64,000 bases of DNA, from contig CANEYR010000007.1 in assembly GCA_947444055.1 (NCBI GenBank), positions 40,724 to 104,723 on the forward strand, written 5' to 3'. The notes beneath the pieces were generated by a model. The model was not told the origin of the DNA and did no database searches. It saw nothing but the letters and a program-made list of their open reading frames with translations. The stretch's first letter is position 1. The number at the start of each line of letters is the position of its first letter. Shown piece by piece: positions 1 through 64,000 of the stretch. Made by a program: the position numbers and the translations under genes. Source of the stretch: Planctomycetota bacterium. GTDB taxonomy: Bacteria > Planctomycetota > UBA1135 > UBA2386.

Positions 1-1485
1 GAACGCGCGCAGGTTGCCCCGCTTCTGCGCCTCCATCTCCGTGGCCTTCGCCAACAAGCTCGGAAACAGATCGGCGGGCAAGTCGGTCTGCGCGAGCATT
101 TCCAAGAACCGTTGCTTCTGCGTGTCTTGCACGCGATCGAACCGCGCGAACACTTCGGCCGCGTTGGCCATCGTCACCTTGCCCGTGCACGCCTGCCACG
201 CGTCGTAGCCGAGGTCTATCCAGCGCAGCAGCGTCGGCACCACACTGGCGTCGAGCGGCTGTGCGACTTCATGGATTCGACCGGCCACCCACTGAGCCCG
301 CCCGTCCTTCTCGCGAACGGGCCCAAGCCCCCGGATGCAGGCATCGAGCTTTGGCAGCAGCCGCGCCGCGTCCGCGGCCGCGAGCGTGCGCAACGAACCT
401 GGATGTCCCGGCGCGCCGCCGCCGAGCAAGGGACTCGGCAGCCACTCCAGCAGCAGTTCCGTGCCTTCGATCGAGTTCTGGATGTATGCCGCCGACATCA
501 GCAGCTTCTGCGCCGCCGTGCCGAGGGAGGGCTCCGTGCTCGCCAAGGCCGCGCTCACGACAGCCAACAATTTCGGCAGCATGTCGTCGCTCACGGTGCT
601 CGAGCCCGCCCACGTCAGCAGCCACTTGCGCTGTTCGACCGAACCTTGCCCGAGCACGTCGATCAGCAGGGCTGCCTCGAAGCGTCTGCGCAACGGCTTC
701 CCCCACAAGTACCCATCGAGCAAGGCATCGCTCAGGCCGGGCTCCGCAATCGGCAGGAACTGCGCCGCTACCGCCAGCATCTCGGGGCGCTCAAGGGCGC
801 ACGCGGCTTCTGCCAGCATGAAGCGGAGACGCTCCTGATCCTTTGCCTTGCGCACGAACTCCTCCGCCTTCGCACCGCCAACGCGCCACAAGAACGCCGC
901 GAGGCTGCGCACGACTGCCGGGTTGTAGGAGTCTGCTGTGGGCACGGCTTGCAGCACAGCGATCACCTCGGGGACGGCGGCTTGCCCGATCCAAAGCAGT
1001 TGCTCGGCCACGCGCTCGTCGATGCCAAACAAGCCACCGAACGCCACATTGGTCTGGTTGCCTTTGGTGCCGGCGTCGGCAACGACCTGCTTGACCAGCT
1101 CCCGCGCCTTCTCGCGCAGCGCCTGCTCCCGTTCGACGTCTTGCTTGGCGCCCTGGGTAACGTCGTCGAACCCCGCGAGGCTGTTCTTGCCCAACGCCGC
1201 CGCCGCGTTCGTGAACGGCACCGCTTCGTCGCCACGACCAAGCCGCTGCAGCAACTTCGCAAGCCGCATGTTGGCAAGTTGCCGCGCATCGTCGGACAGC
1301 GCCTTGCCCGCGAGGGCTTCGCGATACAGCGTCTCGGCCTTGGCGAGATCGCGTTCCTGTTCCTCGACCGCGACGATCGCGGCGAGCTCTTGGCTCGGCG
1401 TCGTCTTCTTCTGGTCCGACTTGTCCTGCGCCCCAGCCAGCGACGCGCACGCGAGGAACGTCAACACGAGTGGAATCGTTTTCAT
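1..1485 (-). CDS. secreted helical/HEAT-like repeat protein, partial (runs off left edge)
   Basis: Minus frame from ATG at 1485 reads MKTIPLVLTFLACASLAGAQDKSDQKKTTPSQELAAIVAVEEQERDLAKAETLYREALAGKALSDDARQLANMRLAKLLQRLG... with a signal peptide and no stop before the edge. Absent from the ORF track because it is open-ended. Confidence 0.8.
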   Translation of the reverse strand, partial: MKTIPLVLTFLACASLAGAQDKSDQKKTTPSQELAAIVAVEEQERDLAKAETLYREALAGKALSDDARQLANMRLAKLLQRLGRGDEAVPFTNAAAALGKNSLAGFDDVTQGAKQDVEREQALREKARELVKQVVADAGTKGNQTNVAFGGLFGIDERVAEQLLWIGQAAVPEVIAVLQAVPTADSYNPAVVRSLAAFLWRVGGAKAEEFVRKAKDQERLRFMLAEAACALERPEMLAVAAQFLPIAEPGLSDALLDGYLWGKPLRRRFEAALLIDVLGQGSVEQRKWLLTWAGSSTVSDDMLPKLLAVVSAALASTEPSLGTAAQKLLMSAAYIQNSIEGTELLLEWLPSPLLGGGAPGHPGSLRTLAAADAARLLPKLDACIRGLGPVREKDGRAQWVAGRIHEVAQPLDASVVPTLLRWIDLGYDAWQACTGKVTMANAAEVFARFDRVQDTQKQRFLEMLAQTDLPADLFPSLLAKATEMEAQKRGNLRAF

Positions 1486-1540
1486 GGTGCTGATGAGACC
1501 TGGCGCGCGCCACGGTCCGGTCCGGTTGCAATCAGTTCGG

Positions 1541-1558
1541 TGTCAAGCAACGGTCAAG
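1541..1558 (-). promoter_or_regulatory. candidate response-regulator box (7-4-7 direct repeat, TTGACA at its end)
   Basis: Minus strand CTTGACC-GTTG-CTTGACA, 56 bp upstream of the ATG at 1485. Matches 17/18 with the box at 4098-4115. Confidence 0.5.
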
Positions 1559-2252
1559 GTGCCAGCGGTTCGACGAGCCGGTAGCCGACGCCGTGCACCG
1601 TCAGCAAGAAGCGTGGGTGCTTGTGGTCGTCCTCGACCTTCTGGCGCAGGTTGAGCATGTGCGTGTCGATGGTGCGATCGCCGACGAACGGCACGCCACC
1701 CCACACTTCGCGCAGAAACTCTGCCCGCGCCACGGCGCGACCACTGCGTTGCCGCAACAGTCGCAGCATGCCGGCTTCCTTTGGCGACAACGTCAGCGAG
1801 CTACCGCCGCGCACGATGGTGAACGCCGCCAAGTCGATGCGCGCCTCGCCGAGCGAGAACTGCTCCACCAGCGCCGCCTCGGGGCGTTCTCGCCGACGCA
1901 GCATCGCCTTCACGCGCGCCAACAGTTCGCGCAGCGAGAACGGTTTGGTGACGTAGTCATCGGCGCCAAGCTCGAGGCCGAGCACTTTGTCGCCCTCTTC
2001 ACCGCGCGCCGTCAGCAGCAGCACCGGCGTGTCGCCATCGCGGGCGCGCAGTTCGCGCAGCAACTCGAGGCCGCTGGGGCCGGGCAGCATGACGTCGAGC
2101 ACGACCAAGTCGTAGCGCTGCTCACGCAGCTGCGCGCGGGCCTCGTGGCCATCGGCCGCGGCCACCACCGTGTGCCCTTCGCTCGCCAGCGCATCGGTCA
2201 GGCCAATGCGCAGCGTGCGGTCGTCCTCGACCAGCAAGACCCGAAAGCTCAT
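1554..2252 (-). CDS. OmpR/PhoB-family response regulator
   Basis: MSFRVLLVEDDRTLRIGLTDALASEGHTV...LVVLDVMLPGPSG...LLLTARGEE...GADDYVTKPFSLRELLARV plus C-terminal winged helix (DRTIDTHMLNLRQKVE...VHGVGYRL). Start overlaps the HK stop (ATGA). Confidence 0.95.
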   Translation of the reverse strand: MSFRVLLVEDDRTLRIGLTDALASEGHTVVAAADGHEARAQLREQRYDLVVLDVMLPGPSGLELLRELRARDGDTPVLLLTARGEEGDKVLGLELGADDYVTKPFSLRELLARVKAMLRRRERPEAALVEQFSLGEARIDLAAFTIVRGGSSLTLSPKEAGMLRLLRQRSGRAVARAEFLREVWGGVPFVGDRTIDTHMLNLRQKVEDDHKHPRFLLTVHGVGYRLVEPLAP

Positions 2253-3994
2253 GCGCAGGTCTCCGTAGGCAAGAGGAACGTGAAGCAGGCGCCCGGGCCG
2301 CCATCCACGGGGTCGGTGCAAACAAGGTCGCCAGCCAGGCGGCGAACGATCGACCGCGCCAGGTAGAGACCGATGCCGACGCCGGGCGTGCTGCCGTGCG
2401 CATGCGCGCTGCCGCGCACAAACCGTTCGAAGATGCGTTCGCGTTCGAGGGGCGGCACGCCAGGCCCGTGGTCGCGCACGTCGATCGCCACCTGGTCGTC
2501 GTGGCGACGCGTGACCACGTCAATGCGCGCGCCAACCGCCGCGTACTTGCGCGCGTTGTCGAGCACCGCGATCAGCGCCTGCACCAGCGCCCCGCGATCG
2601 ACGTGCACGGCGACGCTGCCAAGCAAGTCATCCCACACGACCTTGGCGCCGTCGCGTTCGGCAAGCGGCGCAAACATCGCGAGCGTCTCACCGAGAACTT
2701 CACCCACATCGACGGCGCGCAAGTCGTACGCACGTTCGCCGCGTTCGAGACGGCCAAGGTCGAGCACGTTCTCGATCAGCATCGACAGTCGGCCAGCTTC
2801 GCCAGCGAGCATGCGGTAGTAGTCGGCTTCGCGACCGCGCGCCCGGCCATCGACCAGCATCTCACCGAGCAAGCGGATGGCGGCGAGCGGCGTCTTGAGT
2901 TCATGCGTCACCGTCGTCAGAAACTCCGACTGCGTGCGCACGGCTTGCACCTCGCGACGGGCGGCACGCAACTGCAGGACGACCGCCAGAGTCACTGCAA
3001 GCCCCAACAGCGCGAGCAGGCCCGCCGTCAGCGTGGGCCGCATCCACAGGGGCTCGCTCCACGTCGTGCGCACGTTGGCGATGCCGCGGATGCCGGGAAC
3101 GCCCGCAAACTCGACCGACGTCGCGGTCGCCGGCAGCAGACCAAAAGGACTCGGTACTTCCGGTAACGCCCCTTCGTGGCCAGCTCGCTGCACGCACTCG
3201 CACCATTCTACGGGCGTAAGCAAGGCGACGTCGTGGCCGCCGCCGTTGCCCGGCAACCACCACAACAGCCGAGTCGGGTCGACGGCGAGGAGCCCGGCAT
3301 CGGTCGCTCGCGGCTGTGCCTTCCATGCTTCTGCAATCGTCGAGAGCAAGGCGCGTCGGCGCCGCAACGTGTCGTGCGCAGGCTGCCACGGCGCGGCCCC
3401 GGGCAAGCTGGCGAACAGGTCCGGTGGCAAGAACGGCACGAGCGTGTCGGCCCAGACCGGCGGCTTCCCAGCCGCAGCGAGGCGCATGGCCGCAGCGACC
3501 ACCTGGGCGACGGCCGGCCGACCGAGATCCGCCGGGCTCAGCGCCACGAGCTGTGCGTCGAGTTCGCGACGCAGAGCAACCACGCGCTCCGTCAGGCCCG
3601 CCCGCTTTGATTGCCACGCCGCGGCGACGAGCGCACGCAGGCGCACGGCGGTCAGCAACGGCACGGCGAGCAGTTCGGTGAACGCGCCTTGTGCGGCTGC
3701 CGCGTCCTGGTCGACAAACTCGCTGCGGGTGGCGCGATCGATCCGGTCGTCGACGACGAGGTCCTCGTCGATCGGCGATCCCTGCTGCGTCACCCAACCG
3801 ACGTCGGTGGCGTCGATGGCGCCATCGACGCCCAAAGTCGCGCGCAGTTCACTCGGCACGGCGGCAAACGCGGCTCGCGACGTCGGTGCCCGCTGCAGGA
3901 GCTTCTCGGTCAAGGCGTGCGCTCGTTCCAGTTCGGCGGCGCGCAGGGCGTTCTCCATCTCGGCCGAACGCCACACCAGGTAGGTGAGCACCAC
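2249..3994 (-). CDS. sensor histidine kinase
   Basis: H-box FLTTVTHELKTPLAAIRLLGEML, N-box VLDNARKYA, G-boxes VRDHGPGVPPLERERIFERFVRG and GVGIGLYLARSIVRRLAGDL. True start may lie upstream (see findings). Confidence 0.93.
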   Translation of the reverse strand: MVLTYLVWRSAEMENALRAAELERAHALTEKLLQRAPTSRAAFAAVPSELRATLGVDGAIDATDVGWVTQQGSPIDEDLVVDDRIDRATRSEFVDQDAAAAQGAFTELLAVPLLTAVRLRALVAAAWQSKRAGLTERVVALRRELDAQLVALSPADLGRPAVAQVVAAAMRLAAAGKPPVWADTLVPFLPPDLFASLPGAAPWQPAHDTLRRRRALLSTIAEAWKAQPRATDAGLLAVDPTRLLWWLPGNGGGHDVALLTPVEWCECVQRAGHEGALPEVPSPFGLLPATATSVEFAGVPGIRGIANVRTTWSEPLWMRPTLTAGLLALLGLAVTLAVVLQLRAARREVQAVRTQSEFLTTVTHELKTPLAAIRLLGEMLVDGRARGREADYYRMLAGEAGRLSMLIENVLDLGRLERGERAYDLRAVDVGEVLGETLAMFAPLAERDGAKVVWDDLLGSVAVHVDRGALVQALIAVLDNARKYAAVGARIDVVTRRHDDQVAIDVRDHGPGVPPLERERIFERFVRGSAHAHGSTPGVGIGLYLARSIVRRLAGDLVCTDPVDGGPGACFTFLLPTETCA

Positions 3995-4053
3995 GACAAT
4001 CCCGCCACCGGCCAGCAGCAGCAGGATGGGAAAGCTCGTGCGAGGCCTAAAAC

Positions 4054-4097
4054 GCTGCGGGTCGATGCCACCAAGCTAGGTGACATCGACCCGCAGC
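4054..4097 (-). terminator. Rho-independent terminator-like hairpin downstream of the 4131-5786 gene
   Basis: Perfect 14-bp inverted repeat GCTGCGGGTCGATG / CATCGACCCGCAGC, followed on the minus strand by GTTTTAGG. Confidence 0.6.
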
Positions 4098-4115
4098 TGT
4101 CAAGAAACGGTCAAG
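4098..4115 (-). promoter_or_regulatory. candidate response-regulator box (7-4-7 direct repeat)
   Basis: Minus strand CTTGACC-GTTT-CTTGACA upstream of the HK/RR operon; near-identical to 1541-1558. Confidence 0.5.
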
Positions 4116-4130
4116 CCGACGGCTGCGTGC

Positions 4131-5786
4131 CTACAGCCCGAACAGGCCGAGCGTCATCGAGACGCCATTCGACGACTTGAGGCCGAACGGATTCGCGGCG
4201 GCGTCGAGGAACACCGATTGGCTCACGATCACGAGCCCAGCAAGGCCCGGATTCAAGGGGATCGGGAACGCGACGGTCATGGTCGGCAGTGGTGCCCCAA
4301 GGTTGGAGATCAGGTTGCCGACCGCAGCGTTCGGATCAATCAGCGCGGCACAACCTGGCGCGCCGAGAATGCCAAGGTCAAAGCCGGGAGCTGGAATCGC
4401 GACCGTGCCGAGGAAGTTGACGCCGAGGCCAGGAACGCCTTCGTTCGAGGTTGTCAGGTTGATACTGGTGCCGAGCACTGGTTGGGCCGACGCGACGAGC
4501 GTGACCGGCAGCACTTCCGGCGCCGTCAACACCAGCGACGTCAGCGTCGTGATGTCCGTCGCCGCGACCTTTGGCGAGACGCCGCCAACCGAGAACCCGA
4601 CCAACGTGTAGTCGTAGTAGGCGCTGCCGCCGACGGCATCCATCGTCACCCACACGTAGTTGACGTTGCCGTTGGCCAGATCAAACTGGATCTGCAGCGT
4701 CGACGGATTGAGCACGGTGCCAGGCCAGCTCTCGACGCCATGCCAAGTGATGAGGAAGAGTGTGCCGACTTGCTCGTACTTGATGAGACCGCTGCCGACC
4801 TCAGCCGTCGTGAAGTCGTGCCACGCCAGCGCCCACATCGTCGCGGCCGAGTTAAGCAGGCCGCCGGAGTTCGGCAGGTTGCTCAAGGAGCCCGGGGGCG
4901 TTGCGTTTGGAGCGTCCGAGACAAACCCGTTCACGCTCACGTAGAGCGCGTTGGCAACGCCACCTGGATGCACCAATGGCGACGGCAGCGGCACGACGGC
5001 TTCGCCGTTGCTGCTCGTTGGCAAGGAGGTCGCCGTGCCACTTGGCGCGACATAGGTGACACCGACGCCCGGCGTGACCAGATAGCCGCTACCGGTGTTC
5101 GCCAAGGTCAGCGTGCGCCCGTTCAGTGCCGCGGCGGTTGCACCGGCCGTCGTCCAGCGCTGCCAGAACGAACCCGAGGTCGAGTAGCAACCGGAGCCGT
5201 ATTCCGACTTCGTGGCACAGTTGTGTGGCACCGCGCCCAAGCCATAGAACAGCGTGCCCGAGAAGACGTAGGGGGTGGCCGCCCCGGCAGTGAAGGCCGA
5301 GTACTGAGTCGCACCAGCGGTGACCGACAGCTCAGCATTGGAGAACGCCTGGTTGGTGCCGTTGCCCAAGTAGAAGAGCGGGCCAACGCCGTTGTAGCGC
5401 ACCGCGACGCCGTAGGTGCCAGGCTGCAGCGTGGCGCCGGTCGTGAAGCACGCCGACGGCACCGCAGGCGTGGCGGGGTAGACCGTCGGGCCGCTCGCCG
5501 TGAGCGACCACAGCGCGGCGTTCAATTCGTTGCCGACGTAGGTCGTCGTGCCTGGATTCGTCAGCCAGATGTCGATCGAACCCGAGTTGCCGACTGGCGT
5601 GTAGCCGTTGTAGGTGATGCCTTGCAGCGTGATCGTCGTGTTGACGGTCATGTCGAAGAAGACCTGTGAGGTCGCCGGTGGCGGGCCCCAGAGGTAGGCA
5701 TTGCCCGTGGGCAGAATGGGCAGACTGAGTTGGGCAGTGGCGGCTGACGCCAAGCAAACGACGAGCAACGAGGTGCGAAGGGGCAT
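4131..5786 (-). CDS. secreted protein, tandem paralog 1
   Basis: MPLRTSLLVVCLASAATAQLSLPILPTGN... signal peptide; C-term LGAPGCAALIDPNAAVGNLISNLG...SQSVFLDAAANPFGLKSSNGVSMTLG; homologous along its length to the next two ORFs. Confidence 0.85.
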   Translation of the reverse strand: MPLRTSLLVVCLASAATAQLSLPILPTGNAYLWGPPPATSQVFFDMTVNTTITLQGITYNGYTPVGNSGSIDIWLTNPGTTTYVGNELNAALWSLTASGPTVYPATPAVPSACFTTGATLQPGTYGVAVRYNGVGPLFYLGNGTNQAFSNAELSVTAGATQYSAFTAGAATPYVFSGTLFYGLGAVPHNCATKSEYGSGCYSTSGSFWQRWTTAGATAAALNGRTLTLANTGSGYLVTPGVGVTYVAPSGTATSLPTSSNGEAVVPLPSPLVHPGGVANALYVSVNGFVSDAPNATPPGSLSNLPNSGGLLNSAATMWALAWHDFTTAEVGSGLIKYEQVGTLFLITWHGVESWPGTVLNPSTLQIQFDLANGNVNYVWVTMDAVGGSAYYDYTLVGFSVGGVSPKVAATDITTLTSLVLTAPEVLPVTLVASAQPVLGTSINLTTSNEGVPGLGVNFLGTVAIPAPGFDLGILGAPGCAALIDPNAAVGNLISNLGAPLPTMTVAFPIPLNPGLAGLVIVSQSVFLDAAANPFGLKSSNGVSMTLGLFGL

Positions 5787-5911
5787 GGGTTCCTTCCAAA
5801 ACAGGGGAGACGAGCCAGAGCGAACGTCCGACTTCCCGGGCGAAGCTACTGCGCGGGCGGCACATGTCCACCCCATGGGCTCTTCGGTCAAACATTGGTG
5901 CATGCCAAAAC

Positions 5912-5952
5912 GCGAACGGCCGCCCGCGCCAAATGGCGGGGCGGCCGTTCGC
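5912..5952 (-). terminator. Rho-independent terminator-like hairpin downstream of paralog 2
   Basis: Perfect 14-bp arms GCGAACGGCCGCCC / GGGCGGCCGTTCGC followed on the minus strand by GTTTTGGC. Confidence 0.7.
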
Positions 5953-5971
5953 AGTCTCGAGTACGCGGCGA

Positions 5972-7681
5972 CTAGAAGTTGCCGAGCGTCATCTTGACGG
6001 CGTTCGACGTCCGGGCGCCAAACGGGTTCGCCGTCGGGTCAAGCCAGACCGACTGGCTGAAGACCGCCAAGCCGGCGAAGGCGGGGTTGTTCGGCAGCGG
6101 GAAGGCCACCGACATGCTCAGGCCTGGGAGACCCAGGTTTGAGATGACGTTGCCGACGCCGGCGTTGATGTCGAGCAGCGCGGCGCAGCCGGGCAGGCCC
6201 AGGAAGGTGAGGTCGAGGCCTGGGGCCGGGACCTGCACGACACTGACGAAGTTGATGCCGAGGTTGAACCCGGTCTCGTTCGTGGTGTCGAGGTTGACGG
6301 TCGTGCCGATCAGCGGCTTGCTCGACGTGTTGAGGGTCAGCGGGAACGCTTCGGGGTAGGTCAACGACAGCGACGCCAACGTCGTGATGTTGAACTGGCC
6401 GGGGTTCGGCGAAGCGCCGCCTGGCGAGTAACCGACGATCAGGTCGGAGCCTTGCAGGAAGCCCGTGCCGCCCGCTGCTTCCATCGTCTGCCAAACGATC
6501 GTCACCGCGCCGGTGAGCTCATCGATCTGGAACTGGAACGTGCTCGGGTTGAGCAGGGGCGCCGGGTAGGACTCGACACCGTTGAACGTGATGTACATCG
6601 TCGTGCCGACTTCTTCGTAGACGATCAAGCCACTGCCGACTTCGGCCGGGTTGTAGTCCTTCCAGGAGTACCAAGCCGTGTTCGTCGCCTGCAGCATCGT
6701 GGCGATTTCTGGCACGTAGTTGAGGCCACCAGGCATCGTGTTGTTGCTGCCAACCGAGACGATGCCGTTCGAGTGCACGAACAGCGTGTTGGTCGAGCCA
6801 CCCGAGTAGTTGAGCGGCACGGTCAGCGGGACGGTGGCTTCGCCATCGTCGGTGGCCGGCAGCGCGATCGCGGCGATCGTCGGTGGCACAAAGGCCGTGG
6901 TCGCCGGCAGCATGAGGTAGCCAGAACCAACGGGCAGGAACTGCAGGGCCTTGCCGGTCAGTGCGATGCTGGAGGCGTTCGCGGGGCCGCCTGGCGTGCT
7001 GTCCGTCCACTCTTGCGCGGCCGAACCGAGCACGGTGTAGCAACCGGCGCCGTACTTCTCGGACTCAGCGCAAGCGTGCGGGAACACGCCGGGCTGGTAG
7101 ATGAAGCTGCCACGCCACGCCCAAGCGGTGTAGGGGGCCGCCGGTGCGTTCGGTGCCGTGAAGGGCGTGTACTGAATCGCACCACCCGAGACCGTCAACT
7201 CGGCGTTGGTGAACGTTTGAGGCACACCGACACCGACGAGCAGCGGGGTGATGCCGACATAGCGCAGCATCAGACCCGAGGAGCCCGGGTTGAGTACGAG
7301 GCCCGCACCACCGATCGACTGGCAGGAGGTCGCGGACAGCGTGACGAGCGAGCCCGTCGTGCCATTGCCCGTGATCAAGCCCGAAGCAGCCAACGTCCAG
7401 TTGGCGGCGATGGTCTCGCTACCGACGTAGGTCGTGATGCCGGGGTTGGTCAGCCAGATTTCGAGCGTGCCCGTTTGGCCGACTGGCGTGAGCAGTGGCG
7501 TCGCGAGCGCTTGCAGCGTGATCTGCGAGGCCACCGCAATGTTCATCAAGTTGGTGTGGATCGCGGGTGGAGTGTTCCAGCCGAAATATCCAACTGGCGC
7601 GATCGGGTAGACATTGAGCGGGGATTGCGCGCTAGCGGCGACGCACAGCACTGCACCGACGAGTGACGAGTAGATTTTCAT
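5972..7681 (-). CDS. secreted protein, tandem paralog 2
   Basis: MKIYSSLVGAVLCVAASAQSPLNVYPIAPVGYFGWN...; C-term LGLPGCAALLDINAGVGNVISNLGLPG...SQSVWLDPTANPFGARTSNAVKMTLGNF. Confidence 0.85.
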   Translation of the reverse strand: MKIYSSLVGAVLCVAASAQSPLNVYPIAPVGYFGWNTPPAIHTNLMNIAVASQITLQALATPLLTPVGQTGTLEIWLTNPGITTYVGSETIAANWTLAASGLITGNGTTGSLVTLSATSCQSIGGAGLVLNPGSSGLMLRYVGITPLLVGVGVPQTFTNAELTVSGGAIQYTPFTAPNAPAAPYTAWAWRGSFIYQPGVFPHACAESEKYGAGCYTVLGSAAQEWTDSTPGGPANASSIALTGKALQFLPVGSGYLMLPATTAFVPPTIAAIALPATDDGEATVPLTVPLNYSGGSTNTLFVHSNGIVSVGSNNTMPGGLNYVPEIATMLQATNTAWYSWKDYNPAEVGSGLIVYEEVGTTMYITFNGVESYPAPLLNPSTFQFQIDELTGAVTIVWQTMEAAGGTGFLQGSDLIVGYSPGGASPNPGQFNITTLASLSLTYPEAFPLTLNTSSKPLIGTTVNLDTTNETGFNLGINFVSVVQVPAPGLDLTFLGLPGCAALLDINAGVGNVISNLGLPGLSMSVAFPLPNNPAFAGLAVFSQSVWLDPTANPFGARTSNAVKMTLGNF

Positions 7682-7947
7682 TGGGACTGAGCGATCCAAG
7701 AGAAGCACCTCGGCGGACGACCCGGCAAGGTGTGGGGAGGAGCGAGACAACCTAGCTCACTCCGTGGAGATCGTCTAGATGGCGCGCACACGGTCTCGTA
7801 ACGAGATCTCCAACAAGATCACTCGTCGGGTGTCGATCGATGGCGGCGGCGGCACGCGGCAAATGCGGTAGGCCGCGCACGCGAGGGATCCTTGCCGATG
7901 ACAACGCGGGTCTCAGGCGAACCGGAGACTCGCGGAGCGTTCCTCGC

Positions 7948-9606
7948 TCAGAAATTGCCGATCGTGGTGCGCATGCCGTTCGACACCGTCGCGCCAAACG
8001 CGTTCGCGGTCGGGTCAAGCCAGAACGATTGCCCGAAGAACGTCAACCCGATGAGGCTCGCCTGCGACGGGATCGGCAACGACACCTGCATGCTGGTGCC
8101 CGGCAGACCGAGGTTGGAGATCAAGTTGCCAACGCCCGAGTTGATGTCGACATGCGCCGCACAATCCGGCATGCCGAGCGGCGCCAAACTGATCGCTGGC
8201 AATGACGCCGCACAGAAGAAGAACAGACCGACGTTCTGCCCCGTTTCGTTCGACGTCGAATAGACGACGGTGTTGCCGATGGACGGACTCGGCGTGGCCT
8301 CAAGCTTGAGCGGCTTCACTTCCGGCACCACCAAGCTGACCGCGGTGAGCGTGGCGATGTCGATTGGGCCTGCGTCTGGCGACGCACCACCGGGCGAGAA
8401 TCCGATCACGTGTTCATCGCCGTCCACCGACGTGCCCTGCGCCGTGATCGCTTGCCACACGTAGTTGACCTGGCCGGTCGCCGTGTTGAACTGGAACTGC
8501 AGCGTGCTGCGATTGACGACCGGCGTCGTGCCTTGCAAAGCTGGCCAACTCTCGACGTTGTCCCACGTCACCAACGCCAGCGGCCCGACTTCTTCGAACT
8601 TGATCGTGCCGCTGCCAGCCTCGGCCGGGTTGTAGTCATGCCATGACCACCAGGCCGTCGCCGTGGCGTTCAGCAAGCCGGGAACGAACGGCGTGAAGTT
8701 GTTGGGCGTGACGATCAGGTTGCTGGCCACCGAGATGTAGCCATTGCTGTGCACGAAGAGCTGTTGGGTCGTGCCGCCGGGGAACGCCAGCGGGTTGGTG
8801 AGCGCCACCATCGACTCGCCGTCATCGTTCACGGGCAGGGAGCCCGCGGCCGCCGTCGGCGGAATGAACGCGACGCCGCTGCCGGGAATGACCACGTAGC
8901 CGGTGCTCGTCGGCACCAAACTGATCGAACGCCCCGTCAACGCCGTCGCCGCCGGGCCCGAGCACGTGAAGCGCTGGTAGAACGAGCCGCTCGCGAGGTT
9001 GCAGCCGTTGCCGTAGCGAGTGTTCGAACTCGCGCCGTGCGTCACGTTGCCGGGCAAATAATGAATGCGGCCGAGCCAAATGAAGGGCGTTGCCACGCCC
9101 GAGGCGAAACTCAATGCCTGCACCGATCCCGCCGACAGCGTCATCTCGGTGTTGCTGAAGGTCTGGTTGGCGCCGGTGCCCTGCAAGAACTCGGCGCGCA
9201 CGCCGACGTAGCGGACCGCAATGCCGTAGGTGCCTGGCTGCAACACGATGCCTGGCGTCAGGCTGACCCGAGCCGGCAGCACCTGACCCAAGGTGGTGAC
9301 GGGTCCGGAACCGCGCAGCGTCCACGCCGCGGCGTTCCCTTCACTACCGACGTGGGTCGTGATGCCAGGATTGGTGACATAGACCTCGATCGTGCCCTCG
9401 ACCCCGGCTTGGTTGTCGAGTGAGACGTCGAGGCCCTGGATCGTCACCGCGGTGTTGATGGTGAGGTTGAAGAACACGTTCGGGGTGACGCAGCCAGTCC
9501 ACAAGAACCACGTGTTCGGGATCGGCGTGGGAATCGTGTTGAGCGGTGACTGAGCGACCAAGGCGCCGACGAGGCCGAGGCCAACCAAGAAGTGGCGTGA
9601 ATTCAT
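7948..9606 (-). CDS. secreted protein, tandem paralog 3
   Basis: MNSRHFLVGLGLVGALVAQSPLNTIPTPIPNTWFLWTG...; C-term LGMPDCAAHVDINSGVGNLISNLGLPG...GQSFWLDPTANAFGATVSNGMRTTIGNF. Confidence 0.85.
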   Translation of the reverse strand: MNSRHFLVGLGLVGALVAQSPLNTIPTPIPNTWFLWTGCVTPNVFFNLTINTAVTIQGLDVSLDNQAGVEGTIEVYVTNPGITTHVGSEGNAAAWTLRGSGPVTTLGQVLPARVSLTPGIVLQPGTYGIAVRYVGVRAEFLQGTGANQTFSNTEMTLSAGSVQALSFASGVATPFIWLGRIHYLPGNVTHGASSNTRYGNGCNLASGSFYQRFTCSGPAATALTGRSISLVPTSTGYVVIPGSGVAFIPPTAAAGSLPVNDDGESMVALTNPLAFPGGTTQQLFVHSNGYISVASNLIVTPNNFTPFVPGLLNATATAWWSWHDYNPAEAGSGTIKFEEVGPLALVTWDNVESWPALQGTTPVVNRSTLQFQFNTATGQVNYVWQAITAQGTSVDGDEHVIGFSPGGASPDAGPIDIATLTAVSLVVPEVKPLKLEATPSPSIGNTVVYSTSNETGQNVGLFFFCAASLPAISLAPLGMPDCAAHVDINSGVGNLISNLGLPGTSMQVSLPIPSQASLIGLTFFGQSFWLDPTANAFGATVSNGMRTTIGNF

Positions 9607-9799
9607 GTGACGTGCGCGACTGGGAGGGAGGGACGAGCAGGGACCGCAGCGGCCCAGAGGTAGCAGTAGGAACGTGCCCGCCGCGGGTAACCGCTGGCCA
9701 CCCGGCAGAACGCGATCGTTACGTGACCAGCGCGCTCTTCCCTGGCATTCCCTCGGCGCCTGAGGCACTTCGCCGCAGTCCGAGGCCTCGCGCGGGCAC

Positions 9800-10564
9800 T
9801 CAGAAGCGCAAGCCGCCGCCGAGCATGAAGCCGCTGATCTGCAAGTCGGTGTCGAAGGCGTCGCCGTCGATCAACCCCACGGCGTCGAGCTCGAGCGAGC
9901 GGTAGCCGACAAAGAGATTGAGCAGCGGGGTCGGGTGAATCATCAGCAGCGCTTCGAGGTCGAGGAACGACGTCTCGACGTCCTCCACATCGATCGACAT
10001 GTAGCCGACCTCCACCACCGCGCTGACGAGGCCGAGATCGACTTCACCGCGCAGGAACGCGAGCGGAATCGGCGCCTTCAGTTCGACCGTCTCGGTCGCG
10101 ATGCCGATCTGGTCGGCAACCTCAAGGCTGAGGTCGATGTAGTCGACGGCGATGCCTGGCGAGAGGCTGACCGGTCCGAGCGAGATCTCGAAGGCGTATG
10201 AGAACTTCGCACTCATCAGCTCGAGGTCACTGCGGACCGGCGTGCCGGCAATCAACAAAGGGCTGTCGCCGAAGTTCGTTTGCAGCACACCGGTGCCGTC
10301 GTCTTCCAACATGAACCCGGACACCGCCAGCACCGGCACCCCGGTGTCGATCATCAAGCGGCCGTACGGGGTGCCTTGGTCATCGCCGAGGCCGAACGCG
10401 CTTTCGACGTCTTGGCTGATCGAAGCGGAGCTGGCGCCGGAGACGTAACCGAGATCCCCTTCAACGGCCATCTGGGCGTAACCCGCTTGGGCCGTCACTT
10501 CGAACTGATAACACGCCGGCAACGTCGAGAGGACCGCCGCGGCGACAACGAGAGAGATGCGCAT
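9800..10564 (-). CDS. putative lipoprotein/outer-membrane beta-barrel-like protein
   Basis: MRISLVVAAAVLSTLPACYQF (LPAC lipobox-like), alternating strands and terminal GGGLRF. Confidence 0.7.
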   Translation of the reverse strand: MRISLVVAAAVLSTLPACYQFEVTAQAGYAQMAVEGDLGYVSGASSASISQDVESAFGLGDDQGTPYGRLMIDTGVPVLAVSGFMLEDDGTGVLQTNFGDSPLLIAGTPVRSDLELMSAKFSYAFEISLGPVSLSPGIAVDYIDLSLEVADQIGIATETVELKAPIPLAFLRGEVDLGLVSAVVEVGYMSIDVEDVETSFLDLEALLMIHPTPLLNLFVGYRSLELDAVGLIDGDAFDTDLQISGFMLGGGLRF

Positions 10565-10572
10565 GGGCGTGA

Positions 10573-11403
10573 TCAGGGGACGAAGGTGCGGGTGCGGGTG
10601 TCGAGATTGAACGCGTAGCTGCCGGGGATGTCCGTGACGACGATCGTGGCGGTGTTGCTGCCATCGAACGTGATCGTGGCCGTCACGGTGGCATTCGGCC
10701 CGGCAACGCTCAGCGTCACGGTGCCGATCGGGTACTCCTGCGTCGGCGTCTCGTCGAGCAACAGTCCCGGGATGTTGAACGTCAACGCACAGCTGGGCGG
10801 GCCACTGTCCGTGATCGTCGACGGCTCCGTCGCGGGCGGGCCGCCGCTGATGGTGCTGCTGGTCGCCGTCGTGCGCAGCTCTTCCAGTTCATTCTGGTTG
10901 GTGGAGCCACCAATGATTCCCGTCAGGGCCTCGCCGGTGGCGGTGATGCCCCCGCCAGAGATCGAGTAGTCGCCCACCATGAACTTGTCGGTGTCGCCGA
11001 ACGAGGTGCGCAACTGGTTCGCGGCCTCGTCGATCGTCGCATTCAGCGTCGTGAACCCGGTCAGGCTCAGCGTCTGCTGCGCGCCCGTCGGGCTGTAGAA
11101 GCGAATCGCCATGGTGATGGTCGTGCCGCTGGTCGTGTAGGTGACGTTGACGACCGTTCCACCCGCTTCGCTGTTGACCTGGAACGTCAGGCCGGTCGGG
11201 TCCGGGATGGGCTGGCTGTTCGCCTGCCGCCACGTATCGGCGATCGCCAGCAGGGCGTCAGCGCGCGCATACAGGTTGGGGAAGCAGTCGACGAGGGTTT
11301 CGACCCGTCGCTGCAGGTCCGTATCCACGGCAGACGTGATCTTGCTGTCGCAACCGGCGAACATCGCCAGCGCGAGCAGAGACAGACTTCGGAAGTGTGA
11401 CAT
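10573..11403 (-). CDS. putative lipoprotein
   Basis: MSHFRSLSLLALAMFAGCDSK (FAGC lipobox). Confidence 0.75.
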   Translation of the reverse strand: MSHFRSLSLLALAMFAGCDSKITSAVDTDLQRRVETLVDCFPNLYARADALLAIADTWRQANSQPIPDPTGLTFQVNSEAGGTVVNVTYTTSGTTITMAIRFYSPTGAQQTLSLTGFTTLNATIDEAANQLRTSFGDTDKFMVGDYSISGGGITATGEALTGIIGGSTNQNELEELRTTATSSTISGGPPATEPSTITDSGPPSCALTFNIPGLLLDETPTQEYPIGTVTLSVAGPNATVTATITFDGSNTATIVVTDIPGSYAFNLDTRTRTFVP

Positions 11404-11588
11404 GGGGTTCTCCATTCAATGAACGAGCGAAGTGCAGCGCGAGTATCCGATGACAGCGGAAGGCGAGTCAACGACCGAACAATGGCAATGGTGAATGAGG
11501 GCGGTGGCGACGAGGGAATGAAAGACAGCGCAACCAAGGCGATCCGGCTCGTATCTACGCACCCGTTCCGTCGACCCGCGCCGTCGCC

Positions 11589-12005
11589 ATGCACCCTATG
11601 ACGCTTCGAGCCCTGATCCCGATCGCACTTCTTCTTCTGTGCAGTTGCGCGGCCTCACCACCCACAGTTGTCGGCGCAGCGGCTCATTGGCATCGTGTTA
11701 CGACCACGATTACCGTCACCGACCGCGACCTCCTGCCTACAGCCAGCGTCCAGATCCCGGCATTCTCGACGGTTGTTTGGCGCAATCGCGGCACCGCACC
11801 ACTGGAAGTAACGATCCAAGCGGCATCGTGCGGCGACTGTGAGACGGTGATGGGATTTGCGCCTGACCCCGACGGTGCGCGCTCCGTCGCACTGGCGCCG
11901 GGATCGGTGGCCTCAATCTGCTTCCACGATGAAGGCTCGTTCCCGTTCGTGGCGAAGCTCGGCGTAGGCGAACAACGCGGCACCATCACCGTCGTCACGC
12001 CATGA
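11589..12005 (+). CDS. putative lipoprotein, cupredoxin-like beta-sandwich
   Basis: LLLLCSCAAS lipobox region; ...IPAFSTVVWRNRGTAPLEVTIQ...VALAPGSVASICFHDEGSFPFVAKLG resembles cupredoxin topology. Confidence 0.6.
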   Translation: MHPMTLRALIPIALLLLCSCAASPPTVVGAAAHWHRVTTTITVTDRDLLPTASVQIPAFSTVVWRNRGTAPLEVTIQAASCGDCETVMGFAPDPDGARSVALAPGSVASICFHDEGSFPFVAKLGVGEQRGTITVVTP

Positions 12006-12883
12006 GAGAGGGCCTGGCACTCACCGGCATGATGGTGGTCTTCGCCGCCTGTGGCAGTGTGAACTACCGCGTCAATGCAAGCGTTGACGCGCCGCGCACC
12101 GTCGCGGTGCTGCCAATCCGTGGCGCGGCGCCATCCGGGCTTCGGGATGTCACGCGCCAACTGCTGCACAGTCGCCTGCAGGCCCGCGGCTATCGCCTGC
12201 CGGAGCTGGCCTGGGTCGATCGCGTGCTAAGCGAACATGACTGGCTGCGCGATCCCGAACGCTTCACCAGCAACCCAACCGCGCTCGCCGCGGTCATCGC
12301 CGCTCTACAGGTTGATGCGCTGCTTATCACAGACGAACTCGACGAGAGTAGCTTCAACGTCATCTTGCTGCGGCGGCATGCAGTCAATGGCAGCGCGCGC
12401 ATCCACGACGCCGAAGGGCGCGAGTACTGGTCTGCCGGCCACGGCGCCAGCAACTTCGGCGGCTTCCTCTTAACCAGCGGCCAGGTGTTCGCCGAACTGC
12501 GCGCCCAGGGCGAACACGGCACCGCGATGGCGTCGCTCGCACTCGCCGATGAATTCGTCGCAGACATCGTTGGCACCATTCCATTGCGAGAAGCAGCGCC
12601 ATTGCGTGCCGAGCCACCGCGAATCACCCATCTCACCGCCGCACGCACGCCGCGCACCGATGGCAGTGAACGCATTCTGGTGCGCGCTCACGCGACCACC
12701 GGCGCCACGCTGCGTTTTGAACTGGCGCCACACACAAGCGGAGTCCCCATGGTCCAAGAGCCCGGCCATGCCGAGCGGTATCAAGGCGAACACGACATTC
12801 CTTTCGGCACCGCAGTGCAGCGAGTCGTCGTCCGTGCACGCGATGCCTTTGGCCGCGAAACCGCAAGCGAGATCGCATGGTGA
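12002..12883 (+). CDS. putative lipoprotein, GNA1162/DUF799-like
   Basis: VVFAACGSV lipobox; TVAVLPIRGAAPSGLRDVTRQLLHSRLQARGYRLPE...VDALLITDELDES pattern. Confidence 0.65.
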   Translation: MREGLALTGMMVVFAACGSVNYRVNASVDAPRTVAVLPIRGAAPSGLRDVTRQLLHSRLQARGYRLPELAWVDRVLSEHDWLRDPERFTSNPTALAAVIAALQVDALLITDELDESSFNVILLRRHAVNGSARIHDAEGREYWSAGHGASNFGGFLLTSGQVFAELRAQGEHGTAMASLALADEFVADIVGTIPLREAAPLRAEPPRITHLTAARTPRTDGSERILVRAHATTGATLRFELAPHTSGVPMVQEPGHAERYQGEHDIPFGTAVQRVVVRARDAFGRETASEIAW

Positions 12884-13944
12884 AGTCGCCACACTCCGTC
12901 ACGTTCGCCGGCGCTTGCCTTTTGGCAGCCTGCACGGGCATGCACGTGCGTCACCACGCCGCGCCGGAATTGGCGCAGCTGCGCACGATGGGATACCGGA
13001 TCGCGGTGATGCCCTTCGCCGTCTCTGCGCCAGACGATGGTTTCCTGGCCGAATCGCTAGCGACGATCGGAGAAGTGATCGCGCTCGAAGCCAGCCGTGA
13101 ACTACCGATGCGCGCCCGCATCGGTTCGTTGCTGCACAACGATGTCGTCACGTGGCTGCATCAAACCGAGTTTGAAGTGATCGACCCGTGGCACGTCGCG
13201 ACCCAACTCGCGCACGCCGGCATGTCCAAGGAGAAGAGCAGCGACCCACGCGAGGCGCGCGAGGTTGCTCGCGCCATCGGCGCCGACGGCCTCGTCTATG
13301 GCGAAGTGCGACGTTGGAATCGCGGTTACTACGTGCTGCAAACGGTCGTCGACGTCGCCCTGCAACTCGATCTGCGCGATGCCAACACTGGCAAGCAGCT
13401 GTTTCTCACCGAGCGCACGGAGACCATCGGCTCCGGCCTCACGGGCGGCCCCACCGGGTATGTCTCCGTCGCCACCGAGCCAATCGCCGGCTTGCGCGGT
13501 TCGCAACTGCGGTCTCTGACACGCTCGGTTGCTCGTCACGCCGTCGCCGACATGAACGGCGGCGACCTCGGCAACCAGCAGAACGCATCGACCCCACGGC
13601 TGGCCGTCGTCGCACTGGCCAAAGAGCACGATGGCCCCTTCCGGCGCGGAGAACGCGTGGACGTGATCGCCATCGGTTCTCCTGACTGCGAAGTGCGCTT
13701 CGACCTTGGCCGCCTACGCACCGTCGTGCCGATGCGACAGTCCGAGCGTCACGAGGATGCGCACGGTGCACGCGTCACCTATCTCGGCCACTACATCGTT
13801 GGCCCAACCGACAACGCGCAGGAGCTGCCGCTCTACTGCACGATCCAGCGCGGCGCCGCCCGACGAGCCGTCGCCATTCGGTATCGCTGGGAAGGTGCTC
13901 TATCGCTCGCAGCGACGGCGCCCACGCAAAACAGCAGTCCGTGA
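12877..13944 (+). CDS. putative lipoprotein, GNA1162/DUF799-like
   Basis: ACLLAACTGM lipobox; MGYRIAVMPF...HQTEFEVIDPWHVATQL...AREVARAIGADGLVYGEVRRW; overlaps the previous gene. Confidence 0.65.
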   Translation: MVKSPHSVTFAGACLLAACTGMHVRHHAAPELAQLRTMGYRIAVMPFAVSAPDDGFLAESLATIGEVIALEASRELPMRARIGSLLHNDVVTWLHQTEFEVIDPWHVATQLAHAGMSKEKSSDPREAREVARAIGADGLVYGEVRRWNRGYYVLQTVVDVALQLDLRDANTGKQLFLTERTETIGSGLTGGPTGYVSVATEPIAGLRGSQLRSLTRSVARHAVADMNGGDLGNQQNASTPRLAVVALAKEHDGPFRRGERVDVIAIGSPDCEVRFDLGRLRTVVPMRQSERHEDAHGARVTYLGHYIVGPTDNAQELPLYCTIQRGAARRAVAIRYRWEGALSLAATAPTQNSSP

Positions 13945-13950
13945 AACACC

Positions 13951-13972
13951 GCGGGCGGCCGAGGCCGCCCGC
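13951..13972. terminator. bidirectional GC hairpin between convergent genes
   Basis: GCGGGCGGCC-GA-GGCCGCCCGC perfect 10-bp arms between the + gene ending at 13944 and the - gene ending at 14022. Confidence 0.65.
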
Positions 13973-14021
13973 TGCAACGTCTTCTCTACTTGGCGCCCGC
14001 ACGGGGCGCGAACTTGGTGCG

Positions 14022-14675
14022 TCAACCATAGGGTTTGGTGGTCGGCACCGTGGGCTTCTCACCGGCTAGCACCTGCGTGATGGCGTCGCGCAGGTACTGC
14101 GTCGGCAGTGGCAGCTTGCCGCGACTGTCGTCATCCAGAGCACCCTGGTATTGCAGCTTGCCGTCCTTGTCGAAGACGAAGCAATGCGGCGTCGTCTTGG
14201 CATCAAGCAGCGCGCCGAGCTTGCACTCGTGGTCGACGACGATGGCGTGGTTGACCTTGCTCTCCTTCGCCTTCGCGCGCAGCTTGGCATACGGCAGCTT
14301 GTCCGCGTCCTTGCCCTCAAACTCCTTCGCCGTCGGCACCGTGCCGATCTCGTTGGCGTTGCCCGCGACGCCGAGCATCACGACGCCTTTGTCGGCAAAC
14401 TCGGCGCTGATCAGGTTCAGCTTTGGCTCGGCCACCACTTCGGTCGGACACGTCATCGACCAGAAGTGCAACACGACCACTTTGCCGCGCAGCTCGTCGA
14501 GCCCTTGCACCTTGCCGTCGAGCGTGCGGAACGTCAGCCCCTTCGGCAGCGCATCCCCGAGCGCCATCACCTTGTCAGTCGGCGCCGGCGCGGGCGCTGG
14601 TTTCGGTGCAGGATCCTGGGCGAATGCGCAGGTCAGGAGCGCCAACGCGGCGCCAGCCAACGGAAGTGCTTGCAT
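14022..14675 (-). CDS. thioredoxin-fold redoxin (AhpC/TlpA-like), secreted
   Basis: MQALPLAGAALALLTCAFAQ signal; LDELRGKVVVLHFWSMTCPTEVVAEPKLNLISAEFADKGVVMLGV; PHCFVFDKDGKLQYQGALDDD. Confidence 0.85.
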   Translation of the reverse strand: MQALPLAGAALALLTCAFAQDPAPKPAPAPAPTDKVMALGDALPKGLTFRTLDGKVQGLDELRGKVVVLHFWSMTCPTEVVAEPKLNLISAEFADKGVVMLGVAGNANEIGTVPTAKEFEGKDADKLPYAKLRAKAKESKVNHAIVVDHECKLGALLDAKTTPHCFVFDKDGKLQYQGALDDDSRGKLPLPTQYLRDAITQVLAGEKPTVPTTKPYG

Positions 14676-14866
14676 AAGGAACCTCGTCAAGTGCAGGCGG
14701 CAATCGTGTAGTTCGCGCCTCAATCGCACAACAGACGTCTTGTAACGACCTTCGCAGCCGATCGGCATGAGCCCATCCAAGAAGAACGCCAAGCGAACGA
14801 CACCCGCCAGGAGATCGGCCACCGCCATCGCCGTCGTCGAGCAAGCGGTGGTTGCGCGCGCACCCG

Positions 14867-16654
14867 TCAGCGCAGTAGCGCGTCGACATCCGCGACCATC
14901 GCCACCGCCCAGGTCCGGTACGCTGCGGGCGTCAGGTGCAGGAAGTCCGGCATGACGTCCTTCGTGAGCACGCCGCCCGCCGCGAGGAAACGTTCGCCGA
15001 TGTCCAGCGAGACGACCATGGCGTCGTCCGCGAACGCCGCCGCGGCCAAACGACTCGCTGCCGCACACTTCTCGCGCTGCGCGTTCTGGCGCTCGCCGCG
15101 GGGAAAGATCGCCAGCAACAGCACCTTCGCCTTCGGTAGCCCCGTGCGCAGCCGCTTCACGACGGCGATCACACCCTGCGCGATTTCCTCAGCACTGTGG
15201 TCATCCCCATTGCTGTTGTTGGTGCCAATCATCACGACGCTCGCCCGCACTTCGTTGTTGGCCGCCGCGAGCGCCGCCAGCAGGTCATGGTCCAACCGCC
15301 AGAGCACATGCTGCGTGCGATCGCCGGACACGCCGACATTGATCGTGTGCCGCGGCGCCCAGAACTCGTCCCACACCGGGCGGCCCGGGCCATTCCAAGC
15401 TTGGGTGATTGAGTCGCCGACAAACACGAGCCGGTGGCCGCCGGCCTTCGCCGTCGCCAAATGCCGCGCCACACGTTGTTCCCACTCCGGGCCGGCCCGC
15501 GGTGCTGGCACCACCGCCGCCGATTCGCGCGCAAACGTCGGCACCGGTCCCTTCGCCAGCGTGTCAAGCTCGGTCAACTGCAGCCGCACGGCTCGCACAA
15601 AGGGCGACTGGCTGGGTTCGAAATGGCCGTAGGTCGTGAGCACGAACGTGCCGTCCGGCAGCACCTCGACCCCGGGATACGCGCAGTCCGTGCCTTGCCA
15701 ATTGCGCGACAGACGCACGCGATACTGGCCGGTGCGACCGTGCTCAAGATCGGCGAAGGTGCCCACCCACGCCACCCAATCCCCGCGCGTCGGGCTGCCC
15801 TTCGCCATGTCGCGAAACGACAACAGCAGGCGCCCATCGGGTCCATAGCCGCCAACGTGGCGATCCCCGCAAAGACTCAGCGGCAACTCGACTGGCGCCG
15901 ACCACGTCTTCGCTTCGTCTGCCGAGAACGCCACGTGGCTGCCCTTCTTGCGCGAGTTCTCGCGCAGCAACATCGCCAAACGTTTGCCATCGGGAGAACG
16001 CACCACGCCCGGCTCGCACAGATCCAGCGTCTCGACTTGGCTGACGATGGTCGGCGCACTCCATGACAACCCACCGTCCGTCGACACGACTTGGTACACG
16101 GTGAAGTGCGAGCGCTTGCCGCCCTGCGCGAAGAAGCGACCGTCGTCGTGAAAGAACGCCGCGTGGTTGCCGTTCGACAAGGTCACGACACTCGCCATCG
16201 CGACGATGCCGCCGTACGTGCCGATCGGCTGCAACTCCGTCCAGGTGGCGCCATCGTCGCTCGACACACTGCTGCGAATCGGCCAGCGCCCGGAGAACAG
16301 GACGAGGCGCGCCTTGCCATCGCGATCGACGAGCCGGTGCATCGTTGGCGTCTCTTGGCTCGTCAACCAACTCTCCGGCACCGGCAGCGGCTCACTCCAC
16401 GTCAAGCCACCATCGCCGCTCCTCTGCAACACGATCGGTCCCTTGCCATGACCTTCCGGATGCACGCACAACATCGTCTTGCCATCGGGCAGCAGCACCG
16501 TCGTCGGATGACCGAGGTACTTGCCGCGCACCTGCCGCACCGTCACTTGCCGAGCCGTGTCGCCGTCGAGATCGAGCCAACGCAAGGCCGTCTCTTCTTG
16601 GGCCGCCAGACCAGCAACGAGAACGAACCAAGCCGTGAGCATCGATGGGCGCAT
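14867..16654 (-). CDS. BNR/sialidase-like propeller fused to GDSL/SGNH hydrolase
   Basis: BNR-type repeats (RSGDGGLTWSEPL, SSDDGATWTELQ, STDGGLSWSAPT, SADEAKTWSAPV) then SGNH blocks FVGDSITQAWNG, VGVSGDRTQHVLWRL, VVMIGTNNSNGD, PDFLHLTPAAY. Confidence 0.85.
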   Translation of the reverse strand: MRPSMLTAWFVLVAGLAAQEETALRWLDLDGDTARQVTVRQVRGKYLGHPTTVLLPDGKTMLCVHPEGHGKGPIVLQRSGDGGLTWSEPLPVPESWLTSQETPTMHRLVDRDGKARLVLFSGRWPIRSSVSSDDGATWTELQPIGTYGGIVAMASVVTLSNGNHAAFFHDDGRFFAQGGKRSHFTVYQVVSTDGGLSWSAPTIVSQVETLDLCEPGVVRSPDGKRLAMLLRENSRKKGSHVAFSADEAKTWSAPVELPLSLCGDRHVGGYGPDGRLLLSFRDMAKGSPTRGDWVAWVGTFADLEHGRTGQYRVRLSRNWQGTDCAYPGVEVLPDGTFVLTTYGHFEPSQSPFVRAVRLQLTELDTLAKGPVPTFARESAAVVPAPRAGPEWEQRVARHLATAKAGGHRLVFVGDSITQAWNGPGRPVWDEFWAPRHTINVGVSGDRTQHVLWRLDHDLLAALAAANNEVRASVVMIGTNNSNGDDHSAEEIAQGVIAVVKRLRTGLPKAKVLLLAIFPRGERQNAQREKCAAASRLAAAAFADDAMVVSLDIGERFLAAGGVLTKDVMPDFLHLTPAAYRTWAVAMVADVDALLR

Positions 16655-16722
16655 GCGGCCTTCGTAACGATCAGACCATCGGCTCGGCAAGCATGCGGGC
16701 GCGCGCCCAGCGAAGATCCCGG

Positions 16723-17139
16723 TCAACGCGACGACCAAGTCTCGTTGGCGAAGGTGCAGATGCGATCGCCGCCGCGCACAAAGTCGAGCAAGTTGCGCAC
16801 CTCCGCGAGATCGCTGACATCTCCAGCCAGCATTCGCTGCAAGGCACTCTGGCCACCGAGCAAATCGTTCGGACGGCGAATCCACGCATCGGCTCGCTCC
16901 GCATCGGGGAACAGAATCTGCAGCGCCTTCCAGATGCCCAGCACCCAACTGATGCGCCGAATCACATCGTGGGAAAGAAGACGCGCGCGCCCTGCTTGCC
17001 ATTTGCAGAACGTGGCCCTAGCAGGCTGCCCCAGCAGCGAGCGGCATTCCTCACTCGATAGCTGCCATGCATCCGTCAGACGGAAGAACGCACGCAGGGC
17101 GATCGCAACCTTTGGCGGTGACACTGCGATGCGCTCCAC
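16723..17139 (-). CDS. Xre/MbcA/ParS-type (DUF2384) antitoxin-like protein
   Basis: GTG start. LLGQPARATFCKWQAGRARLLSHDVIRRISWVLGIWKALQILFPDAERADAWIRRPNDLLGGQSALQRMLAGDVSDLAEVRNLLDFVRGG matches the MbcA/ParS/Xre C-terminal pattern. Confidence 0.8.
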   Translation of the reverse strand: MERIAVSPPKVAIALRAFFRLTDAWQLSSEECRSLLGQPARATFCKWQAGRARLLSHDVIRRISWVLGIWKALQILFPDAERADAWIRRPNDLLGGQSALQRMLAGDVSDLAEVRNLLDFVRGGDRICTFANETWSSR

Positions 17140-17141
17140 GA

Positions 17142-17498
17142 CTACAGGTCGACCAACGTCTTGAAGCCGCCGTACGACATCTTTTTCATGTCGAACGGCA
17201 TCTCATCCTGCGCCAGCTTGGCCATGCGCGGATCGGCCATCACCTTCTTGTTGATGCGATCACGCTGCGCCTTGGACTTGTAAACGACCCACGAGAACAG
17301 CACCGACTCACCGCGTTTGACCCGCGTCCGCTTGGGGAACGGCACCCCGAACTTCACGTCGAGGTCGTCGCCCACACACTCGCAGTATTCGAGCGCGCCG
17401 TGCTCCATCCACAGCTTGCCGGCCTTCTTCGAGAGTGCCGTGTACTTGCCCATGTTCTTCGTCGGAATCACCAGCAGGAACCCGTCTACGTACTTCAT
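17142..17498 (-). CDS. DUF1428 family protein
   Basis: MKYVDGFLLVIPTKNMGKYTALSKKAGKLWMEHGALEYCECVGDDLDVKFGVPFPK...ESVLFSWVVYKSKAQRDRINKKVMADPRM. Confidence 0.88.
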   Translation of the reverse strand: MKYVDGFLLVIPTKNMGKYTALSKKAGKLWMEHGALEYCECVGDDLDVKFGVPFPKRTRVKRGESVLFSWVVYKSKAQRDRINKKVMADPRMAKLAQDEMPFDMKKMSYGGFKTLVDL

Positions 17499-17573
17499 CA
17501 CCGCACCGTAGCACGTGAGCGCAGCCCACATGCAGCGAACACAGACGCCCCTTGCTATGTTCTGCGCCCCGCG

Positions 17574-19469
17574 ATGACTCTGGTGACCCTCGACAAGATC
17601 GTCCGCCGCTTCGGCGATTTCGCGATCCTCGACGGCTTGTCCCTCCGGGTCGACGAAGGCGACCGCATCGGCGTGGTCGGCGACAACGGTGCCGGCAAGA
17701 CGACGATGGTGCGCATTCTCGCCGGCGTCGACGAGCCCGACCTCGGCCAGCGCAATCCGCGCCGCGACCTGCGCATCGCCTACGGGGTGCAGATGCCGGC
17801 GATGCCGAAGGGCACGACGGTGCAAGACTTGGTCATGCGCGGCACCGGCGAGCACGGCGCCCTCGAGCAGCGCATGCGTTCGCTCGAAGCCAAGATGGCG
17901 ACTGGCGACGAGTCGGCGCTGCGCGAGTACGGCGTGTTGCAGGCGGCGTTCGAGTCGGGCGGCGGCTACGACCGCAAACACCAAGTCGAGAAGGTGCTGT
18001 CGGGCTTGGGCTTTTCACTCGCCGACTTGGCGAAGGACGTTTCGGTGCTGAGCGGCGGCGAGAAGTCGCGCGTGCAGTTGGCGATCTTGATGACGACGCC
18101 AGCCGACCTGCTGATCCTCGACGAGCCGACCAACCACCTCGACCTGCAGGGCATCGAGTTCGTCGAAGACTTCGTCGTGCGCTATCCCGGTGCCTCGGTT
18201 GTCGTCAGCCACGACCGGCGCTTCCTCGACGCGATTGCCAACGCCATCGTCGAGGTCGCCGATGGCGTCGCCAACCGCTGGAGGGGCAACTTCGCGCACT
18301 ACAGCCAGCAGCGCGATCTCGCCTTGCTGACGCAGGCGCGTCAGTTCAAGAGCCAGCGCGAGTTCGTGGACAAGGAGATGGAGTTCATCCGTCGCAACAT
18401 GGCGGGGCGCATGAGTGCGCAAGCCAAGGGCCGCTTGAAGCGGCTGCAACGCTTGCAGCTGATCGACAAGCCGAAGGGCAAACGCGCGCAGATGCGATTG
18501 ACGTTCGGCGCCACGACGCGCGGCCAACAAGGCCAGACGGCGATTGAGTGTGAGGACCTGACGATGCGCGCCGGGTCGCTCACCTTGCTGGAGCGCGCCA
18601 ACCTGCGTGTTTGGTTTGGTGAAGTGACTGCCCTGCTCGGTCGCAATGGCGCTGGCAAGACCACGCTGCTGCGCTTGCTGGCTGGCATCGGGCAACCTGC
18701 CGGCGGCGTCATCCAGCGCGCGCGCAACTTGCGCATCGGCTACTTCAGCCAAGACAAGAACGACCTGCCGCAGCACGGCACCGTGCTCGAGGCCATGCGC
18801 GAAATCGACCGCACCGTCGACGAACGCACCCTGCGGGACCATCTCGCCTTGTTCTTGTTCTGCGGTGACGACATCGAGAAGCCAGTCGGCGAGTTGTCCG
18901 GCGGCGAGAAGCAGCGGCTGTCGCTGGCGCGCATGACCCGTGCGCAGTTCGACCTCTTGTGCCTCGATGAACCGACCAACCACCTCGACGTCGCCGGCAC
19001 CGAGGGACTCGAGCAGGCGTTGAAGGAGTTCCCCGGCACCGTCGTGTTGATCACCCACGATCGCCAGCTCGTCGATGAAGTCGCCGATCGCGTGCTCTGG
19101 GTCGAAGGCGGCAGCGTGCGCTCGTTCGATCAGGGTTTGGCGCAGTGCCAACGAGTGCTGGCGGACGAACGCGCCGCGGCGCGCGCGGCCGAGTCCGAGG
19201 CCCGCGACCTGGCGGCCAAGAAAGCCGAGGTCGCAGCGCCGGAAGCCAAGAAGGCGATCGAGACCGGCAAGGTGCGCAACCCGCTGATGTTCCAAAAACT
19301 CGAGGAGCGCATCATGCAACTTGAGGCCGACATCGAAGGTGCACGCGCCGCGATGCTGGACCCGGTCAACTACGCGAGCGCCAGCAAGATGAAGGAACTG
19401 CAGGGGACCGAGGTGCGGCTGAAGAGGGAGCTCGCCGATTGCTACCAGCAGTGGGAAAACTGGCAGTAG
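17574..19469 (+). CDS. ABC-F family ATPase (Uup-like)
   Basis: Two Walker A motifs (GDNGAGKTT, GRNGAGKTT), two signatures (LSGGEKSRVQLA, LSGGEKQRLSLA), LDEPTNHLD twice, C-terminal coiled coil. Confidence 0.93.
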   Translation: MTLVTLDKIVRRFGDFAILDGLSLRVDEGDRIGVVGDNGAGKTTMVRILAGVDEPDLGQRNPRRDLRIAYGVQMPAMPKGTTVQDLVMRGTGEHGALEQRMRSLEAKMATGDESALREYGVLQAAFESGGGYDRKHQVEKVLSGLGFSLADLAKDVSVLSGGEKSRVQLAILMTTPADLLILDEPTNHLDLQGIEFVEDFVVRYPGASVVVSHDRRFLDAIANAIVEVADGVANRWRGNFAHYSQQRDLALLTQARQFKSQREFVDKEMEFIRRNMAGRMSAQAKGRLKRLQRLQLIDKPKGKRAQMRLTFGATTRGQQGQTAIECEDLTMRAGSLTLLERANLRVWFGEVTALLGRNGAGKTTLLRLLAGIGQPAGGVIQRARNLRIGYFSQDKNDLPQHGTVLEAMREIDRTVDERTLRDHLALFLFCGDDIEKPVGELSGGEKQRLSLARMTRAQFDLLCLDEPTNHLDVAGTEGLEQALKEFPGTVVLITHDRQLVDEVADRVLWVEGGSVRSFDQGLAQCQRVLADERAAARAAESEARDLAAKKAEVAAPEAKKAIETGKVRNPLMFQKLEERIMQLEADIEGARAAMLDPVNYASASKMKELQGTEVRLKRELADCYQQWENWQ

Positions 19470-19476
19470 ACCCCAC

Positions 19477-22400
19477 ATGCCTCGCTTTCGCCCACCTGCA
19501 GCATTCATCTCATGGCTCGTCGCCAGTGCACTCGCGGCACAAAACGACCGACCGGCTTCGATCCCAGTCAACGTCACCGCCACCGTCGACACCGCCCTGC
19601 TGACAACCACTGGCCGCGCCTCGCTCAAGCTGCGGTTCGTCTGCGAGGAAGGGCTCGACCGACCGTTCTCGGTGCGCGTCGAACTGCGCCGTGGTGGCCG
19701 CCTCATCGTGCGCCGCGACCACGCGCCGCCGAGCCCGACCAAGCAATGGGTGAAGGCCAAGCCGATCGAGTACGAGTTGCCGTTGGTGTTCCGCACGCCG
19801 CCGGTCGGTGTGATCGCTGGCGACACGATCGAGGTGTGCCTCGGTTTCTTCGATCCAGCGAGCGACACCGTCGTGCCCCCGCTGTCGCGTTCTGCAGGCA
19901 GTGACGGCCTCGCTGCCGTCGCCACGTTCGTGTTTCCGGATCTCTCGGGCACGCCCGACGCCGCGGCGGTTGAGGCGACCATCGCGTCCTCACTCGCGCT
20001 GGCCGCCAAGCAGCCGCACGAAGCGTGGGACCAGCTCGAGTTCACGTTCCGTCGCATCGACGACTATGCGCAGAAGGACAAGCTGCAGAAGGCCTTGCTC
20101 ACCGTCGGACGCATGCCGCCAGCGACGTTGACGTTCGAAGAGCACGACATCGTGCGCGCGCGCCTACGCGACGAACGCACTCGCTACCTGCGCCAAGTCG
20201 CGGGTCGCATGCACGACCGCGGCACGTTCCTTGGCGCCTTGTTGCTGCTCGATGAAGTCGGCGGCGCTTTGCAAGAAGGTGCCGACCAAGCCGTGCTCGG
20301 CGCGCTGGGCGATGCGAAACGGGTGAGCCAAGATCGCGACGGCATCATCGCCAAGCTGTTTGCCCTCACCGAAGTGCAAGAAGCCGAACTCGCTGCCCTC
20401 GACGCCAAGTTGCCGCGTGGCCTGCCACGCCTCGAACCCTGCGTGAAGATGGCGAAGGATCGTGCGCAGCGCGCCGTCGCGCGCGACCTGGTTCGCGCCC
20501 TCGAATGGAACTCCGAGACCCGCGACGTGGCGTTGGCGGCGCGCAAGCTGATCGAAGCGGAGTGGCTCGCCGACGTTCCCGCCGAGGAACGCGCCGAAGC
20601 CGACGCCGCGAGAAACCACCCCAGTTGGGCGCGCACGACGTCGCGGCCGAGCCACCGTTTTGTCGTGATCGGGCCCAAGCAGCTCGTCGACGGCATTCTC
20701 GACGAGAGCTTGCTGCGTTTCGATCTCGCCTACCTCTACATCACCGATCTGTTCGGTCGCGTGCCCAACCCCGACGGCGACCGCGTCACCGTCTACTGGA
20801 AGGAGCTGTGGGAATTTGGCGGTGGCGTCGGCGGCGGCAAAATCATCGACATCGGCAATGCCGATGCGGCGGCCAAGGCGACGCGCGTCGACAATGGCTT
20901 GCTCTACCACGAGCTGACGCACTGCGTCGACGACACGACGCCGGTTTATCCAGGCTTCCGCGAAGGACTCGCTGACTTCGGGGCTGCGTTCGCGCAGATG
21001 GAACTCGGCCAAGTCGCCGGCGGCCGCGCCGCCATCGGCATGGCGACGCGCGCCTTCCTGCAGGACTACCTCGATCGCGACCTCGAGTACTGGCGCATCC
21101 CCAACTACGGCCCAAGCGCCGGCTTCTTGCTGCACTTCATCACCACCTACGGCAAGAGTGGCGACGGCTATCGCTGGCAGCTCTACCGCAAGTTCTTCCG
21201 CGACTTCCGCGCCTGCCGAGTGAAGGACGCCCGCACACCGACGCTGGCGCGCGCCTTCGCGTTCCATCTGACCGCAGCGTTCGGTGACAAGGCTTTCGAC
21301 GACTTGCTGCGCTTCCGCTGGCCGCTGTTGCCGAGTGACCTGGCAGCAGTGCGGCGCGAACAAGAGGCGGCGAAGAAGGTCTCGCCCGGGCCAACCTTCG
21401 ACGACCTGCCGGGCTCGCCGGTGCCGCGCGATCGCATCGCGAGTCGACTGGAGAGCGAGCAAGCCGACCTCGACGACTACGCGCAAGAACTCGGCGTCGT
21501 GCGCGATTGGTGGGTCATCGGACCGCTGCGGCGCCCCGGCGTCGATCCGGATGCGTTCCGCTTTCCGCCCGAAACTGAGATCGACCTGAAGGCCCGCTAC
21601 GAGAGCATCAACAACAACCCGACGTGGCAACGCCCCGGCGAGAAGCCGGTCACCGTCGAACCGACCGGCTGGCTGCAGTTCGACTTCCCCTACATGGACG
21701 ACAGCGCGATCTATGCGCTGACGCACGTCACGGTCGGAGCTGACACCGACGCGTGGCTGCACCTGCGGGCAGACGACGACGTCACGCTCTTCGTCAACGA
21801 CGAGCTGATCGGCAAACACGACTTAGCTGGCGGCCCGCTCGGACCTTGGCGGCCCAATTGGCGCGTGCAACTGCCCGACGCGATCCGTTTGGCCGTGACC
21901 CTGAAGAAGGGCCGCAACAAGGTGCTGGTGAAGGTGCGCAACAGCTACGGCGGTTCTGGCCTCACGCTCGCCATCGCGCAACGCAACGGACTGCCGCTGC
22001 CAGACTGGAGCACCGATCTCGACCCGCCGAGCAAGAAGCTCGCGGCGATCGAACAGCCTGATAGCAAGCGGTGGCCGTCGCGCTTCCGGGCCCGCTTCGA
22101 CACCGCCAGCGCGCACCGCAAACTGGACACCACCGTCGGCAAGTGGCGTACCCGCAACGGCGCGCTCGAAGGCTTTGCCACCGACCGCGAAGTCGAGTGG
22201 CGCAAGTACACCGTGCGACCAGGCTTTCCCAAGGACTCGCCATCCAACCTCGCGTGGCTGCCGGAGAAGGCCACCGACCAACTCGACGCGTTCCATCTCG
22301 CGATCGATCTGCCAGCGGGAAGTGCCGCGCCGAAGGCCTGTGTGATCGTGCAAGGCGACGGCATGCGCGATGCCCTGTCGGGATGGACGCTGATCCTCGA

Positions 22401-22677
22401 GCCGCACGGCGACCGAGTGCGCGCTTACCTCGAACGCTACGACGCGCGCATCTACATGTCTGACCTCGTGCCGTTCGTCACCGACGCCAAGAAAACGACA
22501 CCCCTCACACTCACCTACAGCCCACGGCGGCTGTCGGTTCGGCTCGGCGACCAAGTGTTGTTCGACCAGGCGCCACTGCTGCCGATCCCCGGCAAGCATC
22601 GCATCGGCATCGCGACCTGGGGCGAAGCGCTGCGCATCGAGGAGATCGAGCTGCGCGGGCCGACGCGCACACGCTGA
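19477..22677 (+). CDS. large secreted protein with gluzincin-like HELTH...E motif and C-terminal beta-sandwich/LamG-like domains
   Basis: Signal peptide; LLYHELTHCVDDTTPVYPGFREGLADFGAAF; WLHLRADDDVTLFVNDELIGKHD (PA14-like); C-term GWTLILEPHGDRVRAYL...RLSVRLGDQVLFDQAP...HRIGIATWGEALRIEEIELRG. Confidence 0.75.
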   Translation: MPRFRPPAAFISWLVASALAAQNDRPASIPVNVTATVDTALLTTTGRASLKLRFVCEEGLDRPFSVRVELRRGGRLIVRRDHAPPSPTKQWVKAKPIEYELPLVFRTPPVGVIAGDTIEVCLGFFDPASDTVVPPLSRSAGSDGLAAVATFVFPDLSGTPDAAAVEATIASSLALAAKQPHEAWDQLEFTFRRIDDYAQKDKLQKALLTVGRMPPATLTFEEHDIVRARLRDERTRYLRQVAGRMHDRGTFLGALLLLDEVGGALQEGADQAVLGALGDAKRVSQDRDGIIAKLFALTEVQEAELAALDAKLPRGLPRLEPCVKMAKDRAQRAVARDLVRALEWNSETRDVALAARKLIEAEWLADVPAEERAEADAARNHPSWARTTSRPSHRFVVIGPKQLVDGILDESLLRFDLAYLYITDLFGRVPNPDGDRVTVYWKELWEFGGGVGGGKIIDIGNADAAAKATRVDNGLLYHELTHCVDDTTPVYPGFREGLADFGAAFAQMELGQVAGGRAAIGMATRAFLQDYLDRDLEYWRIPNYGPSAGFLLHFITTYGKSGDGYRWQLYRKFFRDFRACRVKDARTPTLARAFAFHLTAAFGDKAFDDLLRFRWPLLPSDLAAVRREQEAAKKVSPGPTFDDLPGSPVPRDRIASRLESEQADLDDYAQELGVVRDWWVIGPLRRPGVDPDAFRFPPETEIDLKARYESINNNPTWQRPGEKPVTVEPTGWLQFDFPYMDDSAIYALTHVTVGADTDAWLHLRADDDVTLFVNDELIGKHDLAGGPLGPWRPNWRVQLPDAIRLAVTLKKGRNKVLVKVRNSYGGSGLTLAIAQRNGLPLPDWSTDLDPPSKKLAAIEQPDSKRWPSRFRARFDTASAHRKLDTTVGKWRTRNGALEGFATDREVEWRKYTVRPGFPKDSPSNLAWLPEKATDQLDAFHLAIDLPAGSAAPKACVIVQGDGMRDALSGWTLILEPHGDRVRAYLERYDARIYMSDLVPFVTDAKKTTPLTLTYSPRRLSVRLGDQVLFDQAPLLPIPGKHRIGIATWGEALRIEEIELRGPTRTR

Positions 22678-22690
22678 CCTGCGCGGTAAC

Positions 22691-24601
22691 TCAGTTGCCG
22701 ACCACCGCGACCAGACCGTTCGACGATGCGAACGTGGTACCGTCGAACGTGCTGGCCTGCGCCGTCAGCGAGTAGGCGAGCAGAGCCGGAACGGCCGGCA
22801 CGTTCACCAGGTAGCTGCTGGCGCCAGCAGTGACCGGGGCGAGCACCGCGGCGAGCGTGGGGTTGATGTAGGCAAAGCAGCCAGCGGCATTGATCACCGT
22901 GAGCTCGATGCCGAACGGCAGCGCCTGCTCGCCAAACCAGAAGGTGCAGAACGGCGCGCTGGCCGACACGTTGGTCGCGGCGAGCGTCCAGGTGCTGGCG
23001 AGCTGCGGCAAGTTGCTGGCGAGCGTCAGCGGCTGCACGGCCGGGCAACCGGTGCCAAACGGGGTGGCAACGGCGACACCGGTGCCGATGGCGAACACGC
23101 TCAGGGTGCCGTTGCCCTCACTCACGACCGCCACCAGCGCGCGACCGGTGGCGTTCTCGTTCGCGGCGAGGAACTGCAGACCCTCTGGTAGGGTGCTGCC
23201 AAGGCCGCTCTCACCGGCGACGTTGATGACGTCGAGCAACGTCGGCGCGGCCGGGTTGCTGACGTCGTAGATCATCACCGCGTTGCTGCGCTCGAGGCCG
23301 ACGAACAGCATCGGCACACCATCGACGATGCCGAACGTCACAGACTCGGGCTCCGGGCCCTTGTCGTCCGAGCGACTGTCGTCCAGCAGACCGCGCGCGA
23401 GCATCGCCTGCTCGATCTGCGCGCCGGAGTCGAACACCTTGACGCCAGCGGTAGTCCAGATCGTGAACGAGCGCCCGCCAAAGCAGTAGAGCTGGTCGAT
23501 GTCGCCGTCGTTGTCGGTGTCGCCCCGCGCCCGGTCGTAATCGCTGGTCACGAAGTTGAGGCGGCCGAGCACCGCGTTGGCGTTGAGTTGGGCCAGCGTG
23601 TAGAGGCCGGTCTCGGGGGTAGGGTCCTCGGCGTCGAGGACGAAGTCGTTGTCGAGACTGGCGCCGCGCGTCTCATCGTCGAAGCCCGCGAAGTCGGCGC
23701 GGCTGTCGCCTTCGTTGGCCGTCGCCAGGTAGGTGACGCCGCCGATCGTGAACGAGCAGATCGCGTCGGGCATGTAGATGCCGCGGATCGGGAAGTTCTG
23801 GAAGTTGCCGACGATGCCGTCTTGGTTCGACGGATCGAGCTGGTTACCCGGCAGCGCGTGGTTCTTCTCGCCCAATGGGAGGATGTTGGTGACGGTCGCG
23901 GTCGCGATGTCCACCACGGCTATGGCATTGGCCTCCTGCATCGTCACGTAGGCCGTCGTGCTGGTGCTGTCGATCGTCAGGTACTCGGGCTCGAGGTCCT
24001 GGGCGAGCGTGATGCCGTTCTGGTCCGTGATGCGCACACCCAGCGCCTTCAACGCCGCCTTCTGGCCGTTCCACGGCACGAAGCTCGCGGTCGACGCGGT
24101 GCGCGACGCGAGGTCGACGATGCTCACCGAGCCCTCGGGGTTGATCAGGCCGGTGGCCAAGTCGGCTTCGCCTTCGTTGGCGGTCAGCACCTTCAGCCCG
24201 TCCGGCGTGAACGCGATCATGTCGGGCATCGCGCCGATCGTCACGGCCGGGCCGTTCGCGGCGGCGGTGGCGGCATCGAAAAACTGCACGGCACCCGGAG
24301 CCTGGCCGGTCACGCCCTCGACGGCGACCGCGACGAGGCCGTTCTTGACCGCGACGCTATTCGGATGACCGGTGAGCGCGATCGACGTCACGAAGGTCAG
24401 GCCGCCGGTCGCCGACATGGCGAACACGTTGAGCGAGGCGTTGCCCGGGTTGGTCACGAAGAACCGGCCGCTGGCCGCGTCGAAGGCGCCGATTTCGCCG
24501 GCTGCGTTGGCTGACTGGATCGTGGCGAGATGGGTGTGGGAGACCTGTGCTCCGAGCGAAGCGGTCGCAACGAGAGCGACGGTGGAAATCCGGATCGTCA
24601 T
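22691..24601 (-). CDS. choice-of-anchor I family beta-propeller protein
   Basis: GEIGAFDAASGRFFVTN...LNVFAMSATGGLTFVTSIALTGHPNSVAVKNGLVAVAVEG...PGAVQFFDAATAAANGPAVTIGAMPDMIAFTPDGLKVLTANEGE typical of the family; C-terminal ...FASSNGLVAVVGN module. Confidence 0.85.
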   Translation of the reverse strand: MTIRISTVALVATASLGAQVSHTHLATIQSANAAGEIGAFDAASGRFFVTNPGNASLNVFAMSATGGLTFVTSIALTGHPNSVAVKNGLVAVAVEGVTGQAPGAVQFFDAATAAANGPAVTIGAMPDMIAFTPDGLKVLTANEGEADLATGLINPEGSVSIVDLASRTASTASFVPWNGQKAALKALGVRITDQNGITLAQDLEPEYLTIDSTSTTAYVTMQEANAIAVVDIATATVTNILPLGEKNHALPGNQLDPSNQDGIVGNFQNFPIRGIYMPDAICSFTIGGVTYLATANEGDSRADFAGFDDETRGASLDNDFVLDAEDPTPETGLYTLAQLNANAVLGRLNFVTSDYDRARGDTDNDGDIDQLYCFGGRSFTIWTTAGVKVFDSGAQIEQAMLARGLLDDSRSDDKGPEPESVTFGIVDGVPMLFVGLERSNAVMIYDVSNPAAPTLLDVINVAGESGLGSTLPEGLQFLAANENATGRALVAVVSEGNGTLSVFAIGTGVAVATPFGTGCPAVQPLTLASNLPQLASTWTLAATNVSASAPFCTFWFGEQALPFGIELTVINAAGCFAYINPTLAAVLAPVTAGASSYLVNVPAVPALLAYSLTAQASTFDGTTFASSNGLVAVVGN

Positions 24602-24796
24602 GGGGATTGGCGTTCTGGTGCGGGGGCGTGCGTGGAGGGTCGCAAAAGCCCGCCGCAGGAGGCGAGCAGCACGACCCGAACGCGGCACAGTTCATCGCGC
24701 AATTGCGAAGAGCCGGCGCGGCGCATGTGAATGAATGGCGAGGATTCGGCGTGCCTGCAGCTGCGATCACCGGAATCAGACCTCGGCGTCGCGAAC

Positions 24797-26635
24797 TCAG
24801 CGACCCAGGGCCTCAAGCTCAGCCAAGATCACCGCCTCGCCAGGCCGCAGCGCCGCCGCCTTCTGCAGCGCCACCCGCGCCTCCTGCTTTCGCCCCAGGC
24901 GCGCCAACACGCGGCCGAGATTGAACTGCGACGCGAAGTAGTCGGGCTCCAACGCCAAGGCTCGTTCGAAGTGCGCCGCCGCCAATTCGAGTCGGTTGAG
25001 CTGAAAGTGCGCCGTCGCCACGTTGTTGTGCACGATCGACGAATTGGGCAACGACTTCAGCGCCACTTCGAAGTGCGCCAGCGCCTCCTCGGTGCGGCCA
25101 TCGCGCGCGACGAGCGTGCCAAGTTGCAGGTGCGCCAAGCCACGCGCCGGATCGCGCCGCAGCGCCTCTTCGTAATGCGCCCTGGCCTCCGCAAATCGCC
25201 GATCCGACTCCGCGCACAAACCGAGTTCGATGGCGACGTCGGCGAGGCCCGGCGCCAATTGCTCGGCACGCTGCGCGGCGGTGACCGCGGCCTTGTTGTC
25301 GCCGCGCTCACGCAGCAAGCGCGCCCGTCGCAACCACACATTCCACGCCGTCGGCACCTTCTCGAGGTCGCGCGCCACCATCGCTTCGTCGAGCCGCGCT
25401 CGCTGCGCGCGGTCGGCGGTCGTCACCGCCAGCGTCAACGTCCCCATCTCGTCCGTGGACGACTGACCAAAACGCACTCGTCGCGGCGGTCGCACCGGGT
25501 TGCCAGGGTTGCGATCACTGTTGTCGTAGACGTATTCGATCGATAGACGCGTTCCTGCGGGCAACGTCAACGGCGTGCGCAAGCGGTAGTCGTCCTGCCA
25601 ATCGAAGTCCCACGCCTCGATCGCGAACACCACCTGCTCACTGCCGTCAGGCAGCTTCGCCACGCCGCGCAGGCGACGACAGACGAAGTGCGCATGCGGA
25701 TAGATGGCGTGGATCGTCACCGGCACCGGCACGTCGAGGTGGTCGCGCAGCACAAAGTCGGCGACACCCGGCGCGATGTCGATCGCTTCCGAGAACAACA
25801 CCACGGGCACGAAGGTCGTCTGCGTCGGCGTCTCAGTGAAGTAGAAGCCGATCTCCGGCTGCACCACTTCGGCCTTGCCCGTGGGCACCAGGTGCAGCTG
25901 CAGAACCAAATCGTCGCCCGGTCGCAACCGCCAGGCACTTCCCGGCACATTGCGGCGCACGCTCTTGCCAGGAGTCCAGCCAAGGAAGTGGCCGTCGGGC
26001 GGAATCGCCGCGCCGAGCGTCATGCCCGCAAAGCCAGGCTCGGCATCCAGCGCATCGAGCCGCCGCGACTCGCGCGTGCCGTCGACGCCGAGCACGGCGT
26101 GATGCACGGCGCGACTGCCTGGCCGAATCTCGATCGCTTCGACGAAGCGCAGACGCAGTTCCTCGACGGGAATCACCAGGTTGCGCACCACGTCGGGGCC
26201 ACTCGCCGGCACCGACAACGCGATCGGCGCCTTCACGATCAGATCGGGTTCGCGCAGTTGCCAGCCACTCGCAAAGACTGGCGGCGGCGGCTCACTCGCC
26301 TGGTCACCGCGCGGCCCCCCCGCCTCGGCCCACCGCCGCAGCGTCTCCACCTCGGCCGTGGCCAAGCGGCGGTCATCGACGAATTCGCCGTGCGTTGGCA
26401 ACCACGGCGGCATCAAGCGCTGCTGCGTCACTTCCACGATCTGCGCCCGCCGCTTCCACACCTCGTCGAAGCCGAGCAGCGAGAACGGTGCAGGTTGCCC
26501 CGGTCGATGGCAGCCACAACACGATCGGTAGATGATCGGCGCCACCTCGCGCGCAAACGTCGGCGCCTCGGCCTGCGCCAGCGCCGCCACGCTGAGCAGC
26601 GCGTGCATCATCAGGAACGAAGGGCGGTCGACCAT
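24797..26635 (-). CDS. secreted CxxCH protein with Cu type II monooxygenase-like domain and C-terminal TPRs
   Basis: APIIYRSCCGCHRPGQPAPFSLLGFDEV; His-containing EIRPGSRAVHHAVLGVD and IYPHAHFVCRRLRG; TPRs LAHLQLGTLVARDGRTEEALAHFEVALK and FASQFNLGRVLARLGRKQEARVALQKA. Confidence 0.8.
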   Translation of the reverse strand: MVDRPSFLMMHALLSVAALAQAEAPTFAREVAPIIYRSCCGCHRPGQPAPFSLLGFDEVWKRRAQIVEVTQQRLMPPWLPTHGEFVDDRRLATAEVETLRRWAEAGGPRGDQASEPPPPVFASGWQLREPDLIVKAPIALSVPASGPDVVRNLVIPVEELRLRFVEAIEIRPGSRAVHHAVLGVDGTRESRRLDALDAEPGFAGMTLGAAIPPDGHFLGWTPGKSVRRNVPGSAWRLRPGDDLVLQLHLVPTGKAEVVQPEIGFYFTETPTQTTFVPVVLFSEAIDIAPGVADFVLRDHLDVPVPVTIHAIYPHAHFVCRRLRGVAKLPDGSEQVVFAIEAWDFDWQDDYRLRTPLTLPAGTRLSIEYVYDNSDRNPGNPVRPPRRVRFGQSSTDEMGTLTLAVTTADRAQRARLDEAMVARDLEKVPTAWNVWLRRARLLRERGDNKAAVTAAQRAEQLAPGLADVAIELGLCAESDRRFAEARAHYEEALRRDPARGLAHLQLGTLVARDGRTEEALAHFEVALKSLPNSSIVHNNVATAHFQLNRLELAAAHFERALALEPDYFASQFNLGRVLARLGRKQEARVALQKAAALRPGEAVILAELEALGR

Positions 26636-26637
26636 GG

Positions 26638-28770
26638 TCACTTCGTGATGCCGACCTGCGACAGCATCCACGCCATCTCGAAGGCCCGGTCGCGCCAGCG
26701 GTCGTAGCGCCCCGAAGCCCCACCGTGGCCCGCCGCCTCCAGCTTGCACTGCAGCAACAGCTGGCTGCTGTCGGCCTTCAAGGTCCGCAGCTTGGCGACG
26801 TACTTGGCGGGCTCCCAATACATCACCTGGGAATCATTGAAGCTCGTCGTCACCAAGGTCGCCGGATAGGCCGCCGCCGACAGGTTTTCGTACGGGCTGT
26901 ACGACAGCATGTACTCAAACGCCGCCTTCTCGTTGGGATTGCCCCACTCAAGGTACTCACCGACGGTCAGCGGCAACGACGCATCCATCATCGTGTTCAT
27001 CACGTCGACGAACGGCACCGCACTGTGCACGGCGCGGAACAGATCGGGCCGCATGTTGGCGACCGCACCCATCAAGAGCCCCCCGGCACTGCCGCCTTCG
27101 ATCACGAGACGATCCTTCTGCGTGCACTTGGTGGCAATCAAGTGCTCGGCGCAGTCGATGAAGTCCGTGAAGGTGTTCCTCTTCTTTTGCAACATGCCGT
27201 CCTTGTGCCAGCGGTCGCCAAGGTCGTTGCCGCCGCGAATGTGCGCAATTGCGAAGGCCATGCCGCGATCGAGCAGGCTGATGCGGTTGCTGTCGAACGA
27301 CGCCGGCATCGCAAATCCGTACGAGCCGTACGCATACAGCCACAGGGGCGCCGTGCCATCGCGTGGCAAGCCATCGCGGTAGACGATCGAAATCGGCACC
27401 TGCACGCCATCGCGCGCCTTCGCCCACATTCGCTCGGTGCGGTACTTCGTGGCGTCGTAGCCAGCGACCTCCTGCTGCTTCTTCAGCGTGCGCGCGCCGT
27501 TCGCCAGGTCGTAGTCGTACACACAGGACGGCGTCACCATCGACTGGTAGTTGATGCGATAGCTCGTCGACGTGAACTCCGGCGTGCCGCCCGACGACGC
27601 ACTGTAGACCGCTTCGGGGAACGCGATCTCGCGCCACGCGCCGCTGGCAAAGTCGAGCACGCGAAACCGCGGCAGCGCCTGCATGCGTTCTTGCACCACC
27701 GCGTAGTTGGCAAAGACGTCGAAGCCGGTGACAAACACGCCGGCCCTCGCCGGCACCAGTTCCTTGCCGTTCTCCAGCTTGGCTTCGCCCACCGGCACCT
27801 GCACGACCCGAAAGTCCTCGGCCTTGTCGTTGGTGACGACGAAGAACGAACCGTCGCGGTGGTCGAAGCGATAGCGATGGCCCTTCGCGCGCGGCAGCAG
27901 CACGCGCCATGCCGCCTTCGGGGTGCGCGCATCCAGGTATCGCCACTCCGCACTGTCCGTGCTGCCGGCACCGACCATCAGGAAGCGCTTGTCGCGCGTG
28001 CGCGCCACGCCGATGCGAAACAGCTCGTCCTTCTCTTCCAACAACAGCTCGGGGGCTTGGCCGAGTTCGAGCCGCCACAGTTGGTTTGACCGCTTGGTCA
28101 CCTCCTCCTCGGTGACGAAGAACAGCGTCTTGCCATCGGCCGCCCATTCGACCGAGGTCACACGCACTGCGAGGTCCGGCTGGATCGTGCCGGTGCGCAG
28201 ATCCTTCACGTGCAGCGAGTACTGGCGAAAGCCCGTGACGTCAGTCGTGTAGGCGAGCAGGTGGTCATCGTCGCTGACTTGTTGGTCGCCGAGCCCAAGG
28301 TAGGCCAGCCCCTTGGCCATCTCGTTCTGGTCGAGCATCACCTGCTCCGCGACCGTCTCGTCGTAGCTCAATGCCGCCGACGCCGGGCGCCGACACACGA
28401 TCGGGTACTGCAGCCCATCGACGGTGCGCGAGTAATAGAAGTGCCGCCCATCGCGAACGGGCACGCTGAGGTCGGTCTGCTTCACGCGCGCGACCAGCTC
28501 GCGATACAGCGTCTCCTGCAGCGGCTGCAGGTTCTGCGTCATCGCCTTCGTGTACGCATTCTCGGCCTGCAGATAGGCGACGACTTCTGGGTTGCCCTTC
28601 TCACGCAGCCAAAACCACGGGTCGGTGAAGGTGCGGCCGTGCCATTGCTCCTTGTGCTCGACTCGCTTGGCCACTGGCGGCAGCGGCACCGCCTGCGCCA
28701 CCACCGCGACGGCGAAGAGCGTGAAGGCAATGCACGCGGAGAAGAACTTGGCGACGAGGTGGCTTGGCAT
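26638..28770 (-). CDS. S9A prolyl oligopeptidase (protease II-like), secreted
   Basis: LWLYAYGSYGFAMPASFDSNRISLLDRGMAFAIAHIRGGNDLGDRWHKDGMLQKKRNTFTDFIDCAEHL...LVIEGGSAGGLLMGAVANMRPDLF. Confidence 0.93.
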   Translation of the reverse strand: MPSHLVAKFFSACIAFTLFAVAVVAQAVPLPPVAKRVEHKEQWHGRTFTDPWFWLREKGNPEVVAYLQAENAYTKAMTQNLQPLQETLYRELVARVKQTDLSVPVRDGRHFYYSRTVDGLQYPIVCRRPASAALSYDETVAEQVMLDQNEMAKGLAYLGLGDQQVSDDDHLLAYTTDVTGFRQYSLHVKDLRTGTIQPDLAVRVTSVEWAADGKTLFFVTEEEVTKRSNQLWRLELGQAPELLLEEKDELFRIGVARTRDKRFLMVGAGSTDSAEWRYLDARTPKAAWRVLLPRAKGHRYRFDHRDGSFFVVTNDKAEDFRVVQVPVGEAKLENGKELVPARAGVFVTGFDVFANYAVVQERMQALPRFRVLDFASGAWREIAFPEAVYSASSGGTPEFTSTSYRINYQSMVTPSCVYDYDLANGARTLKKQQEVAGYDATKYRTERMWAKARDGVQVPISIVYRDGLPRDGTAPLWLYAYGSYGFAMPASFDSNRISLLDRGMAFAIAHIRGGNDLGDRWHKDGMLQKKRNTFTDFIDCAEHLIATKCTQKDRLVIEGGSAGGLLMGAVANMRPDLFRAVHSAVPFVDVMNTMMDASLPLTVGEYLEWGNPNEKAAFEYMLSYSPYENLSAAAYPATLVTTSFNDSQVMYWEPAKYVAKLRTLKADSSQLLLQCKLEAAGHGGASGRYDRWRDRAFEMAWMLSQVGITK

Positions 28771-28868
28771 GAGGTTCGCAGGCGGCGCAGTGCCGAGGTG
28801 CATTCATACGCACCGCGCGCCTGCCTCGCGAGCCGCAGCCGCAGAGGCCGATCGTCAATTCGGCGCGT

Positions 28869-30839
28869 TCACTGCAAGCGCACGATGCGCAGCTGATGCC
28901 GATGACTTGGGTTCACCGCCGGGACCGGCAGCGTCATGCCGGGTGCCAAGGGCGGCGGGGCAGCGGTCGAGAACGTCGGCGGCAGGATCGGAAACCCAGC
29001 GGCGCTGGTGCCGGCCAGCGTGCCGACGAGCGGCGCACCCAAACACACCGCCGCCGCATCGAACTGCTCCTCATCCATCGCGACGACGATGGTGCCCGCG
29101 TCGAGCACAGCGTCGTAACCAAACCAACCCAGTTGACGAATGCGGTAGCCATAGCCGAGCTGCGGATTGGACATGGCCGTCGGCGTCATCTCGGCGGTGC
29201 TCAACCGGAAGGTCTCTTCCGGCGAACCACCAAACGCCAGCCAGCGACTCGCGTGCAGTTCGAGGCCGAAGGCAGCGTCCGCGATGTAAAGCACATCGAC
29301 GCGCACCGCCCCGTTGCGCTCGCGCGCGAACACGGACGGCGCGTGTGCACCAGCAAGACCGAGGCGCCGATACGACTGCGAATCGACTTGCCCGTTCACG
29401 AGGCGCGCGAGGGAGATGCCATTCAACGACTCGTACGCATAGAAGACTTGCAGGCTGGCTCCGCTGCCCATCAAGGCCACGCTCGGATCGCGCGCGAACA
29501 TGATCTCGGCGTCGACCACGACATCCGCGAACTGACCCTGCCAAGGACGCGTCGCACAGTGGAACTCAGTGACCACTTCACCGGTCCAAATCCCACCAGC
29601 CGTCGTGTACGTGTAGGCGTGCCCGACCACCAGATCGCCGCCATCGGACCACTGCATGCCCATCGGCAACGGCACCACGTGATCGTTCACGGTGTGGATC
29701 GCAACCGGGGCCGCAAAGGTGTAGGCGGTCGGCGAACCGCCGCCATCGAAGGCCGAAGGCCACCCATCGACCAGCATCAACTCCGAGCGCTGGCCGCCAT
29801 CCGTCTGCCAATAGGCGAGCGCCAGCGAGTAGTCGGCGGCCATGGCCATCTGCACGAGCCGCGTGCTCGCGACCGTTCCACCCACTGCGACGAAGGTCTC
29901 GTCCTGAGCGAACGTCGCCCCGCGATCAAACGAAAGGCGCAGCTCGACCGCATCGTCGCGACCCTGCGCGACGGCAAGCACGTTGAACAACGCGGCGATC
30001 TCGTGGTCGCGCCAGTTGCCTGAGTCATAGCCCGCCGCTCGCGCGCCACCACCGGTGACGACGCCCGTCACGGCGTCCTGCTGCAGTCGCATCTCGTAGC
30101 GTTCGCGCGCCGTCGCATTGGCGCGGTCGCCTTCGTAGACCACGACACTCGCACGATCGCCGGACACTGCAATCGCCGGCATGCCAAAGCGCCACGAATC
30201 ACTGGAGTAGACCGTGGCATCCGCGACGACGTCTGGGTGGTTGCTGCCCGGCGCCGCGGCGGCGTTGATCGCGGACACGGGACCGATCGCGAGCTCGACC
30301 AAAGCGGTCTGCAGCAGCACTTCGCCCGTCGTGCCGTTCGCTGGCGTTTCAGTCTCAAACGCCAACACCTGCGGGCGATCGATCTTGCCGCGAATCGACA
30401 ACCGCGAAAACCCATTGCCTTCGACGCCCATCCAATTGGTGTTGCGGCCATCGATGAAGAGGCCAGGGCCATTCACGATGACGCCAGCCGCTGCCAGACT
30501 CGTCACGCCCGCGATCGGGGTCGCCGTGCCATCGAGCAGGTGCGCAACGCTCACCTTGGCCCAGCCGGCATTGCCGCTCGCCACCGTCAGCACATCGAAC
30601 GTGAACGGCACGCCGGCGGGCGTCGTCAGTTGGTAGGTGCGCGCCGGCAATGGATGCAGGCCGCCCAACTCCACGCGCTGCAGGTCGACGCGCGCCGAGA
30701 CGGTGTCGGTCGCGGCGGGAGCCATCGTCTCCAGCCCGGCAGCAAGAACCATGGGCGCCGTCGCCGTGTCGGCGCTGCGCCCGCTGCACCCTGCAAGCAA
30801 GAGAAGGGTGACAGCAACGACGGGCAATCGAATCGACAT
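28869..30839 (-). CDS. putative lipoprotein, unknown function
   Basis: MSIRLPVVAVTLLLLAGCSGRS (LAGC lipobox). Confidence 0.75.
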   Translation of the reverse strand: MSIRLPVVAVTLLLLAGCSGRSADTATAPMVLAAGLETMAPAATDTVSARVDLQRVELGGLHPLPARTYQLTTPAGVPFTFDVLTVASGNAGWAKVSVAHLLDGTATPIAGVTSLAAAGVIVNGPGLFIDGRNTNWMGVEGNGFSRLSIRGKIDRPQVLAFETETPANGTTGEVLLQTALVELAIGPVSAINAAAAPGSNHPDVVADATVYSSDSWRFGMPAIAVSGDRASVVVYEGDRANATARERYEMRLQQDAVTGVVTGGGARAAGYDSGNWRDHEIAALFNVLAVAQGRDDAVELRLSFDRGATFAQDETFVAVGGTVASTRLVQMAMAADYSLALAYWQTDGGQRSELMLVDGWPSAFDGGGSPTAYTFAAPVAIHTVNDHVVPLPMGMQWSDGGDLVVGHAYTYTTAGGIWTGEVVTEFHCATRPWQGQFADVVVDAEIMFARDPSVALMGSGASLQVFYAYESLNGISLARLVNGQVDSQSYRRLGLAGAHAPSVFARERNGAVRVDVLYIADAAFGLELHASRWLAFGGSPEETFRLSTAEMTPTAMSNPQLGYGYRIRQLGWFGYDAVLDAGTIVVAMDEEQFDAAAVCLGAPLVGTLAGTSAAGFPILPPTFSTAAPPPLAPGMTLPVPAVNPSHRHQLRIVRLQ

Positions 30840-31070
30840 GGGAGGGCTCGGGGGTCAGGGCACGACGTTGCAGGATCCAGCGGGCGGCCGGTAGATAGCA
30901 GCCTCGCTGGCCGCGGTCACCTACAAGGGCTGGCTGGATTTGGTCGGACCGACTCCTCCGAACGCTGACATCGCGCCCAGTCCTTGGTCGTTTGTTGCCA
31001 ACGGGTCGCGTTCGTCTTGCTCCCATCCAAGGAAACTGTCGACAGCTCGAGCCTTGCCAACGCTGGCTCT

Positions 31071-31133
31071 GCTGTTAAAAGTTAGCGCCATTCTTTGAAT
31101 AACGGTCCGGCCGGTTCAAGAACTTTTAATAGC
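31071..31133. promoter_or_regulatory. operator-like interrupted inverted repeat before fic
   Basis: GCTgTTAAAAGTT (31071-31083) / AACTTTTAAtAGC (31121-31133), one mismatch; AT-rich in GC-rich DNA, 11 bp before the GTG at 31145. Confidence 0.5.
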
Positions 31134-31144
31134 GAGCCCATCCA

Positions 31145-32308
31145 GTGAAGCGAGGCGCCACAGGTCGTTTTGAGACGGTCACGTACGGCGATGAGTCGGT
31201 TCGCGCCTTCGTCCCGTTGCCGCTCCCGCCGACGGAGCGGCTCGACCTCACCGGCTCTCTCCAGATCAAGCTTGAGAGCGCCCACATAGCCATCGGCCGC
31301 CTCGACAGCGTGTCCACACTCCTGCCTGGCACCGGTCTCTTCCTCTACACGTACATTCGTAAAGAAGCGGTCCTCTCTTCACAGATCGAGGGCACGCAGT
31401 CCTCGCTGTCGGATCTCCTGCTGTTTGAACTCGACCAAGCTCCAGGAGCGCCGCTGGATGACGTCGTCGAGGTCTCCAACTACGTCGCCGCCATGCAGCA
31501 TGGGCTCACACGAATGCGTGGCGGCTTCCCACTCTCCAACCGCCTCATCCGTGAGATCCACGAAAAGCTGCTGGCGCGAGGTCGCGGCAACGAGAAGCAG
31601 CCAGGGGAGTTTCGCCGGAGCCAAAACTGGATCGGCGGCACGCGTCCTGGCAACGCCAAGTTCGTCCCGCCGCCAGCCGATCTGATGCCCGGCTGCATGG
31701 GTGATCTTGAGCGCTTCCTGCACGAGACCAATGACGGACTCCCGACGTTGGTGCGCGCTGCTTTGGCCCACGTGCAGTTCGAAACCATTCACCCGTTCCT
31801 CGACGGCAATGGCCGCGTCGGTCGCCTGCTGATCACATTCTTGCTCTGTCACGCGGGAATACTTCGCGAACCGCTGCTCTACCTGAGCCTCTATTTCAAA
31901 GAGCATCGCGACGAGTACTACGGCCTGCTCGACATGGTGCGTCGCGATGGCGACTGGGAAGCGTGGCTCGTGTTCTTCCTCGACGGTGTCATCAAGACCG
32001 CGAACGGCGCCGTTGAAACCGCGCAGCGCCTCTCCACACTGTTCGCCGAGGACCGCGCCAAGATCCAGCAGAGGGGCCGCAAGGCCAACTCAGCTCTGCG
32101 CGTTCACGAAGGTCTGCAGCGGCGGCCCGTGACCACTCTGCACGAAGTAGCCAAGACCACGGGCCTCACCTTCCCAACCGCCGGAGTCGGCATGCGAGTT
32201 CTGACTGACCTGGGCATCACGAACGAAGTCACCGGCAAGCGGCGCAACCGCGTGTTTGCCTACACCACATACCTGGATGTTCTGAACGAGGGCACAGTGA
32301 CGCCGTAA
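31145..32308 (+). CDS. Fic domain protein with N-terminal inhibitory motif and C-terminal winged-helix-like domain
   Basis: HPFLDGNGRVGRLL Fic core motif; SSQIEGTQSSL matches the class II inhibitory motif; C-term VHEGLQRRPVTTLHEVAKTTGLTFPTAGVGMRVLTDLGITNEVTGKRRNRVFAY resembles a wHTH. Confidence 0.9.
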   Translation: MKRGATGRFETVTYGDESVRAFVPLPLPPTERLDLTGSLQIKLESAHIAIGRLDSVSTLLPGTGLFLYTYIRKEAVLSSQIEGTQSSLSDLLLFELDQAPGAPLDDVVEVSNYVAAMQHGLTRMRGGFPLSNRLIREIHEKLLARGRGNEKQPGEFRRSQNWIGGTRPGNAKFVPPPADLMPGCMGDLERFLHETNDGLPTLVRAALAHVQFETIHPFLDGNGRVGRLLITFLLCHAGILREPLLYLSLYFKEHRDEYYGLLDMVRRDGDWEAWLVFFLDGVIKTANGAVETAQRLSTLFAEDRAKIQQRGRKANSALRVHEGLQRRPVTTLHEVAKTTGLTFPTAGVGMRVLTDLGITNEVTGKRRNRVFAYTTYLDVLNEGTVTP

Positions 32309-32358
32309 TCACCGGCCCCATCGCTATCCTGCTCGCCCTTACCTGCCAAGCCGCCCCC

Positions 32359-34089
32359 TTGACCGACCTGCACCGCCATCTCCGCGACCGCCTTCTCGCC
32401 ACCCTCGTCGACCTCGGTCTGGCGCGCGACGCCGCCCAACCGCTGATCCGGCTCGACCCACCCAAGAACCGCGATCATGGCGACGTGGCGCTGGGCGCCT
32501 TCCAATTGGCGAAGCTGGCCGGCAAGGCGCCGCCCGCCCTCGCCGCCGAAATCGCCGCGAAGATCACCAGCGACGCCATCATCGAGTCAGCCGCCGCGGC
32601 CGGACCGTTCGTCAACTTCCGCTTCCGCCGCGCCGCCCTCGCCCTCGAAGTGCTGTCGGCGATCCAGAGCGACGCCGCACCCTATGGCAAGGCGCGCGGC
32701 AACGGCGACGTCGTCTGCATCGACTTCAGCTCGCCCAACATCGCGAAGCCGTTCCACATCGGCCACATGCGCAGCACGGTTCTCGGCAACGCCCTGTGTC
32801 GCATCCATCGCCACGTCGGCGCCACCGTGCATGGCATCAACCACCTCGGCGACTGGGGCATGCCGTTCGCCAAGATGATGACGGCGTACATGCGTTGGGG
32901 GAACGAGCAGGAACTGCACCGTTCGCCGATGCGCTACATGTTCGACCTCTACAAGCGCTACGGCGTCGAGGTGAAGCAGAACCCCGGTCTCGACGGTGAA
33001 GCCGCGGCGCACTTCCGTGCCCTCGAAAGCGGCGTCGACAACCAAGAACGGCGCATGTGGAAACTGCTGCGCGACGAGTCGTTGAAGGCGTTCCAAGGGC
33101 CGTATGCGCGCCTTGGCGTGACCTTTGATCACATCACCGGCGAGTCGTTTTTCGAGGACAAGATGGCGGCGGCGCTGCAGCGCGTCGTCGCGGCGGGCGT
33201 GCTCGAACAGAGTGACGGTGCGTCCGTCGTTTGGCTGAAAGAACTCGGCATCAAGGAGCCGTGCATTCTCACCAAGAGTGACGGCACCACGCTCTACCAC
33301 ACCCGCGATCTGGCGGCGGCGTTCTACCGCGAAGTCACCTTCCATCCGACGCGCATCCTCTACGTGGTTGGCGCCGAGCAAAAGCTGCACTTCGATCAGC
33401 TGAAGGGCGTGCTGACGAAGATGCAGGAGCCGATCGCGAAGGCGGTCGAACACGTGCCGTTCGGGCTCGTCTTGAGCAAGAGCGACGACGGCAAGTGGGA
33501 GAAGTTCGCTTCGCGCTCAGGCAACGCGGTGTTCCTCGACGAGATCCTCGACGAGGCAGTCGCCAAGGTGCGCGCGGTCATTCGCGAAAAGAACCCGGAC
33601 CTCGCCAACGCCGACCAAGTCGCGGAGCAAGTCGGGGTGTCCGCGATCGTCTTCAACGACCTGAAGAACTCGCGCATCAAGGACGTGAAGTTCGACTGGG
33701 ACTCGATGCTGCAGTTCGAAGGCGAGACCGGGCCGTACGTGCAGTACGCGTGTGCGCGGCTGGCGTCGATCCTGCGCAAAGTCGAGGTGCCGGTGCCCGC
33801 CGTTGACGCCATCGACTGCGCACTGTTGGCGGACGCGGAGCGGGTGCTGCTCGTCATGATGGACTTTGGCACCGCCGTGCAGAAGGCCGCGGAGCAGAGT
33901 GAGCCGAGCCACGTCACCGGGCATGCGATCGCGCTCGCTGGCGAGATCCACAGCTACCTGCGCGACCACTACGTCGTCGGCGCCGAGCCCGCGGTGCGCG
34001 ATGCGCGACTGGTGTTGGTCGACGCCGCGCGGCGGCTGTTGACGACGGGGCTCGCGTTGCTCGGTATCACGGCGCCCGATCGCATGTGA
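32359..34089 (+). CDS. argS: arginyl-tRNA synthetase
   Basis: FSSPNIAKPFHIGHMRSTVLGNALCRIHRHVGATVHGINHLGDWGMPFAKM; TLYHTRDLAAAFYR; C-terminal anticodon-binding domain. Confidence 0.95.
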   Translation: MTDLHRHLRDRLLATLVDLGLARDAAQPLIRLDPPKNRDHGDVALGAFQLAKLAGKAPPALAAEIAAKITSDAIIESAAAAGPFVNFRFRRAALALEVLSAIQSDAAPYGKARGNGDVVCIDFSSPNIAKPFHIGHMRSTVLGNALCRIHRHVGATVHGINHLGDWGMPFAKMMTAYMRWGNEQELHRSPMRYMFDLYKRYGVEVKQNPGLDGEAAAHFRALESGVDNQERRMWKLLRDESLKAFQGPYARLGVTFDHITGESFFEDKMAAALQRVVAAGVLEQSDGASVVWLKELGIKEPCILTKSDGTTLYHTRDLAAAFYREVTFHPTRILYVVGAEQKLHFDQLKGVLTKMQEPIAKAVEHVPFGLVLSKSDDGKWEKFASRSGNAVFLDEILDEAVAKVRAVIREKNPDLANADQVAEQVGVSAIVFNDLKNSRIKDVKFDWDSMLQFEGETGPYVQYACARLASILRKVEVPVPAVDAIDCALLADAERVLLVMMDFGTAVQKAAEQSEPSHVTGHAIALAGEIHSYLRDHYVVGAEPAVRDARLVLVDAARRLLTTGLALLGITAPDRM

Positions 34090-34128
34090 CGGCTCGCCTG
34101 TGACTGCGGCCGGGCACGGCGGCTTCGC

Positions 34129-34440
34129 CTACATGTTGCCGAGCTGCTGGTGAGCTGGGCATTCGCACCACTTGTCGCCAGGGTCCGGGCACGTCTTGGC
34201 AAGTGCGACATCGTCGATGCAGGCTGTTTCGGGGAACGGCCCCTGCACCCGCACCGAGTCACCACCCATGAAGCGGTCGGTGTATTCCTCGATCATCCAA
34301 ACGCGGCACGGCTCGCAGAAGTACCACGAGCGGGTCTCTTCGTCGCCCTGTGCGAAGACGCTGATGAACGCCTTGCGGCGCGTGCTCGGGCCGAGCTCGG
34401 CACTGCAGCCGCGACAGGGGAAGGGATCCATTGCAGTCAC
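34129..34440 (-). CDS. small conserved Cys-rich (zinc-ribbon-like) protein
   Basis: PCRGCSAELG...WYFCEPCRVWMIEEYTDRFMGGD...CPDPGDKWCECPAHQQLG: several CxxC/CxC pairs. Confidence 0.7.
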   Translation of the reverse strand: MTAMDPFPCRGCSAELGPSTRRKAFISVFAQGDEETRSWYFCEPCRVWMIEEYTDRFMGGDSVRVQGPFPETACIDDVALAKTCPDPGDKWCECPAHQQLGNM

Positions 34441-34441
34441 C

Positions 34442-35368
34442 TTAGCGAGCTACTGGGGCACCCACCGCGTGCGGCGTGAAGTAGGCGCCGACGGCGAAGT
34501 CCGCACGGCGGCGACCGCGACCCTGATAGGCATTGCCCTGCGTGGCGATCTCGGCGACCGGCAGGATGCGGGTATCGAAGGTGACGCGGGTGAGCTCCGT
34601 CTTGTTGTGCGGGCCGGCATGCAGACACCGTGAGTCGAAGACCACGATGTCGCCAACCTCGGCGGCGAGCGGTTGGCAGATGCGTTCACAGCGTTCCATC
34701 AAGGCACGGTCATCCTGCGTGTCGCGGCCAAACCTTGCGAAGTCGTAGTCGTATTCGCGCAACAACTGCAGGCTCGGCGCCAACTCCGCCAACAGCAACG
34801 AGCGCGACGCTTCGCACCGCACCAGCGGGATGAACACATTCACCGCGCGCGGGTTGTGCCCGATCATGATGTCGTTGTGAAAGGTGGTGGCACCCAGGTA
34901 GCCCGGCGCCTTCGGGAAGAACACGCGAAACGTCGGCGTGCGTTGCAAGTGCGCGCGGCCGATCCCGAGGGCTGGCACCACGACCTCAGCCAGCAGGCGT
35001 TCGTGCAACACTGCGAACGCCGACGGCATCTCGTAGAGAGCGCGCGCGGCAGCACTCTGCTGCGAATGGTCCATCACCTGGTTCTCAGCCGCGACCAGTT
35101 CGTGCAGCAATTCGAGTTGGTCGCCGCGATCAGCAAGGGCGGCGCGATCGATCATGCCTGCCGCCGCCAGTGCCTCGCCGACCAGCGCGCGGAAGTCGTA
35201 GGCCTTCGGGTCGTAGCGCAAGCGAGCGATGCCGTTCTCATGGTGCCGCTGCAGAGGACTCACCCGCTGCATATCGGCTGTGAACTCGCCGCGGAACGTG
35301 GGCTCGGTGTAGTTGGCGTAGTCGAGAACCGCCCGCGACGCGGGCTCCACTGGGCTCAAGCTCTGCAT
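34442..35368 (-). CDS. 2OG-Fe(II) oxygenase (phytanoyl-CoA dioxygenase / StrG-like)
   Basis: FHNDIMIGHNPRAVNVFIPLVRCEASRSL (HxD) and GDIVVFDSRCLHAGPHNKTELTRVTFDTRI (distal H and R). Confidence 0.8.
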   Translation of the reverse strand: MQSLSPVEPASRAVLDYANYTEPTFRGEFTADMQRVSPLQRHHENGIARLRYDPKAYDFRALVGEALAAAGMIDRAALADRGDQLELLHELVAAENQVMDHSQQSAAARALYEMPSAFAVLHERLLAEVVVPALGIGRAHLQRTPTFRVFFPKAPGYLGATTFHNDIMIGHNPRAVNVFIPLVRCEASRSLLLAELAPSLQLLREYDYDFARFGRDTQDDRALMERCERICQPLAAEVGDIVVFDSRCLHAGPHNKTELTRVTFDTRILPVAEIATQGNAYQGRGRRRADFAVGAYFTPHAVGAPVAR

Positions 35369-38300
35369 GGCATCAACTCCCGTTCGGTAGCGCCGCGATT
35401 CGGAGTTTCGGCGTCGCTGACGGCGGGCGGCGGCACCATGGCCAAACGCTGCGCCACCAAGTCTTCGTACGGTTGGCACTGGCTCGCGGCGACCAGTGCG
35501 TCGCGGGCGCCAGGCGCCCCAAGCGCCGTCAACAGTTCGGCCTCTGCCAAGCGCGGTGCGATCAATCGCGGCGAACTCGCGGCGGCGGCACGCAACAAGC
35601 ACAAGGCCGTGGCGGTGTCGCCGTGCAACAGCGCCGTGCCCAGGAACTGCTCGAGCGAGGCGAGGTCGCGCCGTTGTTCGTCGGTGATGACACCAAGGCG
35701 CGCATGGCTCGCCGCCTCTTCGCTGATGCCGGGCGCACACAAGGTCGACGGCCACAGCGCCTGCGGCTGGAATGGGGATGCCTCGGCACCGCGGCGGTGC
35801 ACGGCCCGCGCGCGTTCGACGTTCGTCAAGTCGACGGTCGGATCCCGCAGCGCTCGCCAAGTGGCCCGCAGCGAACTCGTCGCCAACAGCGTCGTCAGTT
35901 GCCGCGCCTCTATCTCGTCGCCCAGGCGCAGCCAGAACTCGTACTCCGCGGCGGCGCCAAACTGCGCGTCGAACAGCCCATGCTGGTCGTGCAACGACCG
36001 CCGCCACATGGCGTGCAGGCCGATGGCGTTGCTCGTGTGCAGCCGCCGATGCGCGAACGGCGGCGGACACGCGAACGCGCAACACGTCGAGGGTTCGAAC
36101 CGCGCGACCTCGCCAGCGGTCCAACCTTCATTCGCAAACGCGAGCCCAGCGCGCGGGTGCTTCGTCAGTGCATCCTGCAGCAGTTCGAGCGCATCCGGGC
36201 GCCAGCGATCGCCCGGCATGGCAATCGTGAGCAGCGGTGCTGTCGCCGCTTGCACGCACGCATTCAGCCGCTCGCTCCAGCTGGCCGCGCCGGCCACGGA
36301 CGTCGTCTGCACGCGCATGCCTTCGGGCAACCCCGTCGGCACGAAGCCCGCGGCATCCAGCGCCAGCGCGACGACGACGTCCAGCTTGCTGGCGCAGGTC
36401 TGCGTGGCGAGTTCGGCGACCACCTCGGCAACCTCGCGCGCCGACGCAGTTCGTGGCACCAGCACCGCGAGGCGCCTGCGGTTGCTCTGCTCCGCCGTCG
36501 TGAACTTGATGTCGCCCGCGATCTTGGCTTCGCGACGCTCGACGGCAAACAGGCTGCTGACGCACAGCGAGGCATCGATGGTGTCCGCCTCGACTCTGGC
36601 CACGGCCCGCGCCGCCACCGCCGGTACCGTTCCCGCCGTCGGTGTTCGCGCCAGTTCTCGCTGCAGCAATGGCGCCGCCGCCGGGAACTCGCCGGAACCG
36701 TCCGCCAACTCCTGCAGCAGCCCGATGGCCCGTTCACGGTCCGCACCGTCTGCTCGGCGCAGCAGCGCCTTGGCGAGATCGAGTCGGTAGCGCGCGAAGC
36801 CAGGGTCCCAACTCGTCGCCATCTCGTGCAGGGCAGGCTTGCCAGTCTTGCGGGCGACATAGCCGGCGAGTGCGGCCAGGATCAGTTTCGTGAACGCCAG
36901 CGACGGCACCGTGGCGCCCTTCACCGCCTTGGCCACGAGATCGAGGTAGTCGCGGTAGTTGAAGTACTCGGCATGGAAGTCGAACGGCATGACGTCGTCG
37001 TCCGGTCCGACTTGCCACACGCTCGCATCCTGCGCGATGGTGTCGTGCGCGAGTTGCAGCGCCTGCAGGCGCGCCTTGGCGTCCCCGTGATGCCACTGCG
37101 TTCGCACCAGCAGGAAGCGCCCCACGAGGTGCTTGGGGAACAGCCGCACGCACTTCTCCAAGAGCCGCATCGCATCATCGCGCAACGCGAACTCGGCGGC
37201 CTCCGCCTTGCCATTCTTCTCGTAGTAGGCGAACTCGCAGAGCAGCTCGCGCGCCATGTCGACGATCGCGGTTGCCGATGGCCGCTGACGAAGGTCCATG
37301 GACAGATGCCGGAAGTTGGCCTGCATCGAACGCCGCCGCACCGACGGGTTGTCAGGCAACCAGGTGCGTGACACACACAGTCGCTTCTGGCACCAGCGCT
37401 TTGAGTCCACGACGCGCCGTTCGTTTCGTGGCGCCGCGGCGCGGAAGGTCAGGAACCGCAGGTACTGCGACGCCACCTTCGTCATCGCGAACTCGCGTCG
37501 AACCAGTTGCGCACCACGCCGCGCCGCGGGCTCGAAGTGATCCCAGTGGTCGACGATGCCGCGCACCGCGCTTGCCAGTTGGCCGCGCTCCGATCCGTAC
37601 GGGTAGATGCCTTCGTTCGGACCAACCCAGAGGTTGAGGATGGACTGCTCTTGCAGCGCCACCGCACAGCCCAGCGCCAGCGATTCGAGGCCTCGCGTCG
37701 GCATCGCACCGGGTCGACGCACGAACGTGAACGACGCCTTGCTCGCCGCCAACAAGGCATGGAACGCGAGCGGGCCGGTGAAGCCGCGCACGACGCGCAG
37801 GGCGATGTCCGGCATCGCCAGCAGTTCGTGCAGCACCTTCGCCTTGTCGGGGTGGTACGGATCGAGCATGGTGCCCGACACGAAGAAGTCGAGGTGCCGT
37901 TGGTCGGTCGACAGCGGCGGCAGCTGCGCTGGCAGTGCAAAGACCTTGGGGAACGACGAGACGGCGCCGCGCGTCAGGCCCTGCACATCGAGCCACTCGG
38001 TGCGATCGGTCACGCACAGCTCGTCGAACAGATCGAGCCACGGCCGGATCGTCTGGATGTGCAGGTCGTGGTCGGCGACGTGCCCAAACAGCGGACACGC
38101 GAGTTGCTGCAGGCTCGGCGGCACGTGGTGCCATTCGGCCATGGCCGCGACGTAGAAGTCCGGTGCAAAGCCATCGTCGACAAAGCCACGGACGTCGGCG
38201 TAGGGAACGTTCTGGCGATCGCCGGTGTGGTGGCCGATGTGGCGCACCTGAAAGCGCGAGTCGTGGCGCGCGCCACCAAGCAAGTCCGTCATCGCGCCGG

Positions 38301-38649
38301 GCAGCCACGGCAACTGCGCCAGCACACGAATGCGCGGCTGGTCGAGCAGACGCGCCAGACTGCGTGCATGCGGCAGGTCGAGGCCGACGAGCAGCCGCCG
38401 GGCAAGGCCTGCATCACCATGAATCCACTCTGCTGCCGCCGCATGAAACCGCGCCTCCGGCTGGTCAAAATCCGCCAGAGCCGCTGCCGAGGCGCGATCC
38501 CCACGCAGCAGCGCGCGCGCCGCATGAAACTCAAAGGTCGTGGCGTCGCCAAACATCGCGGCACCGGCGTAGTCACCAGCCTCGAACACCTGCCGAGTCC
38601 AAGCCCGCGCATCCTCGACCCGCTGCGGACGAAGCGTCGACGACGTCAT
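35356..38649 (-). CDS. two-domain glycosyltransferase (N-terminal GT-B/CgeB-like, TPR-like linker, C-terminal GT2-like)
   Basis: Starts MTSSTLRPQRVEDARAW at the ATGA overlap. N-part ...FVSGTMLDPYHPDKAKVLHELLAMPDIALRVVRGF...PTRGLESLALGCAVA; C-part ...TIAMPGDRWRPDALELLQDAL...HGLFDAQFGAAAEYEFWLRLGDE. Confidence 0.75.
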   Translation of the reverse strand: MTSSTLRPQRVEDARAWTRQVFEAGDYAGAAMFGDATTFEFHAARALLRGDRASAAALADFDQPEARFHAAAAEWIHGDAGLARRLLVGLDLPHARSLARLLDQPRIRVLAQLPWLPGAMTDLLGGARHDSRFQVRHIGHHTGDRQNVPYADVRGFVDDGFAPDFYVAAMAEWHHVPPSLQQLACPLFGHVADHDLHIQTIRPWLDLFDELCVTDRTEWLDVQGLTRGAVSSFPKVFALPAQLPPLSTDQRHLDFFVSGTMLDPYHPDKAKVLHELLAMPDIALRVVRGFTGPLAFHALLAASKASFTFVRRPGAMPTRGLESLALGCAVALQEQSILNLWVGPNEGIYPYGSERGQLASAVRGIVDHWDHFEPAARRGAQLVRREFAMTKVASQYLRFLTFRAAAPRNERRVVDSKRWCQKRLCVSRTWLPDNPSVRRRSMQANFRHLSMDLRQRPSATAIVDMARELLCEFAYYEKNGKAEAAEFALRDDAMRLLEKCVRLFPKHLVGRFLLVRTQWHHGDAKARLQALQLAHDTIAQDASVWQVGPDDDVMPFDFHAEYFNYRDYLDLVAKAVKGATVPSLAFTKLILAALAGYVARKTGKPALHEMATSWDPGFARYRLDLAKALLRRADGADRERAIGLLQELADGSGEFPAAAPLLQRELARTPTAGTVPAVAARAVARVEADTIDASLCVSSLFAVERREAKIAGDIKFTTAEQSNRRRLAVLVPRTASAREVAEVVAELATQTCASKLDVVVALALDAAGFVPTGLPEGMRVQTTSVAGAASWSERLNACVQAATAPLLTIAMPGDRWRPDALELLQDALTKHPRAGLAFANEGWTAGEVARFEPSTCCAFACPPPFAHRRLHTSNAIGLHAMWRRSLHDQHGLFDAQFGAAAEYEFWLRLGDEIEARQLTTLLATSSLRATWRALRDPTVDLTNVERARAVHRRGAEASPFQPQALWPSTLCAPGISEEAASHARLGVITDEQRRDLASLEQFLGTALLHGDTATALCLLRAAAASSPRLIAPRLAEAELLTALGAPGARDALVAASQCQPYEDLVAQRLAMVPPPAVSDAETPNRGATERELMPCRA

Positions 38650-39614
38650 GCGTTCCCCCGCGAGCCCAGCGGCCGCCAAACCACCACGCCATAGCCTTCG
38701 TGGAAGAACGAGCCGAGGCCCGTGCGTCGCTGTTCGAGGATCTCGATGCGACCTTCGCGCTCGAGCTGCTGCAAGCGCGGCAGGAAGCCACGCAGGTAGT
38801 TGCGCCGGTGGTGGTATCGCCGGGCGACATCGTCGAACAGCGAGCCTTCGTCGTACAGCTCGCGCAGCGGTTCGATGTGCACACAGATCGCGGGATTGCC
38901 GGCCAGCAGACGTTCGAGCAGTGGCTCGTAGCGATCGCCAATCTGCTCGAGCGCCGCTGACGTCAACACGCCGGTGCCGCGACCCAGCTCGAGCGCATCG
39001 TTTGGCGCGAACATGTCGAAGTGCTTGCCGGTGATCGCACGGCCACTGCGCTGCGCCAGTTGCTGCAGAATGCGTTGCGACGACTCCGCCCAATCGAGGC
39101 CACACAGGTGCAGGCGCGGAAAGATGCCGGCGAGCAGCATCAAGCTCGTGCCCGTGCCGCAGCCGAGTTCGACGACCCGCTGCACGTCCGTGAAGTAGCG
39201 CCGGAAGTACCAGTGCCGCAGGGCGGTGTAGACCGCGTACTCAAAGCCAGGGTGGTCGACGCGCACGTAGTCGCCAGCGAGGCGCAGCACACGGTGCCCG
39301 TTGTACTTCGGCACCAGCATCAGCGGCTCGCCGTCGGCCGCCTCGAACTCGCGCAGGTTCTCGTTCCAACCGCGCTCCCAGTCGTCGGCACGATGTGGCC
39401 CCGAGACCCGCAGATCGCCCGCCTCGCTGCCGTGCAGCGCGCGCAGCAGTTGCTCCTCGCGTTCGCTGCCAAGCAGGATCTCGTAGCCGAGGTTCGCAGC
39501 TGCCAGCGTTTCTACGCAGGCGGCGGGCAGCGCGTTTGCACGCGCGCCGACCATCGCTGCAAAACGCTGTCCGTCGAGAACTGCCAGCGTTCCATCGTTC
39601 ACCGTTGCCGTCAT
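38646..39614 (-). CDS. SAM-dependent methyltransferase
   Basis: RVVELGCGTGTSLMLLAGIFPRLHLCGLDWAESSQRIL (motif I, Rossmann). Confidence 0.82.
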   Translation of the reverse strand: MTATVNDGTLAVLDGQRFAAMVGARANALPAACVETLAAANLGYEILLGSEREEQLLRALHGSEAGDLRVSGPHRADDWERGWNENLREFEAADGEPLMLVPKYNGHRVLRLAGDYVRVDHPGFEYAVYTALRHWYFRRYFTDVQRVVELGCGTGTSLMLLAGIFPRLHLCGLDWAESSQRILQQLAQRSGRAITGKHFDMFAPNDALELGRGTGVLTSAALEQIGDRYEPLLERLLAGNPAICVHIEPLRELYDEGSLFDDVARRYHHRRNYLRGFLPRLQQLEREGRIEILEQRRTGLGSFFHEGYGVVVWRPLGSRGNA

Positions 39615-39750
39615 GTTCGCCTCTCCGCGACTGGCATCGTCGTGGCAACGGTCCCGACTTGATACGCACGACGACGAAGGTGCTGTGCCATCGGCGGAAC
39701 GGCTCAACGCGCAGCGGGCCGCGGGCCGATGGCACCCTGCGTCGCGGCGA

Positions 39751-40002
39751 CTACAGCAGCGGGATGCGCAGTGCGTTCGAAGTCGAGACCGGCCACTGCG
39801 CGGACGGTTGCAGCACCAGCCATTGTGCAAACAACGTCTGCCCACTCAGCGAGAGGTTGTTCGGCAACGGCAGCGGCACTTGCACGACCCCTGTCGGCAT
39901 CGTGAACATCCACTGGGCCGGGCCCATGGTGAAGATCTCAAACGCCGACGTCAGCCCCAGCTCGAGGTTGAACGGCAAGCCGCCGCTGCTGGCCGCCACG
40001 TC
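39751..40002 (-). pseudogene. in-frame continuation (C-terminal module) of the 40003-40566 ORF beyond a TGA codon
   Basis: Same frame: ...GTPTFIM-TGA-DVAASSGGLPFNLELGLTSAFEIFTMG...VVQVPLPLPNNLSLSGQTLFAQWLVLQPSAQWPVSTSNALRIPLL-TAG. Confidence 0.6.
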
Positions 40003-40566
40003 TCACATGATGAAGGTCGGCGTGCCTGGCGTCGCTCCACTGAGTGTGAGCAGGAACCCTGGTTCGCCGAGGCGCGGCGCAAACGGGGCGTGGGCCTGCA
40101 GCTGCCCCGACGACGTGATCGAGCCCTGTCCGATCGACGTGACGAGGCGACCGTTCTGCGAACCAAGCGTTGGCTGATCGAACGGCATCGCGCCGGCGGC
40201 GACCCGCGGATCGGTGACGTTAGGGCCAAAGCCATGCGCCGGATGGGGCAGCATGACGCCGTTCGGCAGAACGATCCCGACCCCTGGCGATCCGCGCTGG
40301 TCGTCAGCTGTTGCGAACAGACGATCCGGACCTGGATTGACGGCTTGCGACGTACGTGGATCGATACCACCGCGGCTCAAGTCGTGACACGTCGCACAGG
40401 CAACGGTGCTCGTGGATGACAGCTGTTCCTCGAAGAACAGAGCCATGCCCAACAACGACTTGTCGGCTGTCGTGGGATTGCTGGCGGGGGCGATGGGCGG
40501 CGGGAAGTTGGTTTGAGCAACAGCCGTGGCGAGGCAAAGCGAGACGGAACCGAGGGCACGTAGCAT
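40003..40566 (-). CDS. secreted cytochrome-c-peroxidase-like monoheme fragment
   Basis: MLRALGSVSLCLATAVAQ signal; STVACATCHDLSRGGIDPRTSQAVNPGPDRLFATADDQRGSPGVGIVL (CxxCH). Confidence 0.7.
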   Translation of the reverse strand: MLRALGSVSLCLATAVAQTNFPPPIAPASNPTTADKSLLGMALFFEEQLSSTSTVACATCHDLSRGGIDPRTSQAVNPGPDRLFATADDQRGSPGVGIVLPNGVMLPHPAHGFGPNVTDPRVAAGAMPFDQPTLGSQNGRLVTSIGQGSITSSGQLQAHAPFAPRLGEPGFLLTLSGATPGTPTFIM

Positions 40567-40842
40567 CGAGACTCCATTGTTCCCCGAGGGCGAGGAACGC
40601 GCGTGAGGCCGCAGTACCGCGGGGGCAGGGCAGCGGCGAAAGACGAATCGGTCGCGCGCCAGCAACTGCAATGCCGCCCCGCGGTCGTCTCCGCCAAGGG
40701 GCCTGCCTCTGTTTGCCGCCATGAACTGCGACTCGGAAGTCCGAATCACGACACGCGTGACCAGAACCCGGCGGCGGTTGAGCGAATGCGAAGGCTTGTT
40801 GGCATCGACGGAACAGCTCAACGCGCACCCCGGTCGTTGCCG

Positions 40843-41700
40843 ATGCCACCCCACATGGAGGTTGTCGGCGCACCCGCGCTACCAGGGGTCCCGTGCGTGC
40901 AGGCGAAGTCGCCGGTGCTGCACATCAGCTACGTGAAGTCGGGCAGCTACTTCCTGTGGCAGGCGTTCGACAGCTTGTTCCGCGCTGCTGGCCAAAAGCG
41001 CAGCTTTGTGCAGACGCACCCGATCCAGTGCCTGCGCGACAGCTGGCCGGACTTCTCGATCGATCAGTTCGACATCGATCAGATCTTGGTGCAAGACGAG
41101 GCCGTCTATTGGCAGGTGGAGATGCAGCACGTCGAGGCCATTGACGACCTCGACCAGTACCTCGCCCAGTGCAGTCACGTGTGGACGCACTCGTTCCTGT
41201 GCGAACGCAGTTGGGAGGCTTACCCACGCTTTCCACGCGTTTGCTACATCGTGCGCGATCCCCGCGATGCGCTCGTGTCGATGGCGCACTTCACGCAGAC
41301 CCCGTTCATGCGGCGCTACCACCCGCACGCGGCCGCTTCGCCTGCCGACTACGTCGCGGCCGAACTCGACACCTTCCTCGGTGACTGGTGCCGCCACGCC
41401 GGCGATCACTGGCGAGCGCGGCGCGCGCTCGACATCGAGTTTTTGCACTACGAGCGCATGGTCCAAGACCTGCCCATCGCGCTGCGTCGCCTGGCAAATT
41501 GGTGTGCGCTGCCCCTCGACGATGGGGCGATCGCGCGCGTCGTCCCCAGCCTCGGCATCGACGCGATGCGGGCGAAGAACCCGCAGCATGTGCGCAAAGG
41601 CGGCAGCGGCGGCTTCCGCGAGCTACTGACGCCGCCACAACAAGAACGCGCTCTCGCCATCTGCGCGCCGACGATGCGCGACCTCGGCTACGACGTCTGA
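40843..41700 (+). CDS. sulfotransferase-family protein
   Basis: ISYVKSGSYFLWQAFDSLF (5' PAPS-loop-like), RVCYIVRDPRDALVSMAHF (3' motif), C-term VRKGGSGGFRELLT. Confidence 0.88.
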   Translation: MPPHMEVVGAPALPGVPCVQAKSPVLHISYVKSGSYFLWQAFDSLFRAAGQKRSFVQTHPIQCLRDSWPDFSIDQFDIDQILVQDEAVYWQVEMQHVEAIDDLDQYLAQCSHVWTHSFLCERSWEAYPRFPRVCYIVRDPRDALVSMAHFTQTPFMRRYHPHAAASPADYVAAELDTFLGDWCRHAGDHWRARRALDIEFLHYERMVQDLPIALRRLANWCALPLDDGAIARVVPSLGIDAMRAKNPQHVRKGGSGGFRELLTPPQQERALAICAPTMRDLGYDV

Positions 41701-41711
41701 GCAACCACACG

Positions 41712-42641
41712 ATGCACCCCGACACTCCCATCGACCGCGGCCTCGCGATGCACCTCGACGCGGCGGACGTTCGCTCGTATCCCGGCCACGGCATGCTGTG
41801 GCGCGACCTGAAGGGCAACTTCGACGGGGAGCTGCCTGGTGACCCGACCAACGAGCGCTCCGATCCGCACTGGACGGGGCGCAGCTTCCGCTTCTCCGGC
41901 CAGAACTTCGTGCGCCTGCTCGGCAGCCAGAAGGGCCTGTTCAAGACGTTCGCGCGCGCCGGGGCGAAGTTCACGATCGACTGCTGCTTCACGACCGGCG
42001 CACGCATCGCCAACCCGCACTTCCTGCTCGCGGATGGCGCCCACGGCAATCCACTCGGTGGCTCTGGCTTCACGTTCTACTTCTTCAACTTCGAGAACAA
42101 GAACCTGCGGCTCAGCATCCAGAACCGCGGCAACACCGCCCTGACGCGCGCGGTGCATGTGACGCATGCCAGTGAGGTCGCGACGGCGCGCACGCAGCGC
42201 GCGGCGGTCGCCGTCGATGAGGCGCAGAACTTCGGCCTCGTGGCGCTCGACGACGAAGTGCTGCCGTTCGCTGGCCGTTACGTCGAACCCGCCGACGTCG
42301 ACTCGCCGTACTACGTGCACATCGGCGCGCCTGGCAACATCGAATACAACGCCGGGGCGCGCCTCGAGAACCACGTCAGCACCCTCGATCTGCGCATCGA
42401 CGACTTCGCGCAGCGCATGCAGATCCCGTACGGACGCATGCGCTTCCATCCGGGCTTCGAGATGCATGCGATGCTCGTCTACGACCGCGCCCTCGATGTC
42501 GGGGAGCTCGAGCACAACCGTCGCTACCTCGCGGCGCGCTACTTCCCCGGTGGGCTGCGCGACCAAGTGATCCCGCGCCCTGATCGCGACGTCTACGGCA
42601 ACCTGCGCCGCGACCCCGTTCCCTCAATCCTCGCCCGCTGA
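41712..42641 (+). CDS. concanavalin A-like (LamG-type) protein
   Basis: LAMHLDAADVRSYPG...DPHWTGRSFRFSGQNFVRLLGSQKGLFKTFARAGAKFTIDCCF...HAMLVYDRALDVGELEHNRRYLAARY. Confidence 0.75.
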   Translation: MHPDTPIDRGLAMHLDAADVRSYPGHGMLWRDLKGNFDGELPGDPTNERSDPHWTGRSFRFSGQNFVRLLGSQKGLFKTFARAGAKFTIDCCFTTGARIANPHFLLADGAHGNPLGGSGFTFYFFNFENKNLRLSIQNRGNTALTRAVHVTHASEVATARTQRAAVAVDEAQNFGLVALDDEVLPFAGRYVEPADVDSPYYVHIGAPGNIEYNAGARLENHVSTLDLRIDDFAQRMQIPYGRMRFHPGFEMHAMLVYDRALDVGELEHNRRYLAARYFPGGLRDQVIPRPDRDVYGNLRRDPVPSILAR

Positions 42642-42758
42642 GTCCGCCCCATAGCCCCAACCGTTCGACGGGAGTTCTTCGGTCCGCGCGACAACGTGCC
42701 GAACGATGCCAACTCGCACTGTCCTGGGGCCGGGTGATCCCTATCCTGTGCGGCCCTC

Positions 42759-43874
42759 ATGCCCGTTCCCCTCATCGATTTGACGCGCGACAAGGCGCAG
42801 CTCGCCGAAGTCGAAGCCGCCGTCGTTCGTGTCGTTCGCAGCGGTCAATACATCCTCGGTCCCGAGATCGAGAACCTCGAACGCGAGCTGCAACAGTACC
42901 TCGGCTGCAAGCACGCGCTCACGATGTCGTCGGGCACCGACGCCCTGCTCGCACCACTGATGGCGCTCGGCATCGGCCCCGGCGACGAAGTCGTGATGCC
43001 GACCTATTCGTTCTTCGCGACCGCCGGCGTGGTGGCGCGCGTCGGCGCCAAACCCGTGTTCGTCGACGTCGAGCCGACCTGGCTTAATCTCGACCCGCAG
43101 CGGCTCGAAGAGGCGTTGCGCGCGTGCAAGCGCCCGAAGGCCGTGATGGCAGTGCACCTCTTCGGTGCGTCCTTTGATGTCGACGCGGTGCTCGCCATCT
43201 GCCGCAAGTTCTCGGTGCCGCTGATCGAAGACGCCGCGCAAGCGATCGGCACCAAACACAACGGCCGCATGGCCGGCAGCGATGGCTTGTGTGCTGGGTG
43301 GTCGACCTTCCCGACCAAGAACATGGGCGGCATCGGCGATGGCGGCTTCCTCACTACCAACGACGATCAGTTCGCGGCGACCTGCAAACTGCTGCGCAAT
43401 CACGGCCAAGCGGAGCTCTACAAGCACCACCTCATCGGCGGCAACTTCCGCATGGATGCCGTGCAAGCGGCGGCCCTGCGCGTCCGCTTGCGCAACATGG
43501 AGAAGGTGACGCTGACGCGGCGCGAGAATGCCGCGCGCTATCGCCGGCTGTTTGCCGAAGCGAAGTTGTCGGATTGGGCAAAGCTGCCGGTCGACACCGA
43601 CCGCCATGCCTACCACCAGTTCGTGCTGCGTGTTCCCGCCGCCAAGCGCGACGCCGCGATTGCCCACCTGCGCGCCCAAGGCATCGGCTGTGCGGTCTAC
43701 TACCCGATCCCGTTCCACCGCCAACCGTGCTTCCTCTACCTCGGAGCGGCGGCCAAGGACTTCCCGGTGGCCGAGCAAGCCGCGGCCGAAGCGCTGGCCT
43801 TGCCGATCTTCCAAGGACTCACCGAGGGCGAGCAGATCGACGTCGTTGGCGCGCTCGCGAAGTTCGCCCGCTGA
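42759..43874 (+). CDS. DegT/DnrJ/EryC1/StrS-family PLP sugar aminotransferase
   Basis: GPEIENLERELQQYLGCKHALTMSSGTDALLAPLMALGIGPGDEVVMPTYSFFAT; LIEDAAQAIGTKHNGRMAGSDG; FPTKNMGGIGDGGFL. Confidence 0.95.
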   Translation: MPVPLIDLTRDKAQLAEVEAAVVRVVRSGQYILGPEIENLERELQQYLGCKHALTMSSGTDALLAPLMALGIGPGDEVVMPTYSFFATAGVVARVGAKPVFVDVEPTWLNLDPQRLEEALRACKRPKAVMAVHLFGASFDVDAVLAICRKFSVPLIEDAAQAIGTKHNGRMAGSDGLCAGWSTFPTKNMGGIGDGGFLTTNDDQFAATCKLLRNHGQAELYKHHLIGGNFRMDAVQAAALRVRLRNMEKVTLTRRENAARYRRLFAEAKLSDWAKLPVDTDRHAYHQFVLRVPAAKRDAAIAHLRAQGIGCAVYYPIPFHRQPCFLYLGAAAKDFPVAEQAAAEALALPIFQGLTEGEQIDVVGALAKFAR

Positions 43875-43895
43875 ACGGTTGGCGCGCCGCGCTCG

Positions 43896-45053
43896 CTACA
43901 GCACGGCCCAGAGGCCGGGCCCACTGAGCACGGGCCAGCCGTTTGGTTGCCAGACGACGCCTTGCAGGCAAAACACATTACCGCGCAGGACGGGCGAGTT
44001 CGGAATCACCGTCTGCGAGACCAAGCCCGCCGCATCACAGATGCCAACGGCAGCGACCACCGGGCCGGCGATCGAGTTCACCCACACGTTGGTGAACTCG
44101 AAGACGGCCGGTGTCGACAACATCTCGCCCAGCACGACAGCGCCGATGCGAGGCGAGGCGGAGGTCATGCGCACGGTCGCGGGCAAGCCGGGAAGAACTT
44201 GGCTCGTCACCAACGTTGGAACTTCCTCGTCTTTGAACACACCGCCGACGCGCACGAACGGCGGCGTGGTGCCATTCGCGACCAAGCCGATGCGGGCAGG
44301 ATCAAACTGCAAGTCGCTGTCCCACGCTTCGAGCGGCGACACCGCGAGCCCAACGGCGGCGACGGAACTGATCGTCGTCGAGCCATCGCTACTGATGCGC
44401 CCCACACAATCGAACAGTCGCAGTGCCGGTTGATTGGCGCCCGAGAAGAACGTGCGCACCGCATCGAACCGCGTGTTGTAGAGCACGGCGCCGACGCCGA
44501 CAGAACTCAGCACGACGCATTCACTGATGGAGAAGTTCGCGATCTGAACCTGCAAGCCCGGCGCCCCAGCGAGCACACTGCGCCGCACGTGCACGGCGGC
44601 CGCGTTCTGCACTTCCAAGCCCGAGCGCGGACTCGTCGCGGCGACGGCGACCCCTTCGATCACGACCGACGCGGAGGTGTTGACGACGCGGATGCCGCCA
44701 ATCAGTCCGGGCAGGATCGGCGCGCCGCGCCCAACCAACACAAACCCGTCAGCGCCAGCGACCCCGTCCAACGAGATCGCATAACCAGCACCCGCGGGTG
44801 GCTGAATCACGCCAGACGCCGCGTCGAAGTCAAGCAGCACCCGCAGCGGCTTGTTGGTGGTGAAACCCACATGCACACCCGGTCGCACGACCACGATGGC
44901 TCCTGGCGGCACCGCGGCGATCGCGGTCGGCAAGCTGGTGAAGTTGGGGCTGGCACCACCGACCGTGTAGACGGGGCGTTGCGCGGGCAGAGTGGCGGCC
45001 AGCCAGAATGTGGCTAGCGCACCGACGAGGTGGCGGGGCGAGATCAGGGGCAC
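43896..45053 (-). CDS. secreted right-handed beta-helix-like protein
   Basis: GTG start VPLISPRHLVGALATFWLAATLPAQ; ...FTSLPTAIAAVPPGAIVVVRPGVHVG...; terminal PNGWPVLSGPGLWAVL. Confidence 0.7.
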   Translation of the reverse strand: MPLISPRHLVGALATFWLAATLPAQRPVYTVGGASPNFTSLPTAIAAVPPGAIVVVRPGVHVGFTTNKPLRVLLDFDAASGVIQPPAGAGYAISLDGVAGADGFVLVGRGAPILPGLIGGIRVVNTSASVVIEGVAVAATSPRSGLEVQNAAAVHVRRSVLAGAPGLQVQIANFSISECVVLSSVGVGAVLYNTRFDAVRTFFSGANQPALRLFDCVGRISSDGSTTISSVAAVGLAVSPLEAWDSDLQFDPARIGLVANGTTPPFVRVGGVFKDEEVPTLVTSQVLPGLPATVRMTSASPRIGAVVLGEMLSTPAVFEFTNVWVNSIAGPVVAAVGICDAAGLVSQTVIPNSPVLRGNVFCLQGVVWQPNGWPVLSGPGLWAVL

Positions 45054-45190
45054 GAGAAGACTCCTGCCGCGACAGTAGGTGCACACGGCGGGAACAGACA
45101 GTGGGCACGTGAAATGGTGGGCGTCACCGCCCCACTCCATTGAAACTTCACCGAGTCTTGACGAAGCGGCACCATCGGAGCATCGTTCGC

Positions 45191-45373
45191 CCACCGCTGG
45201 AGGAGCGGCCGCGATCAGTACTCGGTGCCAGGGTGACAACCCGTCTGGAGCACTGACGAAAGGCGACGGCCGCCGAAACCACGCAGGCTTCGTCAGCCTT
45301 CTTGGTTGGCCGAATGGGTCAAGACCCATCGGCTGTCGCGCCGGGCACCCGGTGTGGAGAGCCAGTCGCGTGG
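45191..45373 (+). ncRNA. lysine riboswitch (L-box) aptamer
   Basis: Core motifs in order: GGAGGAGCGGCCGCGATCAGTA, GACGAAAGGCGACGGCCGCCGAAA, TTGGTTGG...ATGGGTCAAGACCCAT, CTGTCGCGCCGGGCACCCGGTGTGGAGAGCC. P1 can form between CCACCGCTGG (45191) and CCAGTCGCGTGG (45362-45373). Directly precedes the lysine/DAP operon. Confidence 0.85.
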
Positions 45374-45379
45374 TGCAAT

Positions 45380-45415
45380 GGGCTCCCGCCGGCGGCGTCG
45401 TTTCTCCTGGAGCCC
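45380..45415 (+). promoter_or_regulatory. putative riboswitch expression platform: SD-sequestering hairpin
   Basis: GGGCTCC (45380-45386) pairs with GGAGCCC (45409-45415), which contains the GGAG SD 10 nt before the GTG at 45423. Confidence 0.6.
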
Positions 45416-45422
45416 TAATCCC

Positions 45423-46481
45423 GTGTCATCCACCGTTCCGGCGCCCGACCGCGCTGTTGCTGCTACTTGGTTGTTGGACCGCACCGAAGTGTTGTGTCGC
45501 GCCGACACCACCACCGGCCGCGAAGACCATGGCCTGCCCGCGCTGCGCAGTCTGCTGCGCGAACTCGGCGCCAGCGTCGAGCTGCAGCAAGTCGCGCCCG
45601 GCCGCCACAACGTGCTCGCGACGTGGGGCGTGCCTCGCCTCCTGTTCTCGACGCACCTCGACACCGTGCCGCCGTTCCTGCCACCGCGCCGCAGCGGCGA
45701 CTTCCTGCACGGCCGCGGCGCCTGCGATGCGAAGGGTCAGATCACGGTGCAGTTGGCGGCGATTCGCGACCTGCTCGCGCGCGGCCACAGCGGCTTCGCG
45801 TGGCTTGGCGTCGTCGGCGAAGAGACGGACAGTTGCGGGGCGATCGCCGCCATCGATCTCGCGCCGCGCCTGAAGACCTGTGTTGCGGCGATCAACGGCG
45901 AGCCCACGGACAACCGCTTGGCGACCGGCCAGCGCGGCGCCTTGCAACTGCGCCTGTTGACGAAGGGCATCGCGGCGCACTCGGGCACCCCCGAGCTCGG
46001 GCGCTCGGCGATCTGGCCCTTGCTCGAATGGCTGCAACGTCTGCGCGAAGTGCCGACCAGGGTCGATCCCGAGCTCGGCCCCGAGCTGTGGAATCTCGGC
46101 ACCATGCAAGCTGGCAGCGCCCCCAACGTCGTGCCGGCCCACGCCGAAGCGGTGTTGTTCGTGCGCTCCGTGCCGCACTCGACGTTCTCGACGCGCCTGC
46201 GCGAACTGGCGCCAGCGGAAGGTCTGGTCGAAGAACTGTCGTTCACGCCGCCCGAGCGCTACGCGACCGTGCCCGGCTTCGATCATGCGTTCGTGCCGTT
46301 TGGCAGCGATGCACCGCGCATGCGCGCGCTCGTCGGCGGCCAACGTGTCGTGCTCTGCGGACCTGGCAGCATCAAGGTCGCCCACACCCTGAATGAACAC
46401 ATCACCGGCGCCGAGATGGTCGCCGGCACCGAACGACTCATCGCCATTGCCGAAGCCTTTCTCGGAGGCCGCGTCTCGTGA
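45423..46481 (+). CDS. dapE: M20 family peptidase, probable succinyl-diaminopimelate desuccinylase
   Basis: LLFSTHLDTVPPF, GRGACDAKGQITVQL, WLGVVGEETDSCGA, AHSGTPELGRSA. Function inferred from context with dapD. GTG start chosen because the upstream ORF extension overlaps the riboswitch. Confidence 0.8.
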   Translation: MSSTVPAPDRAVAATWLLDRTEVLCRADTTTGREDHGLPALRSLLRELGASVELQQVAPGRHNVLATWGVPRLLFSTHLDTVPPFLPPRRSGDFLHGRGACDAKGQITVQLAAIRDLLARGHSGFAWLGVVGEETDSCGAIAAIDLAPRLKTCVAAINGEPTDNRLATGQRGALQLRLLTKGIAAHSGTPELGRSAIWPLLEWLQRLREVPTRVDPELGPELWNLGTMQAGSAPNVVPAHAEAVLFVRSVPHSTFSTRLRELAPAEGLVEELSFTPPERYATVPGFDHAFVPFGSDAPRMRALVGGQRVVLCGPGSIKVAHTLNEHITGAEMVAGTERLIAIAEAFLGGRVS

Positions 46482-47863
46482 TCGTGATGAAGTTTGGTGG
46501 CTCGTCGGTGGCGAACGCCTTGCGCATGCATAACGCCGCCGACTTGGTCGAAAACGCCAAGCACGCGCAGCCCTGCGTCGTGTTGTCGGCGATGGGCAAG
46601 ACGACGGATGCGCTGTTTGCAGCGGCCCAGGACGCGGTATCGGCAGTGCTCGAGGCGGCCCTCGGGCGCGTCGAGGCGGTCTTCGCCATGGCGACGACCA
46701 CGACCACCGAGCTGCTGCGCAACCCAACGCCGACGGTGGTGGCCCTGCACGCGATGCGCACCGATGTCGAAACGCTGCTGCGCGGCGTCGCCTTGTTGCG
46801 CGAGCTGACGCCGCGCACCCGCGATGCGATCGTGGCGCATGGTGAACGCATCGCGACCTTGGTGTTCGCCGCCTTGCTGGCCGAACGCGGCCTGCCGGTC
46901 GCCCATCTCGACGCACGGCTCGTCATGCGCACCGACGAGACGCATGGTGCCGCTACCCCGCTGCGGCCGATCCTGCGCGATCTCGTGCAGCAGCACCTGT
47001 TGCCGCAACTGCGCGCGGGCCAGATCGTCGTCACCCAAGGCTACGTCGGCGCCACGACGACTGGTGCCACCACCACGCTCGGTCGCGGCGGCAGCGACTG
47101 GTCGGCGGCCCTGCTCGGCGAAGCGATCGCCGCCGAGGAAGTGCAGATCTGGACTGACGTCGAAGGCGTGCTCACCGCCGATCCGCGCCTCGTCGCGGAC
47201 GCGCGCCCGATCCCCGTGCTCAGCCCCGCCGAAGCGGCAGAGCTCGCGGCCTTCGGCGCCAAGGTGCTGCATCCCGCCACCATTCAGCCGGCGGTCGATG
47301 CGTGCATTCCCGTCACCGTGCGCCACACACTGCGTCCGCACGGTGCGTTCACCACGATCGATCCTCGCCTGCGCACTCGCGAACGCGGCGGCATCGCGGC
47401 GCTGGCCTGCCGCGGGCCGGTCACGGTGCTGACGATGACCAGCACGCGCATGCTGGCGGCGAGTGGTTACCTGGCGAACCTGTTCGCGGCCTTCGGCCAA
47501 CTCGGCATCTGCGTCGACCTCGTCGCCACCGCCGAAGTGTCGGTGACTTGCACCGTCGAGCCCGAGGCGCCGATCGAACGGCTGACCAAGGCGCTCGCCG
47601 GGTTCGCGACGATCGATGTGGCCGAAGGTCGAGCCATCGTCGCGGCGGTCGGCGAAGGGCTGCGACGTTCCCCAGGCTTGTTGGCGCGCGCGGTGACGGC
47701 CCTGCACCCGATCAACCCCGAGGTCGTGTGCTTTGGCGGCAACGACCGCAACCTGTCGTTCGTCGTGCGCCTAGCCGAAGTGGGTTCCGTCATGAATCGC
47801 CTGCACGCCGAGTTCTTCGGGCAAGCCGCGCGTGCAAGCGCGCCAGTGCAGGAGGCCAGCTGA
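46478..47863 (+). CDS. lysC: aspartate kinase
   Basis: MIVMKFGGSSVANA; VTQGYVGATTTGATTTLGRGGSDWSAALLGEAI; IWTDVEGVLTADPRLV; C-terminal ACT region. Confidence 0.95.
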   Translation: MIVMKFGGSSVANALRMHNAADLVENAKHAQPCVVLSAMGKTTDALFAAAQDAVSAVLEAALGRVEAVFAMATTTTTELLRNPTPTVVALHAMRTDVETLLRGVALLRELTPRTRDAIVAHGERIATLVFAALLAERGLPVAHLDARLVMRTDETHGAATPLRPILRDLVQQHLLPQLRAGQIVVTQGYVGATTTGATTTLGRGGSDWSAALLGEAIAAEEVQIWTDVEGVLTADPRLVADARPIPVLSPAEAAELAAFGAKVLHPATIQPAVDACIPVTVRHTLRPHGAFTTIDPRLRTRERGGIAALACRGPVTVLTMTSTRMLAASGYLANLFAAFGQLGICVDLVATAEVSVTCTVEPEAPIERLTKALAGFATIDVAEGRAIVAAVGEGLRRSPGLLARAVTALHPINPEVVCFGGNDRNLSFVVRLAEVGSVMNRLHAEFFGQAARASAPVQEAS

Positions 47864-48597
47864 TGCCACCGCCACTGCGCATGGGCCTGTTCGGCCGCGG
47901 TCGGCTTGGGGCGGCGATCGCCGCTCAGCTCGGCGATGACCTCGCTTGGCAAGTGACCCGCGAACCACCGCCCGCCACGCCCGTTGACGTCGCCCTCGAA
48001 GTCTCCAGCGGGTCGACGGTCACGGCCCGCATCGAGTGGGCGCTCGCGACGCGCACGCCACTCGTGATCGGCAGCACCGGCTGGGACGTTCCCGATCTCG
48101 CGCCACGCATCGGCGATCGCATCGGCGTGGTGACCGCTCCCAATTTTTCGCTCGGCGTCGCGCTGATGCGGCGCTTCTCGCTCGTGCTCGCGCGCTTCTG
48201 CGCCAACGACGAAGCCCTCGATCCGTACCTCATCGAACACCATCAAGCCAAGAAGCACGACGCGCCATCGGGCACCGCCAAGCTGCTCGCAGCGACCATT
48301 CTGAACGGCTGCCCGCGGAAGCTTTCGTGGGCGATCGGCGGACCGCTGCAGAAAGACCAACTGAGTGTCGCGGTCGTGCGCGCCGGTTCGACCTACAGCC
48401 AACACCGGGTCGGCATGGATGCACCCGCCGAAGTGCTCGAGCTCATGCACACGGCGCGCAGCGCGGCAGCGTTCGTCGACGGCGCCTTGGCCGCGGCCCG
48501 CTGGATCCAAGGCAAGAAGGGTGTGTTCACCATGGATGACGTCGCCGCCAGCGTGCTCGATCCGCTGTTTGCAGGCCTCGCCGGAGGTGCCGCATGA
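47863..48597 (+). CDS. dapB: 4-hydroxy-tetrahydrodipicolinate reductase
   Basis: MGLFGRGRLGAAIA; LVIGSTGWD; APNFSLGVALM; YLIEHHQAKKHDAPSGTAKLLA. Confidence 0.93.
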   Translation: MPPPLRMGLFGRGRLGAAIAAQLGDDLAWQVTREPPPATPVDVALEVSSGSTVTARIEWALATRTPLVIGSTGWDVPDLAPRIGDRIGVVTAPNFSLGVALMRRFSLVLARFCANDEALDPYLIEHHQAKKHDAPSGTAKLLAATILNGCPRKLSWAIGGPLQKDQLSVAVVRAGSTYSQHRVGMDAPAEVLELMHTARSAAAFVDGALAAARWIQGKKGVFTMDDVAASVLDPLFAGLAGGAA

Positions 48598-49487
48598 AGC
48601 TGCCGCTGCAAGGCCTCGGCGTGGCGCTGGCAACCCCGTTCACCGAAGACGACGCACTCGATACCCAAAGCCTCGTGCGCCTGGTCCAGCATGTCGTCGC
48701 TGGCGGTGTCGACTTTGTCGTGGCGCTGGGGTCGACCGGCGAAGCTTCGATGCTCAGTGAACAGGAACGGGATCACGTCGTCGCCACGACCCGTCGCCAC
48801 TGCGCAGGCTTGCCGATGCTGGTCGGCACCGGCGCAATGTCGACCGCGCAATGCATCGCGTGGACCCGCCGCGCCGCCGAACTCGGCGCCGCCGCCGCCC
48901 TCGTCGTGGTGCCGCCGTACACCAAGCCGACGCAGGCTGGCATCGTCGCCCACTTCACCGCCATTGCGCACGCTGTGCCGACGCTGCCGCTGGTCGCTTA
49001 CAACGTGCCGTCGCGCGTTGGCACCAACCTGCTGCCAGCCACCGTGCGCGAACTGTGGGCGATCCCCACCGTCATCGCGATCAAGGAGTCTTCGACGGAT
49101 CTGCAGCAGATCGCCCGCATCGTGGCCGACTTGCCCGAAGGCCGCACGCTGCTCGCCGGCGATGATGCGCTCGTCGTGCCAACCATCGCGGTCGGCGGCA
49201 GCGGCGTCATCTCGGTCGCTGCGAACGTCATCCCGGCGGCGATGCGAACCATGCTGACCGCCGCCCGCAGCGACGACTTCGCCAGCGCACGCCGTCACCA
49301 CGCGCGGCTGCTGCCCGTATTCGAAGCGCTCAGCAACGAACCCAATCCCATCCCGATCAAAGCCGCGCTGGCCATCGCCGGCATCTGTGCTGCCACCGTG
49401 CGCTTGCCGCTGCTGCCCGCCGCCACAGCGACGTGCGAACGTTTGCGCCTGGCGTTGTCGCGCCTGACCGAGGCCGCCCATGCATGA
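48594..49487 (+). CDS. dapA: 4-hydroxy-tetrahydrodipicolinate synthase
   Basis: LGVALATPFTEDDALD; ALGSTGEASMLSEQE; YNVPSRVGTNLLP; AIKESSTDLQQI; GDDALVVPTIAVGGSGVISV. Confidence 0.96.
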   Translation: MKLPLQGLGVALATPFTEDDALDTQSLVRLVQHVVAGGVDFVVALGSTGEASMLSEQERDHVVATTRRHCAGLPMLVGTGAMSTAQCIAWTRRAAELGAAAALVVVPPYTKPTQAGIVAHFTAIAHAVPTLPLVAYNVPSRVGTNLLPATVRELWAIPTVIAIKESSTDLQQIARIVADLPEGRTLLAGDDALVVPTIAVGGSGVISVAANVIPAAMRTMLTAARSDDFASARRHHARLLPVFEALSNEPNPIPIKAALAIAGICAATVRLPLLPAATATCERLRLALSRLTEAAHA

Positions 49488-50295
49488 CTTGGAACTGGCG
49501 GCGTTCTTCGAGCGCGCCGACGAAGTGCTCGCCACCGACCCCGCCTGGCCGCAGGCTCACGCCGCCTTGTTGAGTGCCCTTGAGCTCGGCCGCGTGCGCG
49601 CGGCACAACGCGGCGACGACGGCGTCTGGCGCGCGACCTTGTGGGTGAAGCGCGCGATCCTGCTCGGCTTCCGGCGCACGGAGCTTTCCGCGATCGACGC
49701 CACGCCGTTTCCGTTCTTCGACAAGACCGCGTACCCGCCGCGCACGTTCACGCTCACCGATCGCATTCGCCTCGTGCCCGGTGGCTCGGCCGTGCGCCGC
49801 GGCGCGTTTGTGGCCCCCGGCGTGGTGGTGATGCCGCCCGCCTACATCAACGTCGGCGCCTGGGTTGGTGCTGGCACCATGGTCGACAGCCACGCCCTCG
49901 TCGGTTCTTGCGCGCAGATCGGCGCCAACGTGCATCTCTCGGCCAGCGCCCAAATCGGCGGCGTGCTCGAACCCGCGCACAAGAGTCCAGTCGTCATCGA
50001 AGACGGCGCCTTCGTCGGCGCTCTGTGCGGCGTGTTCGAAGGCTTTATCGTGCGCGAACGCGCCGTGCTCGCCGCCGGTGTCGTGCTCACCGCGGCAACC
50101 ATCGTGCACGACCTGGTGCAGCAACGAACCTGGCGCGGCGAAGTGCCAGCCGGTGCGGTCGTCATTCCCGGTTCGCGCAAGGCTGTCGGTCCCTATGCGG
50201 AAGAGCATGGCTTGCACGTCACGACACCGCTCATCGTGAAGTACCGCGACGAACGCACCGACGCCGCGACCGCGCTGGAAGCGGCCCTACGGTGA
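49480..50295 (+). CDS. dapD: tetrahydrodipicolinate N-succinyltransferase
   Basis: Hexapeptide repeats: VRRGAFVAPGVVVMPPAYINVGAWVGAGTMVDSHALVGSCAQIGANVHLSASAQIGGVLEP. Confidence 0.94.
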   Translation: MHDLELAAFFERADEVLATDPAWPQAHAALLSALELGRVRAAQRGDDGVWRATLWVKRAILLGFRRTELSAIDATPFPFFDKTAYPPRTFTLTDRIRLVPGGSAVRRGAFVAPGVVVMPPAYINVGAWVGAGTMVDSHALVGSCAQIGANVHLSASAQIGGVLEPAHKSPVVIEDGAFVGALCGVFEGFIVRERAVLAAGVVLTAATIVHDLVQQRTWRGEVPAGAVVIPGSRKAVGPYAEEHGLHVTTPLIVKYRDERTDAATALEAALR

Positions 50296-51116
50296 AGGCG
50301 ACGCTGTCGATCTGTTGGTTGCTCGCCAGCTGCGCCAGCGCGCCGACAGCGCCAACCCTTCACCTACCGCCGCGCGCGCTCACCACACCCACGAGTGCGT
50401 TGCTCACCCACCTCGCCGATCGGCCGCTGGCCGCCCGCGAAGCGCTCGTGCTCGAACAGTTCGAACGCGGCAACGTGCCGCCGTTCCTCGCCACGCTCGT
50501 TCCCATCCACCTGCACGCCCAGATTGACGGCAACGACCATCACGCCACCGTTTGGTGCACGCCCGACTACTTCGGCCTTGGCAGCAACGAGGATTGGCTG
50601 CGCATGCCGATCACGCCGCAACTCGCCCAGCACCTCGCCGATCGACTCGACTGCGTGCTGCCGACGTCCCACCTCGTCGACGCGATCTGGCAACAAGCCA
50701 CCAGCAAGGTCGAGCCGCACCCCTTCCATCCGCGCGACCACGACATTCTCTCGGTGCGGCTGTTCGCCGATCACCACGTCGCCATCGAACGGCAACGCGG
50801 CAACGCTCCGCGCACGAGTCTGCTCGCTGGCTGCAAGAAGGACGTCGTGCTCTCCGCGCTGCTGCGCGACTGGCCGACCCGCGTCGTCATCTACGGCTGG
50901 CACCATCTCGACGGCCGCGCCATCCAACCACGTTCGAAGGCCCACACGACGCCGCACGTCGACTACAGCCACGGCATCCGCTTCGTCGCGCGGTCGATGC
51001 TGTTGGATGGGGAACCGACCACCATCGACATCGTGCTCGCGCATGCGTCACTGCATGTGTTGCTCAGTGACGAGGGGCCGATCGCACCGGCGCGCTATCC
51101 GCTGAAGAAGGGCTAG
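50292..51116 (+). CDS. lipoprotein of unknown function, translationally coupled to dapD
   Basis: GTG start overlapping the dapD stop; LLASCASAPT lipobox; DWLRMPITPQLAQHLADRLDCVLPTSHLVDAIW...LLAGCKKDVVLS...RVVIYGWHHLDGRAIQP...HVDYSHGIRFVAR. Confidence 0.8.
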   Translation: MKATLSICWLLASCASAPTAPTLHLPPRALTTPTSALLTHLADRPLAAREALVLEQFERGNVPPFLATLVPIHLHAQIDGNDHHATVWCTPDYFGLGSNEDWLRMPITPQLAQHLADRLDCVLPTSHLVDAIWQQATSKVEPHPFHPRDHDILSVRLFADHHVAIERQRGNAPRTSLLAGCKKDVVLSALLRDWPTRVVIYGWHHLDGRAIQPRSKAHTTPHVDYSHGIRFVARSMLLDGEPTTIDIVLAHASLHVLLSDEGPIAPARYPLKKG

Positions 51117-51122
51117 CCCACA

Positions 51123-53138
51123 TCAGTGCACGTACTTGTAAGTACCGCCGTTCTCCGCGGCCAAACGCTTCAGCAGGTCGGAGTCGAGGCCGAAGCCAAT
51201 GCAGTGGATGACGATCTGCCGCGTGCGATTCCACCGCCGCACTTCCTCAAGGATCGCATCCGTCGTTCGCACACGCCCCGCCGACGGCTGCCCATCGGTG
51301 AGCAGGTAGATGGTGTCGACCTTGGGATCCTCGAACGCCTTCTCAAGCGCATCGAAGATGTTGGTGCCCTGCGCCAACGGCAGCCGCCGCACTCGGTCGA
51401 GCAAGTCATCACGGTTCTCGTTGGTCAACTTGCGCAGCTGATCCCACAGCGTGGTGACGGCGGTCTCATAAGGAATGAGATTGACGAACGTCGTATCCGG
51501 CAACTGCTGCACGACCCGCGCCAACTGATCCTTCGCCGCTTCCAGCCGCGTCTGCCGCCGATCGGTGCCGATCTTCTCGATCATCGAACCACTGTGGTCG
51601 ATCAAGAAACTCAAGTGGCTGCTGACGATCGGAATGTCGTGGTAGGCGATGGTGTTGCCAACCGTGCCACTGCTGCCGATGCGCACCGTCTCGGCATGCG
51701 GCAACACAAACCCGACTTGGTTCTTCTGCCACCACGCGTCCCATTCCTTGCGACTCAGACAACGCGTGCCCGTATGCGCAAACAGCGCGCTGTTGAGTTC
51801 ACTGCCTAGGCGCCCGTCCTCTTTGCCAAAGCGTGCGATCAGCAGCGGGATCGACCCGACGTCGCGGCAGCGCGTCAGGTAGCGATAACACAGCGAACGC
51901 ATCTCCCACTGCTTGTGCGCGACGCTCTGCTGCGCCGTGGCCACACCCGCATCCGAGCCCAGTTCGAGCAACATCGACAGGCCGAGCATGCGGCTCTCGA
52001 AGTCCGTCGACGCCGCCATCAACGCCAAGTCCTGTCGCCACGACGGATCCTTCGCCAACAAGTCGTGCAAGCCCACCGCGAGGTCCAACGCCTTCTTCTT
52101 GCCAGCCCGCAGGTCCGCGCGAATGCGCTCCACGAGCGGGCGCACGGCCTCGCTCGGCGCCTCCGTCAACAGCAGCTTCGCCGCCTCGCGCGCCGCCGGT
52201 TGGGCCTCGTCGAGACCATGCTGCATCAACCACTTCACCAAAGCCGGATCCTCGGCCGCGGCGGCCGCCGCGCTGCGCAGCGCCTTGCGCACGATCTCGC
52301 CGGCCACACTGCCAAACCGCAGCAGCACGGGGTAGTAGTCGACGTCGCGAACGCGCACGAGCCCGCCGATCAGTTCGGCCGCGATCGTCGCCCGCGGCTC
52401 GCCCACCACTCGTTCGAGCACATCGAGCGTCAGCGAACGCGCGCGCTCGTGCTTTTCGATGGTGAGTTGGCGCCAAGCGACCGCCGCCAACTCCAGATCG
52501 CCTTCTTGCACCAAGCGAATGCGCGCGACACTGAGCGGCGGCAGGCCATGCACCGCATCCATGCGCCGCAGCAATTTCAGACGCGGCGGCACTGGGCCAT
52601 CTGTCACCAACATCGGCACCAGCCCACGCAGCGCGCGATCGATGCCACTGTCGATAAGGGCCGCGATGACAGCATCGCGCTGGGCGACTGGCACCTCCGC
52701 GTCGGGGGCCGTCGCCATCGCCAGCATCGCATCGAGCGCGCGTTCGCCGCTGCGCACGATCACTGTCGCCGCCGCCAAGCGAACGGCCACCGGTGCCGAA
52801 GCCCGCGCCAACACCTTCGTGAGCTCCGCCTGCAACTGCGGCCGCGCCACCTTGCCAAGCGCTTCCAACACCACAGCCGCGAACGCCGAGTCGCCGGCCG
52901 CCGCCAGTTCCTTCAGCAAGAACGCCACCGCATCGGGATGGTCGATCTCACCAAGCCACACGATCGCCCGCCGCCGCTGCACCGCCTTCTGCGCATCACC
53001 TTTTAGCGCCGCGTAGTCCTCGATCGCCTTCGCAACCCGCGCCGCCGGGTCGACGCCCGCCGTCGCTTCCTGGGCATACAGGGGCAGAGCAAGGCACGCG
53101 GAGGCCAGAGCGGCGACAACAAGGGAACGGAAGCGCAC
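51123..53138 (-). CDS. secreted HEAT-repeat protein with C-terminal von Willebrand factor A domain
   Basis: Signal peptide; HEAT-like helices; FLIDHSGSMIEKI (MIDAS DxSxS), IYLLTDGQPSAG. Confidence 0.85.
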   Translation of the reverse strand: MRFRSLVVAALASACLALPLYAQEATAGVDPAARVAKAIEDYAALKGDAQKAVQRRRAIVWLGEIDHPDAVAFLLKELAAAGDSAFAAVVLEALGKVARPQLQAELTKVLARASAPVAVRLAAATVIVRSGERALDAMLAMATAPDAEVPVAQRDAVIAALIDSGIDRALRGLVPMLVTDGPVPPRLKLLRRMDAVHGLPPLSVARIRLVQEGDLELAAVAWRQLTIEKHERARSLTLDVLERVVGEPRATIAAELIGGLVRVRDVDYYPVLLRFGSVAGEIVRKALRSAAAAAAEDPALVKWLMQHGLDEAQPAAREAAKLLLTEAPSEAVRPLVERIRADLRAGKKKALDLAVGLHDLLAKDPSWRQDLALMAASTDFESRMLGLSMLLELGSDAGVATAQQSVAHKQWEMRSLCYRYLTRCRDVGSIPLLIARFGKEDGRLGSELNSALFAHTGTRCLSRKEWDAWWQKNQVGFVLPHAETVRIGSSGTVGNTIAYHDIPIVSSHLSFLIDHSGSMIEKIGTDRRQTRLEAAKDQLARVVQQLPDTTFVNLIPYETAVTTLWDQLRKLTNENRDDLLDRVRRLPLAQGTNIFDALEKAFEDPKVDTIYLLTDGQPSAGRVRTTDAILEEVRRWNRTRQIVIHCIGFGLDSDLLKRLAAENGGTYKYVH

Positions 53139-53271
53139 AGCGGTTCGAAAGGGGCTGGCACGTTGTACCGACAGACGGCGTCGGTAGAAGCCCCGGCATG
53201 GCTCCGGTCAGCGTCGTGGCCATTCTGACCCCGCACTCGCGCGCGATCGAACCGTGCCGTAGCACACGCCC

Positions 53272-54381
53272 ATGCCTCGCTTCGCGCCGTTCCTGCTGTC
53301 GCTGTCCTGCCTGCTGCCAACGCCGCTCCTGGCCCAAGAGGAGAAGCCCGCCGCCTACCCGCCAGCCGGTGACCGCCTACTGGTGTGCAACAAGGCCGCG
53401 CACACACTGTCGATCTTCTCGCCGCTCGAACGGCGCGAACTGGCGACGCTGCCGACCGGCCAGGGACCGCATGAAGTCGCGATCTCCCCCGATGGCGCCA
53501 TGGCCGTGGTCACCGACTACGGCGCGCAAAAGCCAGGGCAGACGCTGACCGTCATCGACCTCACCCTGGCCGCCGTCGTGCGCACGATCGATCTCACCAT
53601 GGATGAAGTGCAAACCGACGGCACGCGCAGCGCCAAGACGTTCTTGCGTCCGCACGGTGTGCAGTTCGTGGCGCCGCATCGCGTGGTGGTGACGAGCGAG
53701 GCATCGCGGCGACTGCTGCTCGTCGACGTCGAGCTGGGCAAGATCGAACGCACGTGGACGTCGCCGCAGACCACGATGCACATGGTGTCGCTGTCCGCGG
53801 ATCGCACGCGCGCCGCTGCCACCAGCATCCGCGAAGGCAGTGTCGTCTTCTTCAACCTCGCCGCGGACGGCACTGCGTCAACGCCACCGATCGAATGCGC
53901 CCCCGGTTCGGAAGGTCTCGCCATCGACCCCACCACCGGCTTCACCTGGGTCGGCAACCGCGCCGCCAACACGCTGTCGGTCGTTGACGCCTCGACGGCG
54001 AAGGTATTGAAGACGATCGCAACCGGCGACTTCCCGTTCCGCCTGACGTTCCCCACGGACGGCAAGCACGCGCTGGTGACGTGCGCCGAAGGTGGGCAGC
54101 TGCAAGTGTTCGACACCAAGACCTACGAACTGGTGCGCGAGATCTCGATCCACGCCGACGCCAGCGAACTGAGTGCGATGCCGATGGGTGTGACCACGGA
54201 CCCCGACGGCAAGCGCGCCTATGTCGCCTGCGGCCGCGGTGAGTTCGTGTCGGTGATCGATCTGGAAGCTGGCAAGGTGATCGATCGTCTGCCCGCTGGG
54301 AAGGGTTGTGACGGCATCGCCTATGCCCGGCCAGTGGTCGCTGCGCCGGCGGCCGCCGTTCCTGCGCGGCTCAAGGGCTGA
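53272..54381 (+). CDS. YVTN/YncE-like beta-propeller secreted protein
   Basis: Signal peptide; LLVCNKAAHTLSIFSPLERRELATLPTGQGPHEVAISPDGAMAVVTDYG and repeated blades. Confidence 0.85.
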   Translation: MPRFAPFLLSLSCLLPTPLLAQEEKPAAYPPAGDRLLVCNKAAHTLSIFSPLERRELATLPTGQGPHEVAISPDGAMAVVTDYGAQKPGQTLTVIDLTLAAVVRTIDLTMDEVQTDGTRSAKTFLRPHGVQFVAPHRVVVTSEASRRLLLVDVELGKIERTWTSPQTTMHMVSLSADRTRAAATSIREGSVVFFNLAADGTASTPPIECAPGSEGLAIDPTTGFTWVGNRAANTLSVVDASTAKVLKTIATGDFPFRLTFPTDGKHALVTCAEGGQLQVFDTKTYELVREISIHADASELSAMPMGVTTDPDGKRAYVACGRGEFVSVIDLEAGKVIDRLPAGKGCDGIAYARPVVAAPAAAVPARLKG

Positions 54382-54424
54382 GCGGCTCTCGGCAGCATCC
54401 ACGCACGGCGTCCAGTGATGCGCG

Positions 54425-54454
54425 GCGAACATTATGTTCGCCAGACATAATGTT
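54425..54454. repeat. AT-rich double palindrome
   Basis: GCGAACAT-T-ATGTTCGC (54425-54441) nested in AACATTATGT-N7-ACATAATGTT (54428-54454). Confidence 0.7.
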
Positions 54455-54523
54455 GGACGAGCATCCGTGGCGTTCGTGGCCGCCTACCTTGCTGCTCAGG
54501 AGTGAAGCAGCGAGGCGCGGACT

Positions 54524-54829
54524 TTAGCCAGCCAGGAACTTCGCGTCGAGCACACGCTGCGCGGTGGCGCGGATCGTGCGCTCGCCATCGAGTTCGCCGC
54601 TCGTCAGCTTGCGCAGGGCTTCGGTGACAATGGCTTCCCGGCCACCGGCAGTGCGCGCGCGTTCGGCCAGGCCTTCGACGGCGGCGGCGCTGTCCCGACC
54701 GACGGAGCTGATGTTCGCTTGGTCGCGGGCGACCGACGGGATGACGACAGTGCGCTGGGCGTCGGACTTCTTGGTCCGATCGCTGCTGCGTTCGACGCTG
54801 CCGTTGGTGGTGACGTTGCGGATGTCCAT
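54524..54829 (-). CDS. flgM: FlgM-like anti-sigma28 factor (candidate)
   Basis: MDIRNVTTNGSVERSSDRTKKSD...AERARTAGGREAIVTEALRKLTSGELDGERTIRATAQRVLDAKFLAG; FlgM-like size and layout, adjacent to the flagellar operon, sigma28-like promoter upstream. Confidence 0.55.
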   Translation of the reverse strand: MDIRNVTTNGSVERSSDRTKKSDAQRTVVIPSVARDQANISSVGRDSAAAVEGLAERARTAGGREAIVTEALRKLTSGELDGERTIRATAQRVLDAKFLAG

Positions 54830-54857
54830 CGTGCCCTTCTTGTGGGTGCTTCCTTGA

Positions 54858-54884
54858 TCATCGGCAGAAGCGCCGCGCACTTGA
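54858..54884 (-). promoter_or_regulatory. sigma28 (FliA)-like promoter
   Basis: Minus strand TCAA-N15-GCCGATGA, against consensus TAAA-N15-GCCGATAA, about 29 bp upstream of the flgM-like ATG. Confidence 0.55.
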
Positions 54885-54939
54885 GAGTTCTGCGCAGAAA
54901 GGTGTCGAGCCTCGCAGCGGTCCGCCCGCACCGAACAGT

Positions 54940-54998
54940 CGGCAGGGCGTGCCGTGTCGGCAGAATCTGCCGTCACGGAACTCGGCAGCTTCTGCCGA
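54940..54998. promoter_or_regulatory. three dyads, candidate enhancer-binding-protein sites
   Basis: CGGCAGGGCGTGCCG (54940-54954), CGGCAGAATCTGCCG (54958-54972), TCGGCAGCTTCTGCCGA (54982-54998). Confidence 0.55.
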
Positions 54999-55069
54999 AC
55001 GGCCCCGCGCCGGGCGCGCCAACACGCTGGCGCCCCATGGCAGCGCCGCAATCCGCACTTCGCTGCGAC

Positions 55070-55086
55070 TTGGCACGCACCGTGCT
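55070..55086 (+). promoter_or_regulatory. sigma54 (RpoN)-like -24/-12 promoter of the flagellar operon
   Basis: TTGGCACG-CACC-GTGCT: GG (55072-55073) and GC (55084-55085) with correct spacing; about 35 bp before the ATG at 55121. Confidence 0.65.
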
Positions 55087-55120
55087 TCTCAAGGGCAAGG
55101 GAATCGAAGGAGTTGCGGCA

Positions 55121-56140
55121 ATGCTGATCACTGTTCGTGGACGTGTCGAAATGGACCCCATGCGGGTCCCGCAGGCGGCCAGCATGGCCACCGGCAGCGA
55201 CGACGCGTTTGAACAAGTGCTGCAGCAGACGGTCGCCGCCGACGAAACGCCGGTGGCAGAGTCGGGGCCGCGTGAGAGCGAGCCAGACGCTGACCTCGAC
55301 GAGGCGACGACGGCGACGTTGGCGCGCACCGAGGACGAACTGGAACTGCCCGCCGAGACGGCGAGCAACGAGTCCCTCGACGACACCACGACGATGACGA
55401 CTGGCGGCCGCGCCGCCGACGTCACCGAGAGCATTCGCCGGGGAGAGCCGGAGCGGCAGGAAACTGCAGGCAAAGGAACCGACTCTCCCCGCACTTCTGC
55501 GCGCACCGTCGAGCCATTGCTGGCCGCCGTGGTGCAACACAATGCCGGCGCGAACAACGCCCCGTTCGTCGTCGCTGGCAGTGGCGAACGCACAGGCGCG
55601 ATTGGTGGCGTGCGCGCTGGCGACGCCGCGACGCGCGGCACCGGCGGCTTGCAAGCCCGCACTACCGCACCGCTGCGCGCGCCCGCGGTGCAAGCGCCCT
55701 ACCGCGCCAATGAGGCGGCGTCCGCCGAGCTGTTGGAGCAGGCGCGCGACTCGGTGTTCAAGCAGATCCTGATGAAGCTGTCGGACGATGGCGGCGAGAT
55801 GCGCCTTCGCCTGCAGCCACCGGATCTCGGCGAGCTCGACCTGCGCCTCGTCGTGGAAGGCGGCAACCGCCTCAACCTGACGATCGCCGCCGATCGCCAA
55901 GACGTCGCTGGTCTGCTGCAGCGCCATCTCGACGAATTGAAGACCAGCCTGCAGCAAGCAGGACTCGAAGTGACCGGAGCCTCGGTGCAAACGCGCAGCG
56001 AGTTCGCGCGGGAGCAGCGGCAACGCGATGCCGAGCAACACGGCGGCCACGCGGGCGCCGCGCCACAACAACTCACCACGACCAACGATCGGCAGCGCGG
56101 CGGCTACGTCACCGCGACCGGTCTCGATTTCTGGGCCTGA
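55121..56140 (+). CDS. fliK: flagellar hook-length control protein
   Basis: C-terminal Flg_hook domain: GGEMRLRLQPPDLGELDLRLVVEGGNRLNLTIAADRQDVAGLLQRHLDELKTSLQQAGLEVTGASV. Confidence 0.88.
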   Translation: MLITVRGRVEMDPMRVPQAASMATGSDDAFEQVLQQTVAADETPVAESGPRESEPDADLDEATTATLARTEDELELPAETASNESLDDTTTMTTGGRAADVTESIRRGEPERQETAGKGTDSPRTSARTVEPLLAAVVQHNAGANNAPFVVAGSGERTGAIGGVRAGDAATRGTGGLQARTTAPLRAPAVQAPYRANEAASAELLEQARDSVFKQILMKLSDDGGEMRLRLQPPDLGELDLRLVVEGGNRLNLTIAADRQDVAGLLQRHLDELKTSLQQAGLEVTGASVQTRSEFAREQRQRDAEQHGGHAGAAPQQLTTTNDRQRGGYVTATGLDFWA

Positions 56141-56152
56141 ACGAGAACGAAC

Positions 56153-56725
56153 ATGAACACCATCGGAACTCTGAACGCAACGGACGGCACCGCCGTGCTG
56201 TCGACCCAAAAGGCGGCGTACGGCGACAACCCGTTCCTCAAGTTGCTCACCGAGCAGCTCAAGAACCAAACGCCTCTGGAGCCCGTCGACAATGCGAGCT
56301 TCATGAACCAGATGGCGAGCTACACGACCATGCAGGAGCAGCGCGACCTGAACAGCAACATGCTCAAGCTGCTCGATTTCCAGGGCGTGCTGGCTCGCGT
56401 GAACGGCCTCAGCCAAGGCAGCTCGCTGCTCGGCAAGGACGTGTCGTATGCAGGCGAAGACGGCAAGGCCGTGACGGCGAAGGTAGAATCGGTGTTCGTG
56501 TCGGAGACCGGCGATGTGCGGTTGAAGCTCGCGGGCGGCAAGGAAATCGATCTGCGCGAAGTCCTCGGCATCGCCGAGACGGCGACGACGACGACCGCTG
56601 GAACGGGAACGGGCACGACGGGGTCCACGACGGCGGGCACCGGTACCTCGGGCGGCGCTGGCGCTGGCACAGGCACCGGCACCTCGAGCAACACGTCAGG
56701 CAACACGAACACCGCGTCGGCCTGA
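56153..56725 (+). CDS. flgD: flagellar hook assembly scaffold FlgD, short form
   Basis: DNPFLKLLTEQLKNQTPLEPVDNASFMNQMASYTTMQEQRDLNSNML; Gly/Thr/Ser-rich tail. Confidence 0.92.
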   Translation: MNTIGTLNATDGTAVLSTQKAAYGDNPFLKLLTEQLKNQTPLEPVDNASFMNQMASYTTMQEQRDLNSNMLKLLDFQGVLARVNGLSQGSSLLGKDVSYAGEDGKAVTAKVESVFVSETGDVRLKLAGGKEIDLREVLGIAETATTTTAGTGTGTTGSTTAGTGTSGGAGAGTGTGTSSNTSGNTNTASA

Positions 56726-56762
56726 TCCACCACCACCGACTGCACACCAGGGAAGTCAGCAC

Positions 56763-58733
56763 ATGGTCAGCACCGCGCTCTACACGGGACTGTCGGGACT
56801 ACGCGTCCACCAGACCTACATCGACGTCATCGGCAACAACCTCGCGAACGTCAGCACGCCGGGCTTTCGCGGCTCGCGCGCAACGTTCAGCGACATCCTC
56901 AGCTTCACGGTGCGTTCGGGCTCGGGCCCGAGCGGCAGCTTCGGCGGCACCAACCCGCTGCAGATCGGCACCGGCGCCTACATGTCGACGGTCGACACCG
57001 ACCTCAACCAAGGCACGCTGCAGGACACCGGTCGTTCGCTCGACGTCGCGCTGCAAGGACGCGGCTTCTTCACCTTGAGCAACGGCGTCCAGACGTTCTA
57101 CACGCGCGTCGGTGCGTTCGGCATCGACGCCGATCGCACCCTGATCGACTTGCGTTCGGGTCTGCGCGTCGTTGGCAGCACCGGCAACGAAATTACGGTG
57201 CCGGTCTCCGACACCCTGCCCGCCTCGCCGTCAACGCAGGTGCAGTTCCAAGGCAACTTGCCAGCGCGCGTCGGCGGCCCGCTCGAAGAGATCGTGCAAT
57301 CGAACGTGCCGTTGAAGCAAGGCACGCCAGCCACCAAGACGGCCACGGCCGCGGGTGGCGCGGCGCCGCTGTTCGACCTGACCACGTTCGGTGGCAAGAC
57401 GCTGTTGGTGTCCGTGAACGGGGGTGCGCAGCAGACCATCACCTTCGCTGCCTCGGCGTTCGGGGCCCCACCCACGGGCCCGGGCCCAGTCAACGCATCA
57501 AGCGTCGCCGCGGCGTTCTCGGCGGCGGGCCTTGCGGTCACCGCTGACGACATCGCCGGCACCGTCCGCTTCGACACCGTGCGCCTTGGTGCGTCGGCCA
57601 CGCTCAAGTTCGACGATGGCCCGTCGTCCTCGGGCCTGCTGAGTGCGCTCGGCCTCAACGCGACGCTCGTTCCGGGCACCGAAGCCACGGCCACCGGCTC
57701 CTCCAACCTGGCCCAGCTAACCGCGCGCAACGCTTCCTACACCAATGGTGACGCGATCACGGTGCGCGGCACCAACCCCGACGGCACGGTGTTCTCGGAC
57801 ACGTTCGTCTACGGCACCAACGGCACCGACATCAACAGCCTGCTGACGTTCATCAACCAGCGCCTGAACGGCGCCACGGCGACGCTCACGGCCGATGGCA
57901 ACATCCGCGTCACCGCCAACAACAAGGAAGAGGCGCAGCTCAGCTTGTTCCTCGGCGACGTCAGCGGCAACTCGGGCACCGTCAGCTGGCCGAACTTCGT
58001 CGTCTCCCAGCAAGGCACCGGCCCCGACGAAGCGGTGACCTCGATCGACATCGTCGACAGCCAAGGTCGCACGCATCCGGTGACCATGACGTTCACGCGC
58101 AGCACCGCGGACTCGACGATCTGGGATCTGCAGGCCAGCATCGACTCGGCCGATGGCGCCATCACGCAGGGCTCGATCGGCCAGATCCGGTTCAACGACA
58201 ACGGCTCGTTCAACGTGATCGGCGGCGGCACCAACACGCTGACCTTTGCGTGGAACGGCATCAGCGCGGCACAGAGTGTCGCGATCAATCTCGGCACGTC
58301 GGGCCAGTTCGATGGTGTGGCGCAACTCGGCAACACCGCGACGGTGGCGGCGGTCGACCAGGACGGCTACGCGGCCGGCACGCTGCTCAACGCGGGCTTC
58401 AACAACGAAGGCGAACTGGTCGGGTACTACAGCAATGGCCAGAGCCAGACGCTCGACACGCTGCGCATCAGCATGTTCAGCAACGAAGGTGGCCTGGTGC
58501 GCGCCGGCGACACGATGTTCGTCGAGTCGCCCAACTCCGACGACGCCATCGCCACCACCGCCAGTGCCGCTGGCGCCGGCGTGGTGCGCTCGGGCCAGCT
58601 CGAGAACAGCAACGTCGACATCGCTCGCGAGTTCGTCAACCTGATTGAGGCGCAACGTGGCTTCCAAGCCAACTCGCGCGTCATCACGACGACCGACGAG
58701 ATCCTCGCCGAACTGATGAACATCGTGAGGTAA
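56763..58733 (+). CDS. flgE: flagellar hook protein FlgE
   Basis: MVSTALYTGLSGLRVHQTYIDVIGNNLANVSTPGFRGSRATF; C-term GQLENSNVDIAREFVNLIEAQRGFQANSRVITTTDEILAELMNIVR. Confidence 0.96.
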   Translation: MVSTALYTGLSGLRVHQTYIDVIGNNLANVSTPGFRGSRATFSDILSFTVRSGSGPSGSFGGTNPLQIGTGAYMSTVDTDLNQGTLQDTGRSLDVALQGRGFFTLSNGVQTFYTRVGAFGIDADRTLIDLRSGLRVVGSTGNEITVPVSDTLPASPSTQVQFQGNLPARVGGPLEEIVQSNVPLKQGTPATKTATAAGGAAPLFDLTTFGGKTLLVSVNGGAQQTITFAASAFGAPPTGPGPVNASSVAAAFSAAGLAVTADDIAGTVRFDTVRLGASATLKFDDGPSSSGLLSALGLNATLVPGTEATATGSSNLAQLTARNASYTNGDAITVRGTNPDGTVFSDTFVYGTNGTDINSLLTFINQRLNGATATLTADGNIRVTANNKEEAQLSLFLGDVSGNSGTVSWPNFVVSQQGTGPDEAVTSIDIVDSQGRTHPVTMTFTRSTADSTIWDLQASIDSADGAITQGSIGQIRFNDNGSFNVIGGGTNTLTFAWNGISAAQSVAINLGTSGQFDGVAQLGNTATVAAVDQDGYAAGTLLNAGFNNEGELVGYYSNGQSQTLDTLRISMFSNEGGLVRAGDTMFVESPNSDDAIATTASAAGAGVVRSGQLENSNVDIAREFVNLIEAQRGFQANSRVITTTDEILAELMNIVR

Positions 58734-58735
58734 TC

Positions 58736-59473
58736 GTGACCAGCTACGGAGAAATCGCTCTGGTGCGCGGGCTGTCCTTCCTCGCCGAAAAGCAGGCGTC
58801 GATCGCCAACAACCTGGCGAACATCGACACCACCAGCTTCAAGCGGCGTTCGGCCGTGGCGCAGACCGAGAACGGCTTCCACACGCTGCTCGATCGCGAA
58901 CTGTCGGCCGTCGGCTACGTCGAGAGCTCGGACATGCAGCGCGGCACCATCCGCGAAACCGGCAACCGCTTCGACGTCGCCCTCGACGGCCCGCAATGGA
59001 TGCGCGTGCAAGACCAGAACGGCCAGCGCTTCTACACCCGCAACGGCCAACTGCAGCTCGGCCCCGATGGTCGTCTGGCCACGCGCGACGGCCTCGCCGT
59101 GCTCGACCAAGGCGGCCAACCGATCCTGCTCGGTGTCGGCGAGGAAGCGCCGAGCGACATCTCGATCTCACCCAACGGCACGATCAGCAACCCGAGCACC
59201 GGTCAGACCTGGGGCCCGATCGCGATCGTGCAGTTTCCCGACGAGAAGGCGCTGACTCCGGTCGGCAAGAGCCTCTACGTCGATGCCAAAAACCAACGCA
59301 CCACGCAGGCCGGCGACGGCATGCAGCAGGGCTTTCTCGAAGGCAGCAACGTCGACAGCTTGCAAGAGCTCGTGCAGATGATCTCTGTCGAACGCAGCTT
59401 CTCGGCGACGCAGAAGGCGTTGTCGGGGATCGGTCGCCTGCAAGAAAACCTGATCACGAACATCCTGAGGTAA
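58736..59473 (+). CDS. flgF: flagellar basal-body rod protein FlgF
   Basis: LSFLAEKQASIANNLANIDTTSFKRR...; GFLEGSNVDSLQELVQMISVERSFSATQKAL; located directly before flgG. Confidence 0.85.
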   Translation: MTSYGEIALVRGLSFLAEKQASIANNLANIDTTSFKRRSAVAQTENGFHTLLDRELSAVGYVESSDMQRGTIRETGNRFDVALDGPQWMRVQDQNGQRFYTRNGQLQLGPDGRLATRDGLAVLDQGGQPILLGVGEEAPSDISISPNGTISNPSTGQTWGPIAIVQFPDEKALTPVGKSLYVDAKNQRTTQAGDGMQQGFLEGSNVDSLQELVQMISVERSFSATQKALSGIGRLQENLITNILR

Positions 59474-59480
59474 TAGACAG

Positions 59481-60275
59481 ATGCTGAAGAGTCTCTACAC
59501 GACTGCGACGGGCATGAAGGCCCAGCAGACCATGGTGGACATGATCGCGAACAACATCGCGAACGTGAACACGGCCGGGTTCAAGAAGTCGCAAGCCTCG
59601 TTCGAGGACTTGTTCTACGTGACCCTGCAATCACCAGGTCTGGCGCGCGGCGCCGGCGACGCGGCCGTTCCGATCGGCACGCAGATCGGCTCCGGCACGC
59701 GCCTCAACGGCACCACCAAGGTGTTCACGACGGGCACGCTTGAGATCACCGAACGCAATCTCGACGTCGCCATCGACGGCGACGGCTTCTTCGCGGTGAC
59801 GCTGCCGGACAGCTCGACTGGTTACACGCGCGACGGCAGCTTCCAAGTCAACGCCGACGGCAAGATCGTCACCGGCAGCGGCAACACATTGCTGCCCGAG
59901 ATCACGGTGCCGAGCGACACCCTTGAGATCGCCATCGATCCTGAGGGCCGCGTCAACGTGCGCACCGCCAGCAGCCCGGACTCGTCGACGCTGCTCGGCC
60001 AAGTCACCCTGCACCGCTTCGTCAACCCGAGCGGCATGCTCGCCGTCGGCGCCAACATCCTGCGACCGACGGAAGCGTCGGGCGCGCCCATCACCAACAC
60101 GCCAGGAACCACGGGCCTCGGTCTCATGAAGCAAGGCTTCGTCGAGCGCTCGAACGTGCAGATCGTCAACGAGCTGGTCAACCTCATCGTCGCGCAACGC
60201 GCCTACGAGGTGAACAGCCGCGCGATCCAGGCCAGCGACCAGATGCTGTCGACGGCCACCAACCTGTCGCGCTGA
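59481..60275 (+). CDS. flgG: flagellar distal rod protein FlgG
   Basis: MLKSLYTTATGMKAQQTMVDMIANNIANVNTAGFKKSQASFEDL; GFVERSNVQIVNELVNLIVAQRAYEVNSRAIQASDQML. Confidence 0.97.
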   Translation: MLKSLYTTATGMKAQQTMVDMIANNIANVNTAGFKKSQASFEDLFYVTLQSPGLARGAGDAAVPIGTQIGSGTRLNGTTKVFTTGTLEITERNLDVAIDGDGFFAVTLPDSSTGYTRDGSFQVNADGKIVTGSGNTLLPEITVPSDTLEIAIDPEGRVNVRTASSPDSSTLLGQVTLHRFVNPSGMLAVGANILRPTEASGAPITNTPGTTGLGLMKQGFVERSNVQIVNELVNLIVAQRAYEVNSRAIQASDQMLSTATNLSR

Positions 60276-60317
60276 TTCAGCGCGGCATTCGCAGTAGGGA
60301 ACAACCGGAGGAGAGTC

Positions 60318-61283
60318 ATGAAGACCATCGCAACCTTGTGGCTGTGTCTGTTCGCCGCTGGCGGCGGCGACGAGAAGAGCAAACCGCTGACGTCCGTTCG
60401 GCTGAAGCCGACCGTGTCCGTGCGCGGTCTCGACGTCACCATCGGCGAGCTGTGCGAGCTGCCGGCGGATGCGGCCGGCGTCGCCATCGGCCAGATCAAG
60501 TTCGGTTCGTCCCCGGTGAACGGCTACGCCCGCACCATCTCGCGCGTCGAGATCGTGCAGTCGCTTGCTGCGGCTGGCTTCGATCTCACCAGCGTCAAGG
60601 TCGAAGGCGCGGACGAAGTGGTCGTGCAAGCGGTCATCGTCGAAGTGCCTGGCCAGGATCTGCTCGACGCCGCGACCAACGCGCTGCAAGCGCAACTCGC
60701 GGTCGAAGGCGGCGATGTCGAGTACGAAACGCCAACGCGCATGCGCCACGTGCAAGCGCCGCCCGGACGCCGTAGCCAAGAGGTCCGCGGTCGCGTTCGC
60801 GGCACCCGCACCGGCGCCAACTCGGCCGTCGTCGATGTCGACGTGCTGGTCGATGGCGAGAGCTGCAAGAAGGTGCCCGTCACCTTCAAGCTGCAGCGCT
60901 ACCACCACGTGCTGAAGACGACCGGCACCTTGCGCGCCGGCACCCCACTCGGGCCCGACGCGCTCTCGATCGTGCGCGAACCGCTCGACCAAGCGACCGG
61001 CTTGTTCCTCGATCGCATGGACCAAGTCGCCGGCATGATCGCTTCGCGCAATCTGCAGCCCAACCAACGGCTCACGCTCGGCGACGTCGCCCCGCCGGCC
61101 GTCATTCACCGCGGCGATGTCGTCACCGTCGTGCTGACGCGCGGCCGCGTGAAGGTCACCGCCAAAGCCATGGCGAACCACGATGCGCCGCTCGCTGGCC
61201 GCATCACGCTCACCAACCTGCAATCGCGCAGCACCATCATGGGCATCGTGCACGGGCCCGGCCTCGTGGTGGTGTCGCAATGA
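60318..61283 (+). CDS. flgA: flagellar P-ring chaperone FlgA
   Basis: SAF-like C-terminus: GTLRAGTPLGPDALSIVREPLDQ...ASRNLQPNQRLTLGDVAPPAVIHRGDVVTVVLTRGRVKVTAKAMANHDAPLAGRITLTNLQSRSTIMGIVHGPGLV. Confidence 0.9.
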   Translation: MKTIATLWLCLFAAGGGDEKSKPLTSVRLKPTVSVRGLDVTIGELCELPADAAGVAIGQIKFGSSPVNGYARTISRVEIVQSLAAAGFDLTSVKVEGADEVVVQAVIVEVPGQDLLDAATNALQAQLAVEGGDVEYETPTRMRHVQAPPGRRSQEVRGRVRGTRTGANSAVVDVDVLVDGESCKKVPVTFKLQRYHHVLKTTGTLRAGTPLGPDALSIVREPLDQATGLFLDRMDQVAGMIASRNLQPNQRLTLGDVAPPAVIHRGDVVTVVLTRGRVKVTAKAMANHDAPLAGRITLTNLQSRSTIMGIVHGPGLVVVSQ

Positions 61284-61909
61284 GTCGCCCCATGCATCCA
61301 GTGTGCGTCGCGGTCGGCATCGCCTTGGTGGCGTTCCCCGCCGTGTTGCCCGCGCAGAATCCGTATGTGCGCACCGGCGCCATGATCAGCGCCATCGCCG
61401 ATCTGCGCGCGCGCAACGTCGGCGACATCCTGACCGTGCTCATCAAGGAAGAGCACAGCGTCAAGAACGAAGAGAAGGTCGAACGCCGCCAAGACACGTC
61501 GCTGGCGGCGCGACTCGAGACCTACACGCTGAGCGACAAGACCTTCCTGAGCAACACCCTGCCTCGCATCGAGATCCGCAAGGAGAGCGACTTCAACGGC
61601 GAGGCCAAGCAGAACTCGGGCAGCGACGTGCGCGCCAGCATCGCGGTGGTCGTCGTCGACGTGCAGCCCAACGGCAACCTGGTCGTCGCCGGCACCCGCA
61701 GTGTCACCGTCAACGACGAGACCCGCACGCTGCGCGTCAGCGGCTTGGTGCGCCCACTCGACGTCACCACCAGCAACACCATCGGCAGCGCCCAGGTCGC
61801 GGACGCCCGCATCTCCATCTCCGGCGAAGGTGCCAATACGCGCCAAATCACGCGCGGCCCCGTTGGCCAACTGTTCGACACCTTGATCTGGGCCGCCTGG
61901 CCGTTCTGA
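61280..61909 (+). CDS. flgH: flagellar L-ring protein FlgH
   Basis: ARNVGDILTVLIKEEHSVKNEEKVERRQD; VVVVDVQPNGNLVVAGTRSVTVNDETRTLRVSGLVRPLDVTTSNTIGSAQVADARISISGEG. Confidence 0.93.
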   Translation: MSRPMHPVCVAVGIALVAFPAVLPAQNPYVRTGAMISAIADLRARNVGDILTVLIKEEHSVKNEEKVERRQDTSLAARLETYTLSDKTFLSNTLPRIEIRKESDFNGEAKQNSGSDVRASIAVVVVDVQPNGNLVVAGTRSVTVNDETRTLRVSGLVRPLDVTTSNTIGSAQVADARISISGEGANTRQITRGPVGQLFDTLIWAAWPF

Positions 61910-61919
61910 GAACTAGCTC

Positions 61920-63152
61920 ATGCGCTTCCTTCCTACGTTCCTCACCTGCTGCAGCCTCGTGGTTGCCCAAGGCGCGACGCCGTCTCCCACAGCACCCGCG
62001 GTGGCACCGGCCGCGACTGGCACGACGCCTGCCGCTACCGGACTGCCGGTCGTCGCCACCGAAGTCGAGATCCCCATTCGCCAGAACGGGCTCGGCGAAA
62101 CGGTGCTGTCACCGCGCATCCGCAACCTGACGCGCTTGCACAACAGCATGCCGCACCAACTGGTCGGCATCGGTCTCGTGACCGGCCTCGCCAACACCGG
62201 CTCGAGCGATCGCGGCACGCGCCAGGCGATCCTCAACGTCGTTCGCCAACTCGGCCTCAACCTGACCATCGCCGACGTCGTCGGGGGCAGCACCGCCCTC
62301 GTATCCATCACCTGCACGATGCTGCCCTTCGCCAAGCAAGGCCAGGCGATGGACGTCAAGATCGAAGTGATCAGCGACGCCAGCTCGTTGCGCGGCGGGG
62401 AACTGCTGCGCGCGGAACTGAAGGGCGTCGATGGCCTGACCTACGTCGTCGCGCAGGGCTCGCTCATCGTCGGCGGCGTCGTCGCCGCTGGCCAGAACGC
62501 GTCGGTGCAGAAGAACACCAGCACCACCGCCTGGGTGACGAATGGCGGCGTCGTCGTGCGCGAAGAAGCCACGTCGTTCTTCAGCGAATCAGGCGCGCTC
62601 GAACTGCAGGTGCTCAATCCAAGCCCGTTCAATGCGTCGTCGATCGCCGCCGGCATCGCCACCGCACTGGCTGGTTCGGGCATGACGGTAACCCCCGTCG
62701 ACCCCAGCCTCGTGCGCATCGAGATCCCCGATGACGACCGCACCAACCAGAACGCGCTGCGCATTCTCAATCTGGTCGGCAACGTGCGCGTGCCGGTCGA
62801 GAACCCCGCCAAGGTCATGATCGACCAAGCGAACGGCACCGTGCTGGCAGGCGAAGGCGTGCTGATCAGTCCGTGCGTCGTCGGCCTCAGCGACCTGACG
62901 ATCGCGATCGTGGAAGAAGACCAAGTCTCGCAGCCCAATCCCTTCTCGCCGGGCACGACGGAACGCGTCGGGCGCACGCGGGTCGAGGTGCAGAACCAGA
63001 ACACCGAACTGAAGAAGGTCGGCGGCGGCGCCACCGTCTCCGACCTCCTGCAGAACCTGAAGGCACTGGGCCTGACGCCCTCGCAGCTGGTTTCCGTGTT
63101 CCAAGCGCTCGACCAGGGCGGCTACCTGCACGCCACGCTCGAGGTGCGCTGA
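61920..63152 (+). CDS. flgI: flagellar P-ring protein FlgI
   Basis: RIRNLTRLHNSMPHQLVGIGLVTGLANTGSSD; PNPFSPGTTERVGRTRVEVQNQNTELKKVGGGATVSDLLQNLKALGLTPSQLVSVFQALDQGGYLHATLEVR. Confidence 0.96.
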   Translation: MRFLPTFLTCCSLVVAQGATPSPTAPAVAPAATGTTPAATGLPVVATEVEIPIRQNGLGETVLSPRIRNLTRLHNSMPHQLVGIGLVTGLANTGSSDRGTRQAILNVVRQLGLNLTIADVVGGSTALVSITCTMLPFAKQGQAMDVKIEVISDASSLRGGELLRAELKGVDGLTYVVAQGSLIVGGVVAAGQNASVQKNTSTTAWVTNGGVVVREEATSFFSESGALELQVLNPSPFNASSIAAGIATALAGSGMTVTPVDPSLVRIEIPDDDRTNQNALRILNLVGNVRVPVENPAKVMIDQANGTVLAGEGVLISPCVVGLSDLTIAIVEEDQVSQPNPFSPGTTERVGRTRVEVQNQNTELKKVGGGATVSDLLQNLKALGLTPSQLVSVFQALDQGGYLHATLEVR

Positions 63153-63541
63153 TGGACCCGCTGCTCAAGCTCAACACCATGTCGCAGAACCCTCGCCCCG
63201 ACAAAGAGCGCGTGAAGGCTGAGAAGACCGCGGGGCAGTTCGAACAGATGTTCGTGCGCACGATGGTCAGCAGCCTGCGTGAGACCGCGTCCTTCGGTGA
63301 CGAAGGCATGTTTGGCAAAGGCCCGGGCTCGGACACGTTCGCGGACTGGTTCGACCAGCACCTCGCCGAGCAGGTCTCGAGCAGCAACAACGTCGGCATC
63401 GCCAAGCAACTGCTCGTCGATCTCGAACGCCACGGCGAGATCCCGTCGGACCTGCAGAAGAAGGCTCGCGACGCCGCCGATCGCACCTTCCTGACCGCTC
63501 ACAACGCTCTCGGTAACGGAGGCCTCAATGTCGTTCTCTGA
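63152..63541 (+). CDS. flgJ: rod-binding protein (FlgJ N-terminal type, no muramidase domain)
   Basis: AEKTAGQFEQMFVRTMVSSLRETASFGDEGMFGKGPGSDTFADWFDQHLAEQVSSSNNVGIAKQLLVDLE. Confidence 0.85.
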   Translation: MDPLLKLNTMSQNPRPDKERVKAEKTAGQFEQMFVRTMVSSLRETASFGDEGMFGKGPGSDTFADWFDQHLAEQVSSSNNVGIAKQLLVDLERHGEIPSDLQKKARDAADRTFLTAHNALGNGGLNVVL

Positions 63542-64000
63542 TGACACCAAGACGCTGGAACAATCGTTCTCGCGCACGCAGGAACTGCTGCAGAAGCTGT
63601 TGCAAGGGCTGCAAGCGCGGCGCTCAGCGTGGGTCTCGGCGCGGCCGAGCACGCTGGCTCCTTCGCCCGAGCTGGAGCAGTTGACGCAGGAGATCGCGCG
63701 TGAGGAAGCGCTGCGCGCCGACTTGCTGGGGCGCATTCGCACCGCCTTGCCGACGCCGCTTGGCGGGGACTCGGCGGCGCTGCACATCAACGTGACCCGC
63801 ATCGCCGCGGCGCTGCCGCTGCCGGCAGCCCGTTCGTTGCGCGCGGTCGCCGACATCGTGCAAGCCCTGGCGAAGAAGGTGCGCGCCGAGGTCACGCTCG
63901 GTCAGCGCCTCGTGCGCTTCGCGCAAACAGCAGAAGACGGCGTGCATCGCGGCAAGCAGGTGCGCAGCAGTGCGCCCGGCTACGACCGCGCCGCGCGCAT
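63528..64000 (+). CDS. flgN: FlgN-like flagellar export chaperone, partial (runs off right edge)
   Basis: Open frame MSFSDDTKTLEQSFSRTQELLQKLLQGLQARRSAWVSARPSTLAPSPELEQLTQEIAREEALRADLLGRI...; helical, follows flgJ; not in ORF track because no stop in window. Confidence 0.55.
   Translation, partial: MSFSDDTKTLEQSFSRTQELLQKLLQGLQARRSAWVSARPSTLAPSPELEQLTQEIAREEALRADLLGRIRTALPTPLGGDSAALHINVTRIAAALPLPAARSLRAVADIVQALAKKVRAEVTLGQRLVRFAQTAEDGVHRGKQVRSSAPGYDRAAR

Follow-up and report, generated by a model that had tools for sequence, protein, structure and literature searches.

The operon dapE-lysC-dapB-dapA-dapD of a Planctomycetota genome is preceded by an RNA element that is very probably a canonical member of the RF00168 family, a lysine riboswitch controlling these genes. 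In the window, i.e. the whole stretch of 64,000 nucleotides analysed, cmscan aligns positions 45190-45372 (+) with the complete RF00168 model (1-182 of 182) at 84.9 bits, with E-values of 8.4e-23 (601 bases searched) and 9e-21 (64 kb window). The gathering score of the family is 30 in Rfam release 15, the database scanned against the window. All other Rfam families remain below their own gathering scores in the 64 kb, and the genome contains a single RF00168 copy. A match to sR14 at 45136-45181, with 16.1 bits against a gathering score of 38, is regarded as a chance match. The original prediction had called a lysine riboswitch at 45191-45373, in a planctomycete-like host, and had proposed a comparison with the RF00168 gathering threshold. 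This comparison was run, the threshold is exceeded by a wide margin, and the full-length match confirms the call. The conserved sequence blocks listed in the prediction are all present in the order given and the host genome does belong to Planctomycetota; the element is located where predicted, with cmscan boundaries one base off.

Highly conserved positions in the class are G9, A10, G11, G12, G14, C15, A23, U28, G69, G77, C78, C79, G80, A81, G114, A126, A127, U140, G141, G163 and C166 (PMC3764141). The window aptamer keeps the identical nucleotide at 21 of these 21 positions (Thermotoga maritima numbering), as mapped by eye via the cmscan alignment and the Rfam consensus. Like the class at large, it combines a full-length match with five helices around a junction, an L2-L3 kissing loop and a location upstream of DAP-pathway genes; it differs from known examples by its high G+C content. 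No evidence speaks against the assignment of the aptamer to RF00168 and, judged from its sequence, it would bind lysine.

The secondary structure and the kissing loop are supported by covariation among 23 aptamers, namely that of the window, 13 from the same family, a single one from another family of the order, one from a planctomycete of a distant family and seven from acidobacteria. Over the whole structure, 81.2% of the cells pair, versus 67.7% in shuffles and 35-48% in slid controls, and 198 cells are changed on both sides, versus 73.8 in shuffles. Changes on both sides occur in 42 of the 60 pairs of P1-P5, a number reached by none of 500 shuffles. The outer pairs of P1 align weakly (64% of cells). 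In the five pairs of the kissing loop, 85.6% of the cells are paired, with 20 both-side changes versus 6.3 in shuffles and a covariation score of 0.495 versus 0.206. Relatedness inflates these counts, yet the slid controls retain the same relatedness and drop far lower. Unconstrained folding of the whole leader did not recover the aptamer and gave an ordinary energy (z -0.71), and the covariance model and covariation were used instead. It could be imagined that the element is a decayed or ligand-shifted relic that lost lysine sensing, given that leaders diverge fast among relatives and that the element is missing from two genomes (G011 and G030) that have retained the operon. Intact class-conserved positions, covarying helices and kissing loop, and the fact that lysine is the product of the downstream pathway make such a relic highly improbable.

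Table 1. Features of the riboswitch, its leader and the downstream genes (window coordinates)
Feature	Position	Strand	Details
Lysine riboswitch aptamer (RF00168), P1-P5	45190..45372	+	cmscan; covariation among 23 aptamers
P1 closing helix	45191..45373	+	45196-45200 with 45362-45366; sequence and cmscan alignment
P1 extension	45191-45194 with 45370-45373	+	CCAC with GTGG; sequence and cmscan alignment
L2-L3 kissing loop, L2 side	45234..45237	+	TGAC, pairs with GTCA 45292-45295; alignment columns 47-51 with 104-108
Conserved aptamer 3' block	45356..45363	+	GGAGAGCC; cmscan alignment
Proposed anti-sequestor	45359-45363	+	GAGCC within GGAGAGCC, can pair with GGCTC 45381-45385; folding
Anti-Shine-Dalgarno strand, proposed 5' arm of sequestor	45380..45386	+	GGGCTCC, 7 pairs with 45409-45415; counterparts in G003 and G004
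Shine-Dalgarno-like element in proposed sequestor	45409..45415	+	GGAGCCC, with GGAG at 45409-45412, 10 bases upstream of the start codon
dapE-like M20 deacylase	45423..46481	+	GTG start, 352 aa; Pfam Peptidase_M20 and M20_dimer (PF01546/PF07687) above cut-off
lysC, aspartate kinase	46478..47863	+	TIGR00657, 327.9 bits, above cut-off
dapB-like	47863..48597	+	TIGR00036, 93.5 bits, below cut-off of 122; syntenic in relatives
dapA	48594..49487	+	TIGR00674, 277 bits, above cut-off
dapD	49480..50295	+	NF008808, 289.6 bits, above cut-off

The genes downstream of the aptamer are closely packed, and profile matches to dapE-like, lysC, dapB, dapA and dapD sequences agree with the DAP/lysine operon proposed originally. 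The best model for LysC is that of lysine-sensitive aspartokinase 3 (NF006570), with 419 bits for a cut-off of 455. The product of the first gene is 57-82% identical to its counterparts in relatives within the family; its matches to ArgE/DapE models are below the curated cut-offs, so that the name dapE rests on the protein family and the gene context. The remark that the dapE frame runs through the RNA is right in part: it applies to the mechanical ORF, which opens at a TTG (45306) within the aptamer, whereas the start shared with congeners is the GTG at 45423. The in-frame ATG at 45378 has no counterpart in the congeners G003 and G004, while a GGAG located 7-10 bases upstream of the GTG is common to the window and both congeners, and this GTG is therefore taken as the dapE start. 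A mechanical start call that runs into riboswitch RNA is a warning for annotation. On the minus strand, an ORF of 477 codons (43896-45329) opens in the complement of the aptamer, its true start being probably further in; its portion 43896-45056 has no match to a Pfam or NCBIfam family. The genome also encodes, at G000:C18:10739-12046, another aspartate kinase with 36% identity to the operon LysC, and many relatives likewise have a second one.

Control is rather likely to be exerted at translation, through sequestration of the Shine-Dalgarno sequence, and the switch is presumed to work in the OFF direction. As a cis-acting L-box, the element would lower expression of the five DAP/lysine genes at high lysine levels. 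Binding of lysine to the five-helix aptamer would stabilize P1 and occupy part of the 3' block GGAGAGCC. The anti-Shine-Dalgarno strand would then be free to pair with GGAGCCC, hiding the Shine-Dalgarno sequence of dapE and blocking translation of this first gene of the operon. When lysine is scarce, the GAGCC of the 3' block would pair during transcription with GGCTC or with nearby pyrimidines, leaving the Shine-Dalgarno sequence open.

Several folding results bear on this proposal. With the aptamer enforced, the unpaired probability is zero for all four Shine-Dalgarno bases. The window, G003 and G004 have a common sequestor geometry, whose outermost base pair reads G-C in the window and C-G in the two congeners. 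In transcripts starting at 45354 and ending at 45385-45404, folding favours the GAGCC-GGCTC pairing (-9.6 to -18.9 kcal/mol), and in transcripts extending up to 45422 the sequestor is still unformed in the best fold. At equilibrium the sequestor prevails even with the 3' strand of the aptamer free, and an ON state would thus depend on folding kinetics. Compared with shuffles, the three-way switch pattern has p 0.24 in the window and, among 19 leaders, nothing is significant once the number tried is allowed for. The sequestor alone, shared with the two congeners, is weakly above chance, with p values, uncorrected for the 19 leaders, of 0.13 in the window, 0.055 in G004, 0.04 in G008 and 0.005 in G003. 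Leaders of other genera differ from that of the window.

Transcription termination, intrinsic or Rho-dependent, is a less likely mode of action for the riboswitch, with a minor share of the probability. A G+C-rich hairpin does follow the window aptamer, and a planctomycete from a different family (G086) has a lysine riboswitch with a terminator-like hairpin and its T run behind it. The hairpin of the window (45380-45415) is followed by TAATCCCGTG, which has no T run, and the terminator scan found no intrinsic terminator between the aptamer and dapE. A further point against termination is the GGAG within this hairpin, suitably spaced ahead of the conserved start codon.

The riboswitch is rare in Planctomycetota. 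It is found in 14 of the 34 genomes of the window's family, in 17 of 154 genomes of the order and in 4 of 393 genomes of the phylum sample, where one of the four matches is below the gathering score and where stricter filters may miss weak copies. Within the family, it is always located upstream of the LysC gene of this operon: 14 of the 17 genomes with the operon LysC have it, versus none of the 17 genomes without (Fisher's exact test, p about 5e-7, the related genomes not being independent). The three exceptions comprise G011 and G030, where the operon has a complete leader with no detectable RF00168 match, and G022, where a contig end is too close to tell. Contamination is ruled out as the origin of the planctomycete copies: they come from 14 genomes within a single family, and some of the contigs concerned are 436-506 kb long. 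Weaker RF00168 matches of 52.4 and 40.5 bits occur in a third family of the order (G450:C76:11868-12056 and G449:C175:2208-2394); at the G450 locus (L146:869-1057), a dapE-like and then an asd-like gene lie downstream, as in Holophagae. A 93-base match in G221 (C2:507220-507312), far shorter than the 182-position model, falls slightly short of the gathering score with 27.9 bits.

Outside Planctomycetota, the nearest relatives of the operon LysC belong to Holophagae (Acidobacteriota). RF00168 is present in 7 of the 11 acidobacterial loci scanned, some of the others being cut by a contig end, and five Holophagae loci (L018, L020, L021, L023 and L072) display the arrangement riboswitch-dapE-asd-lysC-dapB-dapA-dapD. 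These operons share with the window the aptamer family, the dapE...lysC-dapB-dapA-dapD order and a LysC of the same clade, and differ by the asd gene between dapE and lysC and by another leader between aptamer and start codon. In the LysC tree, the operon copies of Holophagae and planctomycetes form one clade (SH-aLRT 100), separate from further LysC sequences of planctomycetes and of acidobacteria. A topology constrained to unite every planctomycete LysC is rejected with p-AU 0.0003, and one uniting every acidobacterial LysC with p-AU 3e-22. Because a single clade is rejected for either phylum, riboswitch and operon were probably inherited together and moved horizontally as a unit between Planctomycetota and Acidobacteriota. 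Whether the history was richer is an even call: a mobile riboswitch-dap operon unit would have crossed between the two phyla with its sensor kept and its expression platform rebuilt repeatedly, the aptamer 3' block serving as a Shine-Dalgarno decoy.

Shared ancestry without transfer, with riboswitch and operon already in the common ancestor of both phyla and lost in most lineages, is an unlikely alternative to this horizontal movement. Loss can also yield a patchy distribution, and the LysC tree is unrooted. Against such a history, the other LysC lineages of both phyla sit elsewhere in the tree, and the presence of the element in only 4 of 393 phylum genomes would require very many losses; the rejection of a joint planctomycete or acidobacterial LysC points the same way, though ancient duplication and losses could also explain it. 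A branch (97/98) of the four-gene tree has the window's family entirely to one side; G019 and G028 split from the rest of the family in both this tree and the aptamer tree. In the aptamer tree alone, these two genomes group with Holophagae; since the four-gene tree does not place them across that branch from their family, a second transfer is not claimed. The relatives of LysC, many of them from Acidobacteriota, also include a metagenome-assembled genome titled Bordetella parapertussis (CALQCC020000002.1, L051), a title that may be a mislabel.

A 2017 survey of lysine riboswitches places them in Firmicutes, Gammaproteobacteria, Thermotogae, Fusobacteria, Actinobacteria and Tenericutes, as well as in Acidobacteria and Beta- and Deltaproteobacteria, with no mention of planctomycetes (PMC5584792). 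The prediction that a planctomycete host would extend the range of the class is consistent with this survey, although the class was already wider than the prediction states, comprising Acidobacteria, Fusobacteria and Actinobacteria, among others. The order dapE-lysC-dapB-dapA-dapD is likewise not among the survey operons that were compared. A single riboswitch before a lysine biosynthesis operon, as in the window, is described in the same survey for Candidatus Solibacter (Acidobacteria) and Thermotoga, but the operons differ, being asd-lysC in the former and asd-dapF-dapA-dapB-dapD-lysC-lysA-amidohydrolase in the latter (PMC5584792). Literature searches for lysine riboswitches in planctomycetes yielded no dedicated paper; the Rfam sequence list was outside their scope, and the element is therefore not presented as the first in the phylum. 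As far as the searched literature shows, the planctomycete element extends the documented distribution of this textbook riboswitch by one phylum and leaves the understanding of the class unchanged. It also provides a good candidate for the co-inheritance of a riboswitch and its operon across phyla.

A different context for the same aptamer family appears in G086, where a lysine riboswitch of 73.7 bits is located at C4:138661-138835 (L112:1062-1236). Literature searches found no paper on a lysine riboswitch of the LysW aminoadipate pathway, and the ‘lysW’ and ‘lysX-lysY’ named in the 2017 survey are transporters (PMC5584792). The arrangement is seen in this one genome and is absent from the one relative of the order examined. 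Downstream of the G086 riboswitch (L112:1345-6505) lie lysW-like, lysX, argC/lysY, lysZ, lysJ-like and lysK genes, which correspond to the LysW aminoadipate route to lysine and not to the DAP route; LysX, LysZ and LysK are above curated cut-offs. The terminator-like hairpin that follows this aptamer, with its T run, spans positions 1277-1297 of L112.
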